Source: Nitrospira defluvii (GTDB taxonomy: Bacteria > Nitrospirota > Nitrospiria > Nitrospirales > Nitrospiraceae). From it: 64,000 nt of DNA. A model generated the notes under the pieces. That model saw nothing but the letters and a program-made list of their open reading frames with translations. It was not told the origin of the DNA and searched no databases. Positions within the stretch are counted from its first letter, which is position 1; every line of letters starts with the position of its first letter. Of this stretch, positions 1-64,000 are shown in pieces. Both the position numbers and the translations under genes were made by a program. Location: positions 1,573,501-1,637,500 of the forward strand of contig FP929003.1 of NCBI GenBank assembly GCA_000196815.1, given 5' to 3'.

Positions 1-24
1 GAATTTGCTGAGGGGAGATCGCGA

Positions 25-1320
25 CTACTGAGCCGGAGGCATCGCCTTGCTGGTCACAACCGACTTCACGATCTTGGCTCGCTTCACAGACTCAAGGAAG
101 CGGTCCGGAGGTTCCGGATTCGGCAAGTTCACTTCAACGGAATACCAGCCCGACTTCATCGGTCCCTTTTTGATGCCGTTCAGTTCCTGGACCAGATCCT
201 CGATGCTCTTCTCGGTTGTGCCGTCTTGAAACGCCACCCAGAACATGAAGGCCTGACGGTCTGCCTCCCGGATGTTATCCGCGACCGGGGTCGCCATGGG
301 CGCTTCTTTCGGCAGGTCCCCCTTGGCCACGACGGTGGGTTTAGGCGCCGCGTTGGCCTTGGCGACTTCAAGCGAGGTGAGGGCCAGGCGGGCATGTAAC
401 TCCCGATTGCGGCTCTCCAGCATGGCGACCTGCTTGATCAGCGTTTCATTGACCGACTTGACCGACTTCAGATCCTGCCGCACGAGGTCGCGGTCGGCTT
501 CCGCGGCATTCACCGCGACACGCAGGCCGGTTTCTACCTCCTGGGCGACATCGGTCTTGACTGTCTTGAGGTCTTCCTGGACGGAGACGACTTGTGTGTT
601 GAGTTTTTGTTGCGCATGGGCGACGGTATCGACAAGGGCATTCAGCTGGGCGATCCGGTCCTGTTCCGACCGGGACACGGCAACGGCTGCTGCCTGTGCC
701 TCAAGCAGTTGCGCCAGTTGCTGGTGTACACGATCGATCTGTTCCTGCGTGGATTGCCTGGCCGCCAGTTCTTCTTCAACCTGATGCGCCCGGTCTTCGG
801 CGTTGAGCCAGTTCGGGACCCGTTCAGCCAATAGCGCCACGACTCCCACGGCCAGCACGATTTGCGCGAAGGCCGTCGTTATGGTCCAGACGGGAGTTCT
901 GGCTGCCGCGGTCGAGGATGTTGCGGAGGCGAATCCGATCGACGACGCCAGGTTCGTCCACCAGCCGGGGGCGGCTGCGTACTGGAGCTTGAGCGATCCG
1001 CCGTCGAAATGGTTCTGGACCTGAATGGCAACGCTGCCCTTGCCGATTGGGACGCAAACACTTTTCTGGCCGGCTTCGGGAGCGACGCAGCCTCCGACCA
1101 GCACACCGGACTCGTTCCGGATCTCGAGGTGTTGAATACTCCGCTCGCGGGCCGTGTAGGAGAAGGACGGATCGGTGTGGGCGCAATTCAGCGTCCCGAC
1201 GCGTTCGTGGTTGACCAGTACCTGGAGGAATTCCGGACGTTCCTCACCCGCGCGACGCGGCTGATCATCCAGGGCGTCAAGCAGATGTGCGCGATAGTCG
1301 TTGAGCTCTGGTGTTTCCAT
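25..1320 (-). CDS. Membrane-anchored coiled-coil protein, unknown function
   Basis: Predicted 431-residue protein that I do not recognise by name. The N-terminal ~135 residues look like a beta-rich soluble domain with several cysteines. A single hydrophobic segment follows at about residues 144-166. After it comes a long Q/E/A-rich coiled coil (about 171-321) and a C-terminal alpha/beta domain of about 80 residues rich in W, F and V. Orientation in the membrane is unclear from the flanking charges. The ATG at 1320 is preferred over an in-frame TTG at 1347 because a G-rich Shine-Dalgarno-like stretch lies between them. The gene overlaps the upstream gene by 44 nt on the same strand, which implies translational coupling. 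The partner's zinc/helix-turn-helix features suggest a membrane sensor or anchor role, but that is inference. Confidence 0.75.
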   Translation of the reverse strand: METPELNDYRAHLLDALDDQPRRAGEERPEFLQVLVNHERVGTLNCAHTDPSFSYTARERSIQHLEIRNESGVLVGGCVAPEAGQKSVCVPIGKGSVAIQVQNHFDGGSLKLQYAAAPGWWTNLASSIGFASATSSTAAARTPVWTITTAFAQIVLAVGVVALLAERVPNWLNAEDRAHQVEEELAARQSTQEQIDRVHQQLAQLLEAQAAAVAVSRSEQDRIAQLNALVDTVAHAQQKLNTQVVSVQEDLKTVKTDVAQEVETGLRVAVNAAEADRDLVRQDLKSVKSVNETLIKQVAMLESRNRELHARLALTSLEVAKANAAPKPTVVAKGDLPKEAPMATPVADNIREADRQAFMFWVAFQDGTTEKSIEDLVQELNGIKKGPMKSGWYSVEVNLPNPEPPDRFLESVKRAKIVKSVVTSKAMPPAQ

Positions 1321-2239
1321 GGTGCCGTCCCCCCCGATCCCCTCCAAAGAGAGCCAAGACGCCTCCCTTTTTCAGCGGATGTATATGGAGATTGACCTGC
1401 GGCTTTAACCCGCTGCTGACCTCGGCTTGCCGGCGATCTGCAACTTCCAGGAAGCAGTCGCGGCAAAAGGCCAAATGCCAGACGCGGTAATCGTGGCCGT
1501 AGTCATCGTGAAATAGTTGACCCCACTTCTGTTCGGACAGGCAGGGGTAGTGCTCCGGTTCGCTCTTTCGATAATGTGACTGCAAGACCGGCATCAGCCG
1601 ATCCACTTCGTGGTTCAGGTGGTCGGGTCTGGTGCGTAATTCCTGCTCCAGCACCTCGATTTCCGATCCACTCAACCCGGTTTCGTTCATCGTGCGTTGC
1701 CACCCCGTTTGGCGCCACCGCTCGAAGTTCTTATAGACCCGCTGGCTTTCGGCCTGTCCAAACCCTAACAATTTCACCACATGGGCCTGACTGAACCCAT
1801 AGAAGTGATAGAACAGGGCGATCAGGGCGTCGCGGCTCACGACGGCGCGAGAGGCCAGTCCATCGAGAAACCGTCCCACCGGGGTCAGAAGCTCTTTGTG
1901 ATAACAGAGCGGATCCGGCTGACTGAACGATTTGGCGATCAGGCTGTCCAGAAGGAAAAAGGGGCGGCAGGGCACTTCGGTGCGACCGAAGACCACAAAC
2001 CGTTCCACCAGCTCATATCCCCAGCGCAGCGCCAGCTTTTCGTGCGTGATGTCATCGCCCCATTGATTGGTTTCACGGAGAAAACGCTTGGTTTGACCCG
2101 TGGCGCGATCCAACAATTCCGGCAGAGACTTCGCAACCAACTCGTCGAACTCTCGTTCCGTGGTGACGACATTGTTCAGTCGTGCAGAGAAGATCTGACC
2201 GTCTCGCATGGCCTTTCCATCCGGCAACTTCGTCGACAT
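1277..2239 (-). CDS. Sigma-region-4-like HTH protein with HxxxCxxC zinc motif
   Basis: Predicted 320-residue soluble protein. Residues about 135-176 resemble a sigma-factor region 4 or similar helix-turn-helix: an 'ALIALFYHFYGFS' helix, then a recognition-like helix with 'GQAESQRVYKNFERW'. Near the C-terminus H255-x3-C259-x2-C262 matches the zinc-binding signature typical of anti-sigma zinc-finger domains. Having both features in one chain is unusual. The start at 2239 (MSTKLPDG) is chosen over an upstream methionine that would add a poorly composed leader. The 3' end overlaps the membrane coiled-coil gene by 44 nt. A transcriptional role with the membrane partner as regulator is inferred; I do not recognise a named family. 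Confidence 0.72.
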   Translation of the reverse strand: MSTKLPDGKAMRDGQIFSARLNNVVTTEREFDELVAKSLPELLDRATGQTKRFLRETNQWGDDITHEKLALRWGYELVERFVVFGRTEVPCRPFFLLDSLIAKSFSQPDPLCYHKELLTPVGRFLDGLASRAVVSRDALIALFYHFYGFSQAHVVKLLGFGQAESQRVYKNFERWRQTGWQRTMNETGLSGSEIEVLEQELRTRPDHLNHEVDRLMPVLQSHYRKSEPEHYPCLSEQKWGQLFHDDYGHDYRVWHLAFCRDCFLEVADRRQAEVSSGLKPQVNLHIHPLKKGGVLALFGGDRGGRHHGNTRAQRLSRTSA

Positions 2240-2375
2240 AGTGGCGAATTCCCCGTCAAATGACAATTCGACAAGTACGCCCCTAGAAGACCACATTTGT
2301 CCACGGAGGGTCAATGGGTGAGGCGGGCGCAACTCCGCACTGTATCAGCGTGAAACAGGTGTCTGGATGTGGGGT

Positions 2376-2402
2376 GCAGGACCCTCCCGTGAGAGGGCCT
2401 GC
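2376..2402. repeat. Inverted repeat in intergenic gap
   Basis: Stem GCAGG + CCCTC pairs with GAGGG + CCTGC, with one bulged A and a 6-nt loop. It lies just downstream of the decarboxylase stop (minus strand) and upstream of the HTH gene. No T-run follows on either strand, so it may be a weak terminator, a processing site or an operator. The rest of the 2240-2432 gap shows nothing else. Confidence 0.35.
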
Positions 2403-2432
2403 GGGGCCAACGAATCGTGATACGCGCAGCGG

Positions 2433-4085
2433 TTAGGGGCGGTCGGTCGAGAGCCGCTTCGCCAGTCGCCGCGCCAGCCGCATCATGGCCGGCGAGCGGT
2501 CGGCCGGATCGAGCAGCACATTGATGACATGGGGCTGGCTGGGATCCGCGAGTGCCTTGGCCAGGGTCTGCACGAATTCCCCGTGGGTAGCCACCCGGGA
2601 GCCCTGACCGCCGCCGATCAGCTCGCAGATCCGTTCATAACGCCATTCATGAATGTCGTTGAAGGGACCTTCCAGAATTTCGCGCTCGGTTGAATAGCCG
2701 TGGTTGTTCAGGACGATCACGACCGGTGCCTGTTTGTAGCGCACGGCAGTCGAAAGCTCCGACCCGGTCATTTGAAAGGCGCCGTCGCCCACCAGCACGA
2801 TCGGCCGTAGCGACGAGTCGGCGAAACTCGCGCCGATGGCGGCCGGAACCGCGAATCCCATCGACGTGTAGTAGGCGGGGGACAAAAATTTGAAGCGGCG
2901 GTGTACGTGGAGATCCACGGAGGCGAAGAGTGATTCGCCCACATCGGCAATGACGAGGGTTTTCTCATGGAGCACGGTATCGAGGTGACGAAATACTCCC
3001 TGCAGACTAACGGACGCCTGTGCCGGCGGCATGGGTTCTTGGGGCTTGTAGGGCGCCGGTAATTGCGGGGTTGGAAACGAAGGCAGTGAGGCCGCGGCCA
3101 GTCCCTTCACGAAATCCTCGAAGAGAATCGAGTCATACCGGTGATGCTTGATGGCGACACGATCCGCCGTGGCATGGATGGTATGGCCGTCGGAGAACAG
3201 GGCGCTGTGTGCATCCAGGTCCTCCACGTCGGATAGGATCGAGCCCAGAATGAGCAGGCAATCGGTCTGATTGACGAATTCCTTCACCTCATCGCGGGCG
3301 ACCAATCCACTGTAGACGCCGACATAGAGGGGATGGTCCTCGCGGATGATGGACTTGCCGAGGAGCGTCGAGGCGATCGGCACATTCAGGCGTTCCACCA
3401 GGCTGGTCAATTCGTCATGGAGCCCGAACCGGCCCACTTCGGCGCCCGCCAGAATCACCGGGCGTTTGGCCGACTCCAACATGGTGCGTACTTCATTCAA
3501 CGCTTCGCTCAGCGCTGCCCGATCGGTCGGTTCGCCTTGGGTCTGATGCCTGTGCGACGTCTGGGCCAACGGCACATGCACCATGTCGCGCGGAATTTCG
3601 AGATAGATCGGGCGGCGATACCGGAGCAAGGCTGCGAAGGCGCGATCCATCTCACGTTCGGCGGTGACGGGGTCTTCCAAGCTTACGGCCGCCACGGTCA
3701 TTTTTTCGAAGACTTCCCGCTGCGTCGAAAACTCGCGCACCATGTGGTGCAGGTAGGGGTTGCGGGCACGCTCCGACAATCCGGGGGAGCCGGTCAGCAA
3801 CACGACGGGCGACCGTTCCGCATAAGCGCAGGCGATGGCGTTGACGGTATTGAGTCCGCCGACACAGTAGGTGACGCAGAGGGCGCCGATCCCGTTGATA
3901 CGCGCATAGGCGTCGGCCGCAAAACCCGCGCAGTCTTCCCGCGTGGTGGCTACATGCTGGATGGGAGAAGATTCCATCAATTTATAGAGGCCGAGGACAT
4001 AGTCGCCGGGGATGCCGAACATGTGACGCACTCCGAGCCGGTGGAGCCGATCCAGGACTGCTGTTCCGATCGTCTGTGTGGTCAT
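2433..4085 (-). CDS. Thiamine diphosphate-dependent 2-oxo-acid decarboxylase
   Basis: Predicted 550-residue enzyme of the pyruvate/indolepyruvate/phenylpyruvate decarboxylase family, which converts a 2-oxo acid to an aldehyde plus CO2. The family's catalytic set is visible: D28 in 'GIPGDY', E50 in 'TREDCAGF', the His pair H113-H114 in 'YLHHMV', and a Glu after the cofactor motif in 'NNHGYSTERE'. The ThDP/Mg motif runs from GDGAFQ to NN. The HH pair separates it from acetolactate synthases, which it otherwise resembles. The start at 4085 (MTTQTIG) is chosen because the longer open frame upstream has poor composition and no homologous look. It is divergent from the rlmI-like gene. Substrate cannot be read from sequence; pyruvate and aromatic keto acids are the candidates. 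Confidence 0.85.
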   Translation of the reverse strand: MTTQTIGTAVLDRLHRLGVRHMFGIPGDYVLGLYKLMESSPIQHVATTREDCAGFAADAYARINGIGALCVTYCVGGLNTVNAIACAYAERSPVVLLTGSPGLSERARNPYLHHMVREFSTQREVFEKMTVAAVSLEDPVTAEREMDRAFAALLRYRRPIYLEIPRDMVHVPLAQTSHRHQTQGEPTDRAALSEALNEVRTMLESAKRPVILAGAEVGRFGLHDELTSLVERLNVPIASTLLGKSIIREDHPLYVGVYSGLVARDEVKEFVNQTDCLLILGSILSDVEDLDAHSALFSDGHTIHATADRVAIKHHRYDSILFEDFVKGLAAASLPSFPTPQLPAPYKPQEPMPPAQASVSLQGVFRHLDTVLHEKTLVIADVGESLFASVDLHVHRRFKFLSPAYYTSMGFAVPAAIGASFADSSLRPIVLVGDGAFQMTGSELSTAVRYKQAPVVIVLNNHGYSTEREILEGPFNDIHEWRYERICELIGGGQGSRVATHGEFVQTLAKALADPSQPHVINVLLDPADRSPAMMRLARRLAKRLSTDRP

Positions 4086-4307
4086 GGTGCCTCGGCTGTC
4101 GAGTGAGAGGTCGTGAATCTGCGCACTGTCTACCCGTCTTCCTGCAGCAAACCATAGGTGGTAGGGAAGGTCAAGCATAGGAGCGATCGTCACATCGGCA
4201 TGCTGCCGGCCCACTGTCTGGTTGCTTCGCGAGATGATTTCAGGCACCCTCGTGAGCCATTTCACCATCGTCGAATCAAACAGCTCATACGGGACATCAC
4301 CATTACC

Positions 4308-5504
4308 ATGACACAGCTTGTGACCGGTTCTACTGCGAAAGTCCGACTGACCGCCGAACGTGAAGGGCCGCGCTACTACGGGCACCTGTGGGTGTTCGAT
4401 AGCAACGTGGCCGACGTGCTCGGCACACCGAATGCCGGGGACCTCGTCGATGTGTATACCCATCAGAACCGGTTGTTCGGCCGCGGCCTTTTCAATCCCC
4501 ATTCCAAGATTCGCATTCGTATGCTCACATTCCGGGAAGAGCCGATCGACGACGAGTTTTTTGCCGCGCGTCTCCGCGCCGCGGCGGCCCTTCGCCGGAC
4601 GGTCGCGTCCCATGCCACTGCCTGCCGTCTCGTGCATGGTGAAAGCGATCTGCTGCCGGGCCTGGTGGTGGACCGGTTTGCCGATGTGGCGGTGATGCAG
4701 ACTCTGGGGTATGGCATGGATCTGCGAAAGGAACTCCTGGGCGAATTGTTAGTGCAGGAAGCGGGGGTCAAGACGGTGTACCTCCGCAACGATGCCAAGA
4801 GCCGGACGTTGGAAGGACTGCCGTTGTCGAAAGGGTTTCTGCGCGGTGAGGGTGCCACGACGGTGAACATTCAGGAGGGGAAGGCCCGGTTCACGGTCGA
4901 TATTGCGGAGGGGCAGAAGACCGGCTGGTTCTGCGATCAACGCGAGAATCGGATCGCCGCGGCCCTCTTCGCAAAAGGGAAAACCGTGTTGGAAGCGTTT
5001 TGCCACACCGGTGGATTCGGCATACAGGCCGCGCTGGCGGGGGCGCAGTCGGTGGAAGGGTTGGATGTGAGCGCGGCGGCCGTGGCGCTGGCCCAGGCGC
5101 ATGCGGAGCAGAACCAGGTGGCCGCCCGTTGTCGCTATCGCCAGGCCGATGCCTTTGAGGAGTTGCGCCTGTTGGAACGGAACGGCCAACGGTACGACCT
5201 GGTCATTCTCGATCCGCCGGCGTTCGCGCGCAGCAAGAAAGCTGTGCCCCATGCCATCGCCGGGTACAAGGAAGTGAATTTGCGCGGACTGCGTCTGCTT
5301 CAACCGGGGGGCGTGCTGGTAACGTGTTCCTGCTCGCAGCCGATCACGGACGATGACTTCTGGAAGATGCTGCAGGCCGCCGCGCGGGATGCGCGCCGGC
5401 AGATCAGGCTCCTTGAACAACGTGGGCAGGGGCCGGACCATCCGGTGCTCGCCGGCATGCCGGAAACGCGCTATCTCAAATGCTACATCGTGCAGGTGTT
5501 CTGA
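4308..5504 (+). CDS. rlmI: Class I rRNA large subunit methyltransferase (RlmI-like)
   Basis: Predicted 398-residue SAM-dependent methyltransferase likely to make m5C in 23S rRNA. An N-terminal PUA-like domain (about 1-75) is followed by a ferredoxin-like linker and a Rossmann methyltransferase domain. The SAM region is 'LEAFCHTGGFGIQAA'; the motif IV 'LDPPAF' and the catalytic cysteine motif 'TCSCSQPI' are both present. Length fits the RlmI/YccW family. The start (MTQLVTG) directly precedes the PUA domain; the open frame extends further upstream but that part is non-conserved-looking. The OPT transporter gene begins 7 nt after the stop, so the two are probably cotranscribed, although their functions are unrelated. 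Confidence 0.85.
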   Translation: MTQLVTGSTAKVRLTAEREGPRYYGHLWVFDSNVADVLGTPNAGDLVDVYTHQNRLFGRGLFNPHSKIRIRMLTFREEPIDDEFFAARLRAAAALRRTVASHATACRLVHGESDLLPGLVVDRFADVAVMQTLGYGMDLRKELLGELLVQEAGVKTVYLRNDAKSRTLEGLPLSKGFLRGEGATTVNIQEGKARFTVDIAEGQKTGWFCDQRENRIAAALFAKGKTVLEAFCHTGGFGIQAALAGAQSVEGLDVSAAAVALAQAHAEQNQVAARCRYRQADAFEELRLLERNGQRYDLVILDPPAFARSKKAVPHAIAGYKEVNLRGLRLLQPGGVLVTCSCSQPITDDDFWKMLQAAARDARRQIRLLEQRGQGPDHPVLAGMPETRYLKCYIVQVF

Positions 5505-5511
5505 GGGGATC

Positions 5512-7518
5512 ATGCGCGAGCAGGATGCGCCAACCGAACCGGTAGACTCGCCGCTCGTTCCCGCCTCGGTCACGCTGCCGGAAATCACCGTGAAAGCGGT
5601 TGTCCTGTCGATTCTGCTGGCTGCCGTATTGGCCGGAGCCAACGCCTATCTGGGCCTATTTGCCGGGATGACGGTGTCCGCGTCCATTCCGGCCGCCGTC
5701 GTCTCCATGGCGGTGCTGCGTCTCTTCCGTCAGTCGAATATTCTCGAAAACAATATCGTGCAAACCGCCGCCTCCTCAGGCGAAGCATTGGCGGCCGGGG
5801 TGATCTTTACCATTCCGGGGCTGGTCCTCATCGGCTATTGGACCACCTTCGACTACGGGCAAACATTGACGGTGTCGCTCGTCGGTGGAGTGCTCGGGGT
5901 GTTGTTCACCATTCCCCTGCGCCGCGCCCTGATTATCCATGCCCGGCTGCGTTTCCCCGAAGGCGTTGCGACGGCGGAGGTATTGAAGGTCGGCGCCTTG
6001 TCGGACGCCGGGACCGGCGGACGGGTTCGTCTGCTCTTGGGCGCGGCGGCGCTGGGCGGCGGTTTCAAATTTGCCGAGGGAGGATTGAAGCTCTGGAGCG
6101 AGTCGCTGGAAGGGGCGTTCCAACTGGGGCGGTCGACCGTCTATGGAGGGCTGAACCTGTCACCGGCCCTGGTGGCAGTCGGGTACATCATCGGTCTCAA
6201 CACGGCCGTCGTCGTGTTTTTCGGGGGGGCGATCGGCTGGCTGGTTCTGCTGCCGCTGTACCAGGCGATCGTCGGTTCGCCGGAGGGATTGATCGGCGTG
6301 GCGGCGGCGAAAGCGACGTGGAGCGGGCAGATTCGCTACATCGGCATCGGGGCTATGCTGGTGGGTGGAGTCTGGACCCTGTTTCAGGTGCGCGGCCCGA
6401 TTTGGCAGAGTCTGCGTCAACTCATGGCGCTGTACGGCGCCCGCAACCGATCCGCTGGGCAATCGGCGCTTCTGCGCACTGAGCGGGATGCAGGAGTGGT
6501 CTGGCTGATCGGGCTGACGGCGGCCGCGCTGGTTCCCATGGTGCTGTTGTATCAAGGCCTGTTGAATCACGATCTGTGGGGCGGCATCGGGTTGACCCTG
6601 CTCATGGTTGTGACGGCGTTTCTCTTCTCGGCCGTGGCCGGATACATGGCTGGTCTGGTCGGCAGCTCGAGCAATCCGGTGTCCGGTGTGACAATCGCCA
6701 CCATCATGCTTGCGTCATTGCTTCTGCTGGGGATTCTTGGGAAGGGCAATCCGGCCGGTCCGGCTGCGGCGTTGCTGGTCGGGGCGGTCGTCTGTTGCGC
6801 CGCGGCGATGGGCGGCGACAATCTCCAGGATTTGAAAACAGGGCATGTCGTCGGGGCAACCCCATGGAAGCAGCAGGTGATGCAGGTCATCGGGGTGGCG
6901 ACCGGCGCGGTGGTCATTGTTCCGGTATTGTCGTTGCTGCAGGCGAAATATGGGATCGGTGAAGTAACGGCCGCGCATCCCCATCCTCTCTCGGCTCCGC
7001 AGGCAACGCTGATGGCCAACCTTGCCAATGGAGTGTTCGGCGGTTCCTTACCCTGGCACCTGGTGGGCGTGGGAATGGTGCTGGGGGTGGTCGTGATCGG
7101 TCTCGATTTGCGGCAGGCGCGACGGAATGCCGCCCTTCGTTTCCCTGTCCTGGCGGTGGCGCTTGGTATGTACCTGCCGCTCAAGCTGTCGGCCACGATT
7201 TTGTTCGGAGGCCTGCTGGCTGAGTATGTACGGACCGCCGCGAAATCTCTCGATGCTCCAACGGAGGATCGAGGATTATTGTGCGCAGCCGGGTTGGTCA
7301 CAGGCGAGGCGCTGGTCGGAATCCTGTTGGCGCTTCCCATTGCGCTCAGTTCGATCTGGCCGTCCCTCTCGGGAGATCCGTTTCAATTGTTTACCGAGCC
7401 TCCGCTGGGCGGGTGGCCGGGGCTTGCGGCGTTGGTGCTGGTCGGGCAGCTACTGGTGCGCGCCGCACGGCCGGCTGCATCCGCTCAAAAGGATTCGGCG
7501 ACTGTTCTTCGACATTAA
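5512..7518 (+). CDS. OPT family oligopeptide transporter
   Basis: Predicted 668-residue polytopic inner-membrane protein with about 15 hydrophobic segments. The N-terminal part carries the typical OPT features 'LAGANAYLGLFAGMTVSASIPAAVVS' (shown in part) and 'NNIVQTAASSGEALAAG', and the later 'MGGDNLQDLKTGHVVGATP' stretch is a family hallmark. Members import oligopeptides or metal chelates using the proton gradient. The ATG follows a GAGGGG ribosome site 7 nt after the methyltransferase stop. Substrate is not inferable. No peptidase or siderophore genes are adjacent. Confidence 0.9.
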   Translation: MREQDAPTEPVDSPLVPASVTLPEITVKAVVLSILLAAVLAGANAYLGLFAGMTVSASIPAAVVSMAVLRLFRQSNILENNIVQTAASSGEALAAGVIFTIPGLVLIGYWTTFDYGQTLTVSLVGGVLGVLFTIPLRRALIIHARLRFPEGVATAEVLKVGALSDAGTGGRVRLLLGAAALGGGFKFAEGGLKLWSESLEGAFQLGRSTVYGGLNLSPALVAVGYIIGLNTAVVVFFGGAIGWLVLLPLYQAIVGSPEGLIGVAAAKATWSGQIRYIGIGAMLVGGVWTLFQVRGPIWQSLRQLMALYGARNRSAGQSALLRTERDAGVVWLIGLTAAALVPMVLLYQGLLNHDLWGGIGLTLLMVVTAFLFSAVAGYMAGLVGSSSNPVSGVTIATIMLASLLLLGILGKGNPAGPAAALLVGAVVCCAAAMGGDNLQDLKTGHVVGATPWKQQVMQVIGVATGAVVIVPVLSLLQAKYGIGEVTAAHPHPLSAPQATLMANLANGVFGGSLPWHLVGVGMVLGVVVIGLDLRQARRNAALRFPVLAVALGMYLPLKLSATILFGGLLAEYVRTAAKSLDAPTEDRGLLCAAGLVTGEALVGILLALPIALSSIWPSLSGDPFQLFTEPPLGGWPGLAALVLVGQLLVRAARPAASAQKDSATVLRH

Positions 7519-7554
7519 TGGTACGGGAGGGGTAGAAGCGTCCGGCGAGGGGGG

Positions 7555-8025
7555 CTAATCGCTGGGCGGTTCAAAATGTCCCGGTGGACGCGATTGCCAG
7601 GGGACTGTCGCCTGTTTGGACTGTTTGACGAGGCTTCGCAGGCTCACCTCTGCGGCGCGTAGGAGTTTAGGGTCGCCGCTTTGCATGAGCGCCGTCAGGA
7701 GGACGTACAGCGACCGGTCATGTCCGGCTGCCACGAGAATTCTCTCAAGGACGGGATCGGCCCCGGTTAGAGTGGACAGGGGGGCCGGCTCTTCATCGTC
7801 CTCCTTACACAGCAGGTCCAAATCCGTGGGGTGGATAAAGAGCCAGGGGAGGGGAATCTTGAGTGCGCCGGCCAACGCTTCCAGGGTGGAGGCCTGAGGA
7901 TCGGCCTGTTCCGACTCCAGGGCTTCCAGCGCCGAGGCTGCGATTCCGGCTCGTTCTGCGAGCGCCTGCTCAGAGCACTTTTGCGAGATTCGCCAGGCGC
8001 GAATGAACGTTCCAACGTTCGGCAT
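7555..8025 (-). CDS. XRE-family helix-turn-helix regulator
   Basis: Predicted 156-residue protein. Residues about 5-60 form a canonical XRE/Cro HTH: 'RAWRISQKCSEQALAERAGI', then 'LEALESEQADPQASTLEALAGAL'. The C-terminal ~90 residues are helical and acidic with no recognised sensor domain. It is convergent with the OPT gene and divergent from the 8201 gene, so it could regulate itself or either neighbour. No obvious operator was found. The predicted ribosome site is weak. Confidence 0.8.
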   Translation of the reverse strand: MPNVGTFIRAWRISQKCSEQALAERAGIAASALEALESEQADPQASTLEALAGALKIPLPWLFIHPTDLDLLCKEDDEEPAPLSTLTGADPVLERILVAAGHDRSLYVLLTALMQSGDPKLLRAAEVSLRSLVKQSKQATVPWQSRPPGHFEPPSD

Positions 8026-8200
8026 GGACGGATCTTACTGTATCCCTTTCCAGGTCTGCAACGGCGCATTTCTGAGGCGCTTCTGATACTTGCCTGTAAC
8101 ATCAACGCGTTACGATCTATTCTCCTAGGTAGAACAAAGGCCGCCAAATCGGGTAGAATGAGGCGTTCTAATTGTTGTCTCGAGCGAGGAGGATCAGCCG

Positions 8201-8542
8201 ATGTTAGGAACCGACATTCGCGGCATTATGGCCGAAGAGGAAGAAGTCCAGCGGCGGCAGGAAGCCTTGCAGTCATTGATGTCGATGCGCGAGAAGCTGC
8301 TGCGTGAATCGTTGGAAGCGCGAATCAAGCGGGCGCGTGGAACGGGAGACTGGACGAACCTGTCACCTGCGGAATGTGCCAATATTTACAAGGAAGAGCG
8401 CGTGCACCTGCGTGCCCAGCTGGAGCGATTGAAGGCTGAGCGGGATCGAACCCGCGGCAAGTTGTCGGCGCTCAAGCGAGCCAAGGTCCGTGCGCAACGT
8501 ATCCGCGCCGCGGAAGCGGCTTCCGGCAAGAAACGCAAATAG
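8201..8542 (+). CDS. Small basic coiled-coil protein, unknown function
   Basis: Predicted 113-residue protein, almost entirely helical and highly charged, ending in a lysine/arginine-rich tail (AASGKKRK). A good ribosome site (GAGGAGG) lies 8-9 nt before the ATG. A TAGAAT -10-like hexamer lies near 8153, but no convincing -35 is visible. The composition would suit binding of nucleic acid or ribosomes, but nothing specific is recognised. A hairpin follows immediately, so it is likely a single-gene transcript. Confidence 0.65.
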   Translation: MLGTDIRGIMAEEEEVQRRQEALQSLMSMREKLLRESLEARIKRARGTGDWTNLSPAECANIYKEERVHLRAQLERLKAERDRTRGKLSALKRAKVRAQRIRAAEAASGKKRK

Positions 8543-8552
8543 GTATATGTCG

Positions 8553-8583
8553 GGGAGGCCTTGCTGATTTAGTAAGGCCTCCC
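8553..8583 (+). terminator. Perfect 10-bp inverted repeat after the 8201 gene
   Basis: GGGAGGCCTT pairs perfectly with AAGGCCTCCC around an 11-nt loop, starting 10 nt after the stop codon. The position suits a terminator. No T-run follows, so it may instead be Rho-assisted or a processing hairpin. Confidence 0.5.
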
Positions 8584-8610
8584 TGCAGTGTCGCCGACCC
8601 TGGGTAACTG

Positions 8611-9429
8611 TTGACCTTCTCACCTCGCACCGTTTCTCGCAACTTTCTTTCCCATATACGGGATGTCGTCAAGACGAAGCGTACGCGTGACCGCGAGCGG
8701 GTCTTCGTGCTCGAAGGCACCAAGCCCATCCTGGAGTTGTTGCAGTCGGCGCCTCAACACATCGTCTGCCTCGTCGTCACCCCCATGTTCCTTGAACGAC
8801 AACCGCCGGAGATCGCGCAGCAGATCGTCAGCAGCGGGTGTACCGTGCATAGCTGCCCGGAGCACCAGCTGGCCCAATTGTCCGATGTCGAAACCTCCAG
8901 CGGTGTGCTGGCCATCGTTCATCAGCCGACCTGGAACCAGTCGGCCATACTGGCGCAACCGAAAATCTTCGGCCTCTACGGGGATATGCTGCAGGATCCG
9001 ACGAATATGGGGACGATCATTCGAACTGCGGCGGGACTCGATGTGAGTGCTTTGTGGCTGGCACCCCACTCCGTCGATGTGTTCAATCCGAAAGTCGTGC
9101 GGGCGACCGCCGGCGCGTTGTTTCAGCTGCCCATCTTTCCCCACACCAGTCTCGAAGAATTGCAGAACCTGGATTGCGTGATCATAGCCGCCGACGCCGG
9201 AACCAGCGAGGGCTGCGTGCCCATCCGGGCGATTCGGAGTATTCCTGCGCGAACAGTGCTGGCGATCGGCAGCGAGAGTCGGGGCCTGTCTGAGCCGGTT
9301 CTGGATGCCGCCACCGTTCGATGTACCATCCCGTTGAAACCGGGGGTGGAATCTCTTAATGCTGCGGCGGCGACGGCCATCGCACTCTTCCAATTGTCGG
9401 GATTGCCGGTTGAGGGTGTAAAGGCCTGA
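8611..9429 (+). CDS. TrmH/SpoU-family RNA 2'-O-methyltransferase
   Basis: Predicted 272-residue SPOUT enzyme that methylates ribose in rRNA or tRNA. The N-terminal substrate-binding domain (about 10-105; 'RERVFVLEGTKPILELL') precedes the trefoil-knot domain with the three family motifs: 'LQDPTNMGTIIRTA' (motif 1), 'IGSESRGLS' (motif 2) and 'IPLKPGVESLNAAAATAI' (motif 3). The start is a TTG at 8611; no better ATG lies in the conserved N-terminal part, so the exact start is uncertain. The target nucleotide cannot be read from sequence. Confidence 0.87.
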   Translation: MTFSPRTVSRNFLSHIRDVVKTKRTRDRERVFVLEGTKPILELLQSAPQHIVCLVVTPMFLERQPPEIAQQIVSSGCTVHSCPEHQLAQLSDVETSSGVLAIVHQPTWNQSAILAQPKIFGLYGDMLQDPTNMGTIIRTAAGLDVSALWLAPHSVDVFNPKVVRATAGALFQLPIFPHTSLEELQNLDCVIIAADAGTSEGCVPIRAIRSIPARTVLAIGSESRGLSEPVLDAATVRCTIPLKPGVESLNAAAATAIALFQLSGLPVEGVKA

Positions 9430-9623
9430 CGGTCGCCACCTGATTTCGTTTCGCCTCTCCCCGTGTCGTTCTCCTATCCGCAGCGCATTCAATCGGAAAG
9501 CGCCCTTTCAATCGAACTGCAGGGAGTTTCCCGTGGTTCACTGCCTTGCGCCTCCTTCCTTTTTCTCTCCTGTTTCCTTTACGATGCCTTGAGATAGGTG
9601 TTGATGATGTGGAGCGAGTAGGG

Positions 9624-10985
9624 ATGAAGGCGAAAACGACATTTCATTGCCAGGCCTGCGGCCATCAGGCGCTCCGGTGGCTCGGGCGTTGCCCCGATTG
9701 TGGAGGCTGGAACACACTCAAGGAAGAGCGATTGCCGGCTGCCCCAAAAGGCCGCCAGGGCATGCCCAAAACAGCTATGGCCGTGGCCACGCCGATCTCC
9801 GACATCGAAATCGTCGGCGAACCCAGGCACAGTACGGGCATGGGGGAGTTCGACCGCGTCTTGGGTGGGGGGGTGGTACCAGGCTCGGTCATGCTGATCG
9901 GCGGTGATCCCGGTATCGGCAAGACCACGCTACTGTTGCAGGCATTGCCGCTGCTGGCCGCTCCGGGTGAGCAGGTCCTCTACGTCTCCGGCGAGGAGTC
10001 TCCCCGGCAGATCAAGATGCGGGGGCAACGTCTGGGCATCGACGGCAAACATCTGCTCATCCTCGGGGAGACCAGTCTCGAACAGATTCTCAAAGCCATC
10101 CAGGAAATCCAACCGGCGGCCGTGGTGGTGGACTCGATTCAGACGGTCTACACCGAGCAGCTCACCTCTGCGCCGGGCAGTATCAGCCAGGTGCAGGAAG
10201 TGGCCGGGCAGCTCATGTGGTTCGCCAAGCGCAGCAACGTGCCGGTGTTTATCATCGGGCACGTCACGAAGGAAGGCGCCATCGCCGGACCGCGCTTGCT
10301 GGAACACATCGTCGATACGGTGCTGTATTTCGAGGGGGACAAGAGCCACAGTTTCAGGATTCTGCGCGCGGTCAAAAATCGCTTCGGGTCGACGAACGAG
10401 ATCGGCGTCTTTGAAATGAAGGATGGCGGCTTGGAGGAAGTCAGCAACCCCTCCGAATTGTTTCTGGCTGAGCGGCCGCAACGCAGCACCGGCTCGGTGG
10501 TGGTGTCCAGCCTGGAAGGGACGCGGCCGATCCTGGTGGAACTGCAGGCGTTGGTCTCGGGGACCAACTATCCCATGCCCAAGCGTATGGCCAATGGCGT
10601 GGAACCGAATCGGCTGTCGTTGCTGCTGGCCGTGATGGAGAAACGATTGGGCATGCACCTCTCCGGGCAGGACGTATATGTGAATGTGGTCGGCGGAATC
10701 CACATCGATGAACCGGCCATCGACCTGGGTATCGTCGCTGCCGTCACGTCGAGTCTGCGGGAGAGTCCGATCGATTTTACGACGCTCGTTATGGGCGAAG
10801 TCGGACTGGGTGGTGAAGTCCGGGCGATCAGCCAGGCCGAGCTGCGGATTCGCGAAGCCGCCAAAATGGGATTCAAACGCTGTCTCTTGCCGGAACGGAA
10901 CGTTGCAAAGCTGGAGCCTGTCGAAGGCATTGAGTTGATCGGCATTCATGAAGTCGGAGACGCGTTGGATGCAGTACTGGCGTAA
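9624..10985 (+). CDS. radA: DNA repair protein RadA
   Basis: Predicted 453-residue RecA-like ATPase that promotes branch migration in recombinational repair. The N-terminal C4 zinc finger is complete (CQAC...CPDC). Walker A is 'GDPGIGKTT', the RadA-specific 'KNRFG' motif is present, and the C-terminus is the Lon-protease-like domain. The start (MKAKTTFHC) places the zinc finger at the N-terminus as in all RadA proteins. Its 3' end overlaps the next lipoprotein gene, so it heads a likely operon with that gene, tsaB and rimI. Confidence 0.95.
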   Translation: MKAKTTFHCQACGHQALRWLGRCPDCGGWNTLKEERLPAAPKGRQGMPKTAMAVATPISDIEIVGEPRHSTGMGEFDRVLGGGVVPGSVMLIGGDPGIGKTTLLLQALPLLAAPGEQVLYVSGEESPRQIKMRGQRLGIDGKHLLILGETSLEQILKAIQEIQPAAVVVDSIQTVYTEQLTSAPGSISQVQEVAGQLMWFAKRSNVPVFIIGHVTKEGAIAGPRLLEHIVDTVLYFEGDKSHSFRILRAVKNRFGSTNEIGVFEMKDGGLEEVSNPSELFLAERPQRSTGSVVVSSLEGTRPILVELQALVSGTNYPMPKRMANGVEPNRLSLLLAVMEKRLGMHLSGQDVYVNVVGGIHIDEPAIDLGIVAAVTSSLRESPIDFTTLVMGEVGLGGEVRAISQAELRIREAAKMGFKRCLLPERNVAKLEPVEGIELIGIHEVGDALDAVLA

Positions 10986-11826
10986 CGCTCGCAGGTTGGC
11001 GGGTGCACTATTTTTCTGTGCCGTGACACTGGCGTCTTTGCCAGGCTGTGCGCTCTTCGGTCCGTCTGAGACCATCCAGCTCAAACAGGCGACGGCGGAG
11101 CAGTTGACGGCACTCCTGCAGGAACAGGCCGGCGAGGTTCGGACGATCAAGGGGCTCTTCAGCGCAAAGATCACCGGCGGCATGCTGCCGATCGGCCAGC
11201 GTGTGCAAGGCACCGTCTTCTATCAACGTCCCAACGCCATCCGGTTGCGCGGCTTCTCTGCGGTGGGCAGTGAAATTTTCGAGTTTGTGCAGATCGAAGA
11301 TCAATTCAAGCTCCGGCTACCGACCATGGGACGTGAGGTGACCGGCCGTCCCTCTGAGGCGGATCACCTCGGCCAGCTGACGCGCCCCTTTCAACTGAGC
11401 GTCTGGGCGATGAGCGGGATCATCGGCACCCAGGTGGTCGGGCCTGACGAGTCGGTACGATTGACGGAGGACGGCAGCCGGTATCGACTCGATGTGGTGA
11501 CCGCGCCGGGCCAGAATGGCACGGCTCCATTCGTGGCCAGGCGGATCTGGTTCGATCGTCGCAATTTGCTGGTCGTGCAGGAGGAGCGCCTTTCGCCGTC
11601 CGGTGACGTCGAAGCCACGATGCAATTCGACGACTACCGCGCGGTCGGCGGCGGGGTTGAGGTCGTATCGGCGGTGAATGGTCAGGCCCCTGCACCCGAC
11701 AAGCGGATCATGCGTCCCTTCGCCATCCGGATGACCGATGGGCAAGGCTCGGGCAGTTTGCAGGTGACGTTTCACGAATTGGTGCCGAACGAACCGATCA
11801 AGCCCAGCGAGCTTGGGCGGGTATGA
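10969..11826 (+). CDS. Outer-membrane-type lipoprotein, LolA/LolB-like fold suspected
   Basis: Predicted 285-residue protein starting with a basic n-region (QYWRNARRL), a hydrophobic core and a lipobox-like LPGC at about residues 25-28, so a lipoprotein. The body is beta-rich ('KGLFSAKITGG', 'QGTVFYQRPNAIRLRGF'), reminiscent of LolA/LolB or DUF4292 lipoprotein-handling folds; that assignment is tentative. The ATG at 10969 has a GGAG site at good spacing; an upstream ATG at 10948 is also in frame. It overlaps radA by 17 nt and tsaB by 4 nt (ATGA), showing tight translational coupling. Confidence 0.8.
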   Translation: MQYWRNARRLAGALFFCAVTLASLPGCALFGPSETIQLKQATAEQLTALLQEQAGEVRTIKGLFSAKITGGMLPIGQRVQGTVFYQRPNAIRLRGFSAVGSEIFEFVQIEDQFKLRLPTMGREVTGRPSEADHLGQLTRPFQLSVWAMSGIIGTQVVGPDESVRLTEDGSRYRLDVVTAPGQNGTAPFVARRIWFDRRNLLVVQEERLSPSGDVEATMQFDDYRAVGGGVEVVSAVNGQAPAPDKRIMRPFAIRMTDGQGSGSLQVTFHELVPNEPIKPSELGRV

Positions 11827-12647
11827 AGACGAAACCGGCCCGGCATCTGCTGGCGATCGATACGGCCACGGCCTGGCAAAGTGTTGCGCTGCTGCAGGAT
11901 GAGCACGTGCTGGCCCTGCTCGAACAGGATGCCGAAGGATCGCACGCGCGTTCGTTGATGGGCGCGATCGATCGTCTGTTGCGCGAGGCCGGACTTTCAT
12001 TGAAGGATCTTCAAGCGTTGGCCGTGTCGATCGGGCCCGGTTCCTTCACCGGCCTGCGTGTGGGGCTTGCCACCATGTTGGGATTTCGTGCCGTGTTGGG
12101 CACTCCTATCGTAACGGTCCCGACCTTGGAAGCGATGGCCTGGAACCTGCGCGACGTGAAGGGCTTGCTGGTGCCGGTCTTGAAGAGTCGGCACAATGAA
12201 GTGTACTGGGCCGCGTACGAGTGGCGGCCGGGAACGGGTTTGCACACTCACATCGCCGAGCAGGTGGGCCCTCCTGCTTCGGTGGCCCGGGCGTTACAAG
12301 GGGCCAACGCTTGCACGTTGTTTGGCGACGGTTGGCAAGCCTATGAAAAAGGTATCCGGGAGGGCGTTGAAGCGGTAGGCGGGCAGGTGCGGGAAGTCAG
12401 GCCGGAGCAACAGCGTCCTTCGGGCGTGAGTGTCGGTCTCGCGGGGAGACAGCGCCTGGAGGCCGGACAGGTTGCCGGGCCGGAGCTGGTTCCCCGTTAT
12501 GTTCAACGCACCGAAGCGGAAGTGAAATTCGACGAGCAGCAGGGGGTATCGGCCCTCGAACGGCGCCGGCAGCGGGTGGCCGGCAAGTTGGCGCAGGGCC
12601 GCCGGAAACGTGCTCAAAAAGATGCCGATCCGCGGGCGCAGAAGTAG
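11823..12647 (+). CDS. tsaB: tRNA threonylcarbamoyladenosine biosynthesis protein TsaB
   Basis: Predicted 274-residue ASKHA-fold protein that works with TsaD and TsaE to make t6A37 in ANN-decoding tRNAs. The N-terminal 'LAIDTATAWQSVALL', the 'SHARSLMGAIDRLL' helix and 'SIGPGSFTGLRVGLATMLGF' are the signature stretches. Residues beyond about 235 form a basic Arg/Lys-rich tail not usual for the family. It starts within the stop of the preceding lipoprotein gene. tsaB-rimI is a common bacterial pairing. Confidence 0.9.
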   Translation: MKTKPARHLLAIDTATAWQSVALLQDEHVLALLEQDAEGSHARSLMGAIDRLLREAGLSLKDLQALAVSIGPGSFTGLRVGLATMLGFRAVLGTPIVTVPTLEAMAWNLRDVKGLLVPVLKSRHNEVYWAAYEWRPGTGLHTHIAEQVGPPASVARALQGANACTLFGDGWQAYEKGIREGVEAVGGQVREVRPEQQRPSGVSVGLAGRQRLEAGQVAGPELVPRYVQRTEAEVKFDEQQGVSALERRRQRVAGKLAQGRRKRAQKDADPRAQK

Positions 12648-12674
12648 GCAATTGAATTGGGAATTGGATCGGAT

Positions 12675-13175
12675 ATGGCGTCAGATTCCGTGTTGATTGA
12701 ACCGGCGACCGCTGAGGTCCTCGACGAGGTATTCGCCATCGAACAGGCTTGCTTCTCTGCCCCCTGGACGCGCAAAATGTTGGCAGCCGAGTTGTCCGGT
12801 AATCAATTTGCGCAGTTCCTCATCGCGAAGTGTCCTGATCCCGTGTCAGGCGACTCCGTGATTGCCGGGTATTTTTGCTTTTGGATCGTGTTCGAGGAAG
12901 TGCGGTTGATGAATCTGGCGGTGCTCGCCCCGTTTCGACGTCAGGGTGTGGCGAGTCGGCTGGTTTGTACGGCATTGCGGGCCGGGTTGGAGCGTGGTGC
13001 GAGCCGGGCGATGCTGGAGGTGCGGGCCTCGAATCAGGAGGCGTTGACCCTCTATCATCGGTTGGGGTTTCGGCAGACAGCCAGACGCGCGCGGTATTAT
13101 GTGAACCCTGACGAAGATGCAGTGCTGATGGAAATGGCGCCGCTCGAGTTAGGTCCCTTGTGTGAGCGGTCGTAG
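12675..13175 (+). CDS. rimI: Ribosomal-protein-alanine N-acetyltransferase RimI
   Basis: Predicted 166-residue GNAT acetyltransferase. Features: 'VFAIEQACFSAPWT' (RimI N-terminal signature), the acetyl-CoA loop 'VLAPFRRQGVASRLV' (R/QxxGxA), and 'LEVRASNQEALTLYHRLGF' with the family's N and Y. It is thought to acetylate the N-terminal alanine of ribosomal protein S18. An in-frame TTG lies 18 nt upstream; the ATG at 12675 fits the domain start better. It sits 27 nt after tsaB. Confidence 0.9.
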   Translation: MASDSVLIEPATAEVLDEVFAIEQACFSAPWTRKMLAAELSGNQFAQFLIAKCPDPVSGDSVIAGYFCFWIVFEEVRLMNLAVLAPFRRQGVASRLVCTALRAGLERGASRAMLEVRASNQEALTLYHRLGFRQTARRARYYVNPDEDAVLMEMAPLELGPLCERS

Positions 13176-13243
13176 GGCGATTCCGGGAGCCGGGCAACAG
13201 GACAGTCATCCACGAACGTATGTAGTCAACCAGGAGGTGCGAC

Positions 13244-13459
13244 ATGCAGACGGAGACGGCGATCACTGAACGGTTACGGCAATCCAACACGGAATTCCGT
13301 GCGCTTGAAGAATCTCACCATCGCCTCGATGCCGAATTAGCCGATTTACAGAAGCGGCATGTGCTCACGCCGGCGGAAGAAGTGCTGAAGAAGCAGTTGC
13401 AAAAAGAGAAGCTGGCCACCAAAGACAAAATAGCCGAACTCATTCGATCCTCGCGTTAG
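13244..13459 (+). CDS. DUF465/YdcH-family small helical protein
   Basis: Predicted 71-residue two-helix protein with the DUF465 pattern: 'LEESHHRLDAELADLQ', a 'LTPAEEVLKKQLQKEKL' second helix, and a basic C-terminus. Function of the family is unknown. A strong AGGAGG site lies 6 nt before the ATG. It lies between rimI and tatC on the same strand. Confidence 0.85.
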   Translation: MQTETAITERLRQSNTEFRALEESHHRLDAELADLQKRHVLTPAEEVLKKQLQKEKLATKDKIAELIRSSR

Positions 13460-13565
13460 CCGGGATCCCCGTGTCCTCTGTCCCGGTCGCATCCAGCCGC
13501 TGCTCGCCTCGAGCCGGTGTGTGAGCCGAAGGAGCGGAGGAACGGGTCGTTGATTCAGACAGGTA

Positions 13566-14336
13566 ATGCTCGCACCACTGGCCGCCCATATTCAGTCGCT
13601 CAAGAAGCGGCTGCTGATCATCGTGGTGACCTTGGCGGTCGCGTTCGCCACGGCGTTTGCCTACTCCTCCGAGATGGTCGCCTGGCTCAATCGTCCGTTT
13701 CCCAATCAACTGGTGTTCTACGGGCCGACGGAAGCGCTGTTTGCGTCCATCAAAGTGTCGTTTCTAGCGGGCATCATCCTCAGCCTGCCCATGGTGTTTT
13801 ACCAGTGCTGGAAGTTTGTCGAACCGGCGTTGCTCCCCAAGGAGCAACGCTGGGCGATTCCCTTGTTCCTGCTGGCGGCCTTGCTGTTCGCGCTCGGCCT
13901 GGTCTTTTGTAATCTTGTCATTCTGCCGCTCGTCATCGACTTCTTCGTCAGCTTCGGAATGGATCGCGACATCACCCCCGCGCTCGGTGTGGGGACCTAT
14001 ATCGACTTCAACGTCAAATTTCTTCTGATCTTCGGCTGCGCCTTTGAGCTGCCGCTGGTGTTGACCCTGTTGTCGCGCGTGGGGGTCGTCTCGGCAGCGG
14101 TGCTGGCACACTATCGTAAACATGCCATCATGGCGGCGCTGATCATTTCGGCCATCGTGACCCCGGACGCCACGCTGTTTACCATGTTGCTGATGGCGGT
14201 CCCGCTCATGGTACTCTATGAGATCGGGATCATCGGGGCCAAGATCTTCGGGCGGGCCGCAGGGCCGGCTCCCGACATGAATCTGCCGCTCGATCCAGAT
14301 ATACCCATCGGCACGGCCGGTCATCGCGTCCGGTAA
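13566..14336 (+). CDS. tatC: Sec-independent protein translocase TatC
   Basis: Predicted 256-residue inner-membrane protein with six hydrophobic segments. It is the twin-arginine signal receptor. The family features are visible: 'HIQSLKKRLLIIV' (usual HL.ELR.R), 'YGPTEALFASIKVSFLAGIILSLP' in part, 'FYQCWKFVEPALLPKE' with the conserved FxxPGLxxxE-like region, and 'FGCAFELPLVLTLLSRVG'. No tatA or tatB is next to it in this window, so those partners must be elsewhere. The start is an ATG with a weak upstream site. Confidence 0.93.
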   Translation: MLAPLAAHIQSLKKRLLIIVVTLAVAFATAFAYSSEMVAWLNRPFPNQLVFYGPTEALFASIKVSFLAGIILSLPMVFYQCWKFVEPALLPKEQRWAIPLFLLAALLFALGLVFCNLVILPLVIDFFVSFGMDRDITPALGVGTYIDFNVKFLLIFGCAFELPLVLTLLSRVGVVSAAVLAHYRKHAIMAALIISAIVTPDATLFTMLLMAVPLMVLYEIGIIGAKIFGRAAGPAPDMNLPLDPDIPIGTAGHRVR

Positions 14337-14371
14337 TCCGGCGCTCACACTTTTGGAAGGATGATCATTTT

Positions 14372-15448
14372 ATGCTGCGTCATATGCTGGTGTTGACGGT
14401 GTTTACACTCGGCAGTCTGCAAGGGTTTGCGCATGCGGCATCTTTCCCGGGCGGGAGCGAGGGCGGCGCTCCGTTGAATCTGGAGCAGGGGCACCCGGGC
14501 CAGGACCCTGGCGCCTCCGCCGATATCGGCAATACGAGTATTCAGGCCCTTGCGGCCGGCTCCGGAGGAATCATTTATGCCGGTTCCTTCGGCATGGGCA
14601 TTTTTCGCAGCGCCGATCGTGGCGGGTCCTGGACCTCAGCCAACCAGGGACTGACCGATCCCTTCGTGCTCTGTCTCACCACCGGTAAGGACGGCGCGAT
14701 ATACGCAGGTACGTTTCGCGGCGGCGTCTTCCGGTCGCGTGACGGGGGCAAGATCTGGCAGCCGGTCAACAAGGGTCTCAAGCGTCTGGAGATCAAAGCC
14801 CTGATGATGGATGCCAAGGGTCTCTATGCCGGAACCGGAGACGGCGTCTATCTGTTGAATGCCGCGCAGGATCAATGGAAGGTCGTGTCCACCGGTTTGG
14901 ATGAGATTCTGGTGCACGCGCTGGCCCGGACCGACGACGGGACACTCTATGCCGGCACTTCCGGCAAGGGTGTGCATAGTTTGAAAGAACGGACTCCGGG
15001 ATGGACGCGTCTCCGGCAGGGACTCAAGGACCATGAAGGGCTCGTGGAGAATTTTATCCGGGTGCTGGCCGTGGACAAGGAACAGGGCGTCTATGCCGGC
15101 ACGTTCGACGGCGGGGTCTTCCGCAGCGGCGATGCGGGCAAGACCTGGTTGCCGATCAGCCGGGCCTTGCCGAACGATTCGATTCGCGGGTTGATCAGCA
15201 ACGAGCGCGGCGTCTATGTCGCCACGGGTCGGGGAATCTTCAAGACCGTAGACAAGGGGCGGCAATGGGTTCCCTTGAACAAAGGGCTCAGCAATCTGTC
15301 GGTGCAGGTGTTGATCGAAGGTGAAAAAGGGGGCTTCTACGCCGGCACCAGTTCGGGGGTCTTTCGCAGCGATGACGATGGCGTCACCTGGACGGCGGTC
15401 AGCCAGGGATTGGAAGGGGAGAGTGTGGCGCCCTTCAAGTTTAACTGA
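14372..15448 (+). CDS. Secreted beta-propeller protein (BNR/sialidase-like repeats)
   Basis: Predicted 358-residue protein with an N-terminal signal peptide (hydrophobic stretch ending near 'GFAHA'). The rest is about seven propeller blades with repeated 'YAGT..GGVFRS.DGG..W...N.GL' units, an Asp-box-like pattern. Such proteins serve as scaffolds or in assembly; no catalytic residues can be assigned. Located between tatC and a peptidyl-prolyl isomerase, consistent with an envelope role. Confidence 0.82.
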   Translation: MLRHMLVLTVFTLGSLQGFAHAASFPGGSEGGAPLNLEQGHPGQDPGASADIGNTSIQALAAGSGGIIYAGSFGMGIFRSADRGGSWTSANQGLTDPFVLCLTTGKDGAIYAGTFRGGVFRSRDGGKIWQPVNKGLKRLEIKALMMDAKGLYAGTGDGVYLLNAAQDQWKVVSTGLDEILVHALARTDDGTLYAGTSGKGVHSLKERTPGWTRLRQGLKDHEGLVENFIRVLAVDKEQGVYAGTFDGGVFRSGDAGKTWLPISRALPNDSIRGLISNERGVYVATGRGIFKTVDKGRQWVPLNKGLSNLSVQVLIEGEKGGFYAGTSSGVFRSDDDGVTWTAVSQGLEGESVAPFKFN

Positions 15449-15465
15449 GTAGGAAAGGATACGAG

Positions 15466-15975
15466 ATGACGGCACAAGCAGGTTCACCGGTCGCGACCAT
15501 TTCTGTCACATCCAAGAACGAGCCATGGGGCGAGATCGTGCTGCGTCTGTTTCCCGACGTGGCGCCCAATCACGTGAAGAACTTCGTGGATTTGGCGAAG
15601 AAGGGCTTCTACAACGGCACGACGTTTCACCGGGTGATCCCCGGGTTCATGATTCAGGGCGGCGATCCCAACAGCAAGAATCCGGACCGTGCCTCGCATG
15701 GGATGGGTGGTCCCGGTCATAACGTGAAGGCGGAGTTCAACAGCAAGCCGCACAAGCGGGGTACCCTGTCCATGGCGCGCGCCAACGATCCGGACAGTGC
15801 GGGCTCGCAGTTTTTTATCTGCGTCAACGATGCCAACTTTCTGGACTGGCAGTATACGGTCTTCGGTGAAGTGCAAAGCGGACTGGACGTGGTCGACAAA
15901 GTGGTCGGCTCCAAGCGCGACGGGCGGGATAACCCGCTGGAGCGCGTCGAAATGACCGTCACTATTACCGAGTAG
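15466..15975 (+). CDS. Cyclophilin-type peptidyl-prolyl cis-trans isomerase
   Basis: Predicted 169-residue cyclophilin. 'NHVKNFVDLAKKGFYNGTTFHRVIPGFMIQ' (shown only as region) contains the catalytic arginine in FHR, and 'SAGSQFFICVND' and 'LDWQYTVFGEV' are the other active-site stretches. No signal peptide, so it is likely cytoplasmic. A ribosome site (AGGAAAGG) precedes the ATG, 17 nt after the propeller gene. Confidence 0.93.
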   Translation: MTAQAGSPVATISVTSKNEPWGEIVLRLFPDVAPNHVKNFVDLAKKGFYNGTTFHRVIPGFMIQGGDPNSKNPDRASHGMGGPGHNVKAEFNSKPHKRGTLSMARANDPDSAGSQFFICVNDANFLDWQYTVFGEVQSGLDVVDKVVGSKRDGRDNPLERVEMTVTITE

Positions 15976-15990
15976 CCTCAAACGTCGTTC

Positions 15991-16713
15991 GTGAAGCGCG
16001 AGAAGACCATAGTCTCAGCAAGCGTGCCTGTGCGATTCTTGCGCTTCACGTTTCACGTGTCCCGGTTGGTTGTGCTCTCTGTGCTCGCCGCCGGATGTGC
16101 CATCCCCCAGGTCCCCTCGCGGACCGTCTACGAAGATCCCGTCAATTTTGTCCGCCTCGAATTGGATGCCAATGTGCTGCCGGAGTGGCCACCGGGTCAT
16201 TTCACGCATCCGGCTCAGTTCTCTCACGACCAGGTGCGTCGCGTGCTGATGGGCCTTACGGTGCAGGAGCACCGGGCTTCGATTCAGCGCTGGATTTCCG
16301 GGGGCTCGATCCGGTTGCCGATGTTTCGGGACGGGGAGATCGCGATTCTGGTTCCGCAGTTGGTCGAAGCGTTACGCTTGGCGCGGGAGAATGAACGAGT
16401 CACCTATTACCTGAGTCAGCCGCAGACGTCGGTCAAGCGGATCATCACGTCAGGCGGGCTCTACGTGAGGGGGACTGAACTGCACTTTATTTTAGGGAAC
16501 TGGCAGACCGTATACGGGATTCCGGCCTACGGCATGATTTACGATCGGCGCTATCCGATGAACCCCATCGTCTCCAAAGGCTTCGACCTGTTTTTTGATC
16601 TCGACCAGGCCATGGTCATTCAGAGTACCAGCATCTGGGACTGGCTTCTCGCCAACTCCAAGGACGAACTGGTGATCGATCTCGCGCGGGTCTTCCCCGG
16701 CCAACCGGTGTAA
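15991..16713 (+). CDS. Putative lipoprotein, unknown function
   Basis: Predicted 240-residue protein starting at a GTG. A basic N-terminus, hydrophobic core and lipobox LAAGC (cysteine near residue 36) mark a lipoprotein. The mature part has no motif that I recognise; its C-terminal 'ITSGGLYVRGTELHFILGNWQTVYG' area is probably beta-rich. The GTG start lies 15 nt after the isomerase stop. It is convergent with the TolC-type gene; the 130-nt gap shows no clear terminator. Confidence 0.7.
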   Translation: MKREKTIVSASVPVRFLRFTFHVSRLVVLSVLAAGCAIPQVPSRTVYEDPVNFVRLELDANVLPEWPPGHFTHPAQFSHDQVRRVLMGLTVQEHRASIQRWISGGSIRLPMFRDGEIAILVPQLVEALRLARENERVTYYLSQPQTSVKRIITSGGLYVRGTELHFILGNWQTVYGIPAYGMIYDRRYPMNPIVSKGFDLFFDLDQAMVIQSTSIWDWLLANSKDELVIDLARVFPGQPV

Positions 16714-16843
16714 GCCGAAGGCTGCGTCGTTCCTGAAGCGTCTCTCGTCATTCGTTTCAAACGAGTTGATCGCTGCGACATGAGATAGGAACGAGGCTTC
16801 ACGAACCGACGAGACCTGCTCCGGCCCTGTCCTCACACGCTGC

Positions 16844-18262
16844 CTAATTGGCCGGGTGCGGGCCCACTGCATCCGATGAAGGGAGGCTGGCGCGGCTTAA
16901 TAAAAGCGAGCGGCCGGTGTCGTCGCCCTGCGACGTGTAGGCCAGCGTCACTTCCGCGATCTTGTAGTCGAATTGGGTTTCTGCCAGCCGGGTTTGGGCC
17001 GCGGTCACCGCCACTTCCGATTGCGTCACTTCCACTACCGTGCCCAACCCCAGTTTGTAGCGCTGTTTCGAAAGCTGCAATGCTTCTTGCGCGGTCTTCA
17101 CCTGTTCTTCCGCCAGGGTGATCTGTTGGGCGAAGGTCAGGGTGTCGAGATAGGCGTTGGTCACCTGTTGCGTCAGCGCCTGTTCGATATTGCTGGTGGC
17201 GGCGGAGGCGGCCTGACGATTGGCGTTCGCTTCCACGACTTGATTCTCGATCAGAAATCCGGTGAACAGAGGCATCGACACCATCGCGCCGGCCATCCAC
17301 CAGCCGCCGGTCTGCTGGTTCTGGCGGGCATCGAAGGGATCGAAGGTCCCGCCGCTGGCGATCGCCGAGACCGTCGGCAGGTACTGGCGTTTGGTCGCGG
17401 TGAGTCGCGCATCGGCTGACGCCGTCTGTTCCTTCGCGCGTTTCACTTCCGGATGCGACAGGCTTTCGGTGATGAGGCTTTCCAGCGTCTTCTGCGGACG
17501 CACCTCTACGGAAATATCTTCGAGGACGTAGTCGTCGGATCCGGCAATGCCCATGGTCCGGTTCAAATCGGCAAAGCTGGCTTTCAGATCGTTGCGACTG
17601 CGCACCAGGAGCGATTGCGCATTGACCAGCTCCACATGCGCCAGATCGAAGTCGAGCTTCGATTTCAGTTGTTGGCGGTAGAGCGTTTCGATCTGCCCGG
17701 CGATGATCCCGCGTTCCCGGACGGTTTCTTCGGCAATCTGAACCAGTCGCCGCCGCTTGAGACTATTCAGATAGGCCCGTTGCACATACAGCAACACCAG
17801 GGCGCGGCGGGCGCTGACATCCTGTCCCTGCGCGCGTTCGGCCAGTTTGCTCGATTCCACCAGGTTGCTCGTGTAGCCGAAGTCGTAGATGCGTTGATTG
17901 GCGATGACGCCGCCGGTGAAGGTGGTCTGGTTTTCACGAAGCAAGCCGCCCCCGACCAGGAAACGCGGGTTGCTCACTCCGGCCCCCGCCACCGTGTTGG
18001 CGTTCGCGTAGACCTGCGGGTAGTAGAGGGAGCGAGCCTGTTCGGTGCGGGCCTCCGAGGCTTTCAAGTTTGCCGCGCCTTCGAGCAGCATGGGGTGGTT
18101 TTTCACTGCAATATCGACGGCGCGTTGTACCCCGAGAAAACTGCCGTGAGGCAGGGTCAGGGGCTGCTCTGCGTCCGCGGCTCGAGAGGCGGAGGCCAAC
18201 AGCGCCGTCAATGCCAACGTCGTCAGCGTCAGGAGGGTGGTCTGGGGCAACAAGCGACTCAT
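16844..18262 (-). CDS. TolC-family outer-membrane efflux channel
   Basis: Predicted 472-residue protein with a signal peptide (cleavage near 'SRAADAEQP'). Two TolC-type repeats are visible, each with long helices: 'VDIAVKNHPMLLEGAANLKASEA' in part and, later, 'ESLSHPEVKRAKEQTASADARL' in part. The C-terminal 'YKLGLGTVVEVTQSEVAVTAAQ' region is typical. It is the last gene of the response regulator-RND-MFP-OMF operon; its ATG overlaps the MFP stop (ATGA). Confidence 0.9.
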   Translation of the reverse strand: MSRLLPQTTLLTLTTLALTALLASASRAADAEQPLTLPHGSFLGVQRAVDIAVKNHPMLLEGAANLKASEARTEQARSLYYPQVYANANTVAGAGVSNPRFLVGGGLLRENQTTFTGGVIANQRIYDFGYTSNLVESSKLAERAQGQDVSARRALVLLYVQRAYLNSLKRRRLVQIAEETVRERGIIAGQIETLYRQQLKSKLDFDLAHVELVNAQSLLVRSRNDLKASFADLNRTMGIAGSDDYVLEDISVEVRPQKTLESLITESLSHPEVKRAKEQTASADARLTATKRQYLPTVSAIASGGTFDPFDARQNQQTGGWWMAGAMVSMPLFTGFLIENQVVEANANRQAASAATSNIEQALTQQVTNAYLDTLTFAQQITLAEEQVKTAQEALQLSKQRYKLGLGTVVEVTQSEVAVTAAQTRLAETQFDYKIAEVTLAYTSQGDDTGRSLLLSRASLPSSDAVGPHPAN

Positions 18263-19557
18263 GGGCGTTCTCCCTGTTTGTGTGAGGCCCCGTTCGGTGC
18301 GGCCGTCGGTGGCGGGGGAGTGCCACCGGGAACGCGACGCTCGAATTTCTGTTGGGACGGTTTGGCATCAGGCAGATTAAACGGCGAAGCCTGGACCGGC
18401 ATGCCGTCCAGCAGGCGGCGTTTTCCGACCGCGACGACTTCTTCGTGGCCCTGCAAGCCGGAGGTGATTTCGATCCATCGGCCGTCGCTGATGCCGGTCT
18501 GTACCGCGACCGATTTGGCCTTGCCCTCTTCGATGATGAAGACCGACTTGCCTTTGGGTGTGCTGATGACCGCCTGCGGTGGAACGACGAGGGCTTGCGG
18601 GATTTCCCGCAACCCGAGCGCCACTTCGGCAAAAGTACCGGGCCGGAGCGCATGGTCTGTGTTGGGCAAATCGATCTCGACGAGCAGGCTGCGCGTCGCG
18701 GGATCAAGTGCCAGGGTGGAGCGGGTCACGACACCGTTAAACGACCGGTTGGGCAGCTCCGTGACCTTCACGGTCGCGCTGGTTTTGCCGGGAACGACCC
18801 AGGGGCTGTCGTCCTGCGGGACGTTCGCATAGACGCGGACGGTGTTGAGGTCCATGACTGTAAAGAGGGGAATCGCGCTGGCGGCTGAGGAGGTGGCGAT
18901 CTGAATCAGCGAGCCGGGATCGGCGAAGCGTGCGGTGACGATGCCGTCGTAAGGCGCGCGGACTTTGGTGTAGTCCCGCATGACGACCCGTTGCTCCATC
19001 AGATGTCGGGCGCCTTGATAAGCGGCTTCGGCCACGTCCACGTCCTGTTTGGCGATCACGTCCGGCGATTCCTTCCAGACCTTGGCCAGTCGTTCGTAGG
19101 TCAGCTTCTTGATTTTGTAATCCGACACGGCCTGCTGGTACTGCTCTTCGACTTCCGGTGCGTCGATCACGGCGACCACTTCATTTTTCTTTACCGCGTC
19201 GCCCTTGTCCGGGCCGATCCATTTCAGATAGCCGGCGACTTTGGCATAGAGCGTGGTTTGATACAGCGGCGACACATTGGCCGGGAGCTTGACCGTATAG
19301 ATCAGGTCTCGCCGGGTGGGCTTGGTGACTTGCACATCGACCGGTGTGGAGTCCAGTTCCGAGGGAGTCGGGCCGGCCGGCGGTTCCGATTGCGCCGTTG
19401 CGGCCGGTCCTGCCGGGACCGAGGGGGCAGTCGGTTCGTCACTCTGCCAAGAGAGATAGCCGCCGATCGCCAGGATGAGCAGTACGGCCGTTCCAATCCA
19501 GAGTGGCGTACGGTTGGGGCGCTTCACGAGCGGGGGCGGGACTACCTGTTCGGTCAT
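18259..19557 (-). CDS. RND efflux periplasmic adaptor (membrane fusion protein)
   Basis: Predicted 432-residue HlyD/AcrA-type adaptor. An N-terminal membrane anchor (about residues 18-36) is followed by a lipoyl half ('LYAKVAGYLKWIGPDKGDAVKKNEVVAVID' region), a helical hairpin, the second lipoyl half ('VRAPYDGIVTARFADPGSLI' region) and the beta-barrel and membrane-proximal domains. The ATG at 19557 overlaps the pump's TGA by one base. It links the RND pump to the TolC-type channel encoded next. Confidence 0.92.
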   Translation of the reverse strand: MTEQVVPPPLVKRPNRTPLWIGTAVLLILAIGGYLSWQSDEPTAPSVPAGPAATAQSEPPAGPTPSELDSTPVDVQVTKPTRRDLIYTVKLPANVSPLYQTTLYAKVAGYLKWIGPDKGDAVKKNEVVAVIDAPEVEEQYQQAVSDYKIKKLTYERLAKVWKESPDVIAKQDVDVAEAAYQGARHLMEQRVVMRDYTKVRAPYDGIVTARFADPGSLIQIATSSAASAIPLFTVMDLNTVRVYANVPQDDSPWVVPGKTSATVKVTELPNRSFNGVVTRSTLALDPATRSLLVEIDLPNTDHALRPGTFAEVALGLREIPQALVVPPQAVISTPKGKSVFIIEEGKAKSVAVQTGISDGRWIEITSGLQGHEEVVAVGKRRLLDGMPVQASPFNLPDAKPSQQKFERRVPGGTPPPPTAAPNGASHKQGERP

Positions 19558-22500
19558 CAAATTTCCTCCAGAGTCGCGGGCGCGGTCGAAGACACAGGGG
19601 GACGTTCCCGGCGGATCAGCACCAGGGAGTGCATGATGGGGACCACCAACAACGTCATGATCGTGCTGACCGCCAACCCGCCGACCACCGCGCGGGCCAG
19701 AGGCACCATCGTTTCATTGCCCTCGCCGAAGCCGAGGGCCAGCGGCAGCAGGCCGAGAATCGTCGCAAGGGCCGTCATCAGGATCGGGCGAATGCGTCGC
19801 CGTCCTGCTTCGAGCACGGCATGTTCGGCCGTGGCTCCGTGGCGGACCATACGATTGGCAAAGTCGACCAGCAGAATACTGTTCGACACCACGATGCCCA
19901 TCATCATCAACGTGCCGATCATCGACTCGACGTTCACGGACGTGTTGGTGAGATGCAATGTGAGTACGGTGCCGATCCAGCCCAGCGGTACGGCGACCAG
20001 AATAATGAGGGGATCAATGAACGACCGGAACAGCGCGACCATCACCAGGTAGATCAGCACCACGGCGAGGGGGAGGGCCAGCGCGAAGTTCTGGATGGCG
20101 CCGCGCATATTGGCCACTTCGCCACGCAGTTGTACCGTCACGTCCTTGGGCAGGGGCACGCCGGCCAGGGCTTTTTCAATGTCCTTGGCCACATGGCCGA
20201 GATCGTTTCCGACCGGTGTCACCAACACGTTGATCAATCGGGAGAGATCATAGTGGTCCACTGAATCCGGGCCGGTTTTGAATTTCAGGGATGCCACATC
20301 CCGCAGCATCACTGGTGGGCCGCGGCGGTCGTCTCCCGTAGCGTAATACCCGCTCGCCATGTCCATTTGCCGCCCGGCAAACGGCGTATTCTGCAGCGCC
20401 AGCGTGGAGCCTTGCATACCGCCTCCGGTGAGGCTGGCAGTCGGAAGCAGCGGCGTGCGTGCGCCGATGATGGGAATGTTCAGCAAATCTTCCGTCGTGG
20501 TGAGCGATTGCTCCGGGTACTGTGCCAGCAGGAAATAGCCGTTGGCGGTCTTGGGATCCAGCCAGTAGTTGGGGGAGAGGGCCAGATTGGAGCTGATACC
20601 GGTGATGACATCGACGACCACGCGATTCTGGTTGATGCCGTAGTACGCGGCTTTGGTGCGATCCACATCGATATGCAGCTCGGGGTAACTCTTGCCCTGC
20701 TTGATCCGCACATCGACCGTATTGGGTACCTGCGCGATCCGCTGCTGGATTTGCTCTGCGACCGGCCGGATGACCTCTAGGCTGGGGCCCTTGACCTGGA
20801 TGTCGATCGGAGCCTTGAGGCCGAAGTTCAACACATCGCTGATGATTCCGCCGGTTTGAAAGGCGATTTCTACACCGGGCAGCGAAGCCTTGAACTTCTT
20901 GCGAAGGTCCGCAATGTAGTCTTCCGTGTGACCCTGATGTCCGGTCATCAGATTCACCAGCACGAAGGCCGTATGGTTTCCGGTGTTCGGAGCGAAGCGC
21001 GCCGCATCGCCGAAGTAAAGACCCGTGTTCGAGATCACTTCTTCCAGGTCGCCCTTGGGAATCGTATCGTGCACGAGTTGTTCGATGTGACCCACGATGG
21101 CCGTGGTCTTTTCGATCCGTGATCCTTCCGGTGCCATCACCAGCATGGTGAAATTGCCGGCGTCCACTTTGGGGAAGAACTCGGTGTGGAGACGGGGCAG
21201 CAGAAAGACTGCGGTCGCGACCAGGGCGAGCGTGGCCAGGCCGATCACGACGGGCTTGAAGCGCACACCGGCGGTGAGCAGCGGTTCATAGATGGCAAGC
21301 ACATACCGGAACCATCCCTCGTCGGCCGACGCCTCATGGTCGGAAGACTTGGCATGCCCCGCCTGGTAGAGCCAGGCCAACACCACCGGCGTCACCGACA
21401 TGGAGACGACATAGTCGGCCAACATGGCGAAGGCGACGGTCATCGCCAGCGGCACGAAGAGATACTTCACGATGCCGGTAAAAAACATGATCGGCAGGTA
21501 GACGATGAGGATGCAGATCGTGGCCACCAGGATCGGCAGCGTCAACTCCATGGCGCTGTCCTCTGCCGCTGATCGCCCGTCCTTCCCCATTTCCAAATGC
21601 CGATGCAGGTTCTCCTGCACCACGATGTTGTTGTCCAGCAGGGTGCCGATGACCAGGGCCAGTCCGCCCAGCGTCATCAAATTCACGCTCTGGCCGGTCA
21701 GGTAGAGCGCCACCAGTGCGGCGGTCAGCGAGAGGGGAATGGCCAGTCCGACCACGAGCGCCGCTTTGACACTCGCCAGAAAAATGAAAATCATGAGACC
21801 GGCCAGTCCGGCGCCGAGGAGGCCCTCTTTTTGGAGATTCGCGATGGCCTGTCGGATATAGAGCGACTGGTCGTAGAGAAACTTGACGGTCGTGCCCGCT
21901 GGAATCTCCGTGAGCTTCGACAGCTTCGCGCGAATGCCGTCGGTGACTTCCAGCGTGTTGGCGCCTTCCTGCCTGGTGATCGGGATGTAGGTTGCTTCGC
22001 GGCCGTTCACCCGCACGATCGAAGTTTGCACCGCGGCGCTGTCGGCGGCGGTGCCGATGTCGCGGATCAACACCGGCGTGCCATTGACGATCTTGATGGG
22101 AATGTCGTTGATCTTGTCCACCACGTCCACGAGGCTGTTGGAGTAGACGTAGTAGTCGAGGTCCCCGATCTTGATGTCGCCAGCGGGAATGATGGCGCTC
22201 TGCGCGTTCAGCGCATTGACTACCTCGGAGGGCGAGACGCCGCGCGCGAGCAGTCGTTGCTGGTCGAGAAACACGGTGATCTGCCGGACCTTGCCGCCCA
22301 ATGGAGGACCGAAGGAAATACCCGGGATGGTGGCGATCTGCTGGCGCACGTTGAAGTAGGCCAGGTCGCGGATTTCCTTGGGGCCGAGCGTGTCGCTGGA
22401 GATGGAGAGATAGCCCACCGGGAGACTCGACACACCGAATTTATAGACGGAGGGCGGGTACACGCCGGGCGGCAGCAGGCGGATGATGCTGTAAGCTAGG

Positions 22501-22826
22501 CTGGTCAGCTCCGACTGGGCCGAATCGATGCCGTAGTCCGGCTGAAAGAAGACCTTGATGTAACTCATGCCCGAGAGTGACTGGGACTCGATGTGCTCGA
22601 CGTAACTGGCTTCGACGAAGCGCTGCTCCATCTTGAGCGTGATGGCCCCTTCCATCTCGCTGGGACTCAACCCGCGATAGAAGGTCGTGACGAGAATCGA
22701 CGGCAGCTTGATCTCGGGGAAGATGTCCACGCGCATCTTCTGATAAGAGACGGCGCCCAGGATCAGCGCGATCATGCAGATTGCGAAGACGGCGTAGGGG
22801 TTCTTGAGGGCGGCGCGCGTCAGCAT
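19557..22826 (-). CDS. RND-family efflux transporter permease (AcrB-type)
   Basis: Predicted 1089-residue inner-membrane pump with 12 transmembrane helices and two large periplasmic loops. Features: N-terminal 'NPYAVFAICMIALILGAVSYQKM' region, 'MTLGGLALVIGTLLDNNIVVQENLHRH' in TM4, and a C-terminal 'RRRIRPILMTALATILGLLPLAL' region. In TM4, the residues after 'GTLLD' lack the paired Asp of AcrB (it reads LLDNN, one Asp then Asn), closer to heavy-metal or unclassified HAE subgroups; substrate is therefore open. The start overlaps the stop of the response-regulator gene by 7 nt. Confidence 0.93.
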   Translation of the reverse strand: MLTRAALKNPYAVFAICMIALILGAVSYQKMRVDIFPEIKLPSILVTTFYRGLSPSEMEGAITLKMEQRFVEASYVEHIESQSLSGMSYIKVFFQPDYGIDSAQSELTSLAYSIIRLLPPGVYPPSVYKFGVSSLPVGYLSISSDTLGPKEIRDLAYFNVRQQIATIPGISFGPPLGGKVRQITVFLDQQRLLARGVSPSEVVNALNAQSAIIPAGDIKIGDLDYYVYSNSLVDVVDKINDIPIKIVNGTPVLIRDIGTAADSAAVQTSIVRVNGREATYIPITRQEGANTLEVTDGIRAKLSKLTEIPAGTTVKFLYDQSLYIRQAIANLQKEGLLGAGLAGLMIFIFLASVKAALVVGLAIPLSLTAALVALYLTGQSVNLMTLGGLALVIGTLLDNNIVVQENLHRHLEMGKDGRSAAEDSAMELTLPILVATICILIVYLPIMFFTGIVKYLFVPLAMTVAFAMLADYVVSMSVTPVVLAWLYQAGHAKSSDHEASADEGWFRYVLAIYEPLLTAGVRFKPVVIGLATLALVATAVFLLPRLHTEFFPKVDAGNFTMLVMAPEGSRIEKTTAIVGHIEQLVHDTIPKGDLEEVISNTGLYFGDAARFAPNTGNHTAFVLVNLMTGHQGHTEDYIADLRKKFKASLPGVEIAFQTGGIISDVLNFGLKAPIDIQVKGPSLEVIRPVAEQIQQRIAQVPNTVDVRIKQGKSYPELHIDVDRTKAAYYGINQNRVVVDVITGISSNLALSPNYWLDPKTANGYFLLAQYPEQSLTTTEDLLNIPIIGARTPLLPTASLTGGGMQGSTLALQNTPFAGRQMDMASGYYATGDDRRGPPVMLRDVASLKFKTGPDSVDHYDLSRLINVLVTPVGNDLGHVAKDIEKALAGVPLPKDVTVQLRGEVANMRGAIQNFALALPLAVVLIYLVMVALFRSFIDPLIILVAVPLGWIGTVLTLHLTNTSVNVESMIGTLMMMGIVVSNSILLVDFANRMVRHGATAEHAVLEAGRRRIRPILMTALATILGLLPLALGFGEGNETMVPLARAVVGGLAVSTIMTLLVVPIMHSLVLIRRERPPVSSTAPATLEEI

Positions 22827-23248
22827 GGGGTGGCTATCCGTCGGGTGCAGTTGTGTTCGAGCCAGAATTTCCAGAGGTGTAGGGAAAGGCTCACCAGATC
22901 ATCGAATTGCCCCGGCTTGACCACGTAGCCGTTGGCTCCGGCCTGGTAGCAGGCTCGCACGTCCACGGCGTCATCGGAACTGGTGAGAATCACCACTGGG
23001 ATGGGCGCCAATCGCGCATCCTGCTTCAGGCGTTTCAGCACATCCACCCCGCGTTCTCCCTGTAATTTGAGGTCGAGCAGGATCAAGCCCGGCTCATCGC
23101 TGAGTACGTGATCGTTGAGATAGGTCATTGCCGCACGGCTGCCATCGGTGATCTCCAATCGTCCCTTGTATCCGGACTGCGTCAGGGCCTGGCGAAGGAG
23201 TTCACATTCGCCGGGGCTGTCGTCGATGAGCAGGATGGACGAGGGCAT
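22820..23248 (-). CDS. Single-domain response regulator (CheY/Rcp1-like)
   Basis: Predicted 142-residue receiver domain with no output domain. The acidic pair is in 'LLIDDSPGE', the phospho-acceptor Asp in 'LILLDLKLQG', the Thr/Ser switch in 'VILTSSDD' and the conserved Lys in 'YVVKPG'. The Rcp1-like spacing and the long C-terminal helix ('SLSLHLWKFWLEHN') suit regulators paired with phytochrome or hybrid kinases. No histidine kinase is in the window. Its stop overlaps the start of the RND pump, so it heads the efflux operon. Confidence 0.9.
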   Translation of the reverse strand: MPSSILLIDDSPGECELLRQALTQSGYKGRLEITDGSRAAMTYLNDHVLSDEPGLILLDLKLQGERGVDVLKRLKQDARLAPIPVVILTSSDDAVDVRACYQAGANGYVVKPGQFDDLVSLSLHLWKFWLEHNCTRRIATPC

Positions 23249-23415
23249 CGTGTATAGATCCAGTGTCTTCTAACGCATAACGCAGCGTAAAGCAGGGACC
23301 GTGCCGGATGAGCTTTCTGCGCAGTCATTCCAGAAAGTGTGCGAGAAAACGATGACTTAGTCCGGCGCGCATTGATCTGAAGGGGCGGAAGAGGCGTTGC
23401 TGGTCGGCGCGGAGT

Positions 23416-23451
23416 CTGGAGAAACTCCCTAGAGCTAGGGAATTTCTCCAG
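23416..23451. repeat. 36-nt near-perfect palindrome
   Basis: Arms of 17 nt (CTGGAGAAACTCCCTAG and its near-complement) around a 2-nt centre, with a single mismatch. It lies 17 nt after the stop of the CZB gene on the minus strand and about 170 nt upstream of the response-regulator start. No T-run follows. It may be a Rho-independent-like terminator or processing hairpin for the CZB gene, or an operator for the efflux operon. The rest of 23249-23467 shows nothing. Confidence 0.6.
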
Positions 23452-23467
23452 AGCATGGCCTGCTCGA

Positions 23468-23842
23468 TCAGGCTGCCTTCGGGGCTGTCCTTTTCCACTC
23501 CATCATCTTGGCCGTCAACTTGGACGATGCCGCTGTGTAGTCACCCTTCAAGCCGATCGACGCTTCCGCGCCGGGTTTATCTCCCGATTGCACCTTGGTG
23601 ACGACCGTCGCCGCGACCTTATGGAAGGCCTTGTGCAGTTCGAGGATTTCTTTGTAATAGGGGTCCGAAGCGGCGGGGGTACCGGCCAGACTATACAGCC
23701 ACTTGCCGAATTCGCAGCGGTTGTCCACCCCGACTTCTGCCGGGACCAGTGCCAGCGTGCCGTCGATGTTCTGCCGCAGTTTCACCTTCCACGCGCCATG
23801 GGCACCGATTGCCTTGTCGATTTGTTCGATGATGTTGGACAT
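23468..23842 (-). CDS. CZB (chemoreceptor zinc-binding) domain protein
   Basis: Predicted 124-residue stand-alone CZB domain. The 3His/1Cys zinc pattern is visible: His in 'IGAHGAWKVKLR', Cys in 'DNRCEFGKWLYS', and two His in 'LHKAFHKVA'. In other bacteria CZB domains sense zinc, redox state or oxidants within chemoreceptors or diguanylate cyclases; the soluble stand-alone form is less described. The start (MSNIIEQ) has an ideal GGGAGG site 6 nt upstream. It is transcribed toward the efflux operon but separated from it by about 220 nt and a palindrome. Confidence 0.85.
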   Translation of the reverse strand: MSNIIEQIDKAIGAHGAWKVKLRQNIDGTLALVPAEVGVDNRCEFGKWLYSLAGTPAASDPYYKEILELHKAFHKVAATVVTKVQSGDKPGAEASIGLKGDYTAASSKLTAKMMEWKRTAPKAA

Positions 23843-24174
23843 GCGACCTCCCGGGAAATGAAGAAAAAGGGTTTCCTGATCCTGTATCGGAGGGAGGAGG
23901 GGAAAGCTTAAGGGGTGAGGAGCGCGGCCTGGTCGCGCAACGCGTGGTCGGGGATCCCCCCTCGTTGGACGCGCGTATGTAGACATTGCTCCGAGGCCGG
24001 CTGACTGGACAAGATCGTGATGCCTGCCAGGCGTTTCTCGATGTGACACCAGGGCTATTCCTAGCCTGGCTGGAGCCCAGGAATGGGTAACATGGACCAG
24101 TCGACGGTGTTCGAAGGTGGAACGTTCCGGCGCTACAACCATAGCGCGTCGGTCGTTTCAGGAGGGACCCGATC
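23843..24174. other. Intergenic region between CZB and MFS genes
   Basis: This 332-nt divergent gap holds the ribosome sites of both flanking genes. I see no convincing promoter pair, tRNA or further gene in it. A short GC-rich inverted repeat near 24061-24083 is too weak to call. Confidence 0.5.
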
Positions 24175-25437
24175 ATGTCGGAGGATGGTTCAGTCTCGAT
24201 TCCAAGTCGCGGATGGCGTCTCATTCAAACCAGAGAGTTCGGGCTACTGTGGTGGGGACAGACCACCTCTCAGATCGGCGAGGGGGTAAACAAGGTCGCG
24301 CTCCTGTGGTTTGTGTATGAACTGACCGGCTCGGCCATGAAGATGACCATGGTCGGACTCCTCCAGACAATCCCCCCGCTCTTATTCGGCCCGTTGATCG
24401 GGGTGTATCTGGACCGGCTGCCGAAAAAAGCCGTGATGATCTGGGTCGATTTACTTCGCGCGCTGCTCACCGTGCTCATACCAACCCTGTATGCCATGGA
24501 CAGGCTGTCGATCGAGGGCCTCTACGGACTGATTTTTCTCACGTCGGTGGTGTCCACCGTATTCGGCCCCGCGCTGGTATCGGCCGTACCATTGCTTGTT
24601 CGACCTTCGGAGCTGATGTCGGCGAATGCACTCATCCAAGGCACCAACAATATCGGCATGTTGCTCGGGCCGGCGATCAGCGGCGTGATGATCGCGCTGA
24701 TCGCCGCGGAGAACGTGTTGTTCGTCAACTCCGCCACCTTCCTTCTTTCCGCCCTGTGCCTGATGCCGATTCGCTTCAGCATTCCTCATGGTGCAGCGAG
24801 GGATGCGTCCTCCTCCGTGTGGGAGGAATTGAAAGTCGGATTTCGTTTCGTATTCGGGCAGCAGCCCATGGTCTTGACGCTGGTGATCATTTCGTCGCTC
24901 TACAATCTAGGTGTGAGCGCCTTCGTCTTCATCTTGCCGGTCTATGCCAAGGAGTTTCTCCAAGTCGGGCCGGTGCAATTGGGATGGTTGTGGTCTGCGT
25001 TGGGTGTCGGAATGCTCGCGGCTTCGACCTGGCTGGCGTGGAAAAAACAGAGTGACCTGCAGGGGCGCTTACGGATCGTCGTCAGCGGCATGACTATCGG
25101 CGGCCTTGCGGTCTGTAGTCTAAGCCTGTTGGAGACGCCTCTGATCGCCGCAGGGATCGTCATCATCGTGGGCGGCAGTACGGCGGTGCTCAATCCGATC
25201 GTGTGGGCGTTGCTCCAGGAAGTGACTCCGGACCATTTGATCGGCCGCGTCCTCACCACGTTTAGTGTGGGCTCCATGGCGTCGGCCATGGCAGGGATGA
25301 CGGGCTTCGGCTGGGTGGCCGATACGGCCGGTCCCGCCGCGAGCCTTGTGGGTTTGGGGCTCGTGCTCCTGCTCGCCGCAGCCGTGGCGGTGTCATGCGC
25401 GCGCAGAGCCCGCCCCATCACTCTCGCGCAGGCGTGA
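24175..25437 (+). CDS. MFS transporter (EntS-like), copy 1
   Basis: Predicted 420-residue protein with 12 hydrophobic segments. 'FGLLWWGQTTSQIGEGVNKVALLWFVY' region, 'GPLIGVYLDRLPKK' (loop 2-3 motif A, RxGR-like) and 'NNIGMLLGPAISG' fit the MFS_3/EntS exporter-like group. The ATG follows a GGAGGG site. The next gene is a clear paralogue in the same direction. Substrate unknown; no siderophore genes are nearby. Confidence 0.88.
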   Translation: MSEDGSVSIPSRGWRLIQTREFGLLWWGQTTSQIGEGVNKVALLWFVYELTGSAMKMTMVGLLQTIPPLLFGPLIGVYLDRLPKKAVMIWVDLLRALLTVLIPTLYAMDRLSIEGLYGLIFLTSVVSTVFGPALVSAVPLLVRPSELMSANALIQGTNNIGMLLGPAISGVMIALIAAENVLFVNSATFLLSALCLMPIRFSIPHGAARDASSSVWEELKVGFRFVFGQQPMVLTLVIISSLYNLGVSAFVFILPVYAKEFLQVGPVQLGWLWSALGVGMLAASTWLAWKKQSDLQGRLRIVVSGMTIGGLAVCSLSLLETPLIAAGIVIIVGGSTAVLNPIVWALLQEVTPDHLIGRVLTTFSVGSMASAMAGMTGFGWVADTAGPAASLVGLGLVLLLAAAVAVSCARRARPITLAQA

Positions 25438-25600
25438 TTATCCTTCCGGCCGGCGACGACTTGATGTGTACCGCCTTGAATGGACGCGATGATGCAGCCT
25501 GACCGAGCCCTCGTGAGCGGAAGGACCATGCGTGGGATATTTCTCAGCGCCACCCATTCCTCCTGATTCCACTCCCGCGGCAAACGTTTATACTGGCGGC

Positions 25601-26827
25601 ATGTCCGAAGCCCATCGGTGGCTGCTCACACGAGACTTCAGTCTGATGTGGTGGAGCCAGGTCCTGTCCCAGGTTGCTGAAGGTATCAGCAAGCTGGCCT
25701 TGCTCTGGTTCGTCTATGCGGTCACCGGCTCACCGCTCAAAACGACCGTCATCGGGCTTCTACAGACGCTTCCGCCGATTCTCTTCGGGCCGTTCATCGG
25801 CGTGGTCGTCGATCGGTTTCCCAAGAAAACCATCCTCATCGGGAGCGATGTTGTCAGAGGAATACTCATCGGGCTCATCCCTTGCCTGGTCTCGGTGGAG
25901 AACTTCACCGTCGGGTCGCTCTATCTTCTTACCTTTCTCTATGGTGTCGCCACGGCGGTGTTTGTGCCCACGCTGTCATCGGCCGTTCCCTTCATGGTCG
26001 TTCGCCCTCAATTCACGGCGGCGAATGCGCTCCTCCAAAGTACGACCAGTCTCGGTATCATCATCGGGCCGGCTGTCAGCGGACCCGGTATTGCGTTTGC
26101 CGGTTCTCAAGACGTGCTCTGCCTGAATGCCGTGACCTACTTCGCCTCGGCCGCGTGCCTGCTGCCCATCCGGCTGCGAGTGGCAGAGACTACAACGGCT
26201 GACGGAGGTGGCTGGAGACCGTTCATCCGACACCTGCTCGAGGGCATCCGGTATGCGTTTCTGCCGCACCGCACCGTGCTGATTCTGATTGTCCTCGCGT
26301 CGGTCTATACGTTCGGCAGCGGCGCGTTCACGACATTGTTCCCGGTGTTCGGGCGCCATCTGCTCGGCCTCGGACCGGTTGAGGTCGGGTATCTCTGGTC
26401 CTGGCTCGGGGTGGGGTTGCTGCTCTCATCGATCGGGCTGATCCGGTTGAGCGCGTGGGATCTGTCGAAGCGGCTCGCAGTCATCACGCTCTCTTGCTCC
26501 CTCGCGGGATTGGCTTTGGTGGGCCTGACGTGGACGGATGATTTGCGGCTGGCTGCCGTGCTCGTGGGCTGCATCGGCATCGGCTTCGGGACATGGACTC
26601 CCATCGCCTGGGGCATCATTCAGGAAGTGGCTCCGTCGGGAATGGTCGGCCGTGTCATGGCGGTCTATACGGCGAGTGCCACCGCGACATCCATGCTCGG
26701 CATGACGGTCTTCGGCTGGGTGGCGGAGTCGTTCGGCTCTGTCGCCAGCATCATCGGAATCGGCGGAGTGATGTGTGTCCTGGCAGGGGGGAGTGCCTGG
26801 TTCGGGAAGAGGATTGGTGCCGCCTAA
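25601..26827 (+). CDS. MFS transporter (EntS-like), copy 2
   Basis: Predicted 408-residue 12-TM protein paralogous to the preceding MFS gene along its whole length (for example 'ALLWFVYAVTGS' and 'LLQTLPPILFGPFIG' match the upstream copy with few changes). The ATG at 25601 (MSEAHRW) aligns with copy 1; the open frame extends upstream through non-conserved sequence. The 163-nt spacer between the copies could hold a promoter, but none is clear. A tandem duplication followed by divergence is the simplest reading. Confidence 0.88.
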   Translation: MSEAHRWLLTRDFSLMWWSQVLSQVAEGISKLALLWFVYAVTGSPLKTTVIGLLQTLPPILFGPFIGVVVDRFPKKTILIGSDVVRGILIGLIPCLVSVENFTVGSLYLLTFLYGVATAVFVPTLSSAVPFMVVRPQFTAANALLQSTTSLGIIIGPAVSGPGIAFAGSQDVLCLNAVTYFASAACLLPIRLRVAETTTADGGGWRPFIRHLLEGIRYAFLPHRTVLILIVLASVYTFGSGAFTTLFPVFGRHLLGLGPVEVGYLWSWLGVGLLLSSIGLIRLSAWDLSKRLAVITLSCSLAGLALVGLTWTDDLRLAAVLVGCIGIGFGTWTPIAWGIIQEVAPSGMVGRVMAVYTASATATSMLGMTVFGWVAESFGSVASIIGIGGVMCVLAGGSAWFGKRIGAA

Positions 26828-27015
26828 ATCGAGAAGGCAGGGAATGCCCGTACCTGTTCATCGGCCTGCCTGAGAGATGAGAATGCGAGTGAGCTTGGCG
26901 GCAGCATTGAAGAGGTGTGGCGTACAATTGCCGGCTTGTCTCATGCATGAAAAAAAAAGACAATGCGCCGATGCCACGCGTACGAGGTCGATCGAGCTGA
27001 ACTCCTCGATGTATT

Positions 27016-27510
27016 GTGATTGCCGGGCCGAACGGCGACGGGAAAACCACATTCGCTCGGGAGTTTCTTCCTCGTGAGGGCGGAGTCATCCATTTCGTGA
27101 ATGCCGATCTCATTGCGAGCGGGCTGTCACCACTCAAGCCGGAACTGGCAGCCCGGCAAGGAGGACGCCTGTTGCTGATGGAGTTGAATCGATTGGCTAG
27201 CGCTCGGGCAGACTTTGCTTTTGAGACAACCTTGAGCGGACGGACATACCTCAAGCTATAAGAACAGTGGAAGGCTGATGGCTATCGGATTGAAATCGTG
27301 TTCCTCTCCCTGCCTTCTGTCGCGCTGGCTCTCCAGCGGATCGCCGTGCGGGTGCGTCAGGGAGGGCATGAGGTACTACGAGCCGATGTCGTGCGTCGAT
27401 TTCGTCGGAGGCTGAAGAATTTTCAGATGCTGTACCAGGATCTGGCAGACAAGTGGTACCTCTATGACAATTCAGAGCCAGTGCCGAGACTCCAGGAGGA
27501 GGGGCCGTGA
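27016..27510 (+). pseudogene. Zeta-toxin-like ATPase/kinase, interrupted by a stop codon
   Basis: Reading from a GTG at 27016, the frame has a P-loop (GPNGDGKTT) right at the N-terminus, then 'VNADLIASGLSP' and 'FAFETTLSGRTYLKL'. It is stopped by TAA at 27259-27261 and continues in the same frame with 'EQWKADGYRIEIVFLSLPS' and 'RVRQGGHEVLRADVVRRF'. Both halves match the bacterial zeta-like family, so a single nonsense mutation splits an otherwise intact gene. Zeta enzymes phosphorylate nucleotide sugars to poison wall synthesis; related chromosomal forms have unknown targets. Readthrough cannot be excluded. Confidence 0.8.
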
Positions 27511-27665
27511 GAGTCACTCGAAGGAAAGTGAAACCGAGCGTTGGTGCTGAACAGGTCGGCGCCGCGCTGCGCCGAGCGGCCAAGGTTGCCCGGAAGACCG
27601 CTCGCATGTACGGCACACCAATTTATGTGTGGGAGAACGGCAAGGTGGTGGCAAAGAAGCCGTGA
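27507..27665 (+). CDS. Small basic protein, likely partner of the zeta-like gene
   Basis: Predicted 52-residue protein starting at a GTG that overlaps the zeta-like stop (GTGA). Sequence features are a basic N-terminus, a helical 'ALRRAAKVARKTARM' stretch and a C-terminal 'TPIYVWENGKVVAKKP'. Small proteins with a TP-x-x-VW-x-x-GKVV ending commonly sit directly after zeta-like genes, so it is probably the antitoxin or a co-factor. Its frame is intact although the toxin frame is broken. Confidence 0.68.
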   Translation: MRVTRRKVKPSVGAEQVGAALRRAAKVARKTARMYGTPIYVWENGKVVAKKP

Positions 27666-27842
27666 CGCCTGTATCGGGCGAGATGCCAAGACCAACCCTC
27701 TAACCGATTTCCACGCTTACCAAACATGACATTTCCCGCCTGGACGCAGCCGGGCTGCCGGCAGGTCCCCATACTGTCCCATGGGGTTTCCGAACGTTGA
27801 TCGACTCAGCCACTGCATCTGAACCCTCAAAGATTGCCGAGC

Positions 27843-28100
27843 TTATCGTCCGGCAAGGCATTCCTCAGCTACCTCGGACTCAACAGTCGCAGTCATCATT
27901 CGCTTCTCTATGGCTTCCGTGATTCCCGCATACACGGTGGCAGCAGCGGCGGACCAAGCCGGGTTGAAGGGCTCGCCCTTAAATGCCGCTTCGGCGGCCT
28001 TCGTTTCGTCATAGGTCAGTGACCGTTGTCGGGTGCTGTCTGACGGCTTCGACTCCACCGTGTTGCGATGTCCTTCGTCCTTCATCATGTCCTGTCGCAT
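27843..28100 (-). CDS. Small conserved-looking hypothetical protein
   Basis: Predicted 85-residue hydrophilic protein. The central 'LTYDETKAAEAAFKGEPFNPAW' region and the following helix look like a constrained domain. A strong ribosome site (GGGAGGATCTC) directly precedes the ATG, which supports a real gene. No family function is recognised. It is divergent from the secreted-protein pair to the right, across a 531-nt gap. Confidence 0.6.
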   Translation of the reverse strand: MRQDMMKDEGHRNTVESKPSDSTRQRSLTYDETKAAEAAFKGEPFNPAWSAAAATVYAGITEAIEKRMMTATVESEVAEECLAGR

Positions 28101-28631
28101 GAGATCCTCCCTCTGTGAGACGACCGTTCAATGCTCGCTACTCGGATGAGTGAGCAAACTTAGTGCCAGATCAGCCCTTCTGTTCTCTGTGTCACGAAGG
28201 TTTCTTCGGCGGAATGCTCAACTGAGAATGCAGGGCTCATGATTCATCCTACCATGAACATATTTTCATACAGTTAGCGCGGGGATGTGGCTCGCCATGA
28301 CCCTAGGAAAGGAAGGTTTCTACCCTGGTGGGTCGTCGGAAGAACCTGGGCGAGATCGCCATGTTAAGCAGTCCGGATGACGAAAATTACAAGGATATGA
28401 CAATCGGACCCGAGTGAGATCGGCAAATCGAGAAGGGGAGTATCTGTTTGGATGCGGTTAGGAATTGGTGTGTCTAACGGCCTATCGATTGTGAACCTCT
28501 ACATTTTCTGCATTCCCCCCCAGGGCCCCCCGACTCCTCCGTGAATGTCTCCGCGCATATTGACTCCCCTCTAAATCCCGGCTAGCCTCTGTCCCCGCCA
28601 GACAGTCACCCGGTTACCAGGAGGTTAGGCC
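28101..28631. other. 531-nt intergenic region
   Basis: No convincing gene or tRNA is visible on either strand; composition is less GC-rich than the flanks. It carries the ribosome site of the minus-strand small gene at its left end and a sigma70-like promoter at its right end. Confidence 0.5.
28560..28588 (+). promoter_or_regulatory. Sigma70-like promoter for the 28632 gene
   Basis: TTGACT (28560-28565), 17-nt spacer, TAGCCT (28583-28588), with the ATG 44 nt downstream. The -35 is strong, the -10 is mediocre. Confidence 0.45.
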
Positions 28632-29381
28632 ATGACGCTGTTTCGATCTGCCGCAATGTTGGTCTCGTTAGTCCTTGTGCCTCTGACCGTAACAGCTGCG
28701 CCGCCGCCGGAGCCGACCGTGGAGTATTCGGCGGACAGTACGATGGAAACCGAGGGTGGTATGACGATGAAGTCCCGCGTCTATCACACGCCCACGAAGC
28801 AGCGGATGGAAATGGGCGGGGCGGACGGCAGCGTGACCATCATCCGCAAGGACAAGAAGGTCGTTTGGCAGGTCATGGGCGATATGTATATGGAGATGCC
28901 GCTGGATCAATCAAACGCGCCCGACATGGGCGGCTTCGACATTCAGGAACAGACCGAGGTCGGTGAAGAGACGGTCAACGGCTTGAAGACCACGAAAACG
29001 AAAATCATCGCGACCAAGCCGGACGGGTCGAAGTTCGGCGGGTTCTTCTGGACCACCAAAGAGGGTGTCACGGTGAAAATGGATCTGCTGTCGAAGGACG
29101 GCGACAAGAAGATGCGTATGGCCAGCGAGTTGACCAATGTGAAAATCGAGAAGCAGAACCCTGCGCTGTTCGAAGTCCCCGCCGGCGCGACGAAGAATGA
29201 TATGGGCGCAATGATGGGGCAGGGCGGCATGCCGAATCTGGACGAGATGATGAAGAACGCCGGCCAGGAGCGGGCGAAGGAGAAACGCTCGTCCAGGAGC
29301 AACAGCGGGAGCAAGAGCCAGGAGAGCGAGACGCCTGCTGCCGAAGTGAACAAGATGCTCAAAGGTCTCTTCGGCCGATAG
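28632..29381 (+). CDS. Secreted DUF4412-like protein
   Basis: Predicted 249-residue protein with a clear signal peptide (cleavage near 'TVTAAPPPE'). The body has the pattern of DUF4412-type proteins that resemble lipoprotein carriers: 'MKSRVYHTPTKQRMEM', 'IIRKDKKVVWQVMGD' and 'MYMEMPL'. The C-terminal ~50 residues are Gly/Met then Ser/Lys rich and disordered. The ATG follows AGGAGG. The next gene starts 12 nt later, so the two form an operon. Function unknown; periplasmic location is inferred. Confidence 0.78.
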   Translation: MTLFRSAAMLVSLVLVPLTVTAAPPPEPTVEYSADSTMETEGGMTMKSRVYHTPTKQRMEMGGADGSVTIIRKDKKVVWQVMGDMYMEMPLDQSNAPDMGGFDIQEQTEVGEETVNGLKTTKTKIIATKPDGSKFGGFFWTTKEGVTVKMDLLSKDGDKKMRMASELTNVKIEKQNPALFEVPAGATKNDMGAMMGQGGMPNLDEMMKNAGQERAKEKRSSRSNSGSKSQESETPAAEVNKMLKGLFGR

Positions 29382-29393
29382 GGGAGGTGCGCG

Positions 29394-30371
29394 ATGCGTA
29401 CGGTCAGAATCCTGAGCGGTGCCCTGCTGCTGCTTACCGTGACGGTGTCCCCGGTTCGCGCCGACGATCCCTGCTTGGGGGATGAGGAGGAGAAGAGCGC
29501 CAAGGCGGCGGTTGCCGCTCTGACGAAGGCCGAACAGGCCGGACGGCCTGCCGAGCTGTTCGTGGCGTATCGATCCATCCTCGGCAATGAGTGTCTCGAT
29601 CGTTACGACAAGACCGCTTTGTCCCGCGCCAAAACCGGTGTGCCGAAACTGGGCCGTGACTTAGCCAAGGCGGCTGAGGCGAAGGGCCTGTTCTATTCTG
29701 CCGATCCGGTGCGGGGTGATGGGAAGACCTCGGCGTTTGGCTATTTCGAAGCCATCGGCGACTATGCGGAGGCCAATCGTGTGATGATGAAAGCGGTGCA
29801 GGCGAAACCGGACGATCTCGCGCTCTTCACGGCGGCCTGGGGGGTGGATGAAGGTCGTTGGGTGGTACCGGATCAGAAGACGGGCGAGCGTCAGCCCTAT
29901 GTCTCTCCACAGGCCTATCGTCAGGAGCTGTTGAAGTTGGCGTCTTCCACGGCCGATCGGCTGATGAAAGCGGAGGAGCAGGATGCCAAGGGGCTTTCGG
30001 GCAGCGCGATCGAAGTGGCTGCGGCCACGACCAAGTCTCTTGAGAAGCTCAGAACCGCAGCCGAGTGGATGAAGTTCTCGCAAGCGGGCGACAAGGCGGC
30101 GCGGGAACGGGCCGAGCAGCGGGGCGATGCGATTGCCTCGCGTCCCGATTCGACGTTCACCCAGGCGAATGCCGTGATGTACTACGAGTTCGCCGGGTCC
30201 TCGAAGGCGAAAGACAAAGTGGCGCAGGTGAAGAAGAAGATGGAAGAGTCTAGTCGTGCGTTGGAAAAGTCCGGCGAGAAAGTGAAGGGCGCCTTCACGG
30301 AGCAGAGTCAGGCGGAGCAGAAGAAGTTCGATAAGAAGAAAGCGGATCTCGAAAAAGAACTCGGATTTTAG
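29394..30371 (+). CDS. Secreted helical protein, unknown function
   Basis: Predicted 325-residue protein with a signal peptide (cleavage near 'SPVRADD'). The mature part is almost all helix and may include TPR-like segments ('AFGYFEAIGDYAEANRVMMKA' region), ending in a strongly charged Lys/Glu coiled coil. It lies 12 nt after the DUF4412-like gene and probably works with it in the periplasm. No named family is recognised. Confidence 0.72.
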   Translation: MRTVRILSGALLLLTVTVSPVRADDPCLGDEEEKSAKAAVAALTKAEQAGRPAELFVAYRSILGNECLDRYDKTALSRAKTGVPKLGRDLAKAAEAKGLFYSADPVRGDGKTSAFGYFEAIGDYAEANRVMMKAVQAKPDDLALFTAAWGVDEGRWVVPDQKTGERQPYVSPQAYRQELLKLASSTADRLMKAEEQDAKGLSGSAIEVAAATTKSLEKLRTAAEWMKFSQAGDKAARERAEQRGDAIASRPDSTFTQANAVMYYEFAGSSKAKDKVAQVKKKMEESSRALEKSGEKVKGAFTEQSQAEQKKFDKKKADLEKELGF

Positions 30372-30429
30372 CAGCGTGCCCCGGCTTTCCTCGCCGTTCA
30401 TTGTCGTGTGAACGGTGGGTACACATCGG

Positions 30430-30650
30430 CTAACCGGCCTTCGGCACGATGGAAATCGTGCCGTTCGTTTCAGAGATTGCATACTTGATTTAGTCCATCC
30501 GTTCCCAATCATGCTTCGACCGAGCGGCTGCGAGGATGTCCTGTTCGTCCACGCGGGCCGGGTGCATGAGTTCCTTCCACGGCCGGCCTTGATCGAGCAG
30601 GATCAACGGTAGTCCATTTAGATACGGCTCCACGCAGGAGCCCGCACTCA
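30430..30650 (-). pseudogene. Remnant of a DUF421 (YetF-like) protein C-terminus
   Basis: In one minus-strand frame the sequence reads 'YLNGLPLILLDQGRPWKELM', then 'RVDEQDILAAARSKHDWERMD', an in-frame TAA (30490-30492), and 'IKYAISETNGTISIVPKAG' before the final stop at 30430-30432. This is the C-terminal soluble domain of DUF421/YetF membrane proteins. The N-terminal membrane helices are missing and no start is present, so it is a decayed fragment. The rest of 30372-30785 shows no other gene. Confidence 0.65.
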
Positions 30651-30785
30651 TCAGGCTCTTCTTCTCTCTGAACGTACGCCAGGGCTTCTCCTAGTCCTTC
30701 AATACGCAGAAAACCGTTATCCTCCACTCTACTGAGTGTGTCGTAGGGAGAACTTACAGACAACTCGCTAACGGGAGGGCAGGAT

Positions 30786-31298
30786 ATGTCGAAATTGTTC
30801 ATCTACGTGTGCATGGTAGTGGCTGTGGTCGGAATGACGAGTCAGGTTGGAAGGGCCGACGAAAGCTCCCACAAAGGCTCCCCCAATAGTCACCACCAGG
30901 AGCTGCAAGGGGTGGTGGTGGAGAAGGGCGGCGCGCTTGCGGTGAAGGTTCCCAACGGCTCAACATATCAGCTCAACGAGAACCGCGCCGAGCGTCATGG
31001 TCATGCATTGCCGAAAGCCGGCGACGAAGTCACCGTGGTGATCGACGAGAACAACATGGTGCTGGAAGTGCATCCCAAGGGCACGGAAGGCAAACATCGG
31101 TTTGTCACGGGTGAAGTCGTGTCAATCGGCACGATGCAGAATGAGATCACATTAAAGACTGCAAAGGGTGAGCAGAAGTTTCCGCTGGAGAAACAAGTGC
31201 TCTCAGCCTCGATCAAGGATGGCGCACGGGTACGGGCCGAGTTGAACGAAGCCGGCCACATCATCGATGTGCATCCGGAAAAGTCCGGCGCGCATTGA
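30786..31298 (+). CDS. Small periplasmic protein, unknown function
   Basis: Predicted 170-residue protein with a signal peptide (cleavage near 'VGRADES'). Two similar beta-rich units follow: 'LQGVVVEKGGALAVKVPNGSTYQL' and 'VTGEVVSIGTMQNEITLKTAKGEQKF' (regions), each followed by a GDEVTVVID or GARVRAELN stretch, like small OB-fold or DUF5666-type repeats. His-rich segments are present. The ATG follows GGGAGGG. A strong terminator closes the gene. Confidence 0.75.
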   Translation: MSKLFIYVCMVVAVVGMTSQVGRADESSHKGSPNSHHQELQGVVVEKGGALAVKVPNGSTYQLNENRAERHGHALPKAGDEVTVVIDENNMVLEVHPKGTEGKHRFVTGEVVSIGTMQNEITLKTAKGEQKFPLEKQVLSASIKDGARVRAELNEAGHIIDVHPEKSGAH

Positions 31299-31323
31299 CG
31301 CGGGGGCAGAAATAGTGAAGGGG

Positions 31324-31357
31324 AAACCGGGCTGCGGGCAGCTGCAGCCCGGTTTTT
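31324..31357 (+). terminator. Rho-independent terminator
   Basis: AACCGGGCTGC pairs with GCAGCCCGGTT (11 bp) across an 8-nt loop and is followed by TTTTT. It ends the 30786 gene, and can act in both directions with the convergent 31371 gene because an A-run precedes it. Confidence 0.85.
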
Positions 31358-31370
31358 CTGTGGAAACTGC

Positions 31371-31874
31371 TTAGCGGGTGGCGAGACTCCGCTGCTCTCC
31401 AAACGTGCCCGTTCCGCAGCCCAATCCTCCGTACATCATCCCGAAGAAGCCGCAGTAGGCACCGGCCTTGAACGCCCAGTCGGCGCGTGTGACCTTCTCG
31501 ATCCGGCCGTCATGCATGAGAAACGATACGTATTGTGAACCGACCGGAAGCATGGCGGGGAGAGGGACAATGACGACAAAGAGAACGAGTCCGGACCATC
31601 GTAGGCCTTCGGTCTTATAGATCCATTCCTCCTTGCCGCCGTCAAGCGGTTCCACCCGATCTGGTTCGCCCCACTGTGCCCGGAGCTCGGTGGCCGTCTT
31701 CAGTGTCCCTTCTGGGTCGCCGTTCCGCACGTCGAGCACACCTCTCGTTCGATCAATTGTTGGATGGTCGCTGGATTCTGTGCGACTACCCAGCGTCCAG
31801 GCCCCGAAACCGACGCACCCCTGCAGCAGCAAGGCCCCGGCCATCCACATCACAACCTGTCGATACCTCCGCAT
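31371..31874 (-). CDS. Putative lipoprotein with SmpA/OmlA-like stretch
   Basis: Predicted 167-residue protein. The start (MRRYRQ) gives a basic n-region, hydrophobic core and lipobox LLLQGC. The middle 'TELRAQWGEPDRVEPLDGGKEEWIYKT' region resembles the small BamE/SmpA-type fold ('WGEPD.V' and 'WIY'). A hydrophobic segment 'GLVLFVVIVPLPAML' follows, and the C-terminus is rich in Gly, Cys and Phe. Function unknown. Confidence 0.68.
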   Translation of the reverse strand: MRRYRQVVMWMAGALLLQGCVGFGAWTLGSRTESSDHPTIDRTRGVLDVRNGDPEGTLKTATELRAQWGEPDRVEPLDGGKEEWIYKTEGLRWSGLVLFVVIVPLPAMLPVGSQYVSFLMHDGRIEKVTRADWAFKAGAYCGFFGMMYGGLGCGTGTFGEQRSLATR

Positions 31875-32053
31875 ACAGCCCTTTCTTTCTCGGTAGGACT
31901 CCAGGGTTCGCAGTTTCATTTTCCGCCGTAGCCTACTCAGACCTCGCCGGCAAAACAAGGAGAGTCACGGATCGAAATGTCCTCTCACCCTCCCAAGGTA
32001 GGATATCGGTTGCAGGGACGGCCTGAGTACCATCCGCCCACAGGGAGGATGTG

Positions 32054-32434
32054 ATGGCACCTCGTCGGTACGTTCGAACCTACTACCGGTTTCCGCTCAA
32101 CTACCCGGTCATTTTCGGCGGGGCGCCCTTTGTCGGAGAAGGTGTCCTGACGAATCTGTCGCTCAAGGGCTGTTCCGTTCTGTGCGATAGGGAAGTCCTC
32201 TGCGGCAGTGACGTGCGCGTGAGTGTGCTCCTCGACCATCAGCCGCCGGCACTCCCCATCGATCTCGGTACGATCAAATGGGTGAACGGGCATCAGTTCG
32301 GCGTGGAGTTTGTCCGTCTTCCCGTTGAAGCCCAACAACGCCTCAATCGCACGCTCCGCACTGAGCTCATTGAATGGTTGAAGAGCCGCCAGAGCAGCAG
32401 TGACCTGCCGGAAACTTCCACTCCGGACAACTGA
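32054..32434 (+). CDS. PilZ-domain protein
   Basis: Predicted 126-residue single PilZ domain. The Arg-rich N-terminal motif (RRYVRTYYRF) and 'NLSLKGC' (N-x-S-x-x-G) are the c-di-GMP-binding signature; 'WVNGHQFGVEFV' ends the barrel. The ATG at 32054 has GGGAGG 5-6 nt upstream. Likely a c-di-GMP effector; target unknown. The 216-nt gap after it shows nothing definite. Confidence 0.85.
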   Translation: MAPRRYVRTYYRFPLNYPVIFGGAPFVGEGVLTNLSLKGCSVLCDREVLCGSDVRVSVLLDHQPPALPIDLGTIKWVNGHQFGVEFVRLPVEAQQRLNRTLRTELIEWLKSRQSSSDLPETSTPDN

Positions 32435-32650
32435 CCCGCGATCGTTTTTTCTCTTCTCGCGGCAGCCTGAGTCTCTCGTCAACGAAATCAAGCACTCTTG
32501 CCACTCGGCAGCGGCCTTGCGCTGATGGCCGCTCCTACTCCGACTAGCCAAACGGCTCTTGTGTTTCCAGCCTGATCGACCCATTGCTTCAAGTTATCAA
32601 GCCGATACACCGATGTAGGAACTGGACTGGCGGCGTCGTTCGACAGGCAT

Positions 32651-33730
32651 ATGAACATCCTTCACCTCGGCAATCCGTTTTTTCTGCAGGACTTCAGGCA
32701 GCTCGGCCATGATGTCAAATGGGCGGCCTACGATCGCATGGCCGATTTTGTCCTGAGCCCGTACGTAGAAAGCATGCATAGTCTTTCGGCGCAGTTTCCT
32801 GCGCGATGGTTTCCCGACTTGGTTGTGGTGGGGGACGACAGTGGGCCACCGAAGTTGTTGGGGTTGGAGGCGCTCGACGTGCCGTTGGTGTGGTATGCAA
32901 TCGACTCCCATCTTCATGCACGGTGGCACCAAGCGTACGCGGCGGCGTTCGACGTCATCTGTGTGGCGCAACGAGACTGGGTTCCCCGGTATCGGGTCGA
33001 TCCTGAACGGCAGATCGTCTCGTGGCAGCCCCTGTTCTGTCATGTGCCCGACGATGGTGACTCGGGTGGCTTACGGGATACGCCCGTCTCGTTCGTCGGA
33101 ACACTCAACCGGCAGTGGAATCCGGAGCGTGTCGCGCTGATCGAAGGCTTGCAACGACGCTATCCCATTGCGGTGGGGAGCGGCGGGTACCGAGAACTTT
33201 TCAACCGTTCCCTGATGGTGCTGAATCAATCGGCCGCCAATGACGTGAATTTCCGCACCTTCCAGGCCATGGCTTGCGGGGCGCTCCTGGTCGGCGAACG
33301 AATCGGAAACGGTTTCAACGACTTGTTCCAGGATCGCACCCATTGTGCCCTCTATGAGAGGGGCAATGTTGAGCAGGTGATCGAGATCGTCGAACACTAC
33401 TGCGGCCGTCCGGCCGAGCGGGATGCGGTGGCAAGGCAGGGATACGAGGCAGTGATGGCCGCCCACACCAGTTTGCACCGGGCCCAGGCCATTCTTCAGG
33501 TGGTGGGGGCGGCGCCGCTGCAACGCCAGATTCGGGTTCGCCGTTCGCGGCAACTCCAGATTCAATCGTCGCTCGTCCTGGTATACGAAAGCGCGGAACG
33601 CACGCACCTTCAGGCAGCCGAACGGACGCCGGAAGGAGCCAGGAAGCAGTATCTGCTCACTGTTGCCGGGCAGTATCGGTTTCTCGCCACGACCATTCGC
33701 ACGCAACTCGGCCTCCAGGTCGCCTGTTAG
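32651..33730 (+). CDS. CgeB-like glycosyltransferase
   Basis: Predicted 359-residue protein. The N-terminal Rossmann-like half ('MNILHLGNPFFLQDFRQLGHDV' region, then 'YAIDSHLHARWHQAYAAAFDVI') and the C-terminal half with 'VSFVGTLNRQWNPER', 'NRSLMVLNQS', 'NFRTFQAMACGALLVGERI' and 'GNGFNDLF' match glycosyltransferase group 1/CgeB proteins, with the Glu-x7-Glu-like region replaced by 'TFQAMACGALLV'. The C-terminal ~60 residues are helical. No polysaccharide cluster is nearby, so the acceptor is unknown. Confidence 0.78.
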   Translation: MNILHLGNPFFLQDFRQLGHDVKWAAYDRMADFVLSPYVESMHSLSAQFPARWFPDLVVVGDDSGPPKLLGLEALDVPLVWYAIDSHLHARWHQAYAAAFDVICVAQRDWVPRYRVDPERQIVSWQPLFCHVPDDGDSGGLRDTPVSFVGTLNRQWNPERVALIEGLQRRYPIAVGSGGYRELFNRSLMVLNQSAANDVNFRTFQAMACGALLVGERIGNGFNDLFQDRTHCALYERGNVEQVIEIVEHYCGRPAERDAVARQGYEAVMAAHTSLHRAQAILQVVGAAPLQRQIRVRRSRQLQIQSSLVLVYESAERTHLQAAERTPEGARKQYLLTVAGQYRFLATTIRTQLGLQVAC

Positions 33731-34117
33731 CCCGGACTATTGATGAGTGCCTGTTACGTTGTCCGATCCTCTCACCCTGCGGGGGTTTGCTTGTTTGGCC
33801 TTCTTGCCGGACCGCCAGTACGCCTGCGTCGGCCCCATTGAGAGAAGCCCCGTCGGGCTTTACGTTCACCTCTGGTTTGGTGTGGCCATGCCGCCGCGTC
33901 CTGCCATTTCCGACCGGTCAGGCTCAACCCTCATGGCGGCCCCGGCGGGCTAGGTTTCTCCCTTCTAACTCCGGTATAATCCGCAATTCATTCCGTTCTA
34001 AGAGACTGGCCCCGGTCCAGTTCACGTTCGGTCAACTCAGCGCCGGCTGGTGCGTTGTCTCCCACGGCGTTCGATACAAGAAACGCTTCAGAGTCACGCT
34101 TCGATAAGGAGTTTGGA
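33731..34117. other. Intergenic region upstream of recA
   Basis: A 387-nt gap. A TATAAT hexamer at 33975-33980 is a likely recA -10 element, about 140 nt before the ATG, with no good -35 at 16-18 nt. A weak hairpin AAGCCC/GGGCTT lies at 33845-33860. No recognisable LexA box and no gene. Confidence 0.45.
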
Positions 34118-35230
34118 ATGACTGAAAAAGACGAGAAAAAGCGCGCATTGGACCTGGCCCTGGCCCAAATTGAAAAACAGTATGGGAAAGGCGCGGTGAT
34201 GAAGCTCGGCGCCGACGACCGTCCCGCCGATGTCCCGGCGATTTCCAGCGGTTCGTTGGGGTTGGATATTGCCCTCGGTGTGGGTGGTTTCCCTCGCGGG
34301 CGGGTCATCGAAATCTTCGGTCCGGAGTCTTCTGGCAAAACGACATTGACCCTCCATGCCATTGCCGAGGCACAAAAGGCAGGCGGTGTGGCGGCCTTTA
34401 TCGACGCGGAGCATGCGCTGGACCTGACCTACGCCAAGAAGCTCGGCGTTCAGACGGACGATCTCCTCGTCTCGCAGCCGGATACCGGCGAGCAGGCGCT
34501 TGAAATTGCGGAAACCCTGGTGCGCAGCGGCGCGATCGATGTGATTGTAGTCGATTCCGTGGCGGCGTTGGTGCCGCGGGCGGAAATCGAAGGCGAGATG
34601 GGTGATTCCCACATGGGACTGCAGGCACGATTGATGTCGCAGGCGCTTCGCAAACTGACGGCGGCGATCTCCAAGTCGCAGACGACCCTGATTTTTATCA
34701 ACCAGATTCGTATGAAGATCGGTGTGATGTTCGGCAATCCCGAAACCACGACCGGCGGCAACGCGCTGAAGTTTTATTCCTCGGTGCGTCTCGACATCCG
34801 CCGCATTGAATCGATCAAGGACGGTCAGGATGTGACCGGTAGCCGCGTGCGGGTCAAGGTGGTCAAGAACAAGATGGCGCCGCCGTTTCGGCAGGCCGAG
34901 TTCGACATCATGTTTGCCGAAGGGATTTCGAAATCCGGCGAGCTCGTCGATATCGGCGTGGAGAAGCGTGTGGTGGAGAAAGCCGGCGCCTGGTACTCCT
35001 ACAAAGGTGAACGATTGGGGCAGGGGCGTGAAGCCGTCCGCGATTTTCTCAAGACGAATCCCGCCATTGCGAAAGAGATCGAGGGCAAGGTGCGCGATCT
35101 CGCCGGGCTGCCTTCCCGCGGCACTGAGAAGAAGGTCGAGGCGAAGGAAGCCAAGGACGACAAGCCCGAACGGAAGCCCGAGGGGCGCCAGGACGATAAA
35201 CGCGGTCACAGTGCCAGAGTCACGACCTAG
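34118..35230 (+). CDS. recA: Recombinase RecA
   Basis: Predicted 370-residue RecA, the strand-exchange ATPase and SOS coprotease. '[12 protein letters not shown]' opens the core; Walker A is 'GPESSGKTT', followed by 'YIDAEHALD'-type 'FIDAEHALD', '[20 protein letters not shown]' (region), and the '[21 protein letters not shown]' (region) L2 loop. The C-terminal tail beyond about 330 is unusually long and lysine/acid-rich. The start follows an AAGGAG site. recX begins directly after the stop, then alaS, as in many bacteria. Confidence 0.97.
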
Positions 35231-35728
35231 GTGGTGGCAGTGCGGACAGCGCGCAGCACAGGGCGGCGTACGAAACCGACGCCGGATTATCTGGCGCTGG
35301 CGATCAGGTACCTCGCGCGAACCGATCGGACGGTGGCCCAGGTCGAGCGGTATGTGCAGGAAAAAGGTGCGAACCGGGCGGAGGGGCGTTTGGTCGTTCG
35401 TGAACTGGAGCGCAGAGGGTATCTGAACGATCAGGCCTATGCGACCCGATGGGCGGAAACGAGACTGTCGCGACACCCGATGGGCCGGGAACGGCTCAAG
35501 GCGGAACTGCTCAACCGTGGCTTTGAAGACAGTGTCGCCGAGCGGGCGTTGCGGCAAGCCTACCGTTCGATTTCCGAGCAGGAGTTAGCCTGCCAGGCGC
35601 TCGAAGGGCGGGCGAGCCGGACGCGTCCGGTGCAGTGGGTGCGGTTTCTACGGCAACGCGGGTTCGATGACGACACGATTCAGCAAGTCACTCAAGTAGA
35701 TTTGGAGACGGGGTTGGACGAGATATGA
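35231..35728 (+). CDS. recX: Recombination regulator RecX
   Basis: Predicted 165-residue helical RecX protein that inhibits RecA. Three RecX repeats can be followed; 'DYLALAIRYLARTDRTVAQVERY' (region), 'VVRELERRGYLNDQAYATRWAE' (region) and 'RGFDDDTIQQV' are typical. The GTG start abuts the recA stop codon with no gap. Its 3' end overlaps alaS by 4 nt (ATGA). Confidence 0.9.
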   Translation: MVAVRTARSTGRRTKPTPDYLALAIRYLARTDRTVAQVERYVQEKGANRAEGRLVVRELERRGYLNDQAYATRWAETRLSRHPMGRERLKAELLNRGFEDSVAERALRQAYRSISEQELACQALEGRASRTRPVQWVRFLRQRGFDDDTIQQVTQVDLETGLDEI

Positions 35729-38355
35729 GCCAAAGTGTAAACGATCTGCGACGAGCCTTCATCCAGTACTTCGAACAGCAGGGACATCGGGCGGTTCCGA
35801 GCGCTCCCTTGATTCCTCAGGCAGACCCGACGCTGCTGTTTACGAACGCCGGCATGAATCAATTCAAGCGGGTGTTCCTGGGCGAGGAGACGCGTGCGTA
35901 TAACCGGGCGGTGACCGTGCAGAAATGTCTGCGCGCCGGCGGCAAGCACAACGATCTTGAAAACGTGGGGTACACGAGGCGGCATCACACCTTTTTCGAG
36001 ATGCTCGGCAACTTCTCTTTCGGCGACTATTTCAAGGAAGAGGCCATCCGGTTCGGCTGGGAATTTCTGACCTCCGTCGTCGGGCTCTCGAAAGACCGGA
36101 TGTGGATCACAATCTTCCGCGAGGACGACGAAGCAGACCGTCTGTGGCAAAAGATCGGCGTCTCTCCGAGCCGCATCGTGCGTTGCGGCGAGAAGGACAA
36201 TTTCTGGCAGATGGCGGATACGGGCCCTTGCGGTCCCTGTTCCGAACTCCATTTCGATCAGGGCCCCTCCGTGCCGGGCGACGCGACGCCGAACGGTGAA
36301 GGCGACCGGGTCATCGAGATCTGGAACCTGGTGTTCATGCAGTTCAATCGCGACAGCGCGGGCACCCTGAATCCGCTTCCGAAACCGAGCATCGATACCG
36401 GTATGGGGTTGGAACGGTTGACGGCGGTCGCGCAGGGGCGGCTCAGCAACTACGACAGCGATTTGTTTGCGCCCTTGTTGGCGGCAATCGGGACCAGGGC
36501 CGGAGCGCAGTACGGTGCGGTGGAACAAGCGGATCGTTCCATGCGCGTCATCGCCGATCACTTGCGGGCCATTACGTTCCTCATGGCCGACGGGGTCTTG
36601 CCGTCGAACGAGGGGCGGGGTTATGTGCTCCGCCGGATTCTGCGACGTGCGGCCCGCCATGGCCGGTTGCTGGGTATTACCGAACCGTTTCTGCATGAAC
36701 TGACGGCGACGGTCGTGGAGCAAATGGGCGAGGCCTATCACGAATTGCGTCCGGCAGCCGGTACGGTAGCGGAGGCGACTCGGGGCGAAGAAGAACGGTT
36801 TATCGCCACGCTCGACCAGGGGTTGCCGATTCTCAACGACATGCTGACCAAGGTGCGGGCCTCCGGTCAAAACATGCTCTCGGGTACCGAAATTTTTAAG
36901 TTGTACGACACCTATGGCTTTCCGATGGACCTCATTGCGGAAGCCTGCCGTGAGCAGGACATCCGACTTGATGAGACGGGATTTGAAGCGGCCATCGAAG
37001 AGCAGCGGACACGCGCCAGAAAGACGGGGGGCTTCGAGAGTGAGACGGCCCGTCCTGCGTTGAGTGAAGTGGCCGCTCGTGTCGGCACGACGGCGTTCGT
37101 CGGCTACGACCATCTGAATTCCGAAGGGGTCGTGCAGGCATTGCTCAAGGGCGATCGCCTGGTGAAGGAAGCGCGTGAGGGTGATGAGATCGAAGTCGTG
37201 TTGGATGTGACGCCGTTCTATGCGGAAGGCGGCGGGCAGGCCGGCGATCAGGGACTTCTGACTGGCCCGGATGGCCGTGTAGAGATTCGTGAAACCACCA
37301 GACCCGTACCGACCTTGATCGTGCACAAGGGTGTGGTGACCTCCGGTTCGATCCGTGAGGGGGAGCGGTTACAGCTCTCCGTGAATCGTCGCACCCGGCA
37401 GGATGCGGCCCGCAATCATACGGCGACGCATTTGGTGCATGCTGCCCTGCGGGATCTGTTGGGGCCGCATGTGAAACAGTACGGGTCGCTGGTGGCCCCG
37501 AATCGGCTGCGGTTCGACTTCGCGCATTTCCGCTCCCTCGCGTCACGCGACATCGATGAGATCGAGTCGATCGTCAATGAGCAGGTGCGTCAGGATCAGC
37601 CGGTGCAAACCGATGTGATGGGAGTGCAGGAAGCGGTGGCGGGCGGAGCGCTGGCGTTTTTCGGCGATAAGTATGGCGATCAGGTTCGAGTGGTTCACAT
37701 CGACACCTTCAGCAAGGAACTGTGCGGCGGCACGCATTGCCGGCGCACGGGCGAAATCGGCCTGTTCCGGATCGTGTCCGAATCGGGAGTGGCAGCGGGT
37801 GTGCGCCGCATCGAATGTCTCACCGGCAGCGGCGCGTTGGATTCGCTCAAGCGATTGGAGGCGGATGTTCGTGAGTTGTCCGACCTCCTGAAAGTGGCGC
37901 CGGGTGAAGTCGTCTCCCGCACCCGCAAGTTGAGCGAGCAACTGAAAGAAAAGGAACGGGAACTCGCGGAAGTGAAGCTCAAGATGGCGAGTACCTCGTC
38001 CGGCGACTCGCAGGCCCGCGAGATCAAAGGGGTGCAGGTTCACGCGCAACGCACGGACGGCCTCGATGTGAACGGCATGCGGGCGCTGGCCGATCAACTG
38101 CGCGACAAACTGCGCAGCGGCGTCGTGGCGCTCGGGGCGGCGAACGACGGCAAAGTGTCGCTGCTGGTCGTGGTGACGAAGGATCTGGTGGGCCGTCTGA
38201 AAGCGGGCGACCTCATTAAGGAGATGGCAACGGAAGTGGGCGGGACCGGGGGAGGGCGTCCTGAGATGGCGCAGGCCGGAGGAAAAAATCCCGAGGGACT
38301 CGGCACCGCGTTAGAAAAAGTTTTTGGGTTGGTCCAGAAGGCCCTCGAAGGGTAA
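35725..38355 (+). CDS. alaS: Alanyl-tRNA synthetase
   Basis: Predicted 876-residue class II synthetase. The N-terminal 'RRAFIQYFEQQGHRAVPSAPL' (region) and 'LFTNAGMNQFK' start the catalytic domain; 'RTATHL'-type editing motif is 'HTATHLVHAAL', and the zinc/editing 'CGGTHC' motif is present. The C-Ala domain has the 'GGGRPEMAQAGG' glycine motif. Length is normal for the family. ATGA overlap with recX makes recA-recX-alaS one transcription unit. Confidence 0.97.
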   Translation: MSQSVNDLRRAFIQYFEQQGHRAVPSAPLIPQADPTLLFTNAGMNQFKRVFLGEETRAYNRAVTVQKCLRAGGKHNDLENVGYTRRHHTFFEMLGNFSFGDYFKEEAIRFGWEFLTSVVGLSKDRMWITIFREDDEADRLWQKIGVSPSRIVRCGEKDNFWQMADTGPCGPCSELHFDQGPSVPGDATPNGEGDRVIEIWNLVFMQFNRDSAGTLNPLPKPSIDTGMGLERLTAVAQGRLSNYDSDLFAPLLAAIGTRAGAQYGAVEQADRSMRVIADHLRAITFLMADGVLPSNEGRGYVLRRILRRAARHGRLLGITEPFLHELTATVVEQMGEAYHELRPAAGTVAEATRGEEERFIATLDQGLPILNDMLTKVRASGQNMLSGTEIFKLYDTYGFPMDLIAEACREQDIRLDETGFEAAIEEQRTRARKTGGFESETARPALSEVAARVGTTAFVGYDHLNSEGVVQALLKGDRLVKEAREGDEIEVVLDVTPFYAEGGGQAGDQGLLTGPDGRVEIRETTRPVPTLIVHKGVVTSGSIREGERLQLSVNRRTRQDAARNHTATHLVHAALRDLLGPHVKQYGSLVAPNRLRFDFAHFRSLASRDIDEIESIVNEQVRQDQPVQTDVMGVQEAVAGGALAFFGDKYGDQVRVVHIDTFSKELCGGTHCRRTGEIGLFRIVSESGVAAGVRRIECLTGSGALDSLKRLEADVRELSDLLKVAPGEVVSRTRKLSEQLKEKERELAEVKLKMASTSSGDSQAREIKGVQVHAQRTDGLDVNGMRALADQLRDKLRSGVVALGAANDGKVSLLVVVTKDLVGRLKAGDLIKEMATEVGGTGGGRPEMAQAGGKNPEGLGTALEKVFGLVQKALEG

Positions 38356-38359
38356 ACTG

Positions 38360-38971
38360 ATGAAAGGCCAACGGATTCTCGCCATCGATCACGGCTCCAA
38401 GCGGATCGGGTTTGCCCTGAGTGATGAGCTCGGGTGGACGGCTCAGCCGCTGGAAACGTTTTACCGGCGAAATCCCGATGCCGATATCCGGCATATCCAG
38501 GACCTGGTTCGTGAACATGAAGTCGGGCAGGTGCTGGTCGGTATGCCGTTGCGGTTGGATGGCGAGATCGGTCCTGCGGCCAAAGTCGTCGCGGAGTTCA
38601 TCCAGCTACTGGAGCCGGCACTGTCTGTCCCGGTGATCACCTGGGATGAACGGATGACCACCTGCGCGGCGGAGGACCTACTGATTGCGGCTGACGTCGG
38701 CCGCCGCAAGCGGAAGGGGATCGTCGACCGTATTGCCGCGGCGATTCTCCTGCAGAGTTATCTGGCGAGTTTGGAACAGCCGGCCACCAGCCAGGCGAAC
38801 GATCTGAACGCACCCGTGGAGACCGATCCGTGGGATTTTGACGAACCCCGAGTCGATGATGCAGAAGAAAGCGATCATGGGCCTGGCTCTGGCGGCAGTG
38901 ATGTTCGCGGCTCTCGCGGGGTATCTGGTACTGCGTTGGGCGCAGAGTCCCGTCGCGAGCGGACCTCCTAA
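38360..38971 (+). CDS. ruvX: Holliday junction resolvase-like RuvX (YqgF) with long tail
   Basis: Predicted 203-residue YqgF-fold nuclease, thought to process pre-16S rRNA 5' ends. 'LAIDHGSKRIGFALSD' is the N-terminal catalytic motif, 'VGMPLRLDGEIGPAA' (usual VGLP) follows, and 'TWDERMTT' gives the conserved D/E. The usual protein ends near residue 140; here a ~60-residue acidic, low-complexity tail continues, and its last 116 nt run out of frame through the start of mltG. It begins 4 nt after alaS. Confidence 0.88.
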   Translation: MKGQRILAIDHGSKRIGFALSDELGWTAQPLETFYRRNPDADIRHIQDLVREHEVGQVLVGMPLRLDGEIGPAAKVVAEFIQLLEPALSVPVITWDERMTTCAAEDLLIAADVGRRKRKGIVDRIAAAILLQSYLASLEQPATSQANDLNAPVETDPWDFDEPRVDDAEESDHGPGSGGSDVRGSRGVSGTALGAESRRERTS

Positions 38972-39908
38972 ACCTCCCTCCCACATTGTCCTCATCCCTG
39001 AAGGCAGCACCTTTCAGCAGGTGGCCGCACTTCTCAAAAACGAGCAGTTGATCCGCAGCCGGTCGGCCTTTTTATTGCTTGGCAAGACGCGGGCCATCGA
39101 TCGCAAGATCCGCCCCGGTGAGTATGAGTTGGATGCCAGTATGTCGCCGCAGGACATTCTGACGAAGCTGCTGGCCGGTCGGGTGGTGCTCCATCCCGTC
39201 ACGATCCCGGAAGGGTACAGCCTGACGCAGATTGCCGAGGTGCTGGCGGCGCAGCAGGTGACGGATACGAAGGAGTTCACGAAGCTGGTGCGCGATCGTG
39301 CGTTTATTTCGACCCTCGGCATCGAGGCCGATTCCCTCGAAGGGTATCTCTTTCCCGAAACCTATTCCTTTGCGAAGGGTACGAAGGCGCGGGAGGTGAT
39401 CAGGGCGATGGTCGATGGTCTCCATCGAGTCTGGGGTACCGAGTTGCAGGAACAGGCGGCCCGCATGAAAATGTCCCTGCATCAGGTGCTGACCCTCGCC
39501 TCTGTCATCGAAAAGGAAACCGGAGCGAAGGATGAGCGGGAACTGATCGCGGCGGTGTTTCATAACCGATTGCGGAAAAAGATCCCGCTGCAGAGCGACC
39601 CGACGGTGATCTACGGGTTACCGGCGTTCGACGGGAACATTCATAAACGCGATCTCTCCGTCATGAGCCCCTACAATACGTATCGTGTGCAGGGTCTCCC
39701 GCCGGGACCGATCGCCAGCCCCGGGGCCCATTCATTGCGCGCGGCGCTCTTTCCCGCCCAGGCGTCGTACTTGTATTTTGTGTCGCGGAATGACGGGACT
39801 CATCAATTTTCCTCCACGCTGGCCGAGCACAATCAAGCGGTGGAGAAATATCAGAAACAGTACTTCCGCAAACGTACCAGGGGTAACCTTGTCGCCCACG
39901 GTGCGTGA
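38856..39908 (+). CDS. mltG: Endolytic murein transglycosylase MltG
   Basis: Predicted 350-residue inner-membrane protein. One N-terminal helix ('MGLALAAVMFAALAGYLVL') is followed by a LysM-like region ('IVLIPEGSTFQQVAALLKN') and the YceG catalytic domain with the conserved 'LEGYLFPETYSF', the catalytic Glu in 'LASVIEKETG', and 'LQSDPTVIYG'. It cleaves nascent peptidoglycan and terminates strands. Tandem ATGs at 38856 and 38859 both lie within ruvX; the overlap is 116 nt. Confidence 0.93.
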   Translation: MMQKKAIMGLALAAVMFAALAGYLVLRWAQSPVASGPPKPPSHIVLIPEGSTFQQVAALLKNEQLIRSRSAFLLLGKTRAIDRKIRPGEYELDASMSPQDILTKLLAGRVVLHPVTIPEGYSLTQIAEVLAAQQVTDTKEFTKLVRDRAFISTLGIEADSLEGYLFPETYSFAKGTKAREVIRAMVDGLHRVWGTELQEQAARMKMSLHQVLTLASVIEKETGAKDERELIAAVFHNRLRKKIPLQSDPTVIYGLPAFDGNIHKRDLSVMSPYNTYRVQGLPPGPIASPGAHSLRAALFPAQASYLYFVSRNDGTHQFSSTLAEHNQAVEKYQKQYFRKRTRGNLVAHGA

Positions 39909-39982
39909 TCGTATCGAGAACCGGTCGCTACACGTCCTGTCTAATTTCCTCATCGATCGTAGAATGTGAAAGGGACATTCGT

Positions 39983-40672
39983 ATGAGTGTGAAGTCGTGG
40001 AATGAATCGTTGCCGCGTTACCTGGACCATACGGTGCTGCGTCCGGAGGCTACCAGGGCTGATGTGTTACGCCTCTGCGCGGAAGCCAGGGAGCAGGGGT
40101 TCGTCGTGATTTTCGTGCCGCCCTGTTATGTGGATGAGGCGGTGGCTGCGGTTGCGGGAACCGATGTCCAGGTCGGCATTCCGATCGGCTTTCCTCTGGG
40201 CGGGCATTCGACGCACGCGAAGGTGACGGAAGCTATCGAGGCGGTGGCGCATGGCGCGCGGGTGCTCGATATGGTCATCAACATCAGCCGCTTGAAATCC
40301 GGCGACTACGATCTGGTACGGAGCGATATGGCCGCCGTCGTTCAGGCGACCCCGGGCGTGAACCACAAGGTGATTCTGGAAACCTGCCTGCTGACGCGAG
40401 AAGAAAAGATCACGGCCTGCCGTCTGGCCGTCGAGGCCGGAATGGACTATGTGAAGACCTCGACCGGATTCAATCAAGCCGGTGCCACGGTGGAAGACGT
40501 TCGGCTGATGAAAGAGGCCGTGGCCGGACGGGCTAAGGTGAAGGCTTCGGGTGGAATCAGAGATTGGAAGACCACGCGTGAGCTGCTGGAGGCAGGCGCC
40601 GACCGGATCGGCACCAGCGCGAGCCTGAAGATTCTGAATGAATGGCGCGCCTCGCTGGTGGCGACGCGGTAA
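39983..40672 (+). CDS. deoC: Deoxyribose-phosphate aldolase
   Basis: Predicted 229-residue TIM-barrel aldolase that splits 2-deoxyribose-5-phosphate into glyceraldehyde-3-phosphate and acetaldehyde. 'LDHTVLRPEAT' opens the protein, 'DMVINI' carries the conserved Asp/Asn, the Schiff-base Lys is in 'YVKTSTGF', and the second Lys is in 'VKASGGI'. The start (MSVKSW) is preferred over an earlier one that lacks a site. deoB follows after 56 nt, completing the deoxynucleoside salvage pair. Confidence 0.95.
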   Translation: MSVKSWNESLPRYLDHTVLRPEATRADVLRLCAEAREQGFVVIFVPPCYVDEAVAAVAGTDVQVGIPIGFPLGGHSTHAKVTEAIEAVAHGARVLDMVINISRLKSGDYDLVRSDMAAVVQATPGVNHKVILETCLLTREEKITACRLAVEAGMDYVKTSTGFNQAGATVEDVRLMKEAVAGRAKVKASGGIRDWKTTRELLEAGADRIGTSASLKILNEWRASLVATR

Positions 40673-40694
40673 ACCGCCATGCCGTGTGAAAGTC

Positions 40695-40722
40695 TTGCTC
40701 GTTCCGGTGGATTTGATATAGT
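40695..40722 (+). promoter_or_regulatory. Sigma70-like promoter for deoB
   Basis: TTGCTC, 16-nt spacer, TATAGT, ending 6 nt before the ATG at 40729. If used, the transcript would be nearly leaderless. Confidence 0.45.
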
Positions 40723-40728
40723 GCGCCC

Positions 40729-41883
40729 ATGATGACGCGAATCGTACTGCTGGTGCTGGATGGTTTCGGTATCGGTGCCTTGCCCGATGCCGACGTATAT
40801 GGCGACGCCGGCTGCAACACCCTGCAGCGGCTAGCCGCCATTTCCAAGGGGCTCGCCCTGCCGAATTTTGAGCAACTCGGCCTCGGGCATCTGGGCCAGT
40901 TTCAAGGTATCCGCCCGATGGTGCAGCCGGAAGGCTGCTACGGAACTCTCGGGTTTTCGACCAAGGGGAAAAATTCTCTCTCCGGGCATTGGGAAATCGC
41001 CGGATACGTGATCGAAGAAGGCGAGCGTCTCTGCGAAACCTTCACGACCGAGCTGGCGAATGCGCTCGAGGCCGCACTGGGACAGAAGACCTTAGGCAAT
41101 TGCCGTGCGGTCACGCAGGAGCCGATCGCCGAGTTCGGCGGACAGCATCAGAAATCGGGGATGCCCATCGCCTGGATCGATACGGCAGGGACTATTTTTC
41201 TGGCGGCGCACGAGCAGGTGGTGCCGCCCGAAGAGCTGCATCGCCTGGCCCGTGAAGCCCGAAAGTTGCTCAAGGGCATGGTGCCGATTGTGCGTGTGGT
41301 CGCCTGCCCCTTCGTCGGGCAATCAGGCAAGTTTAGTGCGACGGAGCGGCGGCGTGATTTTGCCGTGGAGCCACCGGGGCTGACGTTACTGGATCACTTG
41401 AGCCGGGCCAGCCAGCTCGTGATCGGGGTAGGAAAGGTCGGCGACCTGTTCAGCGGGCGGGGGGTGACGAGATCGGTGCCGCTGTTCCAGGCGGAAGCCG
41501 TGATGGATGAAGTGGTGGGCATGTTCAGCAAGGTGCCGCGCGGTCTGATTTACGCGAGCCTTCCGGTCATCAATCCCGATCTTCAGACCACGGTGTCTAC
41601 ATTGCAGCAGATCGATCGCCGGCTTCGGGATTTGCAGGAATCCCTCAAGGTCGGAGATGTGTTGATCATCACCGGCGATCACGGGTTCGACTGTGCCCGG
41701 CCTGATCCCGGTCATTCGCGCGAGTATGTGCCCTGTCTCGTGTCCGGCCCGCGGCTTGCGCGCGGCGTGAATCTTGGGACCAGATCGACCGCAGCGGACC
41801 TTGGCCAAACCATCGGCGAAGCGTTAGGTGCGACCAGACTGCCCTGGGGAGACAGCTTCCTGGATGCGCTGCAGTCCCGCTAG
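40729..41883 (+). CDS. deoB: Phosphopentomutase
   Basis: Predicted 384-residue alkaline-phosphatase-superfamily mutase that interconverts (deoxy)ribose-1- and 5-phosphate. The metal-binding motifs are visible: 'LDGFGIGALPDADVYGD' near the start, 'KNSLSGHWEIAG' with the active-site Ser/Thr area, and 'GDHGFDC' plus 'PGHSREYVP' near the C-terminus. Two adjacent ATGs are possible starts (40729 and 40732). It acts directly upstream of deoC in deoxynucleoside catabolism. Confidence 0.95.
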   Translation: MMTRIVLLVLDGFGIGALPDADVYGDAGCNTLQRLAAISKGLALPNFEQLGLGHLGQFQGIRPMVQPEGCYGTLGFSTKGKNSLSGHWEIAGYVIEEGERLCETFTTELANALEAALGQKTLGNCRAVTQEPIAEFGGQHQKSGMPIAWIDTAGTIFLAAHEQVVPPEELHRLAREARKLLKGMVPIVRVVACPFVGQSGKFSATERRRDFAVEPPGLTLLDHLSRASQLVIGVGKVGDLFSGRGVTRSVPLFQAEAVMDEVVGMFSKVPRGLIYASLPVINPDLQTTVSTLQQIDRRLRDLQESLKVGDVLIITGDHGFDCARPDPGHSREYVPCLVSGPRLARGVNLGTRSTAADLGQTIGEALGATRLPWGDSFLDALQSR

Positions 41884-42045
41884 TGGGAAATCCTGAGGAT
41901 CAGCAGGTCTTATGAGGTGGTGGGGCCGTCGCGGATAGCCATGAGGCTTCCGAATACAGACTCCCGATCCCTTTCCTCGATCCCGTCTTCCTCATCCCAC
42001 CGACCAGTGTTTGTTCATGCAACACGCGCTAGGCCCGAGTTAGAC

Positions 42046-42438
42046 ATGGAAGACTTTCATCTTTCGCCGCGAGAGTATGAAAATATGCCTGGCTTTCTGG
42101 CAACCAGAGCTCCTGGGTTTGTTGAGTCCAAGGAGTATCAGGCGATCAGTCAAGCGGAGAGCATACCCGGTATCGTCATCGCGTTATTCGGCGAATATTT
42201 TCTAAGACTTCAGAAAACGCTGCTGTCCATTGATCGCGACCAAGCCGTCCAAGGCAAGGTGAAGGAGTGCTATAAGATCATCGAGTATATGGCGTCGAGC
42301 AAGGATCCAGAAGTGCGTAATGCTCTTATAACTGAAATATTCCACCAGCTCGACCCGACCGATCTACAACTACGAGAGGAGGTTAGTAAACATCTGCAAA
42401 CTAACTCGCGGGTGCGCTATGAGAAATGGATGACCTGA
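42046..42438 (+). CDS. Orphan immunity-like helical protein (DUF7674-like)
   Basis: Predicted 130-residue acidic helical protein. 'SIPGIVIALFGEYFLRLQKTL' (region) and 'CYKIIEYMASSKDPEVRNAL' resemble small proteins often found beside polymorphic-toxin genes. The ATG at 42046 (MEDFHLS) is preferred; the frame runs upstream to 41917 without supporting signals. Composition is less GC-rich than the housekeeping genes to the left, a sign of transfer. Family assignment is from memory and tentative. No toxin is adjacent except the RHS remnant 0.6 kb downstream. Confidence 0.6.
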   Translation: MEDFHLSPREYENMPGFLATRAPGFVESKEYQAISQAESIPGIVIALFGEYFLRLQKTLLSIDRDQAVQGKVKECYKIIEYMASSKDPEVRNALITEIFHQLDPTDLQLREEVSKHLQTNSRVRYEKWMT

Positions 42439-42676
42439 GAGGAAGAAAAGGGGGGGATGATTTGGCCAGGGTGTTCTGGACACTAGGCAAAAGCGGGCGG
42501 AGCTCCTAATTCCAGTTCGTCGCGCGATACGTCGAGCCCAATGCGCGATGGGCTCAGCGCGTGAGGCGAGGGGAAGACCACTAGTGGGGCTGTGTTTGGT
42601 AGAGTGGCCAGACGATTCGGGGTTAGCCGCATGAATAGCCCAGAGGGTTACAAATAAGAACTTCCGCCTCTCTTGT
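42439..42676. other. Gap between orphan immunity-like genes
   Basis: No gene was recognised in these 238 nt. Fragments with stops in all frames suggest decayed accessory DNA; no known insertion sequence end was found. Confidence 0.3.
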
Positions 42677-42940
42677 GTGGACCGTCGTTCCCGGTGGAAC
42701 CTCAAAGAGCTTCTAGACAAGCCATGCCCCTCCAGCCACTGCCTACAGCGTTTGTACTCAGAACTTTATTCAGATTTTGGCTGTCCACATGAAATTGCCC
42801 GCTTTGTTCGGTACATGCCACTTGAGGATGAATACGATCCACGGAAGCATTCAAAAGTCGAAAATGAGGGGCACATGCTGGAGCAGTGGCGAGATTACCT
42901 TATTGAAGCAGAAAAGAAGTTTGGTTTCGGTCAGGACTGA
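42677..42940 (+). pseudogene. C-terminal fragment of an immunity-like gene (DUF2247-like)
   Basis: An 87-codon frame beginning at a GTG with no ribosome site. From about residue 24 it reads 'QRLYSELYSDFGCPHEIARF', then 'RYMPLEDEYDPRKHSKVENE' and 'LEQWRDYLIEAEKKFG'. This resembles the C-terminal part of DUF2247-type immunity proteins (YMP motif and final LxxxWxxYL). The N-terminal ~20 residues are not family-like, so the gene is probably 5'-truncated. It precedes the RHS remnant on the same strand. Confidence 0.5.
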
Positions 42941-42953
42941 AGCCCGGTTTGGG

Positions 42954-42971
42954 GAAAATGGTGCCAGGCAC
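42954..42971 (+). repeat. Short REP-like motif, copy 1
   Basis: Reads GAAAATGGTGCCAGGCAC. The core TGGTGCCAGGC recurs at 43077-43087 and, degraded, near 49643. It resembles repetitive palindrome-type ends associated with REP/Y1 transposase elements in several bacteria; that identification is tentative. Confidence 0.45.
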
Positions 42972-43069
42972 AATCTCAGGCTCGTCTGAGCGGGAAGCGC
43001 GCTGCCGCGGTGATGTGGGCAGGCGCCGGGAGCGTTGCGAGTGGAGGGCGAATTCCAGCGTGGCTTCAG
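42957..43069. repeat. Left copy of the ~110-bp direct repeat bracketing the RHS island
   Basis: Aligns without major gaps with 49643-49755; about 85% of bases match by eye. On the minus strand it encodes the same ending 'RSRRLPTSPR' as the intact coiled-coil gene at 49687, so this is a severed 3' end of a second copy of that gene. Confidence 0.8.
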
Positions 43070-44912
43070 GAAAAACTGGTGCCAGGCGCCATTCACGATC
43101 ACCGATCCGACAGGGCAAGTCACGACGCTGGCCTATAGCGGGGGCAAGGTGAGCAGCGTCACCGACCCGGCGGGGCGCGTGACGCAGTTGGAGTATGACG
43201 CCAGTGGAAATCTGCAGCGGGTGCGCGGCGCGGATGCCACGGCGGTGACATTTACCTACGACGCCCAGCACCGGCTGATTCGCCGCACCGATGCGCGCAA
43301 TCAGGTCTTCCAGTACCGCTACGATGCCGCCGGCCGGTTTGCCGAGGCTACGTTGCCGGACGGGGCCACCCGAGCCCTGGCGTCGAGCCAGACCGTGGCC
43401 GTCCCCAATTTCACCACTGGCCAGGGCACGGCCGGCAATCCCGCGCCGCTGAGCGCGACCAGCCTGAATCGGGCGACCTTTACCGATGCCAAGGCGCAGG
43501 CGACGACGTTTGAACTGGATGCGTTGAGCCGGGTCACCAAGCAGACCGATGCGCTGAGCCGGGTGACCACCATCACGCGCAATGCCCAGGGGAATCCCAC
43601 GCAGATCACGCGGCCCAACGGCGCTGTGACCGTGATGACCTATGATGCCAAGGGCAACCTGCTCACCGCGACGGAGCAGGCCATCAACGCGACGACGACG
43701 TTCACCTATGAGCCGACGTTCAATCAGGTGACCAGCATCCGCGATCCCAAGGGGAATCTCACTCAGATCGCCTATGATGCGAAAGGTAACCCGCTCACGA
43801 TCACCGATGCGCTGAACCAGGTGACGACCTCCACGTACAACCCGCAGGGCCTGCTCCTCACGACGAAGGATGCGCTGAATCAGACCACCAGCTTTACCTA
43901 TGATGCCCTCGGGCGATTGCTCACCACGACCGATCCGCTGGCCCGTACGACGACGTTGACCTATGACGCGGCGGGCAACGTGGCCACCAGCACCGATGCC
44001 CTCACTCGCGTGACGACATTCACCTATGATGTCAGGAACCGCCTCACCCAGCTGACCGACCCCAATGCGGGCATCACCCGCTACGCCTATGACGGCAATG
44101 GGAACCTTCTCACGGTCACGGATGTGAAGAACCAAGCCACCACCTTCGCTTACGACAGCCGCAACCGGTTGCTCAGCACCACCGATCCCTTGGGCAAAGT
44201 CGAGACCTACACCTACGACGGCAACGACAATTTGACCAAGCGCCACACGCCCAAGGGCGACGACATTCTCTTCGCCTACGATGCCGTGAACCAGCTCGTG
44301 AGCAAAACCCTGCCCGGCACCCAGGTCACCAGCTACGCCTACGATCTCGTCGGCAACTTGACCACTGTGGTCGATCCAGATAGCGTGCTGGCCATGAGCT
44401 ATGACCAGGCGAATCGGCTGCTGAGTGTGAAGACCGACGGCTCGCCGAACCAACCGGCCGTGACGCTGGGCTATGGCTACGATCCCAACGGCAACCGGCT
44501 GACGCTGCCCGATCCGGTCCAGATCACCAGCTACTCGTACGATGCCGTCAATCGCCTCCAGTCCCTCACGCAGCCCCACGCCCGGCCACCCCGTTGCCCA
44601 CGCTGCTGGCTGCATGGCTCGGCGACGGCAGCGCGATCGATCCCGTCGGAGGCCAACATGGCCCGCTCCAACTGGGGACCGCGTTCGACCGCGGTGTGCG
44701 CCATCAGGCCTTTGCCTTCGATGGGGTCGATGACTACGTGCTCATTCCCGATTCCGCGGTGCTGGATAGTCTCAGCACCACCGCGACCGTGGACGCCTGG
44801 ATCAAGCCGGAGGTGCCGGTGGGGGCGGAGGGATGGATCTTCAGCCGGCGCGACCCGTTTGTCAGCGAAGGCTTCTCGGTGGCTCTGTTGCAAGACGGTA
44901 CGCTGCAATTGA
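43035..44912 (+). pseudogene. RHS-repeat protein, N-terminal piece (5'-truncated, frameshifted)
   Basis: From about 43095 to 44590 the frame is a run of YD repeats ('FTYDAQHRLIRRTDA', 'YAYDGNGNLLTVTD' and many more), the hallmark of RHS/YD proteins that form a shell around a toxin. There is no genuine start: the frame opens at a TTG inside the repeat that brackets the island, and no signal peptide, PAAR or N-terminal RHS domain is present. Near 44575-44592, in a CCCC-rich stretch, the coding sense moves to another frame; the rest to 44912 is out-of-frame noise. The continuation is the 44594 piece. Confidence 0.78.
43070..43090 (+). repeat. Short REP-like motif, copy 2, at the RHS truncation point
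   Basis: The core CTGGTGCCAGGCGCC is repeated here. Clear RHS coding sequence begins right after it, so the motif marks the breakpoint where the 5' part of the RHS gene was lost. Confidence 0.5.
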
Positions 44913-47086
44913 CCGTACGGACCACGACCAGCCCCACGGTGTCGGGCTCCACCTTCCGCTCGACGGCCCCGGTGATCACGTTTGGTCAATGGCACCATGT
45001 CGCGGCCGCGGTGGATACCGTGGCCGGCACGGCGCAGCTCTGGGTCAATGGCCAGCCGCTGACCCTGACGACGGTCTTTGGGCCCGTCACCCTGAGTGGC
45101 ACGCTGTCCAACGTGAACCAGCAGTACCTCGGACGGAGGCAGGACCCGAACACCGCGGGCGGCGGCGGGCATTTTAAGGGCGAGATCGACGAAGTGCGGC
45201 TCTATGGCCGAACGCTCACGCTGGCGGAGGTACAGAGCCGGGCACAGAACCAGCCGGTCGCCGCCTATGCGTACGACGCGCTCTCGCGCCGCACGAGTGT
45301 GACCCTGTCCAACGGGACGCAGAGCACCTACAGCTATGATCCCGCGTCTCAAGTCACCACCATCTTGCATCAACTCACGGCCACCAGTACGCCCATCAAT
45401 CAGGCCGAGTATGTCTACAACCCCGTCGGCAATCGGACCGCACTCACCGACCGACGTGGCGCGCAGACCTTCGGCTACGATCAGCTGGATCGGCTGACCA
45501 GCGCGAGCCATCCGCTGCTGCTCGATCCACAAGCCTTTGCCTACGATGCGGTCGGCAATCGAACCACGAATGGCAGTGTGACGAATGCCGGCAATCAACT
45601 CACGGCCGACAGCAACTTTGCCTACCAGTATGACGAGAATGGCAATCTGACGCGCAAGACGCTGCTGGCGACGGGCAATTACACGCAGTACAGCTACGAT
45701 GCGGAAAACCGGCTGGTGAAAGTCGATGAATTCGCCGCGGGGAATCCCAGCGCCATCACGATATCAACCTATCGCTACGATGGCCTGGGCAGACGGATCG
45801 AAAAGGTGGCCAATGGCCAGACCACCCGCTACGTCTACGATGGGGAAGATATCCTGCTGGAGTACAACGGCAGCAACGTGCTCCAGGCCACCTATACCCA
45901 CGGCCCCGGCATCGATGAGCCGGTGAGTCGGACGCCAATGGTGCCAGGTCTCGGCAGCGGGCAAGTTGTGGTGCTCGCCTCCACGCCGGATGGCCTGCGC
46001 GGGCCGGTAGTGGATGATGGGATCAAGGTGAACGGCCAGCTGTCGGTGGGCTTTGTGTTTGTCTCGGGGATGCCGGCACCGGCGATCGGCCAACCGATCG
46101 ACTCGACGGGGCTCGAACAGCCGGTGGCGCCGATCGACGTCACGGCCGCCGTGGCCACCGGGACGCTGGCGGTGGATCTGATCGATACGGGCGGCATCGG
46201 CGGGAACGCCCCGCTCTATCTCGTGACGCGGGACCAATCCACGAACCAGGTGCTCGAGAGCCGGCTCCTCTTTCCCGCCCGCGCGACCTTTGCCTCGACG
46301 ACCCCGCTCGGTACGCCGCTGGTGGTGGCCTCGACCACCGTCCCCACGACCACGCCGGTGGCTAACGGCACGCTGTTCTACCACCAAGATGGGTTGGGAT
46401 CGGTGACGGAGTTGACCGACAGCTCTGGCAGCGTGACGAAGGCCTACGCCTATGATGCGTATGGGAATATCCTCGAATCACCCGGCACGGTAAATCAGCC
46501 GTATACGTATACGGGGCGGGAACTCGATCAAGAGACGGGGCTCTATTATTACCGGGCGCGGTATTACGATCCCGCTACAGGGCGGTTCTTGCGGAAGGAT
46601 CCATGGAGATTTGTCAACGGCACGAATCTCTATGTGTACACTAGGAACAACCCAACGAATTTTGCTGATCCACTCGGACTGTGGCGGAACCCGTCAGACA
46701 TTTACGACGAGGCCATGAGGAGGGCGAAGAATAGTCCGTTCCCCGGTCCACATAATGGGCTGCAAGATGCTTATCGTCACTGCTTGGGGAGTTGTATGCT
46801 CACCCGAGAGAACTCCGAGTTTGAGGCTCGCATACTTGGTTGGATAAATGAAAAGCGCGGCGACTGGGCGCACAACCAGGAAGAAGGGGAGCGCGACATG
46901 GATGACGCCAACAATAAATGTGGAAGAGGGTTTGGAAAAACGGCGAATTCAACTGAAGATTGCGAACAATCCTGCGGCAACGCCGCGAGGAATGGCACGC
47001 TCCAGACGTATCAACAAGGATCAACGCCAGGTTATTGGGACTCCCTCTCGTCGTGGGTCCAGTCGTTGCCGTCGTGGTTGCCCTAG
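44594..47086 (+). CDS. RHS protein, C-terminal piece with LamG-like insert and toxin tip
   Basis: An 830-codon frame opening at a TTG without a clear ribosome site. Residues about 5-215 form a LamG/concanavalin-A-like domain ('FDGVDDYVLIPDSAVLD', 'WHHVAAAVDTVAGTAQLWVNG' region, 'GEIDEVRLYGRTLT'). YD repeats follow (about 225-420), then a beta-rich linker, the RHS core signature 'LYYYRARYYDPATGRFLRKDP' (region) and the 'DPLGLW' boundary. The last ~134 residues are the variable tip, with 'GLQDAYRHCLGSCMLTREN' and 'ERDMDDANNKCGRG', resembling the DUF6973-type domain; activity is unknown. Probably the 3' half of the frameshifted gene. A lipoprotein gene starts 1 nt after the stop. Confidence 0.78.
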   Translation: MPTLLAAWLGDGSAIDPVGGQHGPLQLGTAFDRGVRHQAFAFDGVDDYVLIPDSAVLDSLSTTATVDAWIKPEVPVGAEGWIFSRRDPFVSEGFSVALLQDGTLQLTVRTTTSPTVSGSTFRSTAPVITFGQWHHVAAAVDTVAGTAQLWVNGQPLTLTTVFGPVTLSGTLSNVNQQYLGRRQDPNTAGGGGHFKGEIDEVRLYGRTLTLAEVQSRAQNQPVAAYAYDALSRRTSVTLSNGTQSTYSYDPASQVTTILHQLTATSTPINQAEYVYNPVGNRTALTDRRGAQTFGYDQLDRLTSASHPLLLDPQAFAYDAVGNRTTNGSVTNAGNQLTADSNFAYQYDENGNLTRKTLLATGNYTQYSYDAENRLVKVDEFAAGNPSAITISTYRYDGLGRRIEKVANGQTTRYVYDGEDILLEYNGSNVLQATYTHGPGIDEPVSRTPMVPGLGSGQVVVLASTPDGLRGPVVDDGIKVNGQLSVGFVFVSGMPAPAIGQPIDSTGLEQPVAPIDVTAAVATGTLAVDLIDTGGIGGNAPLYLVTRDQSTNQVLESRLLFPARATFASTTPLGTPLVVASTTVPTTTPVANGTLFYHQDGLGSVTELTDSSGSVTKAYAYDAYGNILESPGTVNQPYTYTGRELDQETGLYYYRARYYDPATGRFLRKDPWRFVNGTNLYVYTRNNPTNFADPLGLWRNPSDIYDEAMRRAKNSPFPGPHNGLQDAYRHCLGSCMLTRENSEFEARILGWINEKRGDWAHNQEEGERDMDDANNKCGRGFGKTANSTEDCEQSCGNAARNGTLQTYQQGSTPGYWDSLSSWVQSLPSWLP

Positions 47087-47087
47087 T

Positions 47088-47657
47088 ATGTGGACATTGG
47101 CTCACATACGAATGGTTATTGGCTGCTCCCTCTTTGCGATGATGATCGCCGCCTGCGATCAAGATGTACTTTACGCCACCTCATTTACCGAGGTCGCCAC
47201 CGAGCGGACGAAATTGATCGATGAAATTGAAAGCTACCAAAGCACGGAGGAGGCAAGACGACGATTTCAGAAGTGGGCAGTGATCGAAAGTAGCAATCTC
47301 GCTCCTGGAGACAAGCGGCCCCCGTTTAGCATCCACGTGGTTGCCATCGACAACTACATGCATCTTGGTCACTCTGGAGCGCTACACCTAAAATTCTTCA
47401 ATAATCGGCTGGCTGAGGTGAGGTTCTATCCGAGCAGTTTCGAGCAGTATGTGGAGCGATTAAAGGAAGCCGATAAACTCGCCTTCAAGGTCACAGAGAC
47501 CAGTGCAGGCTTACCCGAGGCATTCATATCGCCGCATACCCATGTCTGGATCTATAACCAGCCACATCTCGATTCAAGCGGGAAAGAGAAGTATGTGGGA
47601 TGGAGAGACGTACGACTAGAAAAGGAAGAAACGCTTTGGATCAAACGCTATTCGTAG
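47088..47657 (+). CDS. Putative lipoprotein, likely RHS immunity protein
   Basis: Predicted 189-residue protein starting 1 nt after the RHS stop. A short basic N-terminus, hydrophobic stretch and lipobox MIAAC (cysteine at 23) predict a lipoprotein. The mature part contains 'LIDEIESYQSTEEARRRFQKW' (region), a pattern seen in other small toxin-linked lipoproteins, and a beta-rich C-terminus. Position directly behind a toxin tip argues for immunity. A periplasmic immunity protein would imply a periplasm-acting toxin. Not recognised by name. Confidence 0.68.
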   Translation: MWTLAHIRMVIGCSLFAMMIAACDQDVLYATSFTEVATERTKLIDEIESYQSTEEARRRFQKWAVIESSNLAPGDKRPPFSIHVVAIDNYMHLGHSGALHLKFFNNRLAEVRFYPSSFEQYVERLKEADKLAFKVTETSAGLPEAFISPHTHVWIYNQPHLDSSGKEKYVGWRDVRLEKEETLWIKRYS

Positions 47658-47793
47658 TCTGCCCGCCAATTGTGAGTGTGCCTGCTGTAGTACCGTCTCC
47701 AGCATCTCGCTGACGAACTTCTGCTTGGCCTTGTGCAAGCGGTTCAGGCGTTCGAGTTGCCGCTGCAACTTAGGCGTCGATTGCCGACTTCAT
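47655..47793 (-). pseudogene. Fragment of a small coiled-coil gene
   Basis: On the minus strand an ATG reads MKSAIDA then stops; shifting frame at that stop gives 'KLQRQLERLNRLHKAKQKFV' and 'SEMLETVLQQAHSQLAG'. This is a small helical protein broken by a one-base frameshift. It is similar in style to the intact coiled-coil gene at 49687, though not obviously homologous. Its 3' end runs into the lipoprotein gene. Low confidence. Confidence 0.4.
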
Positions 47794-47837
47794 CCGTGTG
47801 CTTGTAAACGTCTCCAGGGCTGCTAAAATCTCCTCCT

Positions 47838-48731
47838 ATGTCCTTGCTCCTTGCCGGGTGTCTGCCACGGAACGCCTCTCAGGATTCGGCCTTAACCTAC
47901 GACGAACTGGCGCAGGGGTTCTCCTATGATCCCGCTTCACAAGTGACCCAGATCCTCCATCAGCTGACGGCGACGAGTACGCCGATCAATAAGGCGGAGT
48001 ATCTGTACAACGGCGTGGGCAACAGAACGTCGTTGACGGATCGGAGAGGGCCGCAGACGTTTGGGTATGACGCTCTCGACAGACTGACCAGCACGAGCCA
48101 CCCCTTGCTGCTCGATCCGCAGGCTTTTGCCTACGATACGGTGGGGAACCGCACGACAGGCGGGAACGTGACCAACGCGGGCAATCAACTCACCGCCGAT
48201 GCCACGCACAGCTATCAATATGACGACAATGGAAACCTCACCAGAAAAACTCTGTTAGCGACGGGCAACTACACCCAATACACGTACGATGCCGAGAATC
48301 GGCTGGTGAAGGTCGAAGAATTTGCCACCGGTAATCCTGCTGCTATTACGATATCAACCTATCGCTACGATGGGCTGGGGCGCCGGATTGAAAAAGTGGC
48401 CAATGGCCAGACCACCCGCTATATCTATGATGGGGAAGATATCTTGTTGGAGTACAACGGCAGCAACGTGCTCCAAGCCACCTATACCCACGGCCCCGGC
48501 ATCGATGAGCCGGTGAGTCGGACGCCAATGGTGCCGGGCCTCGGCAGCGGGCAGGTTGTGTTGCTGGCCTCCACGCCGGATGGTCTGCGCGGGCCGGTGG
48601 TGGATGATGGGATTACGGTGAACGGCCAGCTGTCGGTGGGCTTCGTGTTTGTCTCGGGGATACCGGCACCGGCGATCGGCCAGTGTCCCGTCCACTTGGT
48701 CATCGTCGTATGTGGTTCCATTCGCCGTTGA
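47838..48731 (+). pseudogene. Second partial RHS copy
   Basis: A 297-codon frame. After a short 'MSLLLAGCLPRNASQ' leader, it matches the 45335-46090 part of the main RHS gene: YD repeats plus the linker up to 'PAPAIGQ'. It then stops matching at about 48683 and ends in unrelated sequence. It lacks the RHS core and any toxin tip. The first ~430 nt are about 80% like the main copy; the last ~330 nt are nearly identical, a mosaic pattern. The lipobox-like leader is too short for a normal signal peptide. Confidence 0.75.
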
Positions 48732-48974
48732 CTTCGGCCCGTTCGAGCTGATTCCTGAACCTGAAAGACTTATTCAGATTGATGTTTTCTCGGGCCGTCT
48801 TCTTGGTTGTCCCGTTGCATGGTTTGTCTTGTTCGGTTCAACACTCACCCCTCTGCACGGCACATTGGGGCAGAGACCAATGAACATGTGCATTCCCCTC
48901 AGAGGCGTTCAATTGTGGATTTGTTCTCATGAAGGCTCTTGTGCGTGCATTTAAGGCGTAGCCTATGCCTAGGA
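48732..48974. other. Non-coding stretch between RHS fragment and higBA
   Basis: No gene recognised. Composition is less GC-rich than average. It ends at the higBA promoter. Confidence 0.35.
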
Positions 48975-49001
48975 TTGACAGCTGAAACGTCACGCTATAC
49001 A
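48975..49001 (+). promoter_or_regulatory. Promoter of higBA
   Basis: Consensus -35 TTGACA (48975-48980) and -10 TATACA (48996-49001), with a short 15-nt spacer. The higB ATG lies 11 nt after the -10, with no ribosome site, so the transcript is probably leaderless. Confidence 0.5.
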
Positions 49002-49011
49002 GTCTCGTTTC

Positions 49012-49290
49012 ATGATCAAGACGTTTCGGCACAAGGGACTGCAAGCCTTCTTTGAAACCGGCAGCAAGGCAGGCATCCAGCCGCATCATGCGGCTCGACT
49101 CAAACGGCAACTCGCCCGGTTGGATTTGGCCACAACGGCGGCGGATATGAATGTGCCAGGATGGGGGCTGCATGTATTGGCCGGCAATTTGGCTGGCCGC
49201 TATGCGGTCTCTGTGAACGGGAATTGGCGGCTGACGTTCGGGTTCGATGGCGGGGATGCAGTACTCATTGATTACCACGATTATCACTAG
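49012..49290 (+). CDS. higB: HigB-type mRNA interferase toxin
   Basis: Predicted 92-residue RelE/ParE-superfamily protein. 'FRHKGLQAFFETGSKAGIQP' (start of the family), 'LARLDLATTAADMNVPGWGLH' (region), and 'YAVSVNGNWRLTFGFDGGDA' (region) closing with 'LIDYHDYH' are typical of host-inhibition HigB toxins that cut mRNA at the ribosome. The toxin gene precedes the antitoxin, as usual for higBA. Full length. Confidence 0.9.
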   Translation: MIKTFRHKGLQAFFETGSKAGIQPHHAARLKRQLARLDLATTAADMNVPGWGLHVLAGNLAGRYAVSVNGNWRLTFGFDGGDAVLIDYHDYH

Positions 49291-49302
49291 GAGAAAGACA
49301 TC

Positions 49303-49608
49303 ATGAGCCGAATGCACAATCCACCGCACCCCGGGGAGACCCTGCGAGAGGATATTTTGCCTGCCTTAGGCTTAAACGTGACGCAGGCCGCGAAGCAACT
49401 GGGGGTGACCCGAGCCGCACTATCACGCGTATTGAATGGCCGTGCAGCGATCTCTCCGGAAATGGCGTTGCGATTAGAGGGCTGGCTTGGAGTACAGCAC
49501 GGAGGGCGTGCCGATGTGTGGGTGGCGCAGCAGGCCGCGTACGACCTGTGGCTAGCCCGCAAGGCTGGTGCGCCAAGAGTGCGGCGTGCTGTCTTGGTCG
49601 AAGCATAA
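49303..49608 (+). CDS. higA: HigA-type antitoxin
   Basis: Predicted 101-residue XRE-type HTH protein. 'MHNPPHPGETLREDILPALGL' (region) is the family start; the HTH runs through 'TQAAKQLGVTRAALSRVLNGRA', and 'ISPEMALRLEGWLG' follows. It should neutralise HigB and repress the promoter upstream of higB. It starts 12 nt after higB with an AGGAG site. Confidence 0.92.
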   Translation: MSRMHNPPHPGETLREDILPALGLNVTQAAKQLGVTRAALSRVLNGRAAISPEMALRLEGWLGVQHGGRADVWVAQQAAYDLWLARKAGAPRVRRAVLVEA

Positions 49609-49642
49609 TCCCGATCTGCTATGGAAGCTGCATATCAGGAAG

Positions 49643-49755
49643 ATGGTGGCAGGAACCGCTTCAGGCCCGTCTGATCTGGAAGCGCGCTAGCGCGGTGATG
49701 TGGGCAGGCGGCGGGAGCGTTGCGCGTGGAGGGCAAATTCCAGCGCGGCTTCGAG
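49643..49755. repeat. Right copy of the ~110-bp direct repeat
   Basis: Matches 42957-43069. Most of it is the 3' end of the minus-strand coiled-coil gene (stop at 49687) and the sequence just beyond it, including a degraded TGGTG-CAGG motif. The intact gene here makes this the likely parental copy. Confidence 0.8.
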
Positions 49756-49893
49756 TCGAATGACGCGGGCGTTCAGATCTTCAATGTGGGACTGCTGCTT
49801 GGCCACCGTGGTGTTGAGTTGTTCCACTTTATCGTTCAGCTTGATGGTGTTGGCGAAGGCATCCCACACACGCTCGGTGAGTCCCATCGTCAC
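49687..49893 (-). CDS. Small coiled-coil protein, second gene of a two-gene cassette
   Basis: Predicted 68-residue protein. A short N-terminal helix ('LTERVWDAFANTIKLNDKV') is followed by a heptad-like coiled coil ('QLNTTVAKQQSHIEDLNARV') and an Arg-rich tail 'RSRRLPTSPR'. The GTG start overlaps the upstream gene's stop (GTGA). Role unknown; the pairing with a ribbon-helix-helix-like protein suggests a toxin-antitoxin or DNA-partition-like cassette. A severed 3' end of the same gene lies at 42957-43069. Confidence 0.68.
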   Translation of the reverse strand: MTMGLTERVWDAFANTIKLNDKVEQLNTTVAKQQSHIEDLNARVIRLEAALEFALHAQRSRRLPTSPR

Positions 49894-50171
49894 CCTTTCT
49901 TGCGGGTCTTGGAGAGCGCCTGCATGCGCGCTTCCGACTCCGCCACGAGGGCGAGGGTTTTGTCTATTGCGCGAATGGTTTTCTTCGTCTCCCGGATGAC
50001 TTGCTTGGCCATGTGATCCAAGAGTGTCGGATCATCAGCCGGAACGTACCGCTCGCCGCCCTCTCGAAGCAGTTGTGCCATAGTGAGGTTGGCGGCTTTC
50101 GCCTTTTGTGTCAGCCGGCGTTTCTGGCTGGGGCTCATGAGGATGGGGACTTGGACCATGGTGGATGCCAT
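49890..50171 (-). CDS. Ribbon-helix-helix-like DNA-binding protein
   Basis: Predicted 93-residue protein. 'VQVPILMSPSQKRRLTQKAKAANLTMAQLLREGGERYV' (residues about 6-43) has the strand-helix-helix pattern of RHH repressors; the remainder is a charged helix. A GAGGGAGG site precedes the ATG, and an AT-rich palindrome lies 22-38 nt upstream. It is translationally coupled to the coiled-coil gene. Autoregulation through the palindrome is likely. Confidence 0.72.
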   Translation of the reverse strand: MASTMVQVPILMSPSQKRRLTQKAKAANLTMAQLLREGGERYVPADDPTLLDHMAKQVIRETKKTIRAIDKTLALVAESEARMQALSKTRKKG

Positions 50172-50192
50172 TGCGGGCCTCCCTCGGCTTGG

Positions 50193-50209
50193 ATATATAG
50201 GCTATATAT
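50193..50209. promoter_or_regulatory. AT-rich palindrome, likely operator of the RHH cassette
   Basis: ATATATA-GGC-TATATAT, two perfect 7-nt arms in an otherwise GC-rich region, 22 nt upstream of the RHH gene start on the minus strand. It also provides -10-like sequences. Best read as promoter plus autorepressor site. The rest of 50210-50445 shows no gene. Confidence 0.6.
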
Positions 50210-50445
50210 ATCATAGGATTGGATTTGCTGTCGATGCGCCTGGAAAAAGAGGCGAGGTGGTTGGTGTCTTTTTCTCGCCGGTTTCTTTGCTGCATGCCTT
50301 ACTGGCCTCACCTTGCTCAATGGCTCCTGAATGACGTATACGTACGGCTCGTGGTTCGGGATCTACCGCGTGCATGGAGAAATCGGACGGTTGATGCTCG
50401 CGTGCTTGGCTATCGGTTGAACGGTGAATAGGAAAGGGTCCTATT

Positions 50446-50907
50446 ATGTCGATTGACGAGAAACTGACCAGCCTCGGTCTCACCCTCCCGGCTCCGCCGA
50501 AACCGGTCGCGAGTTATGTGCCCGCAGTCCTTGCCGGAGACCTGCTCTATCTCAGCGGTATCTTGCCGTTTCGAGACGGCCAGGTCGTCGTCACCGGGAA
50601 ACTCGGCCAGGATGTCACGGTCGAGCGCGGGGCCGAAGCGGCGAGGCTGGCACTGCTGAACGCACTGGCGGTCGTGAAGCAGGAGCTCGGGTCATTGGAT
50701 CGTGTGCAGCGGATCGTGCGTGTCGTAGGGCATGTGGCATCAGCCTCGGGGTTTGTGCAGCAGCCGGCTGTTATCAACGGCGCGTCCGATCTGTTGGTGC
50801 AGCTGTTCGGCGAGGCCGGACGCCATGCTCGCGTGGCGCTGGGTGCGGCTGAGTTGCCCTTGCACGCCGCCATCGAACTCGAATTACTGGTCCAGGTTCG
50901 ACCATAA
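50446..50907 (+). CDS. RidA/YjgF-family protein
   Basis: Predicted 153-residue Rid-family protein of the YjgH/YoaB-like type. 'LYLSGILPFRDGQVVVTGKLG' (region), 'AARLALLNALAVVKQELGSLDRV' (region), 'FVQQPAVINGASDLLVQLFGE' (region) and 'HARVALGAAELPLHAAIELE' carry the family's conserved Arg and Glu. Rid proteins hydrolyse reactive enamines/imines. The ATG has a poor site. It is outside the RHS island. Confidence 0.88.
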   Translation: MSIDEKLTSLGLTLPAPPKPVASYVPAVLAGDLLYLSGILPFRDGQVVVTGKLGQDVTVERGAEAARLALLNALAVVKQELGSLDRVQRIVRVVGHVASASGFVQQPAVINGASDLLVQLFGEAGRHARVALGAAELPLHAAIELELLVQVRP

Positions 50908-50951
50908 AACACTTTCGTGCGTCTCGTCCCTTCCTGTCGCGCCCGCTTGCC

Positions 50952-50981
50952 TTGACATCAAAAAAATCCGCTTGTTATAGT
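50952..50981 (+). promoter_or_regulatory. Sigma70 promoter for the TIG-domain gene
   Basis: TTGACA (50952-50957), 18-nt spacer, TATAGT (50976-50981). The strongest sigma70-type match that I see in the window; the ATG follows 170 nt later, leaving a long leader. Confidence 0.65.
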
Positions 50982-51150
50982 CCGTGAGCCCCTTCGTTCA
51001 TTGCCGTACCCCCCATCCGGCCTCGCTGCCTCAGTTGCGTGGGGTTTCCGTGCCACGTGCGGGGCGTTCGTCTGATGTGTCATCATTTCAGCCTCGTCCG
51101 AGCCTGCTGGCCAGGCCTGCGTCGAGGCTTTCGGTAGGGAGTGTCATCCC

Positions 51151-52824
51151 ATGCAATACATCGCTCGTATCGTGCTCGGTGTCGCTCTGTTCGCAGGCCC
51201 GGTCGTGTCCGGCGAAGTCCGGGCAGAGGGGCCGGTTCTTCATCCCAACGCTGCCGTGCCGGGATCGACCCTTTCGATCACCGGGAAGGGGTTCGGCCCC
51301 TATAAATCGACGAAGTTTAATCAGGTCACCTTCCAGGGCGTGCCGGCCTTGATCCAACGCTGGGAAGCCGATCTCATTGAAGTGCGCGTGCCCTCGCAGG
51401 CGGCCAACGGGCCGGTCGATGTGATCATCGGGAAGAAGCACGTGAAGGCGGGATCGTTTACGCGATTGCAGCCGGCCATTCACTCCTTGTCGCCGGCTGA
51501 GGCCGAACCGGGGACGATTCTGGAGATTACGGGCGAACATTTCGGCAACACGGCCGGACCGCGTGATCCAAACACCATTTTCGGCGTCAACAGCGTGGCC
51601 GTGGGCGACGTGACCGTTCGCGTGCGCAAATGGCGTGACGATAAGATCGAAGTGGAGTTGCCGGGCAACGTGCAGTCGGGTGATGTTGTGGTACGTATGG
51701 CTTCGTCCGATCCGTTGCCGGACGGATCGTGTTGCGCGCCGGTCAAGCAAGTCGTGAGCAATTCGATGGCGGTGAAGGTGCTCGCGTCGGTGCGGGTCGA
51801 TCCCACGAGTGGACCGGTCGGGACAAAGGTGGTGTTGTTCGGCAAGGGATTCGGGGCGACGAGAAACCCCGAGGACGGCGTGCTGTTCGGGGGGCATCTG
51901 GCGACGGTGTCGCAGTGGACGGATACGACCGTTGTGGTCCACGTGCCGCTCGATGCCCAAACCGGCCCTGTCGTGATGAAGCGCAATGGGCAGGAACGTG
52001 CCATCGGGACGTACACGGTTCAGACACCCCAGGCGACCGGACTTACCCCGACTGAGGCTCCCATCGGGACCTTGCTGAAAATCACGGGAGAGAATTTTGG
52101 GTTCTATTCCGAAGCCGGCTCCACGCCGTTTAACTATATCGACTTTTCCTTGAGCGAGAATACCGTCGAAATCGGCGGTGTGCAGGCGATCGTGTATCGT
52201 TGGGGCCACGACCGTATTGATGTCTGGGTGCCCTTCAGCGCGAAAAGTGGTCCGGTGGTGGTCAAACGCGCTGCCAATGCTCCCAAGCCGGACGGCACGT
52301 GCTGCGCCGATAAGAAGGTGCTTGAAACGCAGGTCGGCAATTTTACGCTCGTCACGCCGAAGATCGATTCCTACAGTCCGAACACCGGGGGATTGGATGA
52401 GGTGGTGACCATCAAGGGGAGTGGGTTCGGGAAGTTTCTCAAGACGGCCGAACCCAGCAAGGTCATTACGGACAGTGTCTATGCCAGGGTTGCTCCCGAG
52501 TTGGGAGAGAACGTCTCGCGTACCGAAGTGTTGTTCAACGGGGTCGGCGCGATCGTGCAGTCGTGGACGGACACGGAAATCAAAGTCAAGATTCCTCATC
52601 GTCACTCCTATGGCGTGGGCAAGCTCGGTGAGTTTAATCCGGATCTGACGTCGGGGCCGCTCGTGGTCCGCCGGGGGTCGTGGGATCTCCTGCCGGACGG
52701 ATCCTGCTGTACGCCGAAGAAGTGGGTCACGCTCGAAGCCGGTACGTTTACCATCCAACCCACGGGATTGCCGGATGCCAGTTACTGGCGGAATCCTAAT
52801 CCGGATAATAGCCACTTTCATTGA
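51151..52824 (+). CDS. Secreted multi-IPT/TIG-domain protein
   Basis: Predicted 557-residue protein with a signal peptide (cleavage near 'SGEVRAEG'). About five IPT/TIG beta-sandwich domains follow, each with 'GTLLKITGENFG' or 'GTKVVLFGKGFG' type openings. Three of them end with a 'PDGSCC', 'PDGTCC' or 'PDGSCC' loop holding paired cysteines. Such domains serve in adhesion or scaffolding. A strong promoter precedes it, and the Ycf48-like gene starts in its stop codon. Confidence 0.83.
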   Translation: MQYIARIVLGVALFAGPVVSGEVRAEGPVLHPNAAVPGSTLSITGKGFGPYKSTKFNQVTFQGVPALIQRWEADLIEVRVPSQAANGPVDVIIGKKHVKAGSFTRLQPAIHSLSPAEAEPGTILEITGEHFGNTAGPRDPNTIFGVNSVAVGDVTVRVRKWRDDKIEVELPGNVQSGDVVVRMASSDPLPDGSCCAPVKQVVSNSMAVKVLASVRVDPTSGPVGTKVVLFGKGFGATRNPEDGVLFGGHLATVSQWTDTTVVVHVPLDAQTGPVVMKRNGQERAIGTYTVQTPQATGLTPTEAPIGTLLKITGENFGFYSEAGSTPFNYIDFSLSENTVEIGGVQAIVYRWGHDRIDVWVPFSAKSGPVVVKRAANAPKPDGTCCADKKVLETQVGNFTLVTPKIDSYSPNTGGLDEVVTIKGSGFGKFLKTAEPSKVITDSVYARVAPELGENVSRTEVLFNGVGAIVQSWTDTEIKVKIPHRHSYGVGKLGEFNPDLTSGPLVVRRGSWDLLPDGSCCTPKKWVTLEAGTFTIQPTGLPDASYWRNPNPDNSHFH

Positions 52825-53807
52825 TGAGGCGTCGTACCGTGCACATTCTGGCCGTTGCATCGTGGTTGTTCATCGCCCTCCTGTACGCAGGCACAGCCGA
52901 GGCGGCTTCCCCGGAGATCCGGGCTACCGTGGCCATGCAGAAAAGTGGATCTGAAGCCACGCTGTTGGGCATGTTTTTTCATGATCCTCAACTTGGCTGG
53001 GCCGTGGGGTCCGGCGGAACGATCCTCAAGACGACCGACGGCGGACGCAAGTGGAAAAAAGTGTCGAGCGGCACCACGTCGCTGCTGACGGCCGTGTATT
53101 TCCAGGATGCGCGTCGTGGGTGGGTCGTGGGCGCCAATGGCACCGTGCGGACCAGCCGGGATGGTGGAGAAACCTGGAGCGTCGTGTTTGTGTCCACGCA
53201 GGCCCCGCTCTATGGGATTGCGTTCGTGACACCCCAGAAGGGCTGGTTGGTCGGCGGCAACGGTACGATTCTGCGCACGACCGACGGTGGAGAGAACTGG
53301 ACGGATCAAGCCAGCGGCACGAGCGCCGCGTTACATTCCATCGTATTGACGAACCAGCAGCACGGGGCGATCGTCGGGGCGTTGGGCACGATTCTCACGA
53401 CCTCCGACGGCGGCGCGACCTGGACGCCGCAGGTCAGCCAGAGTTCGGCCACGTTTTTCGATGTGGCCTTCGCGGATGAGGTGAACGGCTGGGCGGTCGG
53501 CAATGCCGGCGCGTTGTTTCAAACGACCGACGGGGGCACCCATTGGATTGATCGAACCTTGCCTTGCGGCCGGACTTGTAACAAGCTGACCGACCTGATT
53601 CGGGTCCGTTTTACCGATGCCCAACAGGGCTGGATCGTGGGGGAGCACGGCCAGATCCTGCGAACCACCGATGCAGGGTTTAACTGGGTGGAAGAAGCCA
53701 GCCCGGTGAAGCGCTCGCTGATGGCCTTGAGTTTTCCTCACACCACTGTCGGGTGGGCGGCAGGCGAGGGGGGCACCATTATTTCAATCAGCCCCGGCCG
53801 CCGGTAG
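52824..53807 (+). CDS. Ycf48-like secreted beta-propeller protein
   Basis: Predicted 327-residue protein with a signal peptide (cleavage near 'GTAEAASPE'). Seven or so blades carry 'GWAVG..GTILKTTDGG..W' repeats, the pattern of Ycf48/HCF136 assembly factors of photosystem II; homologues in non-phototrophs have unknown assembly roles. The ATG overlaps the stop of the TIG-domain gene by one base (TGATG), so the two are coexpressed. Convergent with rsmE. Confidence 0.87.
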   Translation: MRRRTVHILAVASWLFIALLYAGTAEAASPEIRATVAMQKSGSEATLLGMFFHDPQLGWAVGSGGTILKTTDGGRKWKKVSSGTTSLLTAVYFQDARRGWVVGANGTVRTSRDGGETWSVVFVSTQAPLYGIAFVTPQKGWLVGGNGTILRTTDGGENWTDQASGTSAALHSIVLTNQQHGAIVGALGTILTTSDGGATWTPQVSQSSATFFDVAFADEVNGWAVGNAGALFQTTDGGTHWIDRTLPCGRTCNKLTDLIRVRFTDAQQGWIVGEHGQILRTTDAGFNWVEEASPVKRSLMALSFPHTTVGWAAGEGGTIISISPGRR

Positions 53808-53832
53808 CGCTGGGCCAATTCCGACCCCGATC

Positions 53833-54570
53833 TTACCCCAATCGGCCCAATCGACTCTGCACAATACTCAGCGCCGTGACTGCCGCGGTGTCCGCACGGA
53901 GGATACACTCGCCGAGACTCACGGCCTGGCAGTGCTGCGCCAGAGCCAGGGTGATCTCTTCTTCGGCCCATCCCCCTTCGGGTCCGATGATTACGCAAAT
54001 CTGTTCCGAGGGGAGGCGCGGCAGCGGCACGCTGGCCAATGCGAGAGCCTCACGGCGTTCTGCCAGGAGCAACGAGCAGGTCGCTGTGTGAGTGGAAAAG
54101 AACCGGCGTGACTCCAGCGGCTCCAATACTTGCGGTGGCTGCCACTGCTCCGATTGTTGTGCCGCTTCGGTGGCGATGCGCTGCCAGCGGGCCACTTGAG
54201 CAGCGATCCTGTCGGTCTGCGGTCGTACGACCCCATGGCGCGAGACGAGGGGAAGGATCGTCCGCACACCCAACTCACTCGCCTTTTGGACGACCCAATC
54301 CATATGGTCGCCTTTGAGCATCGCTTGTGCGAGCAGCAGGGGGGGACTGCTCTCGACGGGTCCCTGCCGTTGTTCGAGAATCTCCGCCGTCACCGCCTGC
54401 TGGGCCACCTGCAGTACCCTCACACGATACCGTCGCCGGTGCTCGTCGGTGAGCCAGAGATGCTCCCCCGATTTGACGCGCAGGCTGGCTCGCAGATGAT
54501 GGCAGAGATCACCGGTGAGGGTGATCTGGGTTTCACGAATATCCGATGAGGAGATGAAGAAAGCCGGCAT
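53833..54570 (-). CDS. rsmE: 16S rRNA m3U1498 methyltransferase RsmE
   Basis: Predicted 245-residue SPOUT methyltransferase. PUA-like N-terminal domain ('LTGDLCHHLRASLRVKSGEHL' region), then the knot domain with 'KASELGVRTILPLVS', 'IIGPEGGWAEEEI' and 'LGECILRADTAAVTAL'. It lies 34 nt after dnaJ on the same strand; dnaJ-rsmE linkage is common. Confidence 0.93.
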   Translation of the reverse strand: MPAFFISSSDIRETQITLTGDLCHHLRASLRVKSGEHLWLTDEHRRRYRVRVLQVAQQAVTAEILEQRQGPVESSPPLLLAQAMLKGDHMDWVVQKASELGVRTILPLVSRHGVVRPQTDRIAAQVARWQRIATEAAQQSEQWQPPQVLEPLESRRFFSTHTATCSLLLAERREALALASVPLPRLPSEQICVIIGPEGGWAEEEITLALAQHCQAVSLGECILRADTAAVTALSIVQSRLGRLG

Positions 54571-54604
54571 GATGGTCGGCGGAACAGGCGGGGTGGAGCG
54601 CGTT

Positions 54605-55717
54605 CTATTCGAAGAACGTTTTCATCTTGTCGAGAAAGCCTTCACCCTCGGTGTCTTTGGTATAGCCACTTTCCTTGGCAAATTCTTCGAGCAGCTCTTT
54701 TTGCTTTGAGCTGAGTTTCGTCGGAATCTCGACTTTGACATGGAACAGCTGGTCGCCGGTATGGCCGCCCTTGAGGTTCGGAAAACCGAGGCCTTTGAGA
54801 CGAAGGAGCTTGTCCGGCTGGGTACCGGCAGGAATTTTCATGAAGGTGTTGCCTTTGAGCGTCGGCACTTCCACCCGGCCACCCAGAATCGCGGTGACAA
54901 GATTCACGGGGAGGTCGGAGACGATATCCTGCCCTTCGCGGCGGAAGTGAGGATGGGGCTTTACCGTGATGGCGACATAGAGATCCCCTTGCGGACCGCC
55001 CTGGACGCCATGCTCACCCTCGTTCGCAAGTCGCAGGCGCATGCCGGTTTCGATACCGCCTGGAATCTGGACGGAGAGCATGCGTTCCTTGCGGATACGT
55101 TGCCGCCCACTACAGGCCTGGCAGGGTTCCGTAATGATCTGTCCGACCCCTTCGCATTGACCGCAGGGACGGCTGACGCTGAAAAATCCCTGTTGAAACC
55201 GGAGTTGGCCCTGTCCTTTGCAGGCAGGGCACATCTTAATCGCGGTGGCTGAGCGCGCGCCGGTGCCTTTGCAATCGGCGCAGGTTTCCCACCGGGGGAT
55301 TTTGAGTTTCGCTTCCTTTCCGAAAACCGATTCCTCGAACGTCACCTCAAGGTTGTATTGCAGGTCGTTGCCGCGCTCGGCGCGAGCTCGTCCGCGAGGC
55401 TGGCCGAAGAAGTCCTCGAAAATATCGTTGAAGATGTCGCCGAATCCACCCTGTCCGCCGAAATCGAATCCCTCCGCTCCCTGCGGTCCACCGGCATGGC
55501 CGAAGGCATCGTACCGTCGCCGTTTTTCCTGGTCGCTGATGACCTCGTAGGCTTCGTTCAGCTCTTTGAATTTTTCTTCCGCGGATTTTTTCTGTTCGGG
55601 GGATGTGTGGAGATCTGGATGGTGCTGGCGGGCAAGTTTCCGGAATGCCTTTTTGATCTCGTCGTCGGACGCGGTTCGCTCAATGCCGAGAGTTTCGTAG
55701 TAGTCGCGCTTAGCCAC
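54605..55717 (-). CDS. dnaJ: Chaperone DnaJ
   Basis: Predicted 370-residue type I J-protein. The J domain holds HPD in 'RQHHPDLH'; a Gly/Phe-rich linker (about 75-110) follows, then the zinc-finger domain with four CxxC motifs (CADCKGTG, CPACKGQG, CGQCEGVG, CQACSGRQ; the last lacks the usual final Gly), and two C-terminal substrate domains. It stimulates DnaK. The start is a GTG. It lies 81 nt after dnaK, with a hairpin between them. Confidence 0.96.
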   Translation of the reverse strand: MAKRDYYETLGIERTASDDEIKKAFRKLARQHHPDLHTSPEQKKSAEEKFKELNEAYEVISDQEKRRRYDAFGHAGGPQGAEGFDFGGQGGFGDIFNDIFEDFFGQPRGRARAERGNDLQYNLEVTFEESVFGKEAKLKIPRWETCADCKGTGARSATAIKMCPACKGQGQLRFQQGFFSVSRPCGQCEGVGQIITEPCQACSGRQRIRKERMLSVQIPGGIETGMRLRLANEGEHGVQGGPQGDLYVAITVKPHPHFRREGQDIVSDLPVNLVTAILGGRVEVPTLKGNTFMKIPAGTQPDKLLRLKGLGFPNLKGGHTGDQLFHVKVEIPTKLSSKQKELLEEFAKESGYTKDTEGEGFLDKMKTFFE

Positions 55718-55746
55718 GGAAGATTTTTACCCGGTTAAATGTGCAA

Positions 55747-55783
55747 CACGACCGAGCTTCACGCATGGTGAAACCCGGTCGTG
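55747..55783 (-). repeat. RNA hairpin between dnaK and dnaJ
   Basis: Two 16-nt arms around a 5-nt loop, 15 nt beyond the dnaK stop and 30 nt before dnaJ. Two positions are A-C mismatches on the plus strand but G-U wobbles on the minus strand, so the stem pairs completely only in the dnaK-dnaJ transcript. No T-run follows: better seen as a processing or attenuation hairpin than a full terminator. Confidence 0.7.
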
Positions 55784-55798
55784 CAATCGGTGAGGGGC

Positions 55799-57730
55799 TT
55801 ACTTCTTGTCCTTATCGACTTCTTCGAACTCCGCATCCACGACCTTTTCATCGGTCTTGGCCTGCGCGCCTCCGTCTCCGGAGGAAGCGGCTGCATCAGC
55901 CCCGGCGCCGGCACCCGCTGCGGCAGAGGCTTTCTTATACATCTCCTCGGCCAGCTTATGGGATGCCGTGGTCAGCGTTTGCGTGGCCGTCTCGATGGCG
56001 GCGGGATCGTCGCCTTCCATCGCCTTACGGAGTCCGGCGATGGCTTCGGTGATCTTGGTCTTATCGTCTTCGCCGATCTTATCGCCATGCTCGCTCAGGT
56101 TCTTTTCGGTGCTGTACAGCAACGAGTCGGCCTGGTTACGCGCTTCAGCCACCCGACGACGTTTCTTGTCGTCTTCGGTGTGGGACTGGGCGTCCTTGAC
56201 GAGCTTATCGACTTCTTCCTTGCTGAGTCCGCTCGAGGCCGTAATCTTGATGGACTGTTCCTTCTGCGTGGCCAGGTCTTTGGCCGCCACATGCACGATA
56301 CCGTTGGCATCGATGTCGAAGGAGACTTCGACCTGCGGCATGCCGCGCGGAGCGGGAGGAATGCCGACGAGATCGAATTGTCCCAACAGCTTATTGTCGT
56401 TCGCCATTTCACGTTCGCCCTGGAATACGCGAATGGTGACGGCGGTCTGGTTGTCGGCAGCGGTCGAGAACACCTGGCTCTTTTTCGTGGGAATCGTGGT
56501 GTTTCGCTCGATCAACTTCGTGAAGACGCCGCCGAGGGTCTCAATGCCGAGCGACAAGGGCGTGACATCCAGCAACAGCACGTCCTTGACTTCGCCCTTG
56601 AGCACGCCGCCCTGAACACCGGCTCCGATGGCGACGACTTCGTCGGGGTTCACGCCGCGATGCGGTTCTTTGCCGAAGAATTCCTTCACGACCTGGATGA
56701 CTTTCGGCATGCGGGTCATGCCGCCGACCAGGACGACTTCCTGGATGTCCTTCGCGCTCACACCGGCATCCGCCAACGCCTTGCGGCAGGGCTCGATGGT
56801 CCGCTGGATGAGGTCGCCGACAAGTTGCTCCAGCTTCGCGCGGGTCAACTTCGTGACCATGTGCTTCGGACCGCTGGCGTCCGCCGTAATGAACGGCAAA
56901 TTGATCTCGCTTTCCTGTGAGGAAGAGAGTTCGATCTTGGCCCGTTCCGCCGCTTCCTTGAGACGTTGGAGCGCCATGCGGTCTTTGCGCAGGTCGATAC
57001 CTTGATCTTTCTTGAACTCCTCGACGAGCCAGTCCATGACACGCTCATCGAAGTCGTCACCGCCGAGGTACGTATCGCCGTTCGTCGACTTGACCTCGAA
57101 CACGCCGTCGCCGATTTCGAGAACGGAGACGTCAAAGGTACCGCCGCCCAGATCGTACACGGCAATGCGCTCGTCTTTTTTCTTGTCGAGACCATAGGCC
57201 AGTGAGGCTGCCGTGGGTTCGTTGATGATGCGCAGGACGTTCAGTCCGGCGATCTGTCCCGCATCTTTGGTGGCCTGGCGCTGGCTGTCGTCGAAATAGG
57301 CCGGGACCGTCACTACTGCTTCAGTGACCTTCTCGCCCAGGTAATCTTCGGCGGTCTGCCGCATCTTCTGCAGGATCATCGCGGAGACTTCCGGCGGGCT
57401 ATAACGCTTCCCGCGCAACTCGACGTGCGCATCGCCGTTGTCCGCCTCCACTACCTTGTAGGGGAGCCGCTTCATGGCTTCCTGCACTTCTTTGCTGCGG
57501 AACTTGCGTCCCATCAGGCGCTTGACGGAGAAGATGGTGTTTTCCGGATTGGTGATGGCTTGCCGCTTGGCGATTTGCCCGACCAGGCGCTCGTTCTTAT
57601 CCGTGATGCCCACTACCGACGGAGTTGTGCGACTTCCCTCCGCATTGGCGATGACGACCGGGTCTCCACCGCTCATGATGGCGACGCAGGAGTTCGTCGT
57701 GCCGAGGTCGATTCCGATAACTTTGCCCAT
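55799..57730 (-). CDS. dnaK: Chaperone DnaK (Hsp70)
   Basis: Predicted 643-residue Hsp70. '[12 protein letters not shown]' begins the ATPase domain, followed by '[14 protein letters not shown]', '[13 protein letters not shown]' and '[10 protein letters not shown]'; the substrate domain and helical lid follow, and the C-terminus is acidic. The start is the ATG at 57730 (MGKVIG), with GGAG upstream. It lies between grpE and dnaJ in the heat-shock operon. Confidence 0.97.
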
Positions 57731-57819
57731 GGGTTGGCTCCTTCGCAAAAAAAATCAATACGTGAACGATCGTGTCAGCTCTGCTTGTGAAACCTGTTCT
57801 TCATACCGATGATTCGGCC

Positions 57820-58374
57820 CTAGTTCGCTGCTCCGGTCGACACGGTCACCATGGCGGCTCGGAGGATGCGGTCCTGGAGAAGATATCCCTTCTGATACTC
57901 TTCAACGACATGGTTTTCAGGGATCGTGTCCGACGGAACCTGAGCGACTGCCTGTTGCGTGGCCGGGTCAAAGGCCAGGCCGACGCTGTCGACTGCTTTG
58001 ACGCCAAACTTCGTCAGCGCACCCACGAGTTGCTTCAGCGTCAATTCCACACCCTCTGTCAGGGCATCAACGGAGCCGCTTCCCTTCGACGACTTGATGG
58101 CGCGCTCAAGATTGTCCACAACGGGTAACAGTTCCTTGAGGATCTGTTCGTTCCCGAACTTGATTTGCTCACGTTGGTCGCGTTGAGCCAGCCGTTTGTA
58201 GTTGTCGAATTCTGCTGCGAGCCGCAGATACTTTTCGTTGAGGGCTTTGCATTCGTCGGACTTGGCGTCCAGCACCTGCTGGAGTTCGTTGACGCCCTCC
58301 ATGGTGCCGGAGGAAGCCTCGCTCGAACCGTCTAAGTTGTCGATACTGTGAATATTCTTGTTGTCTTCAGACAT
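57820..58374 (-). CDS. grpE: Nucleotide exchange factor GrpE
   Basis: Predicted 184-residue GrpE. A charged, coiled-coil N-terminal half ('ECKALNEKYLRLAAEFDNYKR' region) precedes the beta domain with 'FDPATQQAVAQVPSDTIPENH' (region) and 'KGYLLQDRILRAAMVTVS'. It releases ADP from DnaK. First gene of the grpE-dnaK-dnaJ set here; hrcA is absent and no CIRCE element was seen upstream. Confidence 0.94.
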   Translation of the reverse strand: MSEDNKNIHSIDNLDGSSEASSGTMEGVNELQQVLDAKSDECKALNEKYLRLAAEFDNYKRLAQRDQREQIKFGNEQILKELLPVVDNLERAIKSSKGSGSVDALTEGVELTLKQLVGALTKFGVKAVDSVGLAFDPATQQAVAQVPSDTIPENHVVEEYQKGYLLQDRILRAAMVTVSTGAAN

Positions 58375-58397
58375 TGATTACACCTTTGCTGGGAAGG

Positions 58398-58425
58398 GAG
58401 ATAGCCATCGGAGAACGGAAGTCAA
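58398..58425 (-). promoter_or_regulatory. Possible promoter of grpE-dnaK-dnaJ
   Basis: On the minus strand TTGACT (58425-58420), 16-nt spacer, TATCTC (58403-58398), about 24 nt before the grpE ATG. The -10 is weak. A heat-shock sigma promoter was not recognised. Confidence 0.35.
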
Positions 58426-58509
58426 CGGGGAATGGAAAGAATTCATCGTTTTTTCAGATCACTCAGGGTTTACGGAGAGGGGATAACGTCTGCCAGTGGT
58501 GAGCCGGGC

Positions 58510-59280
58510 CTAAGTCAGGCGGTTGCGATGATACAACAGTTCCAAGCCTTCGAGCGTCAGGAAGGGGCGGACTTCCTGGATCGTTTCGGTTTCCTGGGCG
58601 ATGACCGTCGCGAGCCCTCCGGTGGCGATGACGGTCGATGTTCGTCCAAGTTCCCGCTCCATGCGTCGGACGATACCGTCCACCAGCCCGACATATCCGA
58701 AGAGGAGTCCGCTTTGAATACCGCCGATCGTATCGGTGCCGATGACGGTCTTGGGCCGGATAATTTCCACTTTGGGAAGCTTGGCGGTTCTGGAAAAGAG
58801 GGCATCGGCTGAAATTCCGAGACCCGGCGCGATGACACCGCCGAGATACTCGGCGGATTTGGTCACGGCGCAGAAGGTGGTGGCGGTGCCGAAGTCGACG
58901 ATAATGAGATCGGATCGATATCGCGCATAGGCCGCTGCGGCGTTGACGATGCGGTCACTGCCGATTTCCTTCGGGTTGGCATACCGCAAGGCGAGCCCGG
59001 AATCGGTATCGGGGCCGACGATCACGGGCGTCCGATGAAAATAGGTCTGCACGAGTGAGTCGAAGGTGCCGGTCAGCGCGGGTACGACGCTCGACAGGAT
59101 ACAGCCGGTAATCTGCTCCGGGGTGAAGCCGGCGTTGTTGAGCAGATTCAGTAACAGAATGCCGTATTCATTGTCGGTTCGCCGCGATTCAGTAGCGAGG
59201 CGCCAATGTCCGCGCAAGGTGGACCCTTCGAACAGGCCCCACACCACATTGGTATTCCCGATGTCGATGGTCAGCAGCAT
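58510..59280 (-). CDS. coaX: Type III pantothenate kinase
   Basis: Predicted 256-residue ASKHA-fold kinase for the first step of CoA synthesis. 'LTIDIGNTNVVWGLFE' is the phosphate-binding motif, 'NPKEIGSDRIVNAAAAY' and 'IVDFGTATTFCAV' carry the conserved acidic residues, and 'GGVIAPGLGIS' follows. Full length. It lies 35 nt after birA; coaX-birA adjacency is common, often as part of a metabolic operon with nadC. Confidence 0.95.
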   Translation of the reverse strand: MLLTIDIGNTNVVWGLFEGSTLRGHWRLATESRRTDNEYGILLLNLLNNAGFTPEQITGCILSSVVPALTGTFDSLVQTYFHRTPVIVGPDTDSGLALRYANPKEIGSDRIVNAAAAYARYRSDLIIVDFGTATTFCAVTKSAEYLGGVIAPGLGISADALFSRTAKLPKVEIIRPKTVIGTDTIGGIQSGLLFGYVGLVDGIVRRMERELGRTSTVIATGGLATVIAQETETIQEVRPFLTLEGLELLYHRNRLT

Positions 59281-59315
59281 CGTGTCTCCACTCTAACCCA
59301 ACAGCTCGTCCGATT

Positions 59316-60188
59316 TCACCCCCGCAGGTGGATGACTTCGGCGCTTCGGATTTCCAGAAGTCGGTGAGGCGAAGCAGGGGAGGCGTCGGAGGTGACACGG
59401 AGACAGAGGCATCCATCGGGGCCGATCGACTCCGCGATCCCCTGCACGATCCCGTTCTCTTCCACGGCCACACGGACGGTCTTGCCGAGTGTGGAACAGC
59501 GCCGTGTGAATTCATCGACCATGCCGGATGGTCCGTCGTGGAATAAGCGATCCATGCGTTGTTCGAGGCGGAGCAAGAGATCTGCCAGGATTGTCACGCG
59601 GTCAAGCCGACGTCCGGCCTCGGTAGCCAGGGTGGTTGCCCCGGCCCTGAGTTCCTCCGGGAAACTGTCGGGCGCGGCATTGACGTTCAATCCAATTCCG
59701 ATGACGATCGCCGGGGTTCTGTCGGCGGTGGTGGTCTGCTCGCAGAGGATGCCGCCTATTTTCTTGTCGCCGATCAGGAGATCGTTCGGCCACTTCACCG
59801 AGACGGCAAGCCCCGTGCAGATGACCAGGCAGTCGGCCACCGCGAGGGCGGAAAACAAAGGAATCCAGGAGAGCCAGGGCCCTGTGCGTGTGGAGCCGGG
59901 CTCGGGCACCACAATCACGGACAGGTAGATGTTGCCCTGGGCGGGAGAGTGCCAGGTGCGCCCACGGCGTCCCCGACCGGCCGTTTGGCAGTCCGCGAGA
60001 ATCAGGGTTCCATGCGGAGTCGCCGGGCCGGTCAGTTGTTGGAGGTATGCCAATGCATCAGCATTGGTCGACGATGTAGATGGGGCATACCGTAGCGATC
60101 GTCCGAAGGCCTGTGTCTGCAGCGAGGCTCGGAGGCGGTCGATGTTCAGCCGATCGACTGGAGACGGATCGTTAGCGGCTCCGCCCAC
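59316..60188 (-). CDS. birA: Biotin--[acetyl-CoA-carboxylase] ligase
   Basis: Predicted 290-residue ligase that adds biotin to carboxylase carrier protein. 'TSSTNADALAYL' opens the catalytic core; 'TAGRGRRGRTWHSPAQGNIYLS' (region) is the ATP/biotin motif, 'VKWPNDLL' follows, and 'IGIGLNVN' is the conserved ending. There is no N-terminal DNA-binding domain, so it is probably not a repressor. The GTG start overlaps nadC by 17 nt. Confidence 0.93.
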   Translation of the reverse strand: MGGAANDPSPVDRLNIDRLRASLQTQAFGRSLRYAPSTSSTNADALAYLQQLTGPATPHGTLILADCQTAGRGRRGRTWHSPAQGNIYLSVIVVPEPGSTRTGPWLSWIPLFSALAVADCLVICTGLAVSVKWPNDLLIGDKKIGGILCEQTTTADRTPAIVIGIGLNVNAAPDSFPEELRAGATTLATEAGRRLDRVTILADLLLRLEQRMDRLFHDGPSGMVDEFTRRCSTLGKTVRVAVEENGIVQGIAESIGPDGCLCLRVTSDASPASPHRLLEIRSAEVIHLRG

Positions 60189-61053
60189 GGCCCCCTCGAT
60201 AACCGGTGAGGTCCAAGCTGAGGTCGGCTGCGGGTGCGGAGTGGGTCAGGGCGCCGACGGAAATGAAATCCACCCCGGCCTGAGCCATGCCGGCGACAGT
60301 CTGCAGGGTGATGCCGCCTGACACCTCGACCAGGGCGCGTTTCTTGATGAGTGCCACGGCTTGTCGCACGAGTGCCGCAGACATGTTGTCGAGCAGAATG
60401 ATGTCGGCTTTACCGGCTAGCGCTTCCTTCACTTCCTGCAAGCTCTTGGCTTCTACTTCAATGCGAAGGCCGTGCGGCGCTCCGGCACGAGCGAGTCGGC
60501 AGGCTCCGGCCACATCGATGCCGGTGGAGCGCAAGACCGCGAGATGGTTGTCTTTGATCAGGACGCCGTCGCCCAGTGAAAAGCGATGGTTTCTTCCGCC
60601 CCCCAGATGGACCGCCCATTTTTCAAGCGCTCGCAAGCCCGGTGTGGTCTTGCGAGTATCGAGAATGGCGGTGGCTGTCTTTCGGACTGCGGCGCAAAAT
60701 TTCGCGGTCAGCGTGGCGATGCCGGAGAGTCGTTGAAGGAAATTGACGGCGACGCGTTCCGCCATCAACAACGACCGCACATCGCCTCGTACCACGATGA
60801 CTTCCGCGCCGGGCTTGACGGTGACTCCGTCGTTGATGGTCGTTACGATGCGCAAGGAGGGGTCCACAGCGAGGAAGACTTCACGCGCGACGGCCACGCC
60901 TGCAACGGTTATGGGTTGATGGGCGACGATGGCGGCCCGGGCCTGAATGGAACGGGGAAACAGCGCACTCGTGGTGACGTCGCCGTGGTCCAGGTCTTCG
61001 TCGAGGGCCAGCTGGACCGCGTTACGGATGGTCTGGAGGCTAGGAGCGCTCAA
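60172..61053 (-). CDS. nadC: Nicotinate-nucleotide pyrophosphorylase, carboxylating
   Basis: Predicted 293-residue quinolinate phosphoribosyltransferase. 'ALDEDLDHGDVTTSALF' is the N-terminal signature, 'AVNFLQRLSGIATLT' and 'DTRKTTPGLRALEKWAVHLGG' (region) contain the quinolinate-binding Arg/Lys, and 'VEVSGGI' ends the barrel. The TTG at 61053 (reads SAPSLQTIRNAV after the initiator) has GGAG 10 nt upstream and is preferred to another TTG at 61074. It overlaps valS by 14 nt. Confidence 0.93.
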   Translation of the reverse strand: MSAPSLQTIRNAVQLALDEDLDHGDVTTSALFPRSIQARAAIVAHQPITVAGVAVAREVFLAVDPSLRIVTTINDGVTVKPGAEVIVVRGDVRSLLMAERVAVNFLQRLSGIATLTAKFCAAVRKTATAILDTRKTTPGLRALEKWAVHLGGGRNHRFSLGDGVLIKDNHLAVLRSTGIDVAGACRLARAGAPHGLRIEVEAKSLQEVKEALAGKADIILLDNMSAALVRQAVALIKKRALVEVSGGITLQTVAGMAQAGVDFISVGALTHSAPAADLSLDLTGYRGGRGRSR

Positions 61054-63802
61054 TCCGTTTTCGCTCCGAGACAAAAATCTCTATCTGGCCAAGCGCATCC
61101 TTGAGAAGTTGTATCATCTGAGATTCGCGTTCGAGACGCTCGCGGTGCTCGTTGAGCACTTCAGGCGGCGCCTTGGCGACGAAATCGGGATTGCCCAGTT
61201 TTTGCTGCGTACGATCGACTTCTTTTTGAAGCACCTTGATCTGTTTGAGGACGTTATCGTTGGCCTTCTGGAGATCCGCGTCCTCCATTGAGGTTCGCAC
61301 TTGGACGGAGTTGCCTGTCAGGATCAAAAGGCCCCCCGGGTTGCTGACCTCGAACGTGGTTGCTATCCAGAGATTATCTACGTTCTCCATATACTCAATC
61401 AGCGCTCTATGATTGGTAAGGGCTGAAGCAATTTCAGGCGCTTTCCCGTGCGCTTTGAAATGGAGACGTTTGCCCGCGGGATACCCGAGGATTGCGCGCT
61501 CTTGGTTCATCAGGGCTCTGCATTCCTCCAGCAGCGCGAATTCCTGCTCGACTTCCTGTGATTCCCAATCCGGTCTCGTGGCCGGGTAGGCCTGGCGGAC
61601 GATGCTGGTTCCTTCGTGCGGGAGTGTCTGCCAGATTTCTTCCGAAATAAACGGCATGAAGGGATGTAGCAGCCGCATCATGGTCTCGAAGGTCTCGGCG
61701 AGGGTCTGCCTTGTGGTCTTCGCCTGCTCGGACGCCTGATCCTTGAGCGCGGGCTTGATCATCTCAATGTATTTGTCGCAGTACTCATGCCAGATGAATT
61801 GGTAGATCGCGCTCGACGCGCGGTCGAAGCGATACTGTTCCAACTCGTGTGTCACGGTGCTGATGGCGGCGTTCAGGCGGCTCAGAATCCAACGGTCGGG
61901 GAACGACCGCTGCGCGGCCGGCACCTCGGCCCGTTCGCCGTCCAGGTGCATCAGGAGGAAGCGGGCGGCGTTCCAGATTTTGTTCGTGAAGTTGCGGTAG
62001 CCTTCGATCCGTTCTTCCGCCAGTTTGACGTCGCGTCCCGGTGAAGCCATTGCGGCCATGGTAAACCGCAGGGCATCGGTTCCGAACTGTTCCATCACAT
62101 GCAAGGGATCGATAACGTTACCCTTGGACTTACTCATCTTCTGGCCTTCGGCGTCGCGGACCAGGGCATGGATATACACGTCGCGGAAGGGGACCTCGCC
62201 CATAAACTTCAGGCCCATCATGATCATGCGCGCGACCCAGAAAAACAGAATGTCGAGCCCGGTGACGAGGGTCGAGGTGGGATAGAAGGTCTTCAAATCC
62301 GCGGTCTGCTTCGGCCAGCCTAGGGTAGAAAATGGCCAGAGGGCGGAAGAGAACCAGGTGTCCAGCACGTCGGGGTCCTGCACCAATGCACCCGAGTGGC
62401 CCTTGGGACAGGTGGCAGGTTTGGTTTTCGCCACGATGACGGCTGCGTCGGACGGAATGAGCGGTGCCCCGTCTGAGGAGCGGCGCAGAAACGGGCTTCC
62501 ATAACAGGTCTCGCAATACCAGGCAGGGATCTGATGGCCCCACCAGATTTGCCGGGAGATGCACCAGTCTTTGATGTCCCGCATCCAGCCGAGATAGTTG
62601 TTCTTCCAGGCCTCGGGAATGATCCTGACCCGGCCGTCCTCAACCGCCTGAATCGCCGGTTCAGCCAACGGCTTAATCTTGACGAACCATTGGTCCGACA
62701 AGAAAGGCTCGACAACAGTTTTGCAGCGGTAGCATTTGCCGAGCGCCATCTTATGGGGGTCGGATTTTTCAAGCAGGCCGTGATCCGTCAGTAGCTGTTC
62801 GATCTTCGGCCGGGCCTTGGCGACAGGAAGGCCTTCGATGATGTGCGCCACTTCGGATTCTGCCAGCACGCCTTCCAAGCGAAGGTTGGCATGGACGTCC
62901 AGGATCTTGATGCGTCGGAGCCCATGCCGCTCTCCCGCCTCAAAGTCATTGAAGTCATGAGCTGGCGTGATCTTGACGGCGCCGGTGCCGAATTCACGAT
63001 CGACCAGGATCGAGTCCCCCACGATTGGAATGGTCCGGGTCGTCAGGGGAAGCCGCACTTGCTTGCCGATCAGGTGGCGATAACGCTCGTCCTCAGGATG
63101 TACGGCCACCGCCGAGTCTCCGAACATGGTCTCGGGTCGTGTCGTCGCAACCAGCAGCACCTGTGTGGGATCGTCAACCAGGGCATACCGGATCGTATAC
63201 AGTTTGCCGGTGATTTCTTCATGTTCGACTTCGATGTCGGACAAGGCGGTCAGGCAGCGCGGGCACCAATTGATCAATCGCTCGCCGCGATAGAGCAACC
63301 CATCCGCATGCAGCCGAACGAAGACTTCGCGGACGGCTTCCGAGAGTCCCTCGTCCATGGTGAAGCGTTCACGCTCCCAGTCGCAGGAGGCGCCGAGCCG
63401 TTTGAGCTGGGAGATGATGGTGCCGCCGGACTTTTCTTTCCATTGCCAGACCCGCTTGAGGAACTCTTCCCGTCCGAGCGCCTCTCGCGTGGTGCCTTCC
63501 GCTTGAAGCTGCCGTTCCACGACATTCTGGGTCGCGATGCCCGCGTGGTCCGTGCCGGGCATCCAGAGGACGTTGCGACCCTGCATGCGGCGCCAACGAA
63601 TCAGAATATCCTGCAGGGTATTGTTCAGCGCATGGCCGACGTGCAGCGATCCTGTGACGTTCGGTGGAGGGATCACCATGGAGTAAGACTGACCGGGATG
63701 GTTCGAGTCGGCATGAAACAGCCCGGCGTCGATCCAGCGCTGGTACCAGCGATCTTCGACGTCGTGAGGGCTGTAGGTCTTGTCGAGTTGCGGTGTGGAC
63801 AT
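61040..63802 (-). CDS. valS: Valyl-tRNA synthetase
   Basis: Predicted 920-residue class I synthetase. 'PPPNVTGSLHVGHAL' holds the HIGH signature, the editing domain follows ('TTRPETMFGDSAVAV'), 'KMSKSKGNV' is the KMSKS loop, and the C-terminal ~70 residues form the tRNA-binding coiled coil. The start (MSTPQLD) is selected because the upstream frame is not conserved-looking. It heads a minus-strand run with nadC, birA and coaX. Confidence 0.97.
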   Translation of the reverse strand: MSTPQLDKTYSPHDVEDRWYQRWIDAGLFHADSNHPGQSYSMVIPPPNVTGSLHVGHALNNTLQDILIRWRRMQGRNVLWMPGTDHAGIATQNVVERQLQAEGTTREALGREEFLKRVWQWKEKSGGTIISQLKRLGASCDWERERFTMDEGLSEAVREVFVRLHADGLLYRGERLINWCPRCLTALSDIEVEHEEITGKLYTIRYALVDDPTQVLLVATTRPETMFGDSAVAVHPEDERYRHLIGKQVRLPLTTRTIPIVGDSILVDREFGTGAVKITPAHDFNDFEAGERHGLRRIKILDVHANLRLEGVLAESEVAHIIEGLPVAKARPKIEQLLTDHGLLEKSDPHKMALGKCYRCKTVVEPFLSDQWFVKIKPLAEPAIQAVEDGRVRIIPEAWKNNYLGWMRDIKDWCISRQIWWGHQIPAWYCETCYGSPFLRRSSDGAPLIPSDAAVIVAKTKPATCPKGHSGALVQDPDVLDTWFSSALWPFSTLGWPKQTADLKTFYPTSTLVTGLDILFFWVARMIMMGLKFMGEVPFRDVYIHALVRDAEGQKMSKSKGNVIDPLHVMEQFGTDALRFTMAAMASPGRDVKLAEERIEGYRNFTNKIWNAARFLLMHLDGERAEVPAAQRSFPDRWILSRLNAAISTVTHELEQYRFDRASSAIYQFIWHEYCDKYIEMIKPALKDQASEQAKTTRQTLAETFETMMRLLHPFMPFISEEIWQTLPHEGTSIVRQAYPATRPDWESQEVEQEFALLEECRALMNQERAILGYPAGKRLHFKAHGKAPEIASALTNHRALIEYMENVDNLWIATTFEVSNPGGLLILTGNSVQVRTSMEDADLQKANDNVLKQIKVLQKEVDRTQQKLGNPDFVAKAPPEVLNEHRERLERESQMIQLLKDALGQIEIFVSERKRIERS

Positions 63803-64000
63803 GGTTCTTGGAGGCGCCCGGGGCGCAACGCGGGCGCATCTTAACATGCGCCGTGTGGGCTCACAAGGTAACGGGCGCTTGTCCACGGTCGTTCTAGTCG
63901 TTCTAAAGGTTGTAGCGGACTCAAGCCCTGTGATATACATCCGGCGGTTCAGCTGGTTGTTCCAAATCGCCGGCTTGAGAGCCCATCACCGTTGAAGGAG
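63803..64000. other. Upstream region of valS
   Basis: 198 nt at the window edge. No gene, tRNA or clear promoter recognised; T-box-like structure could not be confirmed. Confidence 0.35.

What the first reader, a model, noticed from the sequence alone, without database searches (positions are those of the whole stretch)
46686..47657. Candidate new RHS toxin tip and lipoprotein immunity pair
The variable tip after DPLGLW has a D-x-x-RHC...NNxxGR-type core, and 1 nt later a lipoprotein starts. A secreted or surface immunity protein would point to a toxin acting in the periplasm, less common than nuclease tips.
Basis: partly seen in the sequence, partly recalled or inferred. Interest (0 to 1): 0.55.

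Follow-up and report, generated by a model that had tools for sequence, protein, structure and literature searches.

The report
Wnt-like RHS toxin with lipoprotein antidote
A Nitrospira RHS gene fragment ends in a small toxin domain related to the animal proteins Wnt and serum amyloid A, followed directly by an exported lipoprotein that probably neutralises it; Escherichia coli K-12 carries the same kind of pair (RhsE/YdcD), so the idea can be tested in a laboratory strain.

Summary
In detail: an RHS core ends at DPLGLW, a 133-aa tip follows (46685-47083), and 1 nt after its stop a lipoprotein starts (47088-47657). The tip is not a new family: it is Pfam PF22322 (DUF6973), and it matches the Min-Wnt group of the Lipocone superfamily published in 2025 (four-helix core plus fifth helix, His/Glu/Asp in helices 2/3/4, NNxxGR). 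Nearest solved relatives are the T6SS effector BteO, serum amyloid A and Wnt-5a/7a. Periplasmic action is supported: next genes of C-terminal DUF6973 proteins look exported in 42 of 63 loci against 46 of 314 background genes, though 9 of 18 other Nitrospirota RHS tips show the same. Tip cysteines co-vary as two pairs, as expected of disulfides. New here: the E. coli K-12 RhsE tip is also DUF6973, and its neighbour YdcD is the best fold match (low-confidence model) and best profile match of this lipoprotein. Most likely the tip cleaves a lipid-linked head group such as lipid II outside the cytoplasm and the lipoprotein blocks it. In this genome the RHS gene changes frame and lacks a visible export end, so activity here is doubtful.

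The parts
43035..44575 (+). Upstream RHS repeat stretch, read in another frame than the tip; end approximate
   Evidence: YD repeats in ORF 43035-44912, which leaves RHS sequence near 44575; no signal peptide or PAAR end seen
44594..46684 (+). RHS part in frame with the tip: laminin-G-like domain (44720-45235), RHS repeats, Rhs_assc_core (46451-46681), DPLGLW
46685..47083 (+). Toxin tip, DUF6973 / Min-Wnt-like lipocone domain; H32, E56, D73 and NNxxGR; Cys33, 37, 79, 93, 97
   Evidence: PF22322 37.5 bits; model pLDDT 89.1; BteO, SAA and Wnt matches; cysteine co-variation
47088..47657 (+). Putative immunity lipoprotein, signal and lipobox to Cys23 (47088-47156), mature part from Cys23 (47154-47654)
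47924..48511 (+). Second, tipless copy of RHS core sequence (74-85% identical to 45334-45921)
   Evidence: repeats D1 and D2
42953..43067 (.). 115-nt direct repeat, left copy, bracketing the RHS island
   Evidence: repeat D3, 86% identity to 49638-49752
49638..49752 (.). 115-nt direct repeat, right copy
   Evidence: repeat D3

Best explanation
The pair is a polymorphic-toxin cassette: an RHS C-terminal toxin of the Min-Wnt (SAA-Wnt clade, Lipocone) kind and its lipoprotein immunity protein. Inferred mechanism: in an intact RHS protein the tip is carried to another bacterium and released outside the cytoplasm, where it folds with two disulfides between helices 2 and 5. Its pocket (H32, E56, D73) then cleaves the phosphate-linked head group of a membrane lipid, most likely of the lipid II or undecaprenyl-phosphate class. 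The lipoprotein, anchored on the periplasmic side, binds and blocks the tip. Shown here: homology, predicted fold, motif, cysteine co-variation, linkage, export signal. Not shown: toxicity, substrate, binding, delivery. In this genome the RHS gene changes frame and has no visible export end, so the cassette may be dormant.
For: DUF6973 over its cut-off. Model with the SAA-Wnt clade anatomy (compared with PMC12419801 sections 5, 7, 9). Profile hits to BteO 3.4e-12 and Wnt-5a/7a 0.023-0.049, the only four hits; VIA Z 13.8 BteO, 7.9-9.4 SAA; Pfam wnt weakly matched by 11 of 92 members. Exported next gene in 42 of 63 against 46 of 314. Cys37 with Cys93 in 13 of 13; Cys33 with Cys97 in 35, apart in 2 and 4. 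Lipoprotein kept next to close tip relatives and most like YdcD, the neighbour of the DUF6973 tip of E. coli RhsE. Substrate class rests on PMC12419801 and on TelC, a lipid II phosphatase with a membrane-anchored immunity protein (abstract of PMC6193138).
Against: Foldseek alone found no significant match for the tip. 9 of 18 other Nitrospirota RHS tips also have exported neighbours, no significant difference (p 0.27). The lipoprotein model is weak (pLDDT 63.6). The substrate is inferred only from the superfamily. The RHS gene here is broken in frame and lacks an export end.
Confidence: 0.7

Rival explanations
1. Dead cassette: in this strain the tip and lipoprotein are remnants of a former RHS toxin; neither is delivered now, though their relatives work as described.
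For: Frame change near 44575-44600, no export end, only RHS core in the genome.
Against: Tip and lipoprotein frames are open; against L051 dN/dS is about 0.04 and 0.13 with dS saturated, which shows constraint in their history, not necessarily now.
Confidence: 0.45
2. The tip acts on another envelope target than carrier lipids, for instance phospholipid head groups or peptidoglycan itself, still in the periplasm and still blocked by the lipoprotein.
For: PMC12419801 allows phospholipid and polyisoprenoid substrates for the superfamily (sections 7 and 29); no member of DUF6973 has a substrate shown in what I read.
Against: The one characterised lipocone toxin, TelC, cleaves lipid II (abstract).
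Confidence: 0.3
3. The lipoprotein is not an immunity protein but an unrelated envelope gene that happens to follow.
For: No direct test; a neighbouring lipoprotein is not rare beside Nitrospirota RHS tips.
Against: 1-nt spacing and tip partner kept across two phyla; found in no genome without its tip among 390 apart from one partial match to another protein; best matches are YdcD and RhsI1, both next to RHS tips.
Confidence: 0.1
4. A cytoplasmic toxin such as a nuclease, with the lipoprotein acting on something else.
For: Many RHS tips are nucleases (recalled).
Against: No nuclease family matched the tip; lipocone features met; paired cysteines and exported neighbours.
Confidence: 0.04

Closest known systems
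Escherichia coli K-12 RhsE C-terminal tip / YdcD
   Same: Tip is PF22322 at 46.6 bits and 34% identical over 86 residues; four cysteines at matching places by eye; partner gene directly downstream and membrane-anchored; YdcD double-wing domain 8wj5 is the best fold match of the lipoprotein
   Different: YdcD starts with a TM segment and has no lipobox; sequence link to the lipoprotein is weak (hhalign P 0.0009, probability 23%); no function of either found in the papers searched
Min-Wnt family, Lipocone superfamily (PMC12419801)
   Same: Four-helix core, fifth helix, His/Glu/Asp, sNxxGR, toxin tip with membrane or lipoprotein immunity
   Different: The main text names neither DUF6973 nor RhsE, YdcD, Nitrospira or disulfides; the equation with DUF6973 is my inference; supplements not read
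Bacteroides fragilis T6SS effector BteO (PDB 9uu0)
   Same: Profile hit 3.4e-12 with FRH, HE and NNxxGR aligned; VIA Z 13.8 over 117 residues
   Different: Not described as RHS in the entry title; no paper found
Wnt-5a/Wnt-7a and serum amyloid A
   Same: Helix-4 motif (M-x-L-x-NN-x-x-GR) and fold
   Different: Animal proteins; metazoan Wnt is catalytically inactive according to PMC12419801
TelC/TipC of Streptococcus intermedius
   Same: Placed in the same superfamily by PMC12419801; acts outside the cytoplasm; membrane-anchored immunity (abstract of PMC6193138)
   Different: Another lipocone clade, Gram-positive, T7SS; not compared by sequence here

Membership tests
Pfam PF22322 (DUF6973) | Score over the curated cut-off of 27 bits | tested here: met
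   37.5 bits, tip residues 9-91
Min-Wnt / SAA-Wnt clade of the Lipocone superfamily | Four-helix core plus a fifth helix | tested here: met
   Helices 3-15, 26-42, 45-63, 67-84, 90-102, pLDDT 89.1
Min-Wnt / SAA-Wnt clade of the Lipocone superfamily | His in helix 2, Glu in helix 3, Asp in helix 4 | tested here: met
   H32, E56, D73 invariant in 92 sequences; H32 lies in the search pattern, so only E56 and D73 are independent
Min-Wnt / SAA-Wnt clade of the Lipocone superfamily | sNxxGR motif in helix 4 | tested here: met
   N76-N77-K-C-G80-R81 in helix 67-84
Min-Wnt / SAA-Wnt clade of the Lipocone superfamily | Sequence or fold relation to Wnt or SAA | tested here: met
   Wnt-5a/7a E 0.023-0.049; SAA Z 7.9-9.4; Pfam wnt 11 of 92 members, best 0.0013. 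Weak one by one, consistent together
Min-Wnt / SAA-Wnt clade of the Lipocone superfamily | Acts on lipid head groups | not testable with these tools
   Inferred from PMC12419801 sections 7 and 29
RHS polymorphic toxin | RHS repeats and Rhs_assc_core followed by a variable tip | tested here: met
   TIGR03696 to residue 696, then tip; G+C step
RHS polymorphic toxin | Export or delivery signal at the N-terminus of one open gene | tested here: not met
   Frame change and no signal peptide or PAAR end seen; relatives L009, L038 and L085 show signal-like N-termini by eye
RHS polymorphic toxin | Downstream cognate immunity gene | tested here: inconclusive
   Linked lipoprotein kept with the tip; no rescue or binding test
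Bacterial lipoprotein | Hydrophobic signal and lipobox cysteine | tested here: met
   MIAA-C23 here, MIAG-C in L051, VLG-C in L068
YdcD family (NF050020 / double-wing fold) | NCBIfam score over the cut-off of 65 bits | tested here: not met
   12.3 bits, E 0.12; not filed as a YdcD family member
YdcD family (NF050020 / double-wing fold) | Double-wing fold | tested here: inconclusive
   Best fold match 8wj5, Z 9.4 over 114 residues, Foldseek E 0.0045, but model pLDDT 63.6
BamE-like immunity proteins | Two-helix hairpin then three strands | tested here: inconclusive
   Two short helices then strands in a weak model; weak BamJ hits E 0.011 and 0.0064

The most novel reading that the evidence does not exclude
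RHS tips of the RhsE type form a periplasm-only, disulfide-locked Wnt-like toxin class: the tip is inactive until an oxidising periplasm closes Cys33-Cys97 and Cys37-Cys93, then it destroys a carrier lipid such as lipid II, and YdcD-like double-wing proteins (TM-anchored or lipoproteins) are its dedicated inhibitors. E. coli RhsE/YdcD would be the long-unexplained model member.
Probability: 0.35. Interest if true: 0.68.

Novelty: new member of a known kind. Interest (0 to 1): 0.46.

Why it matters
It ties a Pfam domain of unknown function to a published enzyme superfamily that includes the bacterial forerunners of Wnt, and it gives a concrete hypothesis for E. coli RhsE and YdcD, whose tip-plus-ydcD DNA has a match in 2522 of 5426 complete E. 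coli genomes (2439 with at least 80% of the query). The cysteine pairs suggest in which compartment the toxin becomes active. All of this can be tested in ordinary K-12 laboratory strains.

Tried and rejected
Foldseek of the tip against PDB gave nothing significant. PHROGs gave no useful match for tip or lipoprotein. No relative of the lipoprotein was found in viral contigs, and none of tip or lipoprotein in plasmids. The third genome hit for the lipoprotein (G090, E 0.003, inside a 1298-aa frame) was set aside as a partial match to a different protein. The idea that exported next genes single out DUF6973 among RHS tips was tested and not supported: 9 of 18 other Nitrospirota RHS tips scored (of 29 loci; 11 dropped because the script found no core motif with a stop in reach) also have one, p 0.27. 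A nuclease reading was rejected because no nuclease family matched the tip. A link of the lipoprotein to BamE-like proteins stayed inconclusive; BamE itself was not in the fold list. The NMB0488 hit of the lipoprotein in PDB sequences (E 0.14) was not followed. Literature: no paper in the held library names DUF6973 or BteO with B. fragilis; 'Min-Wnt' is in one; YdcD with RhsE in two, neither about their function by title and start of abstract; a wider search for RhsE/YdcD with toxin and immunity listed nine, none holding both names by the counts shown; some searches gave listings without a relevant title (8 of 12,831 shown). Supplementary files could not be read.

Rows dropped before counts: A2 holds 91 of 99 non-redundant domains from 127 loci, plus the window; I left out L036, L110, L113, L114, L120, L126, L129 and L130, by judgement, most of them for a long insert. 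The 63 loci exclude ORFs open at the 3' end, loci with under 300 bases downstream, and 14 with more than 130 residues after the motif (1 of those 14 exported). Among the 63, 11 had no candidate gene and 10 had one without an export signal. Export was judged by a hydrophobicity and lipobox script, loosened between (39 of 63; 42 of 63) after I saw clear lipoproteins missed; the looser rule was also applied to the background of 314, not to the RHS control. The background uses crude ORF calls. Fisher values ignore relatedness.

Full report
Setting. The window lies in a single-contig genome of 4,317,083 bases; its size equals what I recall for Nitrospira defluvii, which I did not look up. The finding sits at the 3' end of an RHS region on the + strand.

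Observation. The RHS core (TIGR03696) ends at residue 696 of the ORF read from 44594. The 133-residue tip is 46685-47083; TAG is 47084-47086; ATG of the next gene is 47088. The next gene encodes 189 residues with a hydrophobic start and MIAA-C23.

What the tip is. It scores 37.5 bits against Pfam PF22322, DUF6973 (cut-off 27). The family is sparse in the phylum: 5 of 395 Nitrospirota genomes. A scan with a five-sequence alignment gave 80 loci in bacterial genomes (the best 80 of 153 relatives) and 47 in viral contigs. These were found with the pattern HN[GDN]xxDA[YMF]RH, so those residues are conserved by construction. In the 92-sequence alignment E56, D73 and G80 are also invariant, and E69, M72, N76 and N77 nearly so. 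The AlphaFold2 model has mean pLDDT 89.1 and pTM 0.83, with five helices in the first 102 residues.

Comparison with what is known. PMC12419801 (abstract, sections 5, 7, 9 and 27 with its sub-sections 28-31 read) defines the Lipocone superfamily. Its SAA-Wnt clade has a four-helix core, a fifth helix, a sNxxGR motif in helix 4 and largely keeps the ancestral His/Glu/Asp of helices 2/3/4; Min-Wnt domains serve as polymorphic-toxin tips, and the immunity proteins found for lipocone toxins are all TM or lipoproteins. The window tip shows each of these structural features. A profile search of PDB sequences returned four sequences only: BteO of Bacteroides fragilis (3.4e-12), Wnt-5a twice (0.023, 0.025) and Wnt-7a (0.049), aligned over the MxLxNNxxGR stretch. 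VIA-align put BteO at Z 13.8 and serum amyloid A at 7.9-9.4, with unrelated rows from 4.9 down; Foldseek alone saw nothing significant. The paper's main text does not contain DUF6973, so equating DUF6973 with Min-Wnt is my inference.

Where it acts. The next gene of bacterial C-terminal DUF6973 proteins carries an export signal in 42 of 63 loci (21 lipoprotein, 21 TM or signal peptide) against 46 of 314 other next genes in the same loci (Fisher p 3e-16, which ignores relatedness). These neighbours are of several unlike sequence groups by eye, so export is kept while the sequence changes. But 9 of 18 other Nitrospirota RHS tips also have an exported neighbour, so the signal is not specific among RHS tips. 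Independent support comes from cysteines: in 92 sequences Cys37 and Cys93 occur together in 13 and never apart, and Cys33 and Cys97 together in 35, apart in 2 and 4 (allowing one column of slack at 93 and 97). By the paper the fifth helix stacks between helices 2 and 4, so two disulfides between helices 2 and 5 are likely; that fits an oxidising compartment.

The partner. The lipoprotein has relatives only beside close relatives of this tip: L007/L051 (75% identity; tip 83%) and L068, a Comamonadaceae MAG (31% in the alignment, tblastn E 1.6e-8; tip 61%), each 1 nt after the tip. Among 390 Nitrospirota genomes only the own genome and G330 hold full matches. Its model is weak (pLDDT 63.6), yet the top fold match is the double-wing domain of E. 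coli YdcD (Foldseek E 0.0045; Z 9.4 over 114 residues) and the second is RhsI1, an RHS immunity protein (Z 6.8). By hhalign YdcD ranks first of 54 proteins, P 0.0009 against 0.037 for the next; the other 53 are next-gene ORFs of DUF6973 loci; reversed YdcD gives 0.45.

The E. coli link. ydcD lies directly after rhsE in K-12, where rhsE is annotated as a pseudogene. Reading its end shows a PF22322 tip at 46.6 bits, 34% identical to the window tip over 86 residues. So tip family and partner fold both point to the same E. coli pair. RhsE-tip-plus-ydcD DNA has a match in 2522 of 5426 complete E. coli genomes, 2439 with at least 80% coverage. I found no paper in the held library that reports this (supplements not readable, and most subscription papers and preprints are not held).

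State of this copy. The RHS frame changes near 44575-44600, no signal peptide or PAAR end was seen upstream, and this is the only RHS core match in the genome. G+C falls from about 0.66 to 0.51 at the tip. A tipless core copy follows (47924-48511), and 115-nt repeats bracket 42953-49752. Against L051, dN/dS is about 0.04 for the tip, 0.13 for the lipoprotein and 0.17 for the core end, with dS saturated. The pair was under constraint in its history; whether it still works here is open.

Verdict. The added value is the assignment of DUF6973 to Min-Wnt, the cysteine pairs and the RhsE/YdcD parallel.

Noticed in passing
L168:3903-4905 (E. coli K-12 MG1655, record 1529402-1530404): The C-terminal tip of E. 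coli RhsE is a DUF6973 domain, and ydcD, TM-anchored, follows it; no function for the pair was found in the papers searched.
   Followed up: partly
L099-L104, L107, L111, L115-L118, L121-L125, L132, L133; L101, L108, L112, L131: Viral contigs carry short stand-alone DUF6973 proteins (about 131-153 residues) without an export signal by eye, or the domain inside large proteins; in L101, L108, L112 and L131 the next gene is a large protein with a weak head-tail adaptor match (one tested). This is another context than the toxins.
   Followed up: partly
window 42953-49752: The RHS island is bracketed by 115-nt direct repeats and holds a second, tipless core copy after the lipoprotein; L003 and L004 also show RHS core sequence after the next gene.
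   Followed up: no
L149, L152 (other Nitrospirota RHS loci): Two other RHS tips look by eye like zinc-dependent phospholipase C domains and have exported neighbours; Nitrospirota RHS tips may often act on envelopes.
   Followed up: no
L064, L073, L082, L086 (Lysobacter, Xanthomonas, Stenotrophomonas): DUF6973 proteins with about 245-250 further residues after the motif start and no exported next gene found: a different architecture.
   Followed up: no
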